Origin: Verrucomicrobiota bacterium
GTDB taxonomy: Bacteria > Verrucomicrobiota > Verrucomicrobiia > Opitutales > T3Sed10-336
Assembly (NCBI GenBank): GCA_003565135.1
Contig: PXDC01000065.1
Span: forward strand, 1-33,502
Direction: 5' to 3'
Length of the DNA stretch: 33,502 nt
Every line of letters begins with the position of its first letter. Positions within the stretch are counted from its first letter, which is position 1. The notes below the pieces were generated by a model, which was given only the letters and a program-made list of their open reading frames with translations, did not search any database and had not been told where the DNA came from. The translations under genes were made by a program, and so were the position numbers. This document shows positions 1 to 33,502 of the stretch, piece by piece.

Positions 1-33
1 AATTCGATCCAGGGTTCTTTCGGTACTCCGTTT

Positions 34-339
34 TCATAATGCCCGATTCATCACCGAAAACATCCGATGTTTTCTACTCAAGACTGAAAACGACGGATAC
101 CCGGCGATTCTCGTTTTGATCGGTTTCCGATTCCCGGAGTTTCCGCGCAAAAGTCGTCTAAAAAAATCCTCGACTCCAGCATGCAACCCCTGCGGGACCA
201 CTGCCGTGATATCGACCCCAAGTCTTTGCAACTCAACGCAAAAATTCTCTACAAATGTTCCACGCCAGAAACGACTCGCAGTTGGAAACGTCGATGTGAT
301 ACAGACGACCCGTTCGATCTTCCGCTCCGAATCAATCAC
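34..339 (-). CDS. Glycosyltransferase (GT4-like) N-terminal part, frame interrupted
   Basis: The 101 residues resemble the start of the N-terminal Rossmann domain of GT4-type (group 1) glycosyltransferases. After a short polar leader comes a beta-strand with VVCITSTFP, then WRGTFVENFCVELQRLG and a second strand ITAVVPQG. Family members are usually 350-400 residues, so this frame closes far too early, at the TGA at 34-36. That TGA overlaps an ATG in another frame, and this second frame (MKTEYRKNPGSN) stays open to the window edge. A frameshift, an assembly error or a truncated gene are all possible. The start is a GTG at 339 that overlaps the stop of the upstream P-loop gene by 8 bases, which suggests translational coupling in the glycan operon. 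The sugar donor cannot be inferred. Confidence 0.5.
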   Translation of the reverse strand: MIDSERKIERVVCITSTFPTASRFWRGTFVENFCVELQRLGVDITAVVPQGLHAGVEDFFRRLLRGNSGNRKPIKTRIAGYPSFSVLSRKHRMFSVMNRAL

Positions 340-1042
340 TCAAACCCTCCACCAGTAGTGAAACATTTTCTTCCAGTGCGCCATCCGCATCGATTTCAAG
401 CCACGGTATCTTTTCCGCACGCAATCCCTCTTCAATTATTCCAAAGATCCATTGATTCCGTTGAATCGACTCGCTAATATCCTCCAAACCAAGACCATCC
501 AACCGACTGCGCCCGCGTTTCCTCAAAAAAAGCCGTTCCGCTGCTACCCTTGCGCAACACCGAAACCAGACAATCTTTACCTTCCTGTTCTGATAAGACA
601 TCCGGCAAAGCTTCCGGACTATGTCTAAATGGCAATCACGGGGTTTCGCATCGAATAAGATCGTCCATATAGCCTGAAGCAGTCCCTGATCATAAATAAC
701 ATTAGCTTCCTGGCGGGCCAGGGCACGGTCGAGCCAATATTTATGCAATAAAAACGCATTGCAAAAACGGGCCATCTCACTCCAATTATTCGGAGCTGTC
801 GAATAGGCGAGACGTAACAGCCAAAACGATATAACCGGATAGATCACCGGCAGACGGAGATACATCGAGTAACCGGCCGCCTTCCCCCCCGGACGTAAGA
901 GATCCTCCCGGGAAATACAAGGATCAGGGATCCCTTTTGCCAATTCCCGAGCCACCGTTGATTTCCCGCAACCCGACGGACCGAAAAACTCTACCAGGTA
1001 GTAACGCCTAGTGTCGTTTTTCCCTCGATTCGTCGGTTTCAT
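332..1042 (-). CDS. P-loop NTPase, kinase-like protein of the glycan locus
   Basis: A protein of about 236 residues with a clear Walker A motif, GPSGCGKST, at residues 21-29 straight after the first beta-strand (YYLVEFF). The later strand NVIYDQGLLQAIW could carry the Walker B/DxD role, and basic residues near RLFLRKRGRSR could form a lid. This layout suits a small-molecule kinase or thymidylate-kinase-like fold rather than an ABC ATPase, since no LSGGQ signature is seen. The internal ATG at 1042 is preferred because the longer frame starts with TTG at 1105 and adds a non-conserved leader. It is tightly linked to the downstream glycosyltransferase (8-base overlap). The substrate is unknown; a role in glycan precursor supply or regulation is a guess from context. 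Confidence 0.6.
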   Translation of the reverse strand: MKPTNRGKNDTRRYYLVEFFGPSGCGKSTVARELAKGIPDPCISREDLLRPGGKAAGYSMYLRLPVIYPVISFWLLRLAYSTAPNNWSEMARFCNAFLLHKYWLDRALARQEANVIYDQGLLQAIWTILFDAKPRDCHLDIVRKLCRMSYQNRKVKIVWFRCCARVAAERLFLRKRGRSRLDGLGLEDISESIQRNQWIFGIIEEGLRAEKIPWLEIDADGALEENVSLLVEGLSD

Positions 1043-1200
1043 GAGCCAGGAAGATTCATAATAATAAACAAGAAAAGCCAATTCATAGCGCCCAAATCGA
1101 AACAAAATTTAATTCCAACCGTCGCTTTAAATGTATTTACGCCGGAGAGGCTCGGAGATATCACGTAAATCTCAACGAGTTTGGTTAACAGGAAAATTTA

Positions 1201-1230
1201 TCTATACTCTCCGTCACCAAGTTTTTTGAA
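1201..1230 (-). promoter_or_regulatory. Weak candidate promoter before the P-loop gene
   Basis: On the minus strand TTCAAA (1225-1230) and TATAGA (1201-1206) are separated by 18 bases. Each hexamer matches the sigma-70 consensus at 4 of 6 positions. They lie in the AT-rich 356-base stretch 1043-1398 between the FkbM gene and the P-loop gene. I see no convincing gene in that stretch; a 67-codon frame there is a shadow of the FkbM C-terminus. Confidence 0.22.
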
Positions 1231-1398
1231 AACAGCGGCTATCCCGGGAGATCCGGGGACGCGAAGAATCGGGGCATAACCCCCCTCACTACGAAGAAAT
1301 CCGAAAATATGGCGACCGGGAGTATAAGGCAATTGTACCCACTCACCCACGCCAATTCCGGAATTGCTCCGGTAAGTTCTGAAAATTCTCTCCGACAG

Positions 1399-2262
1399 CT
1401 ACGATTTCCATGCAATAAGTTGCATTCCATCCCCGCCATCAACGCATTCGTATCCGGCTTCTCTCAAAATCCTTTCGCAATCCTTGAAAGTGCTTTTTCC
1501 ATTACGTTCGTAACTCGCTCTTACGGTCAGATAAGGGGATTGATTCCGAAGTGTTTGCAAAGCGCCCTCCAAAACTTCCGGTTCCGCCCCTTCTGCTTCG
1601 ACCTTTAACACATCGACTTTTACATTGTATTTTTGAACAATCTCATCGAGTGTCACAGCCCTCATCTTTATTGCTTCTGTGTAGTGCTCCGGCGTTATAA
1701 ACGACGAATCCGCCGTTTCTGTTGAAACGTAAAATGTGACTGTGCCCGGTTTGTCACTCAAAACACATTGTTCGACAGACGCTTGAGGCAATCGCTCACC
1801 AAGATTGCCCCGCAAACATTGAAACGGAATCTCGTCCGGCTCGACAGCGATGACATGCTTCGCTCCTTTACTTATGCATGCCATCGAGAACTCTCCAATG
1901 TTCGCGCCGACGTCAAATACAGTGGCATCCTTCAATCTAAACAGATGACTCGGGTCGGGAAAATAACGTTTTATCAATCGCTCCAGGATCCCCTGAATAC
2001 CACTGTGCAAATACCGGGGGGCCCTACGATGTGACGGAATCATCAATTTCTCGCCCTTATCTTCGACCCGCCATATTCCTTCCGGCCCGCATGAAAATCG
2101 AACTCCCGGGTGAGGGTTACGTAAACAACCAAACCTGTAAGCCAAGGTTATCCACCTGATATAGCTTTCGGGTGACAAACGTGAAAGTTGCCTTTCCAAC
2201 ATCGAAAAATTCCATACGCGCTTGATTATTCCTCCCGCACCGCTACGTCGCTTGTTTTCCAT
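1399..2262 (-). CDS. FkbM family SAM-dependent methyltransferase
   Basis: A 287-residue protein with the FkbM methyltransferase core. Motif I is VFDVGANIGEFSMACISKG (around residues 112-130), followed by the acidic strand end HVIAVEPDE that binds the ribose of SAM. It continues through a VDVLKVEAEGAEPEVLEGA segment typical of the family and ends at a short strand, MQLIAWKS. FkbM enzymes O-methylate sugars or polyketides, and in surface-polysaccharide loci they probably methylate glycan hydroxyls. The N-terminal 80 residues (basic, Trp-rich) are less typical. The ATG at 2262 has only a weak GGAA at an 8-base spacing. It lies 144 bases after the Wzy-like gene in the same direction. The family call is firm; the target sugar is unknown. 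Confidence 0.85.
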   Translation of the reverse strand: MENKRRSGAGGIIKRVWNFSMLERQLSRLSPESYIRWITLAYRFGCLRNPHPGVRFSCGPEGIWRVEDKGEKLMIPSHRRAPRYLHSGIQGILERLIKRYFPDPSHLFRLKDATVFDVGANIGEFSMACISKGAKHVIAVEPDEIPFQCLRGNLGERLPQASVEQCVLSDKPGTVTFYVSTETADSSFITPEHYTEAIKMRAVTLDEIVQKYNVKVDVLKVEAEGAEPEVLEGALQTLRNQSPYLTVRASYERNGKSTFKDCERILREAGYECVDGGDGMQLIAWKS

Positions 2263-2406
2263 TTTTTTATTCCATTAGATATCGCGACCGACACAACTTA
2301 AATCCATATGTACGAATATCCACGAACCGCCATCCGACTGTCCTTGATGATTCTGCCTGGTCTGGACGTGTGCCGGTATTTCCGAATCCTGGGCATGAGT
2401 CCGAAA

Positions 2407-3900
2407 TCAATGATCGCCTACCTGCTGCCCTGCAACGGCTTTCATCCGTGAAGGGGAAGTTCCATAGGGCGGACGGGACATCGGCCGCTGTTGCGCCCTT
2501 TTGGGCAGATTCGATCCGAAACTTGCTGCTAAAGCGAGCCCATAAACCAATCCCAATGTTATCCAGAATGCCTTACTCGATGAACTTCCATGCGTGCTAA
2601 ACGAGAGTATAAGAAAAACAAGAAGCCCAATCCCAAAAACATTTTTCTGTTTATAGAACTTATGAAAAACCAAGCCCAGAAATCCCAGCATGCTGAACAA
2701 TGCAACCACGCCCATTTCGACCAGCAAATCAACGAATACCGAATGGGCATAAAAGAAGAATCCCGCCTGCGCCGCCATCCATCGGAATGTACCCAAACCG
2801 GTGCCGAAAAACCACTCCTTGCCAACAAGCTGACCGAGAGTCCCCATCCATATCGCAACCCTTGGATCTGATAGGGGTTCGTAGATAAGGCGCTCCATTC
2901 TCAACGCAAACTGACCTCCCAGGATCTCCGGGTCGATATAGGTCAACGTCAAAACCATAACAGAATAAATCACAATCCCAATGATCGGCAATGCCCAGAT
3001 TGAAAGCTGAAATCGGTTCCGACGATCGCCGGAAAAAAGCATCGAGACAACGATAACTGCAAACAATCCCCCGGCTAAGGCGACGATCATTCCCCGCATC
3101 GCCGTCGCAGCAAGGAAAAATCCGAGCAACAAAATGAAAAAGGCCCTCAGGGTAATATTGTTTTCCAATGGAAACATCCTTTCTCCCTGTTCGTGATAAA
3201 AGAAGTCCCTTCTTTTCAGAAGTGCACTCGCGATCAGGATAAAAAGGCCCAATCCTACAACATTCGCTACTGCCCTTACGTTTCCACCTATCGCAAGCCG
3301 CCCCCCTGTGCCAATCTCCTGGACAACCTCGTAATCACTGCTTCCAATATAAAGAAAGCCACCGACGCCGCCTATGACACTTGCTGCAATCAATCCATGT
3401 CCTATGAAGAAAAGACCTTCTCTTTCATGCTTCATAATTGAGGCACAAACCAGAAAAATCGCGATCATCAAGCACAACGATACAAACATGCGGTACTGGG
3501 GCGGTAAATCGGATGAAGCAAACGAGAGCAACGCCGCCGCAATGAGGGCTCCTCCCAAAATAATTCCTCCCCTTTCAAACGGGGCCTTTCTCCCCACCCT
3601 CATACAGTAAACAAGATATCCCACGATCATTCCCGGCATCAGGGTGACAAAGGCGCTGATCGGCATGGTTTCCGCAAGGTGAAGCTCAAAGGGGAGTACC
3701 ATCACAAAAGCGGGCAGCCCAATCCTGGGAGAAATCATAAATGCCAACGTCATCGCCATGGTATAGACGCCCAACAGGGCCAAATCAGCCAATAGGCCCA
3801 TACCAAAGGCGAACAACGCAAAACACCAGATAATACCCACGGGAAGGATCGTGGACTCTTTTTTCCGTCGTCTATTCGGATACATGGAAATATCGTTCAT
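2407..3900 (-). CDS. O-antigen ligase/polymerase-like membrane protein (Wzy/WaaL superfamily)
   Basis: A 497-residue integral membrane protein with roughly 11-12 hydrophobic segments. The hallmark of the Wzy_C/O-antigen ligase domain lies in its last third: a periplasmic-type loop with RMERLIYEPLSDPRVAIW and GTGLGTFRW, then HSVFVDLLVEMGVVAL leading into the next membrane helix. Proteins of this class either polymerise lipid-linked repeat units (Wzy) or ligate the glycan to a lipid or protein acceptor (WaaL/PglL-like). Sequence alone does not separate these. The adjacent flippase gene (103 bases upstream on the same strand) favours the Wzx/Wzy-dependent route. The C-terminus is a short basic proline-rich tail. 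Confidence 0.85.
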   Translation of the reverse strand: MNDISMYPNRRRKKESTILPVGIIWCFALFAFGMGLLADLALLGVYTMAMTLAFMISPRIGLPAFVMVLPFELHLAETMPISAFVTLMPGMIVGYLVYCMRVGRKAPFERGGIILGGALIAAALLSFASSDLPPQYRMFVSLCLMIAIFLVCASIMKHEREGLFFIGHGLIAASVIGGVGGFLYIGSSDYEVVQEIGTGGRLAIGGNVRAVANVVGLGLFILIASALLKRRDFFYHEQGERMFPLENNITLRAFFILLLGFFLAATAMRGMIVALAGGLFAVIVVSMLFSGDRRNRFQLSIWALPIIGIVIYSVMVLTLTYIDPEILGGQFALRMERLIYEPLSDPRVAIWMGTLGQLVGKEWFFGTGLGTFRWMAAQAGFFFYAHSVFVDLLVEMGVVALFSMLGFLGLVFHKFYKQKNVFGIGLLVFLILSFSTHGSSSSKAFWITLGLVYGLALAASFGSNLPKRAQQRPMSRPPYGTSPSRMKAVAGQQVGDH

Positions 3901-4003
3901 TTTATCAGCGAAATACTATTTGATTCTGACAGCCTGGACTCAGGAAATAGGTTTTGTTTACTCAGGTCCCTGATTACAAAAAAGGACTTCGCGTTTGGTC
4001 CGG

Positions 4004-5467
4004 TCATCTCCATGCTGCCTTAAGAAGAAAACGCAGCTCTTCCGGAAACAGTCGAAGCCCCACGATCAGATAAGTCAAGGCCCCTGTGATTAAGAGGATC
4101 GCCGCCTGGGCCCCCAGCGGCAGGGGCTGAAGGATCGATCCGGCGGCCAAAAGGACAAAAAACATGACCAGGGCAGCCAAAACAGGCTTTGCAATTCTCC
4201 GCATCATCTGAAGGAAGACGTTCCCGATGATCTTGCGGATCATAAAATAATAACTGGCAGGAAGGGAAATGCCCGCCATACCGACGAGCGCCCAGGCCAC
4301 AAGGTGGACGGAGCCACTCATAGCGGCAATTGCGATTATGGCCGGTTTGAACAAAAGCATAACCAGGTTCCAGTAGAGGGACCAATTTGCATGTCCCGCA
4401 CCCATTATCAGCGTTCCGACCGGACCGGTTATCCCTGTGATGAAGGCATAGATCAGGACGATCTGGATGAGTGGAACGCCCCCTACCCATTCTTCACCGA
4501 AGGCAAGAGGAACGACAACCGGAGCTGTTCCCGCAAGGCCGGCAATCAGGGGTGCAGTCACAATCGAAAGGTGTCCGATCATTGACAGGTATCCCTCCCT
4601 CAAACGCGACCGATCATCCTGCAGTCTGGAGAATGCGGGGAATGCCACCCTCGTTACCACCGAATTTATCTTTTTGACTGGGAGCGAACTGAAATTGTAC
4701 GCAAGATTGTAGATTCCCAGCGAAGCCGCCGAAAAAAAAGTCCCAATCAAGATCTGGTCCGCACGTCCGGCAAAGAAATTGGCGAGCATTCCACCGGCCC
4801 GGTACCCACCGAATGCGAGCATTCCTTTTACCTTTCCCAGGGAAAAGTAGAATCCCGGCAGAAAGTTCCCTTTAATGGCGAAGGCAAATAAAACTGTCAG
4901 GCGAACGATCCCTTCGGCAAGCGCTCCCCACACGAACGCCCATACGCCCAATCCGAAGACAGTGACACTGACGGTCATCACACACAGCCCAACGAATAAA
5001 GAAAAATTCGCGGCAAACACAATCTTACCGAAATCGAGAGTTCGCCGGATCATCGACTGGATCTGCGTGCCCGCGGCATTGAGAATGACGGCAACCGCCA
5101 CCACAGAAACGAGCTCGGTCAACTGCGGAAACCCGAAAACCCTTTGGATAAAAGGAGCCAGGCCGAGGATGATCAGGAAGACGACTAAGCCGAACCCGAG
5201 ATTCAACCAGTAAAGCGTCGACTGCTGCTCGTGACTGACCGTTTTCCGTTGAATGATCGCTTCAGCCAACCCTGCCTCGGACAATAAACGGGCGAGATCA
5301 ACGACGATCATCAGGACGGCGATAACACCAAAGGCGCTGGGACCGAGGATACGCGCGAGAATTGTAACCTGGACAAGGCGCAAGACCGTTCCAATCCCCA
5401 TTCCAACGGCATTCCATCGAAGTCCGGACCGGGCTTTTTTCGCTACTTCAGCAGCTTCCATTTGCAT
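4004..5467 (-). CDS. Oligosaccharide flippase, Wzx-like (MOP superfamily)
   Basis: A polytopic membrane protein of about 487 residues from the chosen start. It begins with a cytoplasmic stretch (AAEVAKKARSGLRWNAVGMG) and a first helix containing ILARILGPSAFGVIAV, the recognisable opening of polysaccharide biosynthesis proteins of the RfbX/Wzx class. About 12-14 hydrophobic segments follow, including a GRADQILIGTFFSAASLGIYNLAY region that is well conserved in the family. It should translocate lipid-linked glycan units across the inner membrane. I chose the ATG at 5467, which has AGGAAGG roughly 10-15 bases upstream. The longer frame from 5560 would overlap the methyltransferase gene and add an atypical Cys/Pro-rich leader. 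Confidence 0.9.
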   Translation of the reverse strand: MQMEAAEVAKKARSGLRWNAVGMGIGTVLRLVQVTILARILGPSAFGVIAVLMIVVDLARLLSEAGLAEAIIQRKTVSHEQQSTLYWLNLGFGLVVFLIILGLAPFIQRVFGFPQLTELVSVVAVAVILNAAGTQIQSMIRRTLDFGKIVFAANFSLFVGLCVMTVSVTVFGLGVWAFVWGALAEGIVRLTVLFAFAIKGNFLPGFYFSLGKVKGMLAFGGYRAGGMLANFFAGRADQILIGTFFSAASLGIYNLAYNFSSLPVKKINSVVTRVAFPAFSRLQDDRSRLREGYLSMIGHLSIVTAPLIAGLAGTAPVVVPLAFGEEWVGGVPLIQIVLIYAFITGITGPVGTLIMGAGHANWSLYWNLVMLLFKPAIIAIAAMSGSVHLVAWALVGMAGISLPASYYFMIRKIIGNVFLQMMRRIAKPVLAALVMFFVLLAAGSILQPLPLGAQAAILLITGALTYLIVGLRLFPEELRFLLKAAWR

Positions 5468-5535
5468 CCGGAGACAACCTTGCCTTCCTGACAGGTCCTG
5501 GATCGGAAATTGTCGGCAGGGAAACGGTTCACCGG

Positions 5536-6417
5536 CTAAAACCGGGCCGCCTGCTCCCATTCCGGAAGTTTGACATCACTCCCAAAAGGATCACGAAGCT
5601 CAATCATTCCCGGCTCTTTTTCAAAAACCATATGAACACGTGCAAGCGGAATCTGATGAACGGCTTTACCGGCCAGTTTCCGAATCGCCTGGCCCGTCCA
5701 TGCCCGAGCCACGGTTCGGAACTCGGACTTCAAGTTCTCCCCGTAGCCCAGGAGTCGTATGTGGTGAAAGCCCAATCGCCGGCAAATGGTTCGGACCGCT
5801 CCGGGCGTCGGTTCCCAGAATCCCGTATACCCTTCGATCTTTTCGGAATCGGCAATCGCCCGCTCCCCACCTTCTCCGCCGTTTTTCCGGAATTCCAGGT
5901 TCATCGGATCGAGTGCATCTCCAATCGGGGAATGGTAGGCCAGGCTCAATCTTGACATAAAGGGCAAAACCGGTGTTCGCCACTCCAGTGAAAAAGCATC
6001 GGCAACAGGTCCGACGCTTTGAAGGAACGAAAAAACGTCGGCCACCCGGTGGAGCAGCCCCCACGCCACTACCAGGTCAAAACGTTCGATGCCTCCAAAC
6101 AGCTCTCGGTCGCGCACATCCCCACATTTGAAAGTGACATTGGAAATCCCCAGCAACTGCCTGTTTGCCTCCGCTCGGTCGATTACGGATTGCCGATGAT
6201 CGATACCGACGACCTCCTTCGCCGATTCGGACATATAGAGCGAATGCAATCCCTCGGCGCAACCGATATCGAGGACCCGTTTCCCGGCCAAGTTCAACGC
6301 CCGGGCGATCCGGGCATTCCTTTTACGCAACGTACGGGCCGGCCGGTCGCCGGTCGTGATTTCTCCAGTCGGCAGCCGAAGTCCCGAAAGCGGTTCACCT
6401 GATAGTTGTTTCTCCAT
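5536..6417 (-). CDS. Class I SAM-dependent methyltransferase
   Basis: A 293-residue protein with a classical Rossmann-type methyltransferase core. Motif I is VLDIGCAEGLHSLYM (about residues 48-62), the acidic loop is EVVGIDHRQS, motif II-like is VTFKCGDVRD, and FDLVVAWGLLHRVAD follows as the post-II strand. This resembles UbiG/CmoB-like and Methyltransf_11/23 proteins. The substrate is probably a nucleotide sugar, a lipid-linked glycan or a glycan terminus, judging only from its place between a flippase and a glycosidase-like gene. The ATG at 6417 has no clear Shine-Dalgarno. The 110 bases upstream (6418-6527) hold no gene. Confidence 0.8.
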   Translation of the reverse strand: MEKQLSGEPLSGLRLPTGEITTGDRPARTLRKRNARIARALNLAGKRVLDIGCAEGLHSLYMSESAKEVVGIDHRQSVIDRAEANRQLLGISNVTFKCGDVRDRELFGGIERFDLVVAWGLLHRVADVFSFLQSVGPVADAFSLEWRTPVLPFMSRLSLAYHSPIGDALDPMNLEFRKNGGEGGERAIADSEKIEGYTGFWEPTPGAVRTICRRLGFHHIRLLGYGENLKSEFRTVARAWTGQAIRKLAGKAVHQIPLARVHMVFEKEPGMIELRDPFGSDVKLPEWEQAARF

Positions 6418-6527
6418 GATAGTTTTTCAATTGACTCAAAAAGACCCCATTTCCGTTCTTCGAAAATGAAGACAGCACCCAAATAAGGTCCCGGAACTCT
6501 GCCATGACAGGTAAGCTTCCTCGGTCC

Positions 6528-8087
6528 TTACGGACGTTTCTTCCGTTTCTGCGATAATCCGTCAGCAATCTCGATCAAATAAACATTTGTTTCCGCGATC
6601 GCTTCCAGGTCAAATTTCCCCGCCAACGGGATTTCCACTTCGACGCTTCCGGCCCTTCCATCCGCCGCCCAGGCACCCACCAGCCATTGATCACGGTCCC
6701 GATGTTTGCGCACCAACACCCGTCGGTTCCCGTTCCCCGTCGGAAATTCGTAGGCCGGAAGATCCCGGCTCCACCTATGCCTGTCTGGGCCGGGCAACAA
6801 GCTGCTTTCCAGGAGAAATTCATCGAGATGGCTGAAAAACGCATGTATGCGTGATTGGGCAATGAACTGGGGAAAGGTCGTTTCCACCGGGTCCTGGTAC
6901 GGCCGGGAGCCGAAATAACCGGCAATGGTTCCGATGCCGCCGGCGATATAGCACATCTTTAAAAATCCTTCGTAACGCTCGATATCGGCTATCAAATCGG
7001 GATTCCGTCGATACCAACCGGCCGAAACCCAGTAGTAAGCAAAAGCGGCACCCATGGATAATTCCTGGCCTCGCGCGTTCAGGAGTTGGGAAAGCATATC
7101 TCGCTGGCCGGTGAATCCTGAATTCGCGTGGCGGAAATAAAGAGGCGGCGCAGCCAGGTCACTGACTCCCGGTTGGTAGAGGAAATCGTGATTCTCCCAA
7201 TCAGGTACCATCTTTCTCCGCGTATGTCCGCCGCCGACCTCGCTGTAATGGATGTACATGGCATCGGGAGCCGCTCGCAGCAAAGCTCGTCGCACGACAC
7301 GTTCATGCCGTGCCTTGTGAGAACTGGTAAACTCGAGCCAGGAACGCCCGTCGTTTCTCCACTCTTCCATAACCAGCGGATCCTGTCCGGCAATGCGTTG
7401 CGGAACGAAATGGGGTTTCTTTAAGCCGTATTCGCCTCCATTAAGAATAATCGAAACCGAAGCATACCTTTCGACCGTCTCGATCATTTCCGCGAATAAT
7501 CGTCCAATTCTCACAAATGCGCTGTTTGGCGCCAAGGGACTGAAGTAGTATTCCCCCTCGACAAGCGCTCCATTCTCATTCCGGTAGAACGTCCCCTCCG
7601 GCATATCCTCGCGGTCCAATCCGAAATCAAACGCCCGCGACGGCGCGACTACAAGTTGCAACCTGAATATTTCCGGGTGATCGCGCGCCAGGCGCACAAT
7701 TCGCCCCGGATCACTATTGGGATCGTCCAATTGATCAATATGATCCGGCCGGACGTGCAGGGGCAGTGCAAACCCCCAGTCCTCCGCCAATACCCGGGCG
7801 ACATCAGGTGAAAGAAAACGCCAGTGGGATAGTGCCGGGAGTTTATGGCCTTCCCGAAACTCGGGTTTTTCCTGTTCCGCCAGGAAGGCAATAGCCGCCT
7901 GCGGAGATTGGCCATCCAGGGGAGAGGTATCGATCAATGCCAGAAAAAGGCCAGAAAAAAGGATAACGCGGTAAATAATCAACGAATCCGGAAACCTTCC
8001 ATCCGGGTGCGTGTTAACCAGACCCGCAGTCCGGCCCTTCAAGACCGTTTTTGCCCAAATTCCCACAAAGTTCCGGGTTCGTAACAT
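6528..8087 (-). CDS. Secreted glycosidase-like protein of unknown family
   Basis: About 519 residues. A hydrophobic segment (IIYRVILFSGLFLALI) followed by small residues near SPLDGQSPQA looks like a signal peptide. It would sit at the very N-terminus if translation began at the in-frame TTG at 7982, which has GGAAGG 12 bases upstream; the ATG at 8087 gives a 35-residue basic leader. The middle of the protein alternates strands and helices like a (beta/alpha)8 barrel. It includes SIILNGGEYGL, reminiscent of the Asn-Glu acid/base strand of clan GH-A enzymes. The last ~100 residues look like a beta-sandwich (VLVRKHRDRDQWLVGAWAADG). I cannot name the family. In this locus it may trim or edit the exported glycan. 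Confidence 0.6.
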   Translation of the reverse strand: MLRTRNFVGIWAKTVLKGRTAGLVNTHPDGRFPDSLIIYRVILFSGLFLALIDTSPLDGQSPQAAIAFLAEQEKPEFREGHKLPALSHWRFLSPDVARVLAEDWGFALPLHVRPDHIDQLDDPNSDPGRIVRLARDHPEIFRLQLVVAPSRAFDFGLDREDMPEGTFYRNENGALVEGEYYFSPLAPNSAFVRIGRLFAEMIETVERYASVSIILNGGEYGLKKPHFVPQRIAGQDPLVMEEWRNDGRSWLEFTSSHKARHERVVRRALLRAAPDAMYIHYSEVGGGHTRRKMVPDWENHDFLYQPGVSDLAAPPLYFRHANSGFTGQRDMLSQLLNARGQELSMGAAFAYYWVSAGWYRRNPDLIADIERYEGFLKMCYIAGGIGTIAGYFGSRPYQDPVETTFPQFIAQSRIHAFFSHLDEFLLESSLLPGPDRHRWSRDLPAYEFPTGNGNRRVLVRKHRDRDQWLVGAWAADGRAGSVEVEIPLAGKFDLEAIAETNVYLIEIADGLSQKRKKRP

Positions 8088-8159
8088 CAAACTACGGGTA
8101 GCACGGAGTTATTTTCCCCTCTTCGAACGAAGCACAAAACCGACTCGCTGCCATTTCCA

Positions 8160-10619
8160 TCAGATCGAAACTTCCTGCGGTGAGAAACGCAAGAGCCCGG
8201 CACCCTCGACCGGGACGCAGCTGTAAATTTTCGCCTCCAGCTCCCTGGGTTTATAGTAGTGCTTCTCCAGGCACTTAATCAGATTCCGGATGGCATCCTC
8301 TTCAACAAGAACCATGATACAGCCGCCAAGTCCGGCGCCGGAAAGCTGGGCACCAATCACTCCGGGAACGGCGTTGGCGGTTTCCGCAAGAGCGTCGATT
8401 TCCTCAGTGCTGCAGGCATATGTTCCCGATTCGTAAAGCAGGTTTGCGTTTCGGGCAACCCGCGCATCAAGCGCCGAATCGCTAAAATCGAGCGAAAAGG
8501 GAAAGCGCGGTTCTCCTGCTTCGCCGGCAACCACCCGGTCACCGTCGTGACTTGCCGCCATCAGGCACCCGATTTCCCGCACATCTCCCGCTTCCAGCAC
8601 CGAAGCAAAACGCTCGCTTCGGAGGCATTCACTCAAGCCGTACAGCACAATACCCCGCAAATTGTAGGGACCGATGTCCGCGTGCGTCGCAAAATGACGA
8701 TCCAGCAGTTCCTGCTCTTCATCGGTGCAAAGAGCGCGAAGTTCCTCGCGGGTGGGATTCTCAGGGAGCAATTTGAGCGCGCGGTAAATTTGGTCGGCGC
8801 CTACTCCCAGGCGGTGAGGACACAGGTCGCGCAACCTTTGGATACCGGCGGCCGCCGGCCATTTCCGGGCCAGGAGCATCTGGGCAATTTCGTAGGCGGC
8901 GATCCGCTGGTTGAAGGCGTCTTTAGCTCCGTCGCTCTTTTTCGCTTCGATTCCGCTGTGGGCAACAATGACCCGAAGGTGTTCCGGTAAAGCAACCTGC
9001 TTCTTGAAAGTAAAAGGGAAGAACCCGATTTCGGTAACCGTACCGATTCGACTGGTACGGATGGCCGCATGATCTCCGTTGCCGCCCCGTGAACCGACAA
9101 ACCACTCCCCTTCTCCACAAAGATCGATCAGGTCGGCAATCTCCACATTCAGGCGGTTGAAGGCTATGGCGGCTTCGGCAAACCCAACGACAAGCGCGGA
9201 ACTGGATGATAGCCCGGCGCCAATAGGAATATTACTGCCGACAACGCAGTCCATTCCCCTGAGCACCAAATCCGGCGCTTCGTGCTGGAGTCGCAGAAGC
9301 GGCGCGCGGGCGTAATGGCTCCAGTCACCCGGGGCCTGCTCGATGACTTCACGCACCGTGTGTGAATCGATGAGGTCAAGCCAGGTGTCCCAGCTGGTCC
9401 CCTCCAGGATGTCGCGAATACGGAAACATCGATCCTCAAACCTCGTATCCAAATTATGTAAATGGACCTCGTCGTCATCCCTCGGGGCCGCGGCGACAAT
9501 CGTTTCCCGGCTAATCGCCATGACATTGACATCGCCCCCGCGGTGTTCGATATGCCGACCCATAAGATTTATCCGCCCGGGTGCCCGGCAGATAATCATG
9601 AAACGCTCCGCGCCATGGCGTTCGGCGAATCTCTCGACGACCCGTATCATCTGATCCGCCTGCTCATTGAGCGCGTCCCTATTTGAACCGTACACCCCGG
9701 CCAGGACCGAGAAAAACCCTTCGTCTCGATCACGGAGCAAACTGAGCCACTCGCGGGCGGGCTTGAAGGCATCATAACCGAGTTCCCCGGACTCCCGGGC
9801 ACGCACACGCCGGGGTTGTTCCCGCGCCCGCAACACCTGCTCAATGGCAACCAGTTCGGCGGGGGTGTTGAATGCCATCAGGTCCTGATTACGCTTGACC
9901 TCGACAGCCTCAACGTTGTCCGCGGCTGCACGAATCAGTCCCACCGTATCGGTCAGGTACAACTCACCCTGGCTGTTCCCCGTCGTCAGCCCGGATAAGG
10001 CGCCCAAAAGGGCTTCGAATTGAAAAAGGTAGAGTGATCCGTTGCCGCGAATATCAGCCGCTTCGAGGGAACCGGCGGGGATCTCGTCTCCACCAAGAGA
10101 AAGGGTTTCCCCTTTCCGCCAGGCGGCGTCCAGGTCCGGCTTTTCCACAATTCCGAGGACCGCCCCGTTCCCATCCAGAACGACTCGGCCAGCGCTGGTG
10201 GATTCGTCGTACGGCAATGTGGCCAGGGCGAGGGCCGGCCGCCGGGCCTCAAACCGGTCCAACAGTTCGGTCACCACGTGCGGTGCGACCACCTTGTCGC
10301 CCATGGTCACCATAGCGTTGCCCTCGAACCCCTGGGCCTCCAATGCCCGTGCCGCCACCAGGGTCGCATGCCCGGTCCCTTTGGGTTCCGCCTGAAAAAC
10401 AAAAGTGACCTCCGGGTGCTCGGCCGACACCGTCGACACGACCTGATCACACATCTTCCCCACAACAACCACAAAATGCCGGATACCCGCCTCCTTATAG
10501 GCGTCGATCGCGCGACAAATAGCCGGCCGCCCCAGTATGGGAAAGCAAACCTTGTGAGTATCGGTCGAAGCCATACGCTTGCCCTGGCCGCCGGCGAGAA
10601 TGATGCAGGCTGTGGTCAT
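8160..10619 (-). CDS. Bifunctional sugar-1-phosphate nucleotidyltransferase / galactokinase-like GHMP kinase
   Basis: An 819-residue fusion. Residues 1 to about 265 form a GlmU-type nucleotidyltransferase: LAGGQGKRM is the nucleotide-binding loop, followed by HKVCFPILGRPAI, EPKGTGHAT, MGDK, SAGRVV, VEKPD and YLTD. From about residue 345 a galactokinase-like GHMP kinase follows: RAPGRINLMGRHIEHRGG, then the ATP loop NIPIGAGLSSSSALVVG, FVGSRGGNGDHAAI, and near the C-terminus LSGAGLGGC. The galactokinase sugar signature E-H-T-D is replaced by R-H-I-E, so the sugar is probably not galactose. The kinase would phosphorylate C1 and the other domain add the nucleotide, like Bacteroides Fkp but with different domain families in reversed chemistry terms of order only. 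It starts with ATG at 10619. Confidence 0.85.
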   Translation of the reverse strand: MTTACIILAGGQGKRMASTDTHKVCFPILGRPAICRAIDAYKEAGIRHFVVVVGKMCDQVVSTVSAEHPEVTFVFQAEPKGTGHATLVAARALEAQGFEGNAMVTMGDKVVAPHVVTELLDRFEARRPALALATLPYDESTSAGRVVLDGNGAVLGIVEKPDLDAAWRKGETLSLGGDEIPAGSLEAADIRGNGSLYLFQFEALLGALSGLTTGNSQGELYLTDTVGLIRAAADNVEAVEVKRNQDLMAFNTPAELVAIEQVLRAREQPRRVRARESGELGYDAFKPAREWLSLLRDRDEGFFSVLAGVYGSNRDALNEQADQMIRVVERFAERHGAERFMIICRAPGRINLMGRHIEHRGGDVNVMAISRETIVAAAPRDDDEVHLHNLDTRFEDRCFRIRDILEGTSWDTWLDLIDSHTVREVIEQAPGDWSHYARAPLLRLQHEAPDLVLRGMDCVVGSNIPIGAGLSSSSALVVGFAEAAIAFNRLNVEIADLIDLCGEGEWFVGSRGGNGDHAAIRTSRIGTVTEIGFFPFTFKKQVALPEHLRVIVAHSGIEAKKSDGAKDAFNQRIAAYEIAQMLLARKWPAAAGIQRLRDLCPHRLGVGADQIYRALKLLPENPTREELRALCTDEEQELLDRHFATHADIGPYNLRGIVLYGLSECLRSERFASVLEAGDVREIGCLMAASHDGDRVVAGEAGEPRFPFSLDFSDSALDARVARNANLLYESGTYACSTEEIDALAETANAVPGVIGAQLSGAGLGGCIMVLVEEDAIRNLIKCLEKHYYKPRELEAKIYSCVPVEGAGLLRFSPQEVSI

Positions 10620-10667
10620 AATTAGGTCAGTATTATTCCCGTGCCTCGTTTCCGAATGAAAATTTTT

Positions 10668-10673
10668 ATCATA
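10668..10673 (-). promoter_or_regulatory. Possible -10 element before the bifunctional kinase gene
   Basis: TATGAT on the minus strand (5 of 6 to TATAAT) lies about 50 bases upstream of the ATG at 10619, in the AT-rich gap between this gene and fcl. No good -35 is seen at 16-18 bases, so this is weak. The gap holds no gene. Confidence 0.2.
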
Positions 10674-10771
10674 AATGGCCGGAGCAAAGGAGCATACGCC
10701 CTATAGTCCGTTTTGTTTTTCCCGGCTCTTGGCACAGGGTCCCCCTTGAACAGAAAACGGTTCCAACCACC

Positions 10772-11773
10772 CTACCGGGCGCGAAGCCCCGTCGCCTCCT
10801 GTTCACGAAGAAAGGACCGGTAAGTCGAGGCAATGCCTTCGTCCATCGGGATCCCGGCCGCCCAGCCGAGATCCTTCATGCGGGAAACATCGAGGAGTTT
10901 GCGCGGGGTTCCGTCGGGTTTGGATGTATCGAATTTGATTGTGCCCGTATACCCGATGGCCGATTTCACTTTATCCGCCAGCTCGGCAATGGACACGTCC
11001 TCGCCCACCCCGACGTTGACCCAGTCGGGGGGCGCTTCAAGTTCCAGAAGGTGCAGGCAGGCTTCGGCCAGGTCGTCGACGTGCAAAAATTCGCGGCGGG
11101 GCTTTCCGGTACCCCACACGACCACCTCCGGATCGCCGCGCTCCTTTGCTTCATGAAAACGCCGGATCAGGGCCGGAAGTACGTGGCTGTTTTCCGGGTG
11201 GTAGTTGTCGCCGGGACCGTAAAGGTTGGTGGGCATGGCCGAGTGAAACAGCACCCCGTACTGTTTCCGGTAATACTGACAAAGTTTCAGGCCGGCTATT
11301 TTGGCGATGGCGTAGGCTTCGTTGGTCGGCTCCAGGGGGCCGGTCAGGAGGCAATCCTCCGGCATCGGCTGGGGGGCGTGCTTCGGGTAAATGCAGGAAC
11401 TGCCCAGAAACAGGAGGCGCCGGATTCCGGCCGCCCATGCCCCGTGAATCAGGTTCTGGGCAATGGCCAGGTTTTCGTAAAGGAATTGGGCGGGATAAGT
11501 ATTGTTCGCATGAATCCCCCCCACCCGGGCCGCCGCGACGATGACCGCGTCCGGTTGCTCCCGCTGGTAGAAATCCCGGACGGCTTCCTGGCTGGTAAGA
11601 TCGAGCTCATCACGGGTCCGCGTAATGACATTCGTCCAACCCCGCGCCTCGCAGGCGCGAACCAGGGCGCTGCCGACCATGCCTCGATGACCGGATACGA
11701 ATAAACGCGTTCCGCGCTGTACCGGGTTGGTAGCGGCTTTGCCGCTGTGCGTGGATCCTGATTCCTGGTGCAT
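10772..11773 (-). CDS. fcl: GDP-L-fucose synthase
   Basis: This enzyme epimerises and reduces GDP-4-keto-6-deoxy-D-mannose to GDP-L-fucose with NADPH. It is an extended SDR protein: the cofactor loop is [11 protein letters not shown], followed by the family-typical [19 protein letters not shown] and FLGSSCIYP (catalytic Ser). The YAIAK motif supplies the catalytic Tyr and Lys, and [22 protein letters not shown] is near-diagnostic. I chose the ATG at 11773, giving 333 residues. The longer frame from the GTG at 11830 overlaps gmd by 32 bases, and its nearest purine-rich site is too far away. It lies directly behind gmd, completing a two-step pathway from GDP-mannose. Confidence 0.93.
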
Positions 11774-11798
11774 GAAGCCCATTCCGCGCGGCGCCTGG

Positions 11799-12836
11799 TT
11801 AGCGCGAAGCGCCACTGCGTTCACTTTCACGGAAACGCGCGTACCGCGCCTCCTCTTCAGCGAGTTTCAGGTCGTGGTCGACCATAAGTTTAACGAGTTC
11901 CTTGAACTTGTATTTCGGTTCCCAGCCGAGCTGTTTCCTCGCTTTGCCCGCATCTCCCACCAAAAGGTCCACTTCGGCCGGCCTTTCGTAACGGGAATCG
12001 TGTTTTACGTACTGCTTCCAGTCGAGATCGAGAAGACCGAAGGCCTCCTCGCAGAATTCGGCCACGCTGTGGGTTTCACCGGTCGCCACCACGTAATCGT
12101 CCGGGTTGTCCTGCTGCAGCATCAACCACATCATTTCGACATACTCCTTGGCGTATCCCCAGTCGCGCCGGGCGTCGACGTTTCCCAGGTAGAGGGCATC
12201 CTGGAGGCCGGTCTTGATGCGTGTCGCCGCCCGGGTGATTTTGCGGGTAACAAAGGTTTCTCCACGGCGGGGAGATTCGTGATTAAAAAGGATCCCATTG
12301 CTCGCGTGCAGGTTGTAGGACTCGCGATAATTGACCGTGAGCCAGTAGGCGTATACCTTGGCGCAACCATAAGGCGAACGCGGCCAGAACGGCGTCGTTT
12401 CCCTTTGGGGAACCTCCTGGACCTGGCCGAACATTTCCGAAGACGACGCCTGGTAGAAACGAACCTTCTTGACCAGGCCGGCCTCACGGATCGCCTCCAG
12501 GATTCTCAACGAACCGAGCCCGCCGACGTCCCCGGTATACTCCGGAATATCGAACGACACCCGAACATGGCTTTGGGCACCGAGGTGATAAACTTCGTCC
12601 GGGGCAAGCTCGTAGAGCAGCTTCACCATCTGGACCGAATCGGCCAGATCGCCGTAGTGCAGAATCAAACGATTCCCGGGGCTGTGGGGATCCTGGTAGA
12701 GGTGATCGATCCGAGACGTATTAAACGTCGATGCCCGCCGGATGACGCCGTGGACTTCATACCCTTTCTCCAGGAGCAGTTGCGCCAGGTAGGATCCGTC
12801 CTGCCCGGTGATGCCGGTAATGAGCGCTTTTTTCAT
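11799..12836 (-). CDS. gmd: GDP-mannose 4,6-dehydratase
   Basis: A 345-residue extended SDR enzyme that converts GDP-D-mannose to GDP-4-keto-6-deoxy-D-mannose. It opens with [20 protein letters not shown], the Gmd version of the GxxGxxG loop, then [18 protein letters not shown], which binds [21 protein letters not shown] holds the catalytic Ser/Glu, and [12 protein letters not shown] the Tyr-x3-Lys. [16 protein letters not shown]-type residues follow as [15 protein letters not shown]. The length is normal for the family. fcl follows immediately, so the pair makes GDP-L-fucose (or a related 6-deoxyhexose precursor). No GDP-mannose-producing genes are present in the window. Confidence 0.96.
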
Positions 12837-13027
12837 AATGTCATTGCAGAAGGCGGACCCTCCGAAACTCCGGATTTCCCTGCCCGGAGGTTGCCGCCCG
12901 GAAGCCTATCGGTTGATTCGGGGTGCGGATTTATTTTCCGGGCGACATCGCACCGTTCGTTTCTTGCCGGGTTTCGAGCAGGCTTCGCCCCGTCACTTCT
13001 ACCGGGAGGTGATTCATAAAACACTTA

Positions 13028-13033
13028 ATTATA
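13028..13033 (-). promoter_or_regulatory. Candidate -10 element for the gmd-fcl unit
   Basis: A perfect TATAAT on the minus strand sits in an AT-rich stretch (13,016-13,040) about 190 bases upstream of the gmd start. The -35 region 17 bases further up is poor. It is the best promoter-like element in the 621-base gap-containing stretch between gmd and the aminotransferase gene. Confidence 0.3.
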
Positions 13034-13162
13034 AAAGCTTGCAGAAGAAATGACCGCCACCGGCTCACTTATTTACAGCCGATTGCCTTCAATTCTCAAA
13101 CAAGGAACGGAACGAAAACGAAAAGCTCATTTAAGACCCATCAAACGCCAAACCTCAACGCT

Positions 13163-13265
13163 CTTTTCAAATAAAATTGAAAAGCCGACTCCCCGGGATC
13201 CCGGGACGACGGGACCGAGGTCCACGCGCAATCCCCCCGCCGGGCACAAGGCCCCGGACCCGTCG
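13163..13265 (-). terminator. Nested inverted repeats downstream of the aminotransferase gene
   Basis: The gene-free stretch 12837-13294 contains several clear inverted repeats. CCCGGGATCCCGGG at 13192-13205 is a perfect 14-base palindrome. CTTTTCAA (13163-13170) pairs with TTGAAAAG (13177-13184) over a 6-base loop. CGACGGG (13207-13213) pairs with CCCGTCG (13259-13265). Read in the direction of the aminotransferase gene, GC-rich stems come first and a T-rich hairpin last, which suits a transcription terminator or RNA-stabilising 3' end. No single textbook stem-plus-T-run is present. Confidence 0.4.
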
Positions 13266-13294
13266 CCCGCCTTTGGTTCGCGACATCACTCCGT

Positions 13295-14458
13295 CTACCT
13301 TTCGGCGACCAGGAAATCTTTAATCGCTTCAACAACCGCACCGCGCTGGTCTTCGGTGATTTCCGGAAAGACCGGAATACTGATCGCCTCTGCGGCGAGG
13401 TATTCGCTCACGGGCAACGCGTCGCCGCGGTAAAACTCCCGGAAGCATTCCTGCCGGTGCATCGGCACCGGGTAGTAGATTTCGGAGCCGATTCCCCTCT
13501 CGGCCAGGTGAGCCCTGAGGGCATCGCGCCGCCCGTTACCGGGGACCCGGAGGGTGTACTGGTTCCATATATGCCGGCAGTCGCCGTTCGCCTGCGGGAG
13601 CAGGATGGCGGCGGCGGAAGTCTCGTCAACCCGGCCGTTGTTCATCGCCACACCGGGCAACCGGGCGAGGTGTTCCGTGTAAAAAGCGGCATTGGCCCGG
13701 CGTCTCTCGGTGTAGTCGGGGTAGTGCGGCAGTTTGACCTGGAGGAGGGCCGCCTGCAGCGGATCCATTCGGAAATTGCCGCCGACGTACTTGTGGTAAT
13801 ATTTCGGTTTCGAGCCGTGGGTCCGCAGAATCCGTGCTTTCTCGGAGAGCTCGTCGTCGTTGGCGACCAGCATTCCGGAATCACCGAAACCCCCGAGATT
13901 CTTGGAGGGGAAGAAGCTGAACGTTCCAAACGTGCCGATCCCTCCCAGCGGGCGATCCCTGTAGGCCGCACCCAGCGACTGGGCGGCGTCTTCGATTACG
14001 GCCAGCCCGTGTTCGTCCGCCAGCGCCATAACGGCATCCATGTCAGCCGACTGGCCAAACAGGTGCACCGGAATGACGGCCTTTGTCTTTGGCGATACTT
14101 TCCTGGCCGCGTCGGCGACATCGAGGTTGAAGCTCGCCGGTTCGGCATCGACAAAAACCGGAATGGCCCCGGTGCGGGCGATACACCCGGCCGTGGCGAA
14201 AAAGGTGAAACTCGGGCAAAGGACCTCGTCGCCCGGGCCGATGTCGAGGGCCATTAACGCCAGCAGAATGGCGTCGGTTCCGGATGTCACCCCGATGCCG
14301 TGCCGGGCGCCCGCCATACGGGCCACATCTCCTTCAAACCCCTCGACCTCCGGACCCAGAATAAACCGGCCCGAATGAAGGACTCGATCGAAGGCATCTT
14401 TCAATTCATTTTCGAGCGCGAGATTCTGCGCATTCAGGTCGAGTAAGGGAACATTCAT
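13295..14458 (-). CDS. DegT/DnrJ/EryC1/StrS-family PLP aminotransferase
   Basis: 387 residues from the ATG at 14458, beginning MNVPLLDLNAQ as is usual for the family; the longer frame from 14566 adds a non-conserved leader. Landmarks are TSGTDAILLAL (PLP phosphate binding), PSFTFFATA, VIPVHLFGQSADMD, IEDAAQSLGA (Asp contacting the PLP nitrogen) and SFFPSKNLGGFGD, with the Schiff-base lysine at residue 186. VGGNFRMDPLQAALL and GSEIYYPVPMHRQ complete the fold. These enzymes transaminate 3- or 4-keto nucleotide sugars. No matching keto-sugar-forming dehydrogenase is adjacent, so the substrate is open. It lies 146 bases after the UDP-xylose synthase gene. Confidence 0.92.
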   Translation of the reverse strand: MNVPLLDLNAQNLALENELKDAFDRVLHSGRFILGPEVEGFEGDVARMAGARHGIGVTSGTDAILLALMALDIGPGDEVLCPSFTFFATAGCIARTGAIPVFVDAEPASFNLDVADAARKVSPKTKAVIPVHLFGQSADMDAVMALADEHGLAVIEDAAQSLGAAYRDRPLGGIGTFGTFSFFPSKNLGGFGDSGMLVANDDELSEKARILRTHGSKPKYYHKYVGGNFRMDPLQAALLQVKLPHYPDYTERRRANAAFYTEHLARLPGVAMNNGRVDETSAAAILLPQANGDCRHIWNQYTLRVPGNGRRDALRAHLAERGIGSEIYYPVPMHRQECFREFYRGDALPVSEYLAAEAISIPVFPEITEDQRGAVVEAIKDFLVAER

Positions 14459-14604
14459 GGTTTGATTGCCGTCCGCGCCGGCGGGAAGAGCTTTGTCGTT
14501 GATTGCCGGTTGGACGTTTGGACGTATTCCGTACGCATCAACCCGCTGTGGCCCGAAAATCTGCACCTTTCTTCACCACAAGGCAAGAACCGAGAACCCC
14601 CCGG

Positions 14605-15579
14605 TCAGGAATCCGAAGCACCGGTCTGCACCCTTCCCGCCTTGGCGAGCTCCCGGAAAAACGCTATGGTCTGTCTCAACCCCTCATCCAGGGGAATGAC
14701 CGGCACCCACCCCAGGTACTTCTTCGCGAGGGCCAGGTCGGGCTGGCGCTGGAGGGGATCATCCGCCGGCAGTGGACGGAAGGCGATTTTAGATCCGCTT
14801 CCGGTCAGCTCGATCACTTTCTCCGCCAGCTCGAGAATGGTGAATTCGGACGGGTTGCCCAGATTCACCGGCCCCACGGTTTCCTCCTGTTTCATCAGCC
14901 GCATGAACGCCTCGATCAGGTCGTCGACGTAGCAGAACGACCGGGTTTGCTCACCTTTGCCGTAGATCGTAATAGCCTCTCCCCGGAGCGCCTGAATAAT
15001 AAAGTTCGACACCACTCTCCCGTCATCCTCCAGCATGCGCGGCCCGTAGGTGTTGAAGATACGGGCGACACGGACGTCGACCCCGTTCTCCCGGTGGTAG
15101 TCAAAGAACAGCGTCTCGGCGCAGCGTTTGCCTTCGTCATAACAGGCGCGCGGCCCGATCGGATTGACGTTGCCCCGGTAGGTTTCCCGCTGGGGGTGTT
15201 CGGTTGGATCCCCGTACACCTCGGAAGTCGACGCCTGGAAAATCCGGGCTTTCACCCGCTTGGCCAGGCCCAGGCAGTTGATCGCCCCGACCACCGAGGT
15301 TTTCACCGTCTTGATCGGGTTGTATTGATAATGGATGGGCGAGGCCGGGCAGGCCAGGTTGAATATCCAGTCGACCTCGACCTTGAAAGGATCGGTGACG
15401 TCGTGCCGCATGATTTCGAAGCGGGGATTCTTTTCCAGATGGAGGACATTGGCCTTCCTGCCCGTAAAGAAATTGTCGAGACAGATCACCTCGTGCCCCT
15501 CGGAAAGGAGCCGTTCACAAAGATGGCTGCCGAGAAAACCGGCGCCGCCGGTAACCAGTGTACGCATAACAGAAATCAT
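14605..15579 (-). CDS. UDP-glucuronate decarboxylase (UDP-xylose synthase)
   Basis: A 324-residue extended SDR enzyme that oxidises UDP-glucuronate at C4, decarboxylates it and re-reduces it to UDP-xylose. [19 protein letters not shown] binds [19 protein letters not shown] and [12 protein letters not shown] follow, and [17 protein letters not shown] is typical of the UXS group. STSEVYGDP and [14 protein letters not shown] carry the catalytic Ser/Glu and the Tyr-x3-Lys, and [10 protein letters not shown] completes the signature. The ATG at 15579 has GGGAGG nine bases upstream; a second ATG at 15567 lacks one. It is downstream of galU and the glucuronokinase-like gene, so its substrate could come from glucuronate salvage. 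Confidence 0.92.
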
Positions 15580-15703
15580 TGGCAGAAGCCTCCCGGGCTC
15601 AATGCTTTTCGGAGATCATGGGGTCATTCCTGTTTCGAATCCGCCGTCGCGGGGCGGCGGCTTCCGGAAGGATAGGCGGCGGCATCGAACGCCGGACTCC
15701 GAC

Positions 15704-16546
15704 TCATTGCAGCGCCCTCCGCAGCCCGTCGGGATTGCCGATGTCATGCCGGACACCGGAGAGGACGACGGCGTGAAATCCCTCGCGCTCCATCAGGGCC
15801 TTCATGGCATCGGTGAGCTGAATCTCGCCGTTCCTGCCGGGCGTTGTTTTCTCCAGCTCCGGAAAAAGGCCAGGCGTAAAGACGTACCGGGCGGCAAAGG
15901 CGTAATGCCCGGGCCCCGCCCCGGAACCGGGGTCGATCACGGGCGCTTCGTCCGCGGCCGGTTTCTCCACCATTTCGCGCAGGCAAAAGACCCCCGGGGC
16001 CACCGCCTCGCCGCCGGCCACGCCGTAGCGGCCGACCCGTTCGGAGGAGACCGGCTCCACGGCGACCACGGAGGTTTCGCGCTCCTCAAAGGCCGCCACG
16101 AGTCGGGTCATAGTGGACGGAACGGGGCTCGGGCCCGGCCCGATGAACGTATCTCCCAGCAGAACACCGAACGGTTCATCGCCCGCAAACGCCCGCCCCT
16201 GCAACACCGCATCGCCGAGCCCCTTCATCTCGTTCTGGTAAACGTAATGAATCCGGGCCATTTCCGAAAGGCGCCGGAGCCCCTCGGCAAGTTCGCCTTT
16301 CCCGGTCGCCTCCAGGCGCCGCTCGAGCTCCGGATTCCGCGCAAAATAATCCGGGATGGCTTCCTTGCCCCGGCTGATCACCACCAAAATCTCGTTCAGA
16401 CCGGCTTCCACCGCCTCCTCCACCACGTACTGGATGACCGGTTTGTCGCCCACCGGCAACATTTCCTTGGGCACCGTTTTGGTAATGGGCAGGAACCGCG
16501 TGCCGAACCCGGCCGCGGGAATAATCGCTTTGCGAATACGTAACAT
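15704..16546 (-). CDS. galU: UTP-glucose-1-phosphate uridylyltransferase (GalU type)
   Basis: 280 residues of GalU-type nucleotidyltransferase. AIIPAAGFGTRFLPITK is the nucleotide-binding loop, and KEMLPVGDKPVIQYVVEEAVEAG is near-identical to the family consensus. Further marks are YVYQNEMKGLGDAVLQG, GVLLGDTFIG with the metal-binding Asp, and MVEKPA. The known reaction is UTP plus glucose-1-phosphate to UDP-glucose. It lies between a glucuronokinase-like gene (35-base gap) and UDP-xylose synthase (124-base gap). It might therefore accept glucuronate-1-phosphate here; that is inference from context, since the motifs look like ordinary GalU. Confidence 0.9.
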   Translation of the reverse strand: MLRIRKAIIPAAGFGTRFLPITKTVPKEMLPVGDKPVIQYVVEEAVEAGLNEILVVISRGKEAIPDYFARNPELERRLEATGKGELAEGLRRLSEMARIHYVYQNEMKGLGDAVLQGRAFAGDEPFGVLLGDTFIGPGPSPVPSTMTRLVAAFEERETSVVAVEPVSSERVGRYGVAGGEAVAPGVFCLREMVEKPAADEAPVIDPGSGAGPGHYAFAARYVFTPGLFPELEKTTPGRNGEIQLTDAMKALMEREGFHAVVLSGVRHDIGNPDGLRRALQ

Positions 16547-16581
16547 GCAGACGAATCCGGTTTATCTTGTCGCCGCCACGA

Positions 16582-17613
16582 TCAGCCCGCTTGAACAGCT
16601 TCGGCATCGGTGTAAACCGGGGCAAACTCCGGCCGGATGACCACGATATTCTTCGGTGCGAACACCTCCTCCAGGCGCTGGAACATGGCGTTATCCTCGT
16701 AGGTTCCGACAATAGCACCCCCGCTTCCGGCAAACTTTGCGCTCGCTCCGACCTTCCGGGCGGTCTCCACCAGGTCCCGGTTGCCGTCGCCCACGTCATA
16801 AAGGTTCGCCCGCTTGTCGAAGTTCGCATCGAGCAAACGCCCGATTCCGGCACGGTCCCCGTTCAGCAGCGCGCCGCGGCAGCTTTCGGTCAGGTCGGCC
16901 CAGAATTGCATGGCCTCACAGACATCGGGATCTCCCCGCTGCCAACGGAGCTTCAGGTCGTTGTGGTAAATTTCGGTGCCCTGCGAAAGGTCGTCCCGGT
17001 ACGCGATATACAACGGCGGCAGGCAGGCGACATCGAGGTTTTCGTAACGCCCGTACCCGTTCCGTTCGAAATACTTTCGGTCGAAATCCATGTACACCAA
17101 GCCCTGGTAGGCCTGGGCCACCCGGTCCTGCAGGCCGGCGGGGATAGCCAGTTCCTCGGTCTCCACGGAACGCACCACGTTGGCCAAAACCGGACGGTCG
17201 ATCTCGACCCCGTAAAACGCGGTCAACGCCCGCATACAGGCCGTAATAATCGCGCTCGATCCGGCCAGGCCGACCCGGTTCGGAATATCGGATGAATACC
17301 GGATGGTGAAATTTCTTTCGTCCAGTTCGATACCGTTTTCGCGGCAGTGATCGTAGAACCGCTTGATGCTCGCCTTGAGCAGCCGGAATCCCCCGTAATA
17401 ACCGTGCTTACGGACATCGTCGTGCAACGAGGCGATGCTCTGGAAAACCGAGTGATCCCGGCGACTGGGAACCAGTTCGATCTCGGGCGACTCCCACAGG
17501 GAAATCCGGGCGGAAAAATTGGTGAAACAGAACGCGATGGTTTTCCCGAAGTAGCCGTCGGACGGATTTCCGATCAAACCGGCGCGTGGATAGGCAACAG
17601 TACGTATAATCAC
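16582..17613 (-). CDS. GHMP kinase resembling plant glucuronokinase
   Basis: A 343-residue GHMP-superfamily kinase. The N-terminus has AGLIGNPSDGYFGKTIAF, matching from memory the LGNPSDVYFGRTI of Arabidopsis glucuronokinase. The same holds for YYGGFRLLKA near residue 73, the ATP loop IPNRVGLAGSSAI (110-122), and IPAGLQDRVAQAYQGLVYMDF (158-177). In the C-terminal part SAKFAGSGGAIVG is GHMP motif 3. Glucuronokinase makes glucuronate-1-phosphate from free glucuronate and ATP. The start is GTG at 17613, overlapping the cysQ stop as GTGA, with GGGAG nine bases upstream. Other sugar kinases of this superfamily (for example heptose kinases) are possible, but the Asn-Pro-Ser-Asp signature favours a uronic acid or related sugar. 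Confidence 0.78.
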   Translation of the reverse strand: MIIRTVAYPRAGLIGNPSDGYFGKTIAFCFTNFSARISLWESPEIELVPSRRDHSVFQSIASLHDDVRKHGYYGGFRLLKASIKRFYDHCRENGIELDERNFTIRYSSDIPNRVGLAGSSAIITACMRALTAFYGVEIDRPVLANVVRSVETEELAIPAGLQDRVAQAYQGLVYMDFDRKYFERNGYGRYENLDVACLPPLYIAYRDDLSQGTEIYHNDLKLRWQRGDPDVCEAMQFWADLTESCRGALLNGDRAGIGRLLDANFDKRANLYDVGDGNRDLVETARKVGASAKFAGSGGAIVGTYEDNAMFQRLEEVFAPKNIVVIRPEFAPVYTDAEAVQAG

Positions 17614-18434
17614 AAATTCGAACTCCCGTCGTTATTTTCCAGGATCAAGGACAAAGCGCGGTCGGCAAGCGCCCGGTCCCCCGCCGTCAGCAGGGCCGGG
17701 TTGCGAAGATCGTCCTTGTTGTAAACCAGCGGCCGCTTCTCCAGCGTCAGCACCTGCCCGCCCGCCGCCTCGACGATGCATTGGGCCGCCGCCACGTCCC
17801 ATTCCATGGTCGGCGCATCCCGAAGGTAAAGGTCCGCCTCCCCTTCCGCCACGAGGCAGAACTTCAAGGCGCTTCCCATGCTGCGCGCCTCCACACCGGG
17901 AAACACCTCCAGCAACCGCTTGACCTGGGGTCCGGCATGATCCCGGCTCGCCACAAACGTGAGCCCGGCGGCAGGGGTGTCTCCGGCGGGTGCCGGTCGA
18001 ACGCGTATCCGCTCGGCGGGCGCCCCGTCGATCTGCTTCCAGGCGCCCCGACCCTTTTCCGCGGAGTAGGTCCATTCCCGCGCCGGAACATGAACGACGC
18101 CGAGCACCGCCTCCCCGTCCTCGATCAGAGCGATATTTACCGTGAACTCACCCGTTTGTTTGATAAATTCCTTCGTGCCATCGAGGGGGTCGACCAGCCA
18201 GAACCGCTTCCAGCTTTTGCGTTCGCGGATCTCCTCCTCGTCGGACTCCTCGGAGAGCACCGGAATCCCGGCGTCAAGCGCACGCAGCCGCGTGCATATG
18301 TACGCGTGCGCGGCCCGGTCCGCCTGGGTCAGCGGCGAATTGTCCGCCTTCGCCTCCACTACCCCCTGGCGGCCGTAATACCTCAATATTTCGATACCGG
18401 CCTCAACCGCAATCTGTCTGATCGAATCAAGCAT
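17610..18434 (-). CDS. cysQ: 3'(2'),5'-bisphosphate nucleotidase, CysQ family
   Basis: 274 residues from the ATG at 18434, which has AGGGG about ten bases upstream. It belongs to the inositol monophosphatase superfamily. SPLTQADRAAH (33-43) is CysQ-like, SEESDEEE (61-68) provides metal-binding acids, WLVDPLDGTKEFI (79-91) carries the D-P-x-D-G-T signature, and MEWDVAAAQCIVEAAGG is the second metal motif. CysQ hydrolyses PAP, the by-product of sulfotransferases and sulfate reduction. Here it is translationally coupled to a sugar kinase (GTGA overlap) and follows a membrane-protein gene closely. It may instead act on a sugar phosphate, or support glycan sulfation; no sulfotransferase is seen in the window. 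Confidence 0.85.
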   Translation of the reverse strand: MLDSIRQIAVEAGIEILRYYGRQGVVEAKADNSPLTQADRAAHAYICTRLRALDAGIPVLSEESDEEEIRERKSWKRFWLVDPLDGTKEFIKQTGEFTVNIALIEDGEAVLGVVHVPAREWTYSAEKGRGAWKQIDGAPAERIRVRPAPAGDTPAAGLTFVASRDHAGPQVKRLLEVFPGVEARSMGSALKFCLVAEGEADLYLRDAPTMEWDVAAAQCIVEAAGGQVLTLEKRPLVYNKDDLRNPALLTAGDRALADRALSLILENNDGSSNL

Positions 18435-18445
18435 GACAATGTCCC

Positions 18446-19060
18446 CTACCATTCCTCCTCCACGGACACCGTTCTCGCGGCCGCCACCACCAGGCCCCGT
18501 TTGGTGGTGAAGGCGTAAACGATCGGCAGGACAATCAGAGCGCACAAGAGCAGCAACTGCAGGCCGATTCCGGAGAAAAAGTACCCGAACACCCCGACGA
18601 CCAATCCCATCACAATAAAAAAGACCTCGGGCGCGTTAAGAATCCGCCCGAACACCAGTCCCGCCGCAATGGCGTACAGCACCATCCACCACTCGAAGAG
18701 CACGAGGCTCAGTCCGCTCACCAGGAACACCGGCGCCAGGCAGTAAAGGTGTCGCCGCCGGTAGTAAGTGTTGAGCATGATCCCGACTGCAAAAACGCCC
18801 GCCATCCAGCCGAATTCCTCGTAGAAAGTATCCAGCTCGCGGTCGAGCTCGAAGGTGTGGTGGAACAACAGGTACGCGCCCGCCGCGCCGCGTACCAGGT
18901 CGAGCCAGTTCTGCCACGGAATGAGAATACCGGGCAGGGGAAAGCCGCCGGACTGCTGGGACTCGGTGACTCGCCGGCGAACGTGACTGGTAAAAAACAA
19001 GTACGATGGGATCCATAAACAAAGAATCGAACCCGCCAATGCCCAAATATTAAATTCCAT
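18446..19060 (-). CDS. Unknown multi-pass membrane protein, tandem paralogue 1
   Basis: A 204-residue protein with about five or six hydrophobic helices; I do not recognise the family. It shares with its upstream neighbour the conserved core WQNWLDLxRG, then a small-residue step and LLFHHTF, later RRHLxCLxPVF, GLSxxL and WWMxLYxxxAGL. The N-terminus in both is xxFxIWxLxxSxxxLWxPxYLFFxS followed by a basic/acidic cytoplasmic-type segment (SHVRRRVTES). Two histidines in HHTF and two tryptophans in WWM are candidates for functional residues. It ends 11 bases before the chosen cysQ start, so it is probably co-transcribed with the nucleotide-sugar genes. No function is assigned. Confidence 0.7.
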   Translation of the reverse strand: MEFNIWALAGSILCLWIPSYLFFTSHVRRRVTESQQSGGFPLPGILIPWQNWLDLVRGAAGAYLLFHHTFELDRELDTFYEEFGWMAGVFAVGIMLNTYYRRRHLYCLAPVFLVSGLSLVLFEWWMVLYAIAAGLVFGRILNAPEVFFIVMGLVVGVFGYFFSGIGLQLLLLCALIVLPIVYAFTTKRGLVVAAARTVSVEEEW

Positions 19061-19085
19061 ACAATAAAGCCGGCTTCCCGTTGCC

Positions 19086-19129
19086 GCTTCCGGAAAACGG
19101 AAGCATTCGGACAGCTCCCGGAGCCGGGA
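19086..19129 (-). repeat. Two small hairpins between the membrane-protein paralogues
   Basis: GCTTCCG (19086-19092) and CGGAAGC (19098-19104) form a perfect 7-bp stem with a 5-base loop. TCCCG (19116-19120) and CGGGA (19125-19129) form a second small stem. They lie in the 135-base gap upstream of paralogue 1. No T run follows on the minus strand, so processing or attenuation is more likely than classical termination. Confidence 0.3.
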
Positions 19130-19195
19130 ACGGTTGCGCCGGAAAAGGGGGGGATTATAAGCCGAAGGGAATCACTCCGTCTATGAGGAAATCCC

Positions 19196-19807
19196 CTATT
19201 CCTCATTCAGCGCCCGACGGCGCATCGCCGCCACCAGACTCTCCTGCACCGAGAGGGAAAAAACCACCGGGAGCAACATCGTCCCCGAAGCGAGCAGCCA
19301 TCCCACGTCGATTCCCCGGAACAGGTAGCCCGCAACCGCGAGGGTTCCCGCCGAAAAACAGAAAAACAGGGTCGAACTGTTGGAGATTCCCCCGAAGAAC
19401 AATCCGGCCAGCAGCCCGTATAACGCCATCCACCAGTCGACCAGCCCGAAACTCAATCCCGCGAGGTAGAAGACCGGGCACAGGCAAAACAGGTGCCGGC
19501 GAAAGTAGACCACCTGGATGGACACCCCCACCACCAGGATCGCCCCGACCAACGCCAGCATGTAGTACTGTCCGTTTTCCAGGCCCGGTCCGAAGTGGAA
19601 GGTGTGATGGAAAAGCAGCCAACTCCCGACAAAACCCCGCAGAAGATCGAGCCAATTCTGCCAGGTGGCGGCTATCCGGAGCAACGGCAGACCGTTCGAG
19701 CCCTGTGTATCGACGATGCGGTCACGAATATCGGAGGAGAAGAACAGGTACACCGGCGTCCATAACAGGATGACGGAAACCCCCAGGCACCAAATAGTAA
19801 AAGTCAC
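19196..19807 (-). CDS. Unknown multi-pass membrane protein, tandem paralogue 2
   Basis: A 203-residue membrane protein, the upstream copy of the tandem pair. It has nearly the same length, the same helix spacing and the shared motifs (WQNWLDLLRG, LLFHHTF, RRHLFCLCPVF, GLSFGLVDWWMALY). By eye it is roughly 35-40% identical to paralogue 1; I have not computed this. Its differences concentrate in the loop after LLFHHTF (FGPGLENGQYY here) and at the C-terminus (basic RRRALNEE tail). The 117-base gap upstream (19808-19924) holds no gene. The duplication probably arose in place. Function is unknown; location suggests a membrane step in envelope glycan metabolism, but it may simply be a neighbour. 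Confidence 0.7.
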   Translation of the reverse strand: MTFTIWCLGVSVILLWTPVYLFFSSDIRDRIVDTQGSNGLPLLRIAATWQNWLDLLRGFVGSWLLFHHTFHFGPGLENGQYYMLALVGAILVVGVSIQVVYFRRHLFCLCPVFYLAGLSFGLVDWWMALYGLLAGLFFGGISNSSTLFFCFSAGTLAVAGYLFRGIDVGWLLASGTMLLPVVFSLSVQESLVAAMRRRALNEE

Positions 19808-19924
19808 GACGATTTAGGTAAATCACTCAACGAAATAGAGACAAGCCCTATTTTCAACCCGGTGTAGCCCCGTTCGCACTCCATTTTTTCCCCCGGACAG
19901 TGCCGACGCCACACGGCCGCCCGC

Positions 19925-20491
19925 CTAAATCTTGATCAACCCCACAAGCATCGGGAGCACCTGGTTCCCCGTTTTGTGGAGCTTCTCGAGTTGGTCGACC
20001 TTCCGGCGCAAAAACGGCTCCTCGTCCGCGGGCACGCTACCGAGCAACGCCTTCATCGCATCCAGACGGTCCTTGCCACTGTCCAGGTGAGGCCGAATCT
20101 CTTCCTCGATGAAACCGGCCACCAAACGACGGAAACTCGGCTCGGCGATAAAATGATCCTTTCGCTCGCCCGGAACGTACTGGACCCGCACCGCCCGAAA
20201 CGCCCGCAACTGGCGCAGCCCCTGACTGGCCGACCCGAGGCTGATATCCAGCCTGCGCCGGATCTCATCCATGGACAGCGGCTCCGGAGAAATGTAGAGC
20301 AGCCCGAAGATCTCGCCCAGGGAAGGGGGCAGGCCGACCAACCGGGCGGCCCGCACAAAAACGTCAACCACCCCGCGCTCGATCTCTTCCCGGGCGGAAC
20401 GAGACGGCGCGCGTTCCGTCGGTGGGTTCGGCTCTGCGTCAGCGGTTTCGATAGACCTCAGATTGAGCGGCGGTTCCCATCGTTTCAACAA
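19925..20491 (-). CDS. GbsR/MarR-like winged-helix transcriptional regulator
   Basis: About 188 residues from a TTG at 20491 that has GGAGG nine bases upstream. The longer frame reaching 20665 would run into gpsA and encodes a low-complexity leader, so I reject it. The core is a winged helix: GLPPSLGEIFGLLYISPEPLSM, DEIRRRLDISLGSASQGLRQLRAF (recognition helix) and the wing VRVQYVPGERKDHFIAEPS. This arrangement with 'LPxSxGxIxGxLY' is typical of GbsR-like regulators, known for osmoprotectant (choline/betaine) control. The C-terminal helices would form the dimer. It follows gpsA by 44 bases. No betaine genes are nearby, so its target is unknown. Confidence 0.75.
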   Translation of the reverse strand: MLKRWEPPLNLRSIETADAEPNPPTERAPSRSAREEIERGVVDVFVRAARLVGLPPSLGEIFGLLYISPEPLSMDEIRRRLDISLGSASQGLRQLRAFRAVRVQYVPGERKDHFIAEPSFRRLVAGFIEEEIRPHLDSGKDRLDAMKALLGSVPADEEPFLRRKVDQLEKLHKTGNQVLPMLVGLIKI

Positions 20492-20535
20492 AATTTGAAG
20501 CCTCCGATGGCCCCGGTGCCCGACCAACGGCCTGT

Positions 20536-21543
20536 CTAGGCTCCACCTTCGGCCTTCAGATCCCGGTTCATCAAAGCCTCCAACGCCTCTCCGGCATCCT
20601 TGCCCCGGTAAAGAATCCCGAAAACTTCCTCCAGGATCGGTGCGTCGAGACTTCGGGAGGCGCACCAGTCGAAAAACGACGCCGTCGTCCGGTACCCCTC
20701 GACCACGGTCTTGCGGCCGCTGAGAAGGGATTCAACGCTTTTCCCCTCGCCGATCGCCTGACCGAACCCGCGATTGCGACTCCAGGCGCCGTGGCTGGTG
20801 GCCACCAGGTCTCCGAACCCGCTCAGGCCGTGAAACGTTTCCGCCTTCGCCCCCAGTGCGGTCCCGAGCCTCACCATTTCCGCCAACGCACGGGTGAGCA
20901 GGGCGGCCTTGGCATTGTCCCCCAGGGTCAATCCGTCACAACAACCCGCCGCGATGGCGTAGACATTCTTGAGGCACCCCCCGAGCTCCACGCCCAGCAC
21001 GTCGTTACTCCGGTAGACGCGAAGTTTCCGGCCATTGATTCCCGCCTGTACCGCCGACAGCCCGGAAAAGTCCGAGGGCGCGGCCAGCACCATCGCGGTG
21101 GGTTTGCCCGCGGCCACTTCGGCCGCCGCGGTCGGTCCCGTCAGGGCGGCGGTGTGAAACGCCGGCAACATGGCCCCGATCACCTGCGTCGGGGTGAGGT
21201 GGGTTTCCTGCTCCAGGCCTTTGGCCAGGCTCACGACCAACCGCAGACTGCGGGCCGCGGCCAGGTTGGCGGCCACCGCCCGGCAGGTTTCGCGCAGGGC
21301 GTGCGACGGACAGGCCAGCAAAAGGACCTCCGCCTCCATCAGGGCGGGCTTCAACTCGTGCCCGATCTGAATACTGAGCGGCAGTTCGTGCCCCGGCAGG
21401 TAGTCGCGGTTCTCCCGGTCGGACGACAGGCTCAAGGCCTGATCGAAACGGCGCGGCACCAGGGTGACGACATGGTCCAGACGGTTCAAGTGAAGCGCCA
21501 TGGCAGTTCCCCAGGCGCCGGCCCCTACGATACAGACGTTCAT
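20536..21543 (-). CDS. gpsA: Glycerol-3-phosphate dehydrogenase [NAD(P)+]
   Basis: 335 residues with the full GpsA pattern. VCIVGAGAWGTAMALHL binds NAD(P). Further marks are LACPSHALRETC, VSLAKGLEQETHLTPTQVI (catalytic Lys), the AALTGPTAAAEVA stretch, GVELGGCLKNVYAIAAGCCDGLTLGDNAKAALLTRALAEM (substrate binding, second catalytic Lys), and GLSGFGDLVATSHGAWSRNRGFG. It reduces dihydroxyacetone phosphate to glycerol-3-phosphate for phospholipid synthesis. The ATG at 21543 has no Shine-Dalgarno, and a perfect 16-base palindrome lies 20 bases upstream. The gene is probably transcribed with lysA and panB. Confidence 0.96.
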   Translation of the reverse strand: MNVCIVGAGAWGTAMALHLNRLDHVVTLVPRRFDQALSLSSDRENRDYLPGHELPLSIQIGHELKPALMEAEVLLLACPSHALRETCRAVAANLAAARSLRLVVSLAKGLEQETHLTPTQVIGAMLPAFHTAALTGPTAAAEVAAGKPTAMVLAAPSDFSGLSAVQAGINGRKLRVYRSNDVLGVELGGCLKNVYAIAAGCCDGLTLGDNAKAALLTRALAEMVRLGTALGAKAETFHGLSGFGDLVATSHGAWSRNRGFGQAIGEGKSVESLLSGRKTVVEGYRTTASFFDWCASRSLDAPILEEVFGILYRGKDAGEALEALMNRDLKAEGGA

Positions 21544-21562
21544 GCTGGATTCAGGAGTTAGA

Positions 21563-21578
21563 GGTTCGGATCCGAACC
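21563..21578. repeat. Perfect 16-base palindrome upstream of gpsA
   Basis: GGTTCGGATCCGAACC is completely self-complementary and is placed 20-35 bases before the gpsA ATG. It could be an operator for a dimeric regulator or an RNA stem in the 5' leader. Confidence 0.5.
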
Positions 21579-21584
21579 AGGCAA

Positions 21585-21610
21585 ATCAAATAATCCCGGC
21601 CCGGCGGGCC
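21585..21610 (-). terminator. Possible weak terminator after panB
   Basis: GGCCC (21598-21602) pairs with GGGCC (21606-21610) over a 3-base loop. Reading on the minus strand, a T-rich ATTATTTGATTT follows shortly after. The T run is interrupted, so termination may be partial, leaving gpsA read through. Confidence 0.3.
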
Positions 21611-21629
21611 AACCGGGACCGCTACCCCG

Positions 21630-22403
21630 TCAGGGGAAATTCCCGTTTCGCACGTCCGCGGCATAACGCTTGAAGGCGTCGCCGATGACCTTCCCGGCCT
21701 CGGCGTAGCGCCGGACGAAGGAAGGGGTTTTTCCGGCCGTCAATCCGAGCAAATCATGGGAAACGAGCACCTGGCCGTCGCAATGCGATCCCGCCCCGAT
21801 CCCGATCACCGGTATTTTCAGCGCTTCGCTGATCTCTCGGGTGCATTCCGGGTCGACCATCTCCACCACCAGGCCAAACGCTCCCGTACCTTCGACGGCC
21901 CGGGCATCGGCCAGCAACGCCTCCCGCTCCCCGGGTGTTTTGCCGAATTTCCGGTATCCGCCCAGTTGGTGTATCTGCTGCGGCAGGAGCCCCACATGTC
22001 CGAGCACCGGGATTCCCGCCGCCACGATTCGTGCGATCCGGTCGGCCATCGCCGCCCCGCCTTCGATTTTCACCGCCCCGGCGCCCCCTTCCTGCAGGCC
22101 CCGCGCACAGGCATCGAGAAGCCGTCCGACGTCCCGGTGCGCTTCGGGAAACGGAATATCCATCACCACCAGCCCATCCGGCCCGGCCCGGGCCACCGCC
22201 GCGGTGTGGTGGAGCATCATTTCCAGCGTCACCGGCACCGTCGTCTCGTAACCCAGGACGGTCGTTCCGAGGGAATCACCGACCAGGATCAGGTCCACCC
22301 CGGCCTCCGATGCCAGGCGCGCGGTCGTAAAATCATAAGCCGTCAGGGCAACGATCGGTCGTTGCCCCTTGAGCTCGCGCAGGGTTCGCGTCGTGGTCTT
22401 CAC
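21630..22403 (-). CDS. panB: 3-methyl-2-oxobutanoate hydroxymethyltransferase
   Basis: 257 residues, the usual PanB length. It transfers a hydroxymethyl group from 5,10-methylene-THF to alpha-ketoisovalerate, the first committed step of pantothenate synthesis. Motifs are ALTAYDFTTARLASEAGVDLILVGDSLG (metal and substrate site), YETTVPVTLEMMLHHT, VVMDIPF, AVKIEGG, GHVGLLPQ, VVEMVDPE with the catalytic Glu, and PVIGIGAGSHCDGQVLVSHDLLG. It begins with GTG at 22403, overlapping the lysA stop in a GTGA arrangement, so the two are translationally coupled although in different pathways. Confidence 0.96.
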   Translation of the reverse strand: MKTTTRTLRELKGQRPIVALTAYDFTTARLASEAGVDLILVGDSLGTTVLGYETTVPVTLEMMLHHTAAVARAGPDGLVVMDIPFPEAHRDVGRLLDACARGLQEGGAGAVKIEGGAAMADRIARIVAAGIPVLGHVGLLPQQIHQLGGYRKFGKTPGEREALLADARAVEGTGAFGLVVEMVDPECTREISEALKIPVIGIGAGSHCDGQVLVSHDLLGLTAGKTPSFVRRYAEAGKVIGDAFKRYAADVRNGNFP

Positions 22404-23695
22404 AGGAATTCCGGAATCCTTTCATGGGCGATTAGCTGCTCGAACGTCTCGCGCGCGGTGACCTCGGCCGCGCGATCGCCGTCGACCAGCACCTCCGCCG
22501 GCATCGGACGGGTGTTGTATCGTCCGGCCATGACGTAGCCGTAGGCTCCCGCACTGAGGACGGCCATGACGTCACCCTCCCGCGTCGCGGCGAGCCGCCG
22601 ACCCTTGGCAAAACAATCTCCCGATTCGCAGACCGGCCCCACGATGTCGGCGGTAAACGCCAACTCCCCTTCCGCCACCGGAACGATCTCATGATAAGCC
22701 TCGTACATGGCCGGGCGCAACAGGTCGTTCATGGCGGCGTCGACGATGACAAAGTTGCGGTCCCCCGAGTGCTTCACATATTCCACCCGGGTCAGGAGAA
22801 CCCCGGCGTTTCCGGCCAGAAACCGGCCCGGCTCCAGCAGGATCTCGAGATCGAGATCCCGCAGCAGTGGCGCCACGGCCCGCCCGTACCGCTCCGGTGT
22901 CAGGAGGTGTTTCCCGCCGTCCTCCCGCTCCCACCAGGCCGCCTCCCCGCTCGCCAGGGCCGACTCGTACGCGATTCCCAGGCCCCCGCCGATACTGAAA
23001 TAGCCGATCCCGTACCGCTGCTTCAACTCGGTCACCAGCGGACGCATCTTTTCGATCGCCGCCACGAAGGGCTCCGTCTTCGTGATCTGGGATCCGATGT
23101 GAATTTGCACCCCCCGGATTTCGATGTTCCGGAGCTTGGCGGCCAAGGCATAGACGTCCGGCGCCCGGTCAAACGGAACCCCGAACTTGTTCTCGCTCCT
23201 GCCGGTCGTGATTTTGGCGTGGGTGCCCGCGTCGACATCCGGATTCACCCGGACGGCCACCGGCGCTTTCACGCCGATTCCCGACGCTATGCGGTCGATT
23301 CGTTCCAGCTCGGGCTCGCTCTCGACATGGAAGCTGAAAATCCCGTTGCGAAGCGCCCGTTCAATTTCTTCGGAAGTCTTGCCCACCCCGGCAAAAACAC
23401 TTCGGTCGACACGCCCCCCCGCCTCCAGGACCCGGCGGATCTCGCCCCCGCTGACCAGGTCGAACGAGGCCCCGAGATTCGCCATGACCCGCAACACCGC
23501 GAGGTTCGAGTTGGCTTTAAGGGCGTAACAGATTCGCGTATTCAAACCCTCAAGACTTTTTTCCAGGCGCCGGTAGTTATTCCTCAAGGTCGCCGCACTG
23601 TAGACATACACGGGTGTTCCATAACGTTCGGCAATCTCATCGAGATCCACGGATTCACAGACCAACCGTTGGTCGCGGTATTTGAACTCATGCAT
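22400..23695 (-). CDS. lysA: Diaminopimelate decarboxylase
   Basis: 431 residues from the ATG at 23695 (MHEFKYRD). The frame extends to a TTG at 23734, which I reject because the typical LysA N-terminus begins at the later Met. The fold-III PLP barrel is marked by YALKANSNLAVLRVMA (Schiff-base Lys), GASFDLVSGGEIRRVL, VRVNPDVDAGTH, KFGVP, VQIHIGSQI, SIGGGLGI and EPGRFLAGNAGVLLTRV. The C-terminal beta-domain has GPVCESGDCFAKGR (catalytic Cys) and LSAGAYGYVMAGRYNTRPMPAEVLVDG. It makes L-lysine from meso-DAP, implying a DAP-type peptidoglycan and lysine pathway. Confidence 0.96.
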   Translation of the reverse strand: MHEFKYRDQRLVCESVDLDEIAERYGTPVYVYSAATLRNNYRRLEKSLEGLNTRICYALKANSNLAVLRVMANLGASFDLVSGGEIRRVLEAGGRVDRSVFAGVGKTSEEIERALRNGIFSFHVESEPELERIDRIASGIGVKAPVAVRVNPDVDAGTHAKITTGRSENKFGVPFDRAPDVYALAAKLRNIEIRGVQIHIGSQITKTEPFVAAIEKMRPLVTELKQRYGIGYFSIGGGLGIAYESALASGEAAWWEREDGGKHLLTPERYGRAVAPLLRDLDLEILLEPGRFLAGNAGVLLTRVEYVKHSGDRNFVIVDAAMNDLLRPAMYEAYHEIVPVAEGELAFTADIVGPVCESGDCFAKGRRLAATREGDVMAVLSAGAYGYVMAGRYNTRPMPAEVLVDGDRAAEVTARETFEQLIAHERIPEFL

Positions 23696-23818
23696 ACGGG
23701 GGAAGGAATAACGCGCTTTTACGTCCGAGCGCAACGGCTGAAATAAGCCGGCGGGAAAAAACCGAACATTCCGGCGACCAAAAACCTATAAAAAATTTTT
23801 CAAAATTCCGGCCCACTC

Positions 23819-23847
23819 TTGCTTTTGCCGCCCGTCCACGATAATAA
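23819..23847 (+). promoter_or_regulatory. Candidate sigma-70 promoter for the small plus-strand ORF
   Basis: TTGCTT (23819-23824) and TAATAA (23842-23847) are separated by 17 bases, in the AT-rich gap divergent from lysA. Transcription from here would start about 45 bases before the GTG at 23899. Confidence 0.35.
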
Positions 23848-23898
23848 TCCTTCACAGCGATCAAATACCGCTCCTGAACCGCTCATCCGTATCCAGCC

Positions 23899-24177
23899 GT
23901 GTCCTTTTTCTCCCGTAAATCCAAAAGCCTTTTCCGCAGCAGAAAGCTGACTTTTGGGCTCATGATGGGAAACCAGGCGACAAGCGACAACCACGTCACA
24001 ACCCCACAATTCGTCTCATTTCTCCAGCAGAGCGGCTTCCGGGAACGGATCAACCCCGATCACTACGAGCGGAAGATGCGGCGCCGGCGCCTGGTGGCCT
24101 ACGCCTTTATCATCCTGGTCGTCGTGGGCTTCAGCTGGGTCATGATCGAGAGCGCACAGGCACTCTCCCTGTTTTAG
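23899..24177 (+). CDS. Small single-pass membrane protein, unknown
   Basis: Up to 92 residues from GTG 23899; an ATG pair at 23962 would give 71. A basic N-terminal half (including KMRRRR) precedes one strongly hydrophobic helix, LVAYAFIILVVVGFSWVMI, near the C-terminus, so a positive-inside, single-pass or tail-anchored membrane protein is likely. It is the only plus-strand ORF between the left end and position 26,400 that does not lie opposite a recognisable gene, and a plausible promoter precedes it. Its stop codon overlaps the convergent NAD(P)HX-repair gene by four bases. No family is recognised and no good Shine-Dalgarno is visible, so it may not be translated. Confidence 0.45.
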   Translation: MSFFSRKSKSLFRSRKLTFGLMMGNQATSDNHVTTPQFVSFLQQSGFRERINPDHYERKMRRRRLVAYAFIILVVVGFSWVMIESAQALSLF

Positions 24178-25757
24178 CCGTCGAGCGCCGCCCCCAGGTA
24201 GGCCGCCAGCCGGCTCGCCGAAACCGGCGTCACCCCCTCCGAGCGCGCCAGGCAATCCGCTGCCGCCCCGTGCCAGCAAACCCCGCGGGCCACCGTCTCC
24301 AGGCGATCCCCGTCCTCCTGCGCCAGCAATCCGCCCAGCAATCCGCTCAACACATCACCGCTTCCGCCGCGCGCCAAAACCGGCCCCCCGGTCGTCACGT
24401 ACAACAACGCCGACCCGTCGGTCACCCGCGTGAACGGCGGCCCCTTTAACACCGCGACCGCGCCCCGCTCGCGGCAATACGCCATCAGGGCGGCCTCCAC
24501 CCCCTCCCCCGGGTCTGTGCCGGCAATCCGGGCAAACTCCCCCGCATGCGGTGTCACAACCAGGACGTTCCCGCCCGGCCGGCCAACCGCCGCCGCAACG
24601 ACCGCCGGCCGCAAGGCATCCGCGTCGAGCAGGAGCGGACACGCCACCCGCCCGGCCAGTTCCGCCGCGACCGTCCGCGCCTCGTCACCGGCGCCCATTC
24701 CCGGCCCGACGACCAAAGCCGTCGCCGCCCCGCAACGCGCCAGAAACGGCTCCACTCCCTCCCGTCCGAGACCCCCGCCTTGCTCCGATTCCGGCCAGGG
24801 GAACCACATCGCCTCCGGCACGCGTGCCGCAAACCCGGGAACCAGGGATTCCGGCACCCCCGCCGTAACCAGGCCCGCGCCGCTGCGCACGGCTGCCATC
24901 ACACTCATCAGAATCGCCCCGGGCATGGTCCGCGACCCCCCGGCCAGGAAGACGTGCCCGTAACCCTTTTTGTGTTTCAACGGATCCCGCAAGGCCGTCA
25001 ACCGACGCAGAATGGCGGGTCCGACCCCCCGGCGGCCGGCATTCGGCTCCGACCCGGAAAAAAACCCGATATCCAGGTACCGCAACCGGCCGGTCCACCG
25101 CCCCGCCCCGGGGGCGAATCCGGGGCGTTTGGCGATCCCGGGCATGTAGGTGAAATCCGCCCGGAACGGTTCCCCGGCGGCCACGTCCCCGAGCCCGCTC
25201 GGCAGGTCGATCGCCGCCCGCAACCCGATTCCGGGTCGCCGGTTCAACCATCGCAGCAGCCCCTCCAGCGGGGGGCGCAGAGGCGGCCGGAATTGCATCC
25301 CCAGAATGCCGTCCAGACCGATGTCCCACACCCGCTCACCCAGCCGCTCCTCCAGCCAGCCGTCCACGTCCCCCACGGCCGGAATCCGGGCGGCGAGAAC
25401 CCGGACCCGATCACCCCCCGTTTCCTGCAATTCCCGCCAGGCGCGCCTGACCAGCGGCCGCAACGCCCGCTCCCCCATCACCCAAACCACCTCGACGGAC
25501 AATCCCGGGTAACGCCGCTGCATTTCCCCGGCCGCGATCAGGGCATCGCCCGCGTTGTGTCCCTTGCCCGCCAGGACCAGCACCCGGCCCCCGGAATGCG
25601 GTCCGCCCGCCTCGCGCCAATCCTCCAGGATGGCGGCCCCTATCGCGCGACCGGCCCGGGACATTGCCCTCCACTCACGCTCCTCCTCGCCCCCGAGCAA
25701 GCCCGATTCCCACTCCATCGCCTCCGCGCACGACAATACCGGATAGGTCGCTTTCAT
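24174..25757 (-). CDS. nnr: Bifunctional NAD(P)HX epimerase / ADP-dependent dehydratase
   Basis: 527 residues with both NAD(P)HX repair domains. The N-terminal YjeF_N/epimerase part (about 1-230) shows the GRVLVLAGKGHNAGDALIAAGEM motif and a DGILGM loop followed by AAIDLPSGL. The C-terminal ribokinase-like dehydratase part shows KGYGHVFLAGGSRTMPGAILM, AAVRSGAGLVTAGVPES, LVVGPGMGAG, LLLDADALRP, VVTPHAGEFARI and GGPVLARGGSGDVLSGLLGGLLAQ. Together they re-form NAD(P)H from its hydrated, damaged form. The start at ATG 25757 has GGGGG close by. It is very GC-rich (long spurious antisense frames). It lies 50 bases after the YjbQ-family gene, with which it may be co-transcribed. Confidence 0.93.
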   Translation of the reverse strand: MKATYPVLSCAEAMEWESGLLGGEEEREWRAMSRAGRAIGAAILEDWREAGGPHSGGRVLVLAGKGHNAGDALIAAGEMQRRYPGLSVEVVWVMGERALRPLVRRAWRELQETGGDRVRVLAARIPAVGDVDGWLEERLGERVWDIGLDGILGMQFRPPLRPPLEGLLRWLNRRPGIGLRAAIDLPSGLGDVAAGEPFRADFTYMPGIAKRPGFAPGAGRWTGRLRYLDIGFFSGSEPNAGRRGVGPAILRRLTALRDPLKHKKGYGHVFLAGGSRTMPGAILMSVMAAVRSGAGLVTAGVPESLVPGFAARVPEAMWFPWPESEQGGGLGREGVEPFLARCGAATALVVGPGMGAGDEARTVAAELAGRVACPLLLDADALRPAVVAAAVGRPGGNVLVVTPHAGEFARIAGTDPGEGVEAALMAYCRERGAVAVLKGPPFTRVTDGSALLYVTTGGPVLARGGSGDVLSGLLGGLLAQEDGDRLETVARGVCWHGAAADCLARSEGVTPVSASRLAAYLGAALDG

Positions 25758-25807
25758 CAGCCCCCATTAAATCCGGAAATCGCGGAAACGTAAATCCCGC
25801 TTCCACC

Positions 25808-26224
25808 TTATTCGCCGATAAGTTTAACCAGGACCCGCTTCCGGCGCATGCCATCGAACTCCCCGTAAAAGATCCGCTCCCAGGGACCGAAATCCAGCCG
25901 CCCCCCGGTCACCGCCACCACAACCTCGCGGCCCATAATCGTGCGCTTGAGGTGGGCGTCCGCGTTGTCCTCGCCCCGGTTGTGGGCGTACTGCGAATGC
26001 GGCTTCTCCGGCGCCAGTTTCTCCAGCCACCGCTCGAAATCCGCGTGCAGGCCGGGCTCGTCGTCGTTGATAAACACGCTGGCCGATATGTGCATGGCAT
26101 TCACCAGCGCCAGCCCCTCCCGAATCCCGCTTTCGCGCAGGCAGGCTTCCACATCGGGGGTGATATTGATCAGTTGCCGGCGGTGCTCGACGTCGAACCA
26201 GAGTTCCTTGCGGTAGGCTTTCAT
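25808..26224 (-). CDS. YjbQ/UPF0047 family protein
   Basis: 138 residues from the ATG at 26224, which has AGGA seven bases upstream; the frame extends to 26284 without support. Typical family marks are [49 protein letters not shown]-type features, seen here as [40 protein letters not shown] (conserved His/Asn/Asp/His cluster that forms the putative active site), and [13 protein letters not shown] near the C-terminus. The family is annotated as secondary thiamine-phosphate synthase from weak genetic data; its real function is not settled. The gene is divergent from the Fur gene, sharing a 199-base intergenic region. Confidence 0.9.
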
Positions 26225-26352
26225 GGACCCATCCTGCCGCAGATCTCCCGCCCGCTCAAGCCCCCGCAAACGCGTCCACCTCACCCCGGCCGGCCGGCAA
26301 CAGCGGGGCGGGCCCGGACCCGGCCATTCCTATCTTATTAGCAGGGAACCGT

Positions 26353-26388
26353 TTGATCCTAAATCCGCCCCTTTTTTAGAATAATTCT
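26353..26388 (+). promoter_or_regulatory. Promoter with overlapping PerR-box-like operator upstream of fur-sufCBDT
   Basis: TTGATC (26353-26358) and TAGAAT (26377-26382), 18 bases apart, match the sigma-70 hexamers at 4 and 5 of 6 positions. The -10 is embedded in AGAATAATTCT (26378-26388), a perfect 5-1-5 palindrome. Extended to 15 bases, TTAGAATAATTCTTG matches the published PerR-box consensus TTAGAATNATTCTAA at all but the last two positions. Binding there would occlude RNA polymerase, so the adjacent Fur-family protein probably autoregulates and may also control the suf genes behind it. Confidence 0.6.
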
Positions 26389-26423
26389 TGATCTCATTAA
26401 AAATACGTGCTCCTTTAAGGTCA

Positions 26424-26870
26424 GTGAAAACGGAAAAGGCACAACGCGGCAATCCGCTGAATCGCGCCCTGGCGGGCAGCGGATTTCGCATGACCCGGCA
26501 GCGCCAGACGGTCTACGACACGCTGATGAGCCAGCGGGATCACCCGACGGCCGACGAAGTGTTCGGCCGGGTAAAAAAAAACATGCCGAGCATTTCCCTG
26601 GCCACCGTGTACAACTGCCTGGACAAACTCGTCGAGTGCGGACTGGTGCGCCAGGTCAACCGGGACCGGGACTCGACCCGGTACTGCGCCAATCTCCGGG
26701 AACACGGCCATTTTTATTGCCGCGACTGCGGTACCGTTCACGATATCGACCTGCCGTCCGGCCGTCCGGCCGAACTGGGCCTTTCCCTTCCACCGGGCTT
26801 CCGGGTGGATCATATGGATGTTAACCTGAGGGGAGTTTGTCCCGAGTGCGGCGCCCGGGGGCAATCGTAA
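26424..26870 (+). CDS. Fur-family metalloregulator (Fur/PerR type)
   Basis: 148 residues from GTG 26424. A TTG at 26388 is possible by frame but would overlap the promoter. The winged helix shows MTRQRQTVYDTL, HPTADEVFGRVKKN and SLATVYNCLDKLVECGLV (recognition helix). The C-terminal domain has two Cys pairs, C99/C102 and C139/C142, that would hold structural zinc. By hand alignment to B. subtilis PerR the regulatory ligands H40, H94, H96 and D108 are kept, but the place of PerR D85 holds Cys 88. Only 27 bases separate it from sufC, and a PerR-like box precedes it. So it is likely a peroxide-, iron- or redox-linked regulator of Fe-S assembly; the metal is uncertain. Confidence 0.9.
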   Translation: MKTEKAQRGNPLNRALAGSGFRMTRQRQTVYDTLMSQRDHPTADEVFGRVKKNMPSISLATVYNCLDKLVECGLVRQVNRDRDSTRYCANLREHGHFYCRDCGTVHDIDLPSGRPAELGLSLPPGFRVDHMDVNLRGVCPECGARGQS

Positions 26871-26897
26871 ACCCTCGCCATTTTTTCTATTCAGACC

Positions 26898-27668
26898 ATG
26901 AAGCAACAACTCGAAATCAAGAACCTGAGCGTTAAAGTCGAAGAGACCGAAATCCTCAAGGACCTCAACCTGACACTTCCCCGGGGGGAAGTTCACGCCA
27001 TTATGGGGCCGAACGGCACCGGGAAAAGCACGCTGGCCAAAGCCCTTTCCGGGCACCCGGACTACGAGATCACCTCCGGCGAAGTCCTCCTCGACGGCGA
27101 AAACATCCTGGAGATGGAGGTCGACGAGCGCGCCCGCGCCGGCCTGTTCATGGCCTTCCAGTACCCGAGCGAAATTCCCGGCGTCAGCATCGCCAACTTT
27201 ATCCGCGCGGCCAGACAGGCCCGGCTGAAAGAGGGGGAAGAACTCGAGGCGACCCAATTCTACAAGGCCCTCTACGAAAAGATGGATATGCTCCAGATCG
27301 ACCGTAAGTTCACCTCACGTGCGGTCAACGAGGGGTTTTCCGGCGGGGAAAAGAAGCGCAATGAGATCCTCCAGATGGCCATGCTCGAACCCAAATACGC
27401 CATCATGGACGAAACCGACAGCGGCCTGGACATCGATGCCCTTCGCATCGTCTCCGACGGTGTCAACAAGCTGCGGGGGCCCGAACGCGGCATCCTGCTC
27501 ATCACCCACTACCAGCGGATCCTCGATTACATCGTTCCCGACCACGTCCACGTCATGTGGAACGGCCGCATCGTCAAGAGCGGCGGCAAGGAACTCGCCC
27601 TCGAACTCGAAAAGAAGGGTTACGACTGGATTAAAGAGGAATTGACGGAACCGGCCGCCAGGGCCTGA
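26898..27668 (+). CDS. sufC: Fe-S cluster assembly ATPase SufC
   Basis: 256 residues of ABC ATPase. Walker A is GPNGTGKST (37-45). A long insertion typical of SufC follows, including [19 protein letters not shown]. The signature is [14 protein letters not shown], Walker B is [15 protein letters not shown], and the His switch lies in [10 protein letters not shown]. The Lys-Lys-Arg after the SGGE and the ETDSGLD text distinguish SufC from transporter ATPases. It drives conformational change of the SufB-SufD scaffold in the cytoplasm. It stands between the Fur gene (27 bases) and sufB (34 bases). Confidence 0.97.
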
Positions 27669-27688
27669 GCGGTACCATTTTAAACGAC

Positions 27689-27694
27689 AGGAGG
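27689..27694 (+). promoter_or_regulatory. Strong ribosome binding site of sufB
   Basis: AGGAGG stands eight bases before the sufB ATG. It is the strongest Shine-Dalgarno in the window, where many other genes have none, and suggests high sufB translation. Confidence 0.75.
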
Positions 27695-27702
27695 AAAACA
27701 CC

Positions 27703-29115
27703 ATGGCAACGACTGACACACCCGACCTCGATATCAAGACCGATATCGGCAACTTCGTTTACCCGGAGAAACACAAATACGACGCCGGGAAGGGACTGAG
27801 CGAGTCCACGATCAACTACATGTGCGACGTGAAGGAGGAACCGGACTGGATCCGCGACTTCCGCATGAAAGCACTCAAAACGTTCCGGGATAAGCCGATG
27901 CCCACGAACTGGGCGTCGAAGGATCTCAACGCGATCAACTTCGACGAGATACGCTACTACCTGGCCGGCGACCAGAAACCCAGTCGCAGCTGGGACGACG
28001 TGCCGGACGATGTCAAACAGACCTTCGAACGCCTCGGCATCCCCGAAAGCGAACGCAAGTTCCTCGCCGGGGTCGAAGCCCAGTTCGACAGCGAGGCGGC
28101 CTACTCGAACATCAAAGAAATCGCCGCCAAGCAGGGGGTCATCTTTGTCGGCAGCACCGAGGGACTGAAGGAGCACCCGGAAATCTTCCGCAAATGGTTC
28201 GGCAAGGTCATCCCCACCGGCGACAACAAGTTCAGCGCCCTGAACAGCGCGGTTTTCAGCGGGGGCAGCTTCATCTACGTCCCGCCCGGGGTCAAAGTGA
28301 GCCACCCGCTGCAGGCCTATTTCCGCATCAACGCCCAGAACTTCGGACAGTTCGAGCGGACGCTCATCATCGCCGACGAAGGCTCCGAGGTCACCTACAT
28401 GGAGGGCTGCACGGCGCCCAAATTCGATACCGCCACCCTCCACAGCGCGGTTGTGGAACTGGTCGCCCTCAAGGGCGCCAAGATCCAGTACATCACGGTG
28501 CAAAACTGGTCCGATAACGTCTTCAACCTCGTAACCAAGCGAGGCATGGCCCACGAAGACGCCGAAATCCGCTGGATCGACTGCAACATCGGTTCCCGGC
28601 TCACCATGAAGTATCCGGGTGTCATTCTCAAGGGCCGGCGGGCGCGGGGTGAGGTCCTCAGTATCGCACTCGCCAACGACGGCCAGCACCAGGACACCGG
28701 CGCGAAGATGGTCCACGCCGCCGACGAGACCAGCAGCAACATCATTTCCAAAAGCATCAGCGTCGGCCATGGACGCGCCACCTACCGCGGGCTCGTCACC
28801 ATGCCCAAGCACCTGAAGGGCTGCAAGAACAACACCGAGTGCGACGCCCTTCTCATCAACACCAACTCGCGCACCGACACCTATCCCGCCATCACCACCC
28901 GCGGCGATCACAACTCGGTGCAGCACGAGGCGAGTGTGAGCAAGGTCAGCGCCGAGCAGATATTCTACATGCAACAGCGCGGCATGACCGAGGGGCAGGC
29001 CATGAGCCTCGCCGTCAACGGGTTCATCAACGACCTCGCCCAGCACTTCCCGATGGAGTACAGCGTGGAGCTCAAACGCCTGATCGATCTCGAAATGGAG
29101 GGCTCGGTGGGCTGA
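27703..29115 (+). CDS. sufB: Fe-S cluster assembly scaffold SufB
   Basis: 470 residues, the normal SufB length. It is the main scaffold on which clusters form in the SufBC2D complex. Landmarks are the N-terminal [20 protein letters not shown] and [28 protein letters not shown], then the beta-helix core with [58 protein letters not shown] and GRATYRGLV. The C-terminal helical part carries [21 protein letters not shown] and the [15 protein letters not shown] segment. It is followed not by sufD directly but by a 120-base gap with a large hairpin. No cysteine desulfurase (sufS) is found in the window. Confidence 0.98.
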
Positions 29116-29120
29116 TCCGG

Positions 29121-29201
29121 TGCGACGTAAACGCGCCCTGGCGAGGATTCCCACCGCAACGCGGTTGGGGAAGGCCCTCGCAGGACCGCGTCGCATTTTT
29201 T
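29121..29201 (+). terminator. Large composite hairpin with T run between sufB and sufD
   Basis: TGCGACG (29121-29127) pairs with CGTCGCA (29189-29195), immediately followed by six Ts (29196-29201). Inside, GCGAGG (29141-29146) pairs with CCTCGC (29176-29181), and an innermost ACCGC/GCGGT stem (29153-29157, 29161-29165) has a 3-base loop. Shape and T run fit an intrinsic terminator or attenuator that lowers sufD-sufT relative to sufB. Confidence 0.55.
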
Positions 29202-29235
29202 CCAACCATTTATCCAACCTGACGATTTATCCGCC

Positions 29236-30573
29236 TTGAACACGACAACTCTCTCAAAACCCGAAATGAAGCACGAGCTGACCAGCCGGGAAACCTTCGA
29301 TGCCTACCTGGCCTCGCAAAAGGATATGCCCCGGTGGTGGCTGGACCTCAAACGCGAGAGCTGGGACCGGTTTCACGACCTTCCCATGCCCCACCGCAAA
29401 GATGAAAACTGGCGTTTCGCCAATATCAACGGGGTCGACCTCGGCGGCTTCCACTTTGGCCAAAACCCGGAGGGCGAGGCCGCCGAAAAGGACCTCCTCG
29501 AACGCTCCGAACAGGTTCACCAGCGCGCCGGACGCCTTGTTTTCGCCAACGACCGGCTCGTCCACCACGAAGCGGTTTCGCAGAAGCTCTCCGACCAGGG
29601 CGTCATCTGGCTCCCCCTCGAACAGGCCGTCCGCAAACACGAGGACCTCCTTCGCAAGCACTTCATGGCCCAGCCGATCAAACTGGGATCGGAAAAGTTT
29701 TCCGCGCTCCACGGCGCCCTTTGTTCCGCCGGCTCCTTCCTCTACGTCCCCCGCGGCGTCGAAATCGACCTGCCGCTGGTTGCCTGCCACTGGACGAACG
29801 GCCCGAACTCGGCCGTTTTCCCGCACACCCTGGTGATCGCCGAAGACCTGGCCCGCGTCACCCTGGTCGATTTCTTCGCCTCCCACCAGCGGCACGCACG
29901 CAACTACGTTTGCGGCGTCAACGACCTCTACGCCGGCCCCGGTTCCCGCGTCACCTACATTTCGGCACAAAACTGGGGACACGACAGCCTCGCTTTTCAC
30001 CTGAATTCAACCCAGGCATTCCGCGAAGCTTACGTCACCTCGCTCAACGTAAATGTGGGCGGGCGACAAGCCCGCACCGAGAGTCACAGCCAGGTTCTCG
30101 GCGAAGGCGCCCACACCGAGATGCAATCCCTCACCGTGGCCACCGGCAGCCAGGAGTTCGACCAGCGCACGTTGCAGACCCACTTCAAGGGACACTCCGT
30201 ATCCGACCTCCTCTACAAGAACGCCCTCCTCGACGACGCCCGGACCATCTTCTCGGGCCTGATCAAGGTCGAGGAAGAAGCCCAGCAGACGGACGCCTAC
30301 CAGACCAATCGCAACCTGCTTCTCAGCCCGACCGCGGAAGCCAACGCCCTGCCCGGCCTGGAGATTCTGGCCAACGACGTCAAATGCAGCCACGGCGCCA
30401 CATCGGGACAGATCGACGACGCGCAGCTCTATTACATGCTCGCCCGCGGCATCCCCGAATCCGTCGCAAAGCAACTCCTCGTCTTCGGTTTCTTCGAGGA
30501 TATCCTGGGTAAACTGGAAAACGAGGAAATTGCGGAAAACCTGCGTTCCCTGATCCGGGCACAGTTTGATTGA
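29236..30573 (+). CDS. sufD: Fe-S cluster assembly protein SufD
   Basis: 445 residues from a TTG at 29236; an in-frame ATG at 29266 is the alternative and neither has a good Shine-Dalgarno. SufD is the SufB paralogue that pairs with SufB and SufC. Marks are [14 protein letters not shown]-like text ([11 protein letters not shown]), [38 protein letters not shown], a [15 protein letters not shown] strand, and in the C-terminal part [19 protein letters not shown] followed by [16 protein letters not shown], which holds the His equivalent to the functional His of E. coli SufD. The region ends with [21 protein letters not shown]. It is separated from sufB by a hairpin-bearing gap. Confidence 0.96.
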
Positions 30574-30598
30574 TGTCCGAAAACCCGGAGTCGAAACC

Positions 30599-31156
30599 AT
30601 GAGTGAAGATATCAACCGGAGAGTTCTGGACCGCGACTGCGAGGCCGTCCTGATTCCAGGCGGCGAAACGGTCACGCTCCCCAAAGAAACCACCGTCGTC
30701 ATCAGCCAGGTCCTCGGGGGAAGTTACACCGTGATGACGCCCCACGGCCTCGCCCGCATCGCGGGTGAAAACGCCGACGCCCTCGGGGAGGAGCCGCCGG
30801 AATACGAATCGGGCTCCTCCGATACCGGCGCCCACGACGGCCCCCCCGAGAGCGAGGCCCTGTGGAACCAGTTGAAGAACGTCTACGACCCCGAGATCCC
30901 GGTCAATATCGTCGATCTCGGACTCGTTTATTCATGCGAGGTCGCGGAGGTGGAACCCGGGTTCCACCGCGTCGACGTGAAAATGACCCTCACCGCTCCC
31001 GGTTGCGGCATGGGTCCGGCCATCGCCGCCGATGCCAAGGCCAAAATCCTCTCCGTACCCGGGGTCAAGGACGCCGAAGTGGAGATTGTCTGGGATCCCC
31101 CCTGGAATCAGGAAATGATCAGCGAAGAGGGCAAGATGAAGCTCGGGCTGATTTGA
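30599..31156 (+). CDS. sufT: Fe-S cluster assembly protein SufT (DUF59/MIP18 family)
   Basis: 185 residues from the ATG at 30599, with GGAG eight bases upstream; an earlier TTG overlaps the sufD end and is rejected. The N-terminal domain ([32 protein letters not shown], described by its GGSYTV core) is the SufT-specific part. A Pro/Ser/Glu-rich linker leads to the DUF59 domain: [37 protein letters not shown] with the conserved Cys, [13 protein letters not shown] and [14 protein letters not shown]. SufT assists Fe-S cluster maturation, particularly of lipoate synthase and aconitase in Staphylococcus. It follows sufD by 25 bases. Confidence 0.92.
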
Positions 31157-31305
31157 ATACGCCCGACCCGTCGCCGCACACCGGGAAGAACGGCTTCCGG
31201 TCGGGACTTCGCCCGGGATCGCCCCGATTTCCCCGCACCTCGTGCGTTCCGCGCTCATTCCCGCACTTGCACTGCGGAGCGTTAGCCCTTTAACTCTCTT
31301 TAATT
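31157..31305. other. Gene-free spacer between sufT and clpP
   Basis: A 149-base GC-rich spacer with no ORF of note. A small stem, CCGCA/TGCGG, spans 31261-31277. The last 20 bases before the clpP ATG are AT-rich and contain no Shine-Dalgarno. No convincing promoter hexamers are seen, so clpP may be co-transcribed with suf or use a promoter I cannot recognise. Confidence 0.4.
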
Positions 31306-31887
31306 ATGCCGGAAAAAAAGGAAGATAACGAACCAAGAGACTCTGTTCAGATCCTGATGGAGAAAAAGTTTCTCGAACAGAGAAAGGTTTTCCTGTGGGG
31401 AGAAGTCAGCGAAAAAAGCGGTAAAGAAGTGGTGGAAAAGCTCCTCTACCTGGAAAGCGTCGACCCGGGGAAGGCGATCACCTTCTATATCGATACGCCC
31501 GGCGGATCGATCACGTCGGGCATGGCCATCTACGACACGTTGCGGCTGATCTCCTCGCCCATCAGTGTGGTGGTGACGGGAATGGCCGCCAGCATGGGCT
31601 CGATTCTGCTGTGCGCCGCACCCAAGGGAAAACGTTACGTTTTCCCCCATTCCCGGGTCCTCATCCACCAGCCCCTGCTGGCGGGGCGCATGGTCGCCCC
31701 CGCGGTCGACATCAACATCCAGGCCACGGAAATGGAAAAGCTGAGGGAGGAATTAAACAAAATTCTCTCCGAAGCCTCCGGCCAGCCCCTGGAAAAAATC
31801 ACCAAAGACACCGACCGCGACTTTTACCTGAACGCCCAGGAAGCCATCGACTACGGGCTGGCGGACGAAATCGTGGAAAAGCTCTAA
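31306..31887 (+). CDS. clpP: ATP-dependent Clp protease proteolytic subunit
   Basis: 193 residues of the ClpP serine peptidase that forms the double-heptamer barrel and works with ClpX or ClpA/C. The catalytic triad is visible: Ser96 in GMAASMGS, His121 in HQPLL, and Asp172 in DTDRDFYLN. FYIDTPGGSITSGMAIYDTL is the oxyanion/substrate strand. The segment after His (LAGRMVAPAVDINIQATEM) departs from the usual GGxxGQATDI, so this may be a second, divergent ClpP copy rather than the canonical one. There is no clpX neighbour in the window. Confidence 0.93.
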   Translation: MPEKKEDNEPRDSVQILMEKKFLEQRKVFLWGEVSEKSGKEVVEKLLYLESVDPGKAITFYIDTPGGSITSGMAIYDTLRLISSPISVVVTGMAASMGSILLCAAPKGKRYVFPHSRVLIHQPLLAGRMVAPAVDINIQATEMEKLREELNKILSEASGQPLEKITKDTDRDFYLNAQEAIDYGLADEIVEKL

Positions 31888-31918
31888 GGTCTGTCGCAAG
31901 ACTAACTTTTCGCCGTGC

Positions 31919-31958
31919 CGGCCGGAGGGCCTTGGCTCTCCGGCCGCTCTGTATTTTT
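31919..31958 (+). terminator. Intrinsic terminator after clpP
   Basis: CGGCCGGAG (31919-31927) and CTCCGGCCG (31938-31946) make a perfect 9-bp stem with a 10-base loop, followed after seven bases by five Ts (31954-31958). It lies 31 bases after the clpP stop. On the other strand no T run follows, so it serves the plus-strand genes. Confidence 0.65.
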
Positions 31959-32003
31959 CGTCGCACCGGGGCGGGCCTTCCGGGAAAGGTTTCCGGCGCC
32001 CGC

Positions 32004-32669
32004 TTAAAACAGGCGCCGCTGACGCAGGACTTCTCCCTTGTCCCCGGATCCGGCACTCATCTCCAGCAACCAGGCCAGCGACCGATCCCGGAACTGGGGG
32101 AACTCCGCGATCTTGAGAAGCAACAGGGCCGAGCCCAGTGCGTCGTAGAGGGCGCAATGGTAGCCTCCCCTTTCCGGGGGGCAGTACTCCCCCGCCAAAC
32201 GGTCCAGCGTCTCCCGGCATCCGAACGCCTCGACCAACCCGCTCAAACCCGCACCGGGAAGCCCCTCGAACAACCGCGGCAGGAGGCGTCCGGTATCCAC
32301 CCACGGCCCCCACTCGACCGTGGTCCCGCCAAGCCCGGTGAAATCCGGCGAACGGCCCGGATACGGCCAGACCGACTTGATCAAACTGTTTTCCACCGGC
32401 GCAAAATGGGCCGCGAACGGACCCGTCTTCCGCCGGCCGGAAAACAGGTCCCACTCCCGGCTGAACGGCTCGTGCCGGTCCGCCTCCTCCCTCCGGATTC
32501 CATGGGTCCGCACATCCTCCTCCCGGATCTCCCCGGTCGGACGGCAAAGGCGGGTGTGCGTTTCCCGAATCAGGCCGCCCTGGATGGTGACCATTCCGTA
32601 CTCGAGGATTCCGGATGCCCGGCTCCCCTCAAAATCAATCACGTGCACGGTTGCGTCCAGCCAGCTCAT
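32004..32669 (-). CDS. DnaQ-like DEDDh 3'-5' exonuclease family protein
   Basis: 221 residues from the ATG at 32669; a GTG at 32774 would add 35 residues of doubtful coding character. VHVIDFEGS (D12, E14) is ExoI. AHFAPVE (86-92) takes the place of the usual AHNAxFD, so the second Asp would be Glu92. YHCALYDALGSALLLL with H170 and D175 is ExoIII of the DEDDh type. GVVEYG-like text (GILEYGMVTI) and LCRPTGEIREEDVRTHGI are seen in a bacterial subgroup of these exonucleases. It is probably a single-domain DNA or RNA trimming enzyme rather than the replicative epsilon subunit. It converges on clpP and diverges from the hisN-like gene. Confidence 0.82.
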   Translation of the reverse strand: MSWLDATVHVIDFEGSRASGILEYGMVTIQGGLIRETHTRLCRPTGEIREEDVRTHGIRREEADRHEPFSREWDLFSGRRKTGPFAAHFAPVENSLIKSVWPYPGRSPDFTGLGGTTVEWGPWVDTGRLLPRLFEGLPGAGLSGLVEAFGCRETLDRLAGEYCPPERGGYHCALYDALGSALLLLKIAEFPQFRDRSLAWLLEMSAGSGDKGEVLRQRRLF

Positions 32670-32806
32670 GCCTTCGCATTCCACCAAAGGCCCCGAATCC
32701 GGCAAAACCGGAATTCTCCCCGCCGCAAACTTGCTCCCGAATCCATAATCCTTATTCTCCCACTTCGGGTTCACCCATTTTCCGTTTCACCATCGCGACT
32801 ACGACC

Positions 32807-33502
32807 ATGCTCTCCGATAAAATCCTACCATTCGTCCGCGTGCTGGCGGACAAAAGCGCCCGCGTCATCACCCCCTATTTCGCGAACCCGCAGCTCGAAG
32901 TCGAACTCAAAGGGGACGAAACACCGGTCACGCACGCCGACCGGACGGCGGAAAGGATCATGCGGGACCATATCCACAAACACTACCCGAATCACGGCAT
33001 CATCGGGGAGGAATTCGGCGAGGAGAATCCGGAAGCCGAATTTGTCTGGGTCCTCGACCCCATCGACGGCACCAAGTCGTTCGCCTCGGGGTGTCCCCTT
33101 TTCGGAACCCTCATCGCCCTGCTGCACGAAGGCCAACCCATCGCGGGAGCCATTAACCAGCCTGTTCTCAAGCAATTCTGTTACGGGGACAACCACAACA
33201 CCCAGCTCAACGGCCGCCCGGTCAAAATACGGTACACGCCGCACCTCAGGGATGCGGTGCTGCTCACCACGGATGTCGGCAACGTCTACCGGTACCAGCG
33301 CGGCCGCCCATTCGAAAACCTCATCGAATCAACCGCCCTCTTTCGTACCTGGGGCGACTGTTACGGCTACCTCCTGCTCGCCACCGGGTGGGCCGATATC
33401 ATGCTCGATCCCATCATGAACCCCTGGGATTACATGGCATTGATGCCCGTTATTCGCGGGGCCGGCGGGGTCATCACCACCTGGGAAGGCAACGACCCGC
33501 TG
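32807..33502 (+). CDS. hisN: Histidinol-phosphatase, inositol monophosphatase family (3' end beyond window)
   Basis: The first 232 residues of a gene that stays open to the last base. It belongs to the inositol monophosphatase superfamily: TPVTHADRTAE (39-49), GIIGEEFGEE (64-73) with metal-binding Glu, WVLDPIDGTKSFASG (81-95) with the D-P-x-D-G-T metal site, and the histidinol-phosphatase-type RTWGDCYGYLLLATG and MNPWDYMALMPVIRGAGGVIT. The Trp-Gly-Asp-Cys-Tyr-Gly text is what separates HisN (and plant IMPL2) from myo-inositol phosphatases and from the CysQ homologue at 17610-18434. Family length is about 260, so about 30 residues are missing. The ATG at 32807 lies 137 bases from the divergent exonuclease start. 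Confidence 0.88.
   Translation, partial: MLSDKILPFVRVLADKSARVITPYFANPQLEVELKGDETPVTHADRTAERIMRDHIHKHYPNHGIIGEEFGEENPEAEFVWVLDPIDGTKSFASGCPLFGTLIALLHEGQPIAGAINQPVLKQFCYGDNHNTQLNGRPVKIRYTPHLRDAVLLTTDVGNVYRYQRGRPFENLIESTALFRTWGDCYGYLLLATGWADIMLDPIMNPWDYMALMPVIRGAGGVITTWEGNDPL

Follow-up and report, generated by a model that had tools for sequence, protein, structure and literature searches.

A GlmU-type nucleotidyltransferase fused to a GalK/GALK2-type kinase, a possible one-chain route from free N-acetylhexosamine to UDP-HexNAc

The window, that is the whole stretch of 33,502 nucleotides that was analysed, encodes a single chain in which a GlmU-type nucleotidyltransferase is followed by a GalK/GALK2-type sugar kinase. 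Our preferred reading, to which we give an even chance of being right, is a bifunctional salvage enzyme converting a free N-acetylhexosamine, most likely GalNAc, into UDP-HexNAc. The C-terminal GHMP domain would use ATP to phosphorylate C1 of free GalNAc (most likely; possibly GlcNAc or both), the N-terminal domain would join the sugar-1-phosphate and UTP to give UDP-N-acetylhexosamine and pyrophosphate, and the intermediate may be channelled from one domain to the other. Where relatives have an adjoining 4-epimerase (WbpP/TviC type or GalE), that enzyme would convert UDP-GalNAc and UDP-GlcNAc into each other, and in the window genome the product might supply the surrounding O-antigen/EPS-type gene cluster. 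The single chain, both folds, both sets of catalytic residues, their conservation throughout the family and the gene neighbours were established by computation. The gene and its parts are the following:

8160..10619 (-), nucleotidyltransferase-kinase fusion, whole gene (819 aa, ATG start, free of internal stops)
9810..10619 (-), GlmU-type uridylyltransferase domain, residues 1-270 (Pfam PF00483, NCBIfam GlmU models, VIA Z 34 to GlmU 3spt over residues 2-269)
8184..9677 (-), GalK/GALK2-type GHMP sugar-1-kinase domain, residues 315-812 (Pfam, PDB, Foldseek, VIA-align, family profile)
9525..9560 (-), sugar-binding signature GRHIEHRGGDVN, residues 354-365 (EHTD changed to RHIE)
9069..9086 (-), catalytic-base loop GGNGDH with D516, residues 512-517 (MDQ changed to GDH)
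10548..10598 (-), nucleotide/phosphate loop LAGGQGKRM...HKV, residues 8-24 (R15 and K23 each 82/82)
10368..10394 (-), uracil-binding motif of GlmU type QAEPKGTGH, residues 76-84 (Q76 and G81 82/82; function assigned from knowledge of GlmU)
10293..10301 (-), G-D-K, residues 107-109 (D108 in the place of the Mg ligand; K109, 78/82, where GDVP of GlmU has V)

The open reading frame was intact, and Pfam, AlphaFold2 and VIA-align agreed with the original prediction of one 819-residue chain made of a GlmU-type nucleotidyltransferase and a galactokinase-like kinase. In the domain-architecture search, Pfam gave a GlmU-type N-terminal half (NTP_transferase, residues 6-226) and a GalK/GALK2-type C-terminal half (GalKase_gal_bdg 329-379, GHMP_kinases_N 443-520, GHMP_kinases_C 721-789), all four matches exceeding the curated cut-offs. 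The top NCBIfam matches were GlmU for the first half and galactokinase for the second, both far under their equivalog cut-offs: 118.5 bits for TIGR01173 (GlmU, cut-off 366.85), with a match that stops at profile position 242 of 452, and 139 bits for the galactokinase model TIGR00131 (cut-off 226.65). The AlphaFold2 model had a mean pLDDT of 90 and a pTM of 0.71, meaning that the relative placement of the two domains is less certain. Foldseek and VIA-align matched residues 2-270 to GlmU (Z 34, rmsd of 1.9 A) and residues 315-812 to galactokinases (Z 38, with an rmsd of 2.0 A over 379 residues); residues 250-335 were modelled as helices with hardly any strands. Structure prediction thus bears out both folds, whereas the roles given here to active-site residues were assigned by alignment and from what is known of galactokinases and GlmU.

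The whole-chain top match in the PDB was the GalNAc kinase GALK2 (4e-28, against 1e-18 for galactokinases). A profile of the family scored GALK2 at 198 bits, with yeast Gal1 at 152 and human GALK1 at 134, and GALK2 also ranked first by Foldseek E-value, but VIA-align placed GALK1 slightly over GALK2 (Z 38 vs 36). For the other half, we infer that UTP is the favoured nucleotide donor, from the Q..GTG uracil loop and from NCBIfam and fold matches to GlmU over GTP- and ATP-type enzymes.

The kinase motifs were found altered as had been announced: R355-H-I-E358 occupies the place of the galactokinase E-H-T-D, and G515-D516, followed by H517, that of M-D. These changes are fixed across 82 aligned homologues, in which R355 and H356 were present in 82/82, D or E at 358 in 82/82, and G or A at 515 in 80/82. 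The catalytic Arg and Asp of the galactokinase fold were kept (R349 and D516, each 81/82). Residues R355, H356, G361, G362 and N365 and the stretch CGEGEWFV were invariant, and the family motifs GRH[IV][DE]HRGG and CGEGEWFVGSRGGx[GA]DHAA almost so. Such near-invariance of odd motifs indicates fixed features of a coherent subfamily, rather than a decayed galactokinase or noise. Together with the neighbouring genes described below, the invariance of the altered residues backs the earlier suggestion that the sugar differs from that of galactokinase. By alignment, Arg355 falls at the Glu of galactokinase (Glu43) and GALK2, which we take to face the C6 side of the sugar; as GALK2 keeps this Glu, the C6 side of the fusion differs even from that of the GalNAc kinase. 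In the nucleotidyltransferase, the positions kept in the family were R15, K23, Q76, G81, D108, E159, N193, Y221 and T223, and alignment shows that the uracil, Mg and GlcNAc-1-P site residues of GlmU are retained (Q76, G81, D108, G144, E159, N193, Y221, T223). Position 251, by alignment the counterpart of GlmU's second Mg ligand, was N in 58 and S in 24 of the 82.

Fusions of a sugar-1-kinase and a pyrophosphorylase are already known from Fkp and zebrafish GKUP, and the present one uses other domain subfamilies. In the Bacteroides L-fucokinase/GDP-fucose pyrophosphorylase Fkp, an N-terminal pyrophosphorylase and a C-terminal GHMP kinase lead from free sugar to NDP-sugar (PMC11982464), and the fusion has the same order in one chain. 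The pyrophosphorylase half of Fkp has a beta-helix domain and uses GTP (PMC11982464), whereas that of the fusion is short, of GlmU type and with a uracil-type motif, and its kinase is of GalK/GALK2 type. Five Pfam families had matches at E 0.001, the fucokinase/fucose pyrophosphorylase family not being one of them, and no beta-helix follows the pyrophosphorylase fold in the AlphaFold2 model. The proposal of Fkp-like logic built from different domain subfamilies therefore stands. The zebrafish glucuronokinase/putative UDP-GlcA pyrophosphorylase DrGKUP shares the domain order, with a nucleotidyltransferase of ~260 aa and then a GHMP kinase of ~357 aa (PMC3938481). Compared by description, it carries a glucuronokinase-type kinase, whereas the kinase of the fusion has ~500 aa, a GalKase_gal_bdg domain and GALK2 as best match, the last two tending against a glucuronokinase-type domain.

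Human GALK2 shares with the fusion, in the PDB alignment, F-N at residues 569-570 and Y-x-C-S at 734-737. It differs in that GEHIDY and GGMDQ become GRH[IV][DE]HR and GGx[GA]DH in the fusion family, and the fusion has an insertion between SHDGDR and YACS besides the fused nucleotidyltransferase. With GalK, the fusion shares the fold and the catalytic Arg and Asp, but the EHTD and MDQ signatures are missing and the TIGR00131 cut-off is not reached. From GlmU it has the uridylyltransferase fold and active-site positions, but not the C-terminal acetyltransferase half (left-handed beta-helix), and at aligned positions it has M for Y and K for V around the Mg ligand, and C for L following the catalytic Lys. 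Being built from other domain subfamilies, and failing the tests that define Fkp, GalK and GlmU, the fusion stands as a variant apart. NahK plus GlmU follow, for amino sugars, a logic of 1-kinase then uridylyltransferase; NahK plus GlmU and AmgK-MurU alike are separate proteins, their kinases coming from another fold family. The same reaction logic is proposed for the fusion, and AmgK-MurU applies it to amino sugars (PMC13046382).

A homologue search found 223 stretches, at least 208 of which encode relatives of the fusion, and the best 80 of 208 were kept. By record, the relatives belong to Planctomycetota, Verrucomicrobiota, Lentisphaerota, Kiritimatiellota, Hydrogenedentota, Acidobacteriota, Bacillota, Bacteroidota and candidate divisions; since every one of these records is metagenome-assembled or uncultured, individual taxon assignments could be in error. 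Occurrence is patchy. Counting the window genome, the fusion was present in 3/53 genomes of its set of relatives, and relatives of it were found in 4/386 genomes of an Acidobacteriota search, in 13/385 genomes of one Clostridia family, and in 7/294 genomes of the phylum of locus L022 (Planctomycetales by record), some of the latter being kinase-only. Searches in phages and plasmids yielded no matches, and no literature on this fusion was found in open PMC papers. The window genome has a second copy, 63% identical (genome G000, contig C157, locus L117, 6433-9213); a 302-aa gene devoid of NCBIfam match lies just upstream of it.

In six Clostridia genomes, two genes (~305 aa nucleotidyltransferase, ~528 aa kinase) take the place of the fusion, and galE is the next gene; the spacings range from -4 to +11 nt and the break point lies near residue 297 of the L065 query. 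In the tree, these split forms nest within the fused clade, which identifies them as fissions. A sequencing error was considered as the origin of the split genes, and rejected given a break common to six genomes, the short overlaps or gaps and the nesting. Kinase-only relatives were also found, and in two of them (L110, 7088-8857; L111, 6490-8115) Met occupies the Arg355 position (GMH[IV]DHRGG). This wide spread and the split form are additions to the original prediction, which had left the sugar unnamed.

The neighbours of these relatives point to the sugar. A WbpP/TviC-type UDP-HexNAc 4-epimerase gene was directly adjacent, on the same strand, in six loci (L056, L061, L063, L065, L077, L078), WbpP being the nearest solved relative of the TviC-like proteins. 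GalE, above its cut-off, lay directly downstream of the fusion in L043 and L053. NagA was directly adjacent in L050 and in the close group L026/L038/L054, and also beside the stand-alone kinase gene of L110. An AGE-like (N-acylglucosamine 2-epimerase-like) gene adjoined the fusion in L079, with a MurQ-like gene next in line, and a TviB-type UDP-GlcNAc dehydrogenase was next to or near it in L077 and L078. Among 828 flanking ORFs with 76 adjacent slots, 10/10 counted matches of NagA, WbpP-type and GalE fell in the adjacent slot, no strong match to these families being found farther out in the flanks. The corresponding hypergeometric probability of 2.4e-11 ignores relatedness and concerns three recurrent families picked after inspection, and therefore overstates the case; the Clostridia loci and the Acidobacteriota loci are each closely related sets, so that independent events are fewer than loci. 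The strongest link to a HexNAc sugar is the nucleotidyltransferase-kinase-galE order of the six Clostridia genomes, which came from further searches run after the HexNAc hypothesis had been formed. The GalEs of these split operons read GDVAECYAD, which puts a small residue at the gate (ECYAD). This region reads PAYWAD in E. coli GalE, and a small residue at the gate is, as known from human GALE, compatible with UDP-GalNAc and N-acetylated UDP-sugars. The small-gate GalEs are compatible with UDP-GalNAc, and with UDP-Gal too.

Other neighbours were rarer: gmd and fcl beside the fusion in L035, as in the window; GH127 beta-L-arabinofuranosidase-type genes near it in L059, L069 and L075; and a glucuronate isomerase in line with the gene, at or near it, in L145, L056 and L052, all from one small Clostridia set. 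A Na/solute symporter (beside the fusion in L052, near it in L056) was dropped as a clue to the sugar, being nearest to proline transporters. In L056, a phosphonopyruvate decarboxylase gene (7537-8652) lies two genes upstream of the fusion.

The choice of an N-acetylhexosamine follows from a kinase nearest to GALK2, from the GlcNAc-site residues of GlmU kept in the nucleotidyltransferase, and from the adjacent HexNAc genes; GalNAc is preferred over GlcNAc because the kinase lineage is of galacto type and a 4-epimerase pairs naturally with UDP-GalNAc. Against this reading stand Arg355 in place of Glu, the VIA-align rank of GALK1, the glucuronate isomerase neighbours, and a window in which no HexNAc gene adjoins the fusion. 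Arg355, present in 82/82 on the C6 side, can instead be combined with Lys109 (78/82, next to the Mg ligand): such a fixed cationic pair would suit a carboxylate, and the substrate could be galacturonate, glucuronate or N-acetylhexosaminuronate, with Arg355 in the kinase and Lys109 in the nucleotidyltransferase binding the C6 carboxylate, and the resulting UDP-uronic acid then 4-epimerised by the TviC-like enzyme. The glucuronate isomerase genes would fit, as would TviB and TviC, makers of UDP-HexNAcA and UDP-GalNAcA, beside the fusion in L077 and L078. The plant GalA kinase motif, which we believe to be GAHIDHQGG, resembles the family GRHIDHRGG. We nevertheless hold a hexuronic acid to be unlikely, though worth keeping in mind: the tightest-coupled neighbours, GalE and NagA, take neutral sugars or the corresponding phosphates as substrates, the TviC-like proteins are closest to WbpP, a UDP-GalNAc epimerase, and the isomerase is limited to the one Clostridia set. 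It is rather unlikely, in our estimate, that the widespread fusion turns the free acid directly into a UDP-uronic or UDP-N-acetylhexosaminuronic acid, its invariant Arg and near-invariant Lys reading the C6 carboxylate; such a salvage route, if real, would be new to bacteria.

Another sugar, such as L-arabinose, MurNAc or a 6-deoxy sugar like fucose, appears improbable. The GH127 genes, the MurQ-like gene of L079, and gmd with fcl (which point to fucose) each argue for one of these, but such links are few and the genes coupled less tightly; moreover gmd-fcl already turn mannose into GDP-fucose, and the nucleotidyltransferase appears to be UTP-type rather than GTP-type. Plain galactose, with the fusion bypassing GalT in one protein (Gal via Gal-1-P to UDP-Gal, from which GalE gives UDP-Glc), would agree with the galactokinase fold (Z 38) and with GalE as third gene of the split operon. 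We find it quite improbable, as the invariant R355 and G/A515 replace galactokinase residues, the score stays at 139 bits for a galactokinase equivalog cut-off of 226.65, NagA and WbpP-type genes are the neighbours, and C247 of the window genome carries another, separate GalK-like gene in which the usual HTD motif is present. Finally, the kinase half might work alone, beside an inactive nucleotidyltransferase. The variable second Mg-ligand position (N or S) would allow it, and in the zebrafish and frog glucuronokinase fusions kinase activity was shown, the pyrophosphorylase being unconfirmed with recombinant protein in vitro (PMC3938481). We give this very little credence, since the remaining catalytic positions hardly vary over many phyla and the split form retains an intact nucleotidyltransferase gene within the operon.

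GlmU above cut-off was absent from 17/19 fusion-bearing genomes. The fusion was considered, and rejected, as a substitute for the missing enzyme: relatives lacking the fusion also lack GlmU, found above cut-off in 0/53 relatives of the window genome and in only 3/40 relatives of a Clostridia carrier (G060), so that the absence is lineage-wide. Lineages devoid of canonical GlmU above cut-off must use another UDP-GlcNAc enzyme. Should N-acetylhexosamine salvage hold, many uncultured Planctomycetota, Verrucomicrobiota, Lentisphaerota, Clostridia and Acidobacteriota would own a one-protein route from free amino sugar to UDP-amino sugar, a counterpart of Fkp for the UDP-HexNAc pool of cell walls and surface glycans. 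It would account for the way in which such bacteria recycle GalNAc or GlcNAc out of glycans of a host or the environment, and provide a useful one-pot enzyme for UDP-sugars and labelled glycans.

Around the fusion, the window contains:

10772..11830 (-), GDP-L-fucose synthase-like (fcl), upstream neighbour (497.9 bits, cut-off 500)
11799..12836 (-), GDP-mannose 4,6-dehydratase (gmd) (548.7 bits, cut-off 415)
6528..8090 (-), 520-aa protein, downstream neighbour, 69 bp from the fusion (no match in Pfam, NCBIfam or PDB)
4004..5560 (-), MOP-family polysaccharide flippase (Pfam, NCBIfam)
2407..3900 (-), O-antigen ligase/polymerase-like (Wzy_C 29.3 bits, slightly below the Pfam cut-off of 31.7)

The cluster also holds an aminotransferase and methyltransferases. 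It is consistent with glycan assembly of O-antigen/EPS type and silent on the sugar of the fusion: no HexNAc gene touches it in the window, where its neighbours are the GDP-fucose genes. The idea that the product feeds the adjacent glycan genes thus gains a cluster of the right kind, its link to the steps of that cluster being plausible. The 520-aa downstream protein was looked for near the homologues of the fusion, and not found there.

Farther along the window, a GHMP kinase (16582-17613, (-)) starting YPRAGLIGNPSDGYFGKTI, presumably a glucuronokinase signature, adjoins a GalU-like uridylyltransferase (15704-16546, (-)). This pair (15704-17613) appears to correspond, in unfused form, to the glucuronokinase/pyrophosphorylase of zebrafish, and is flanked by an SDR gene (14605-15579) and an inositol monophosphatase-family gene (17610-18545).
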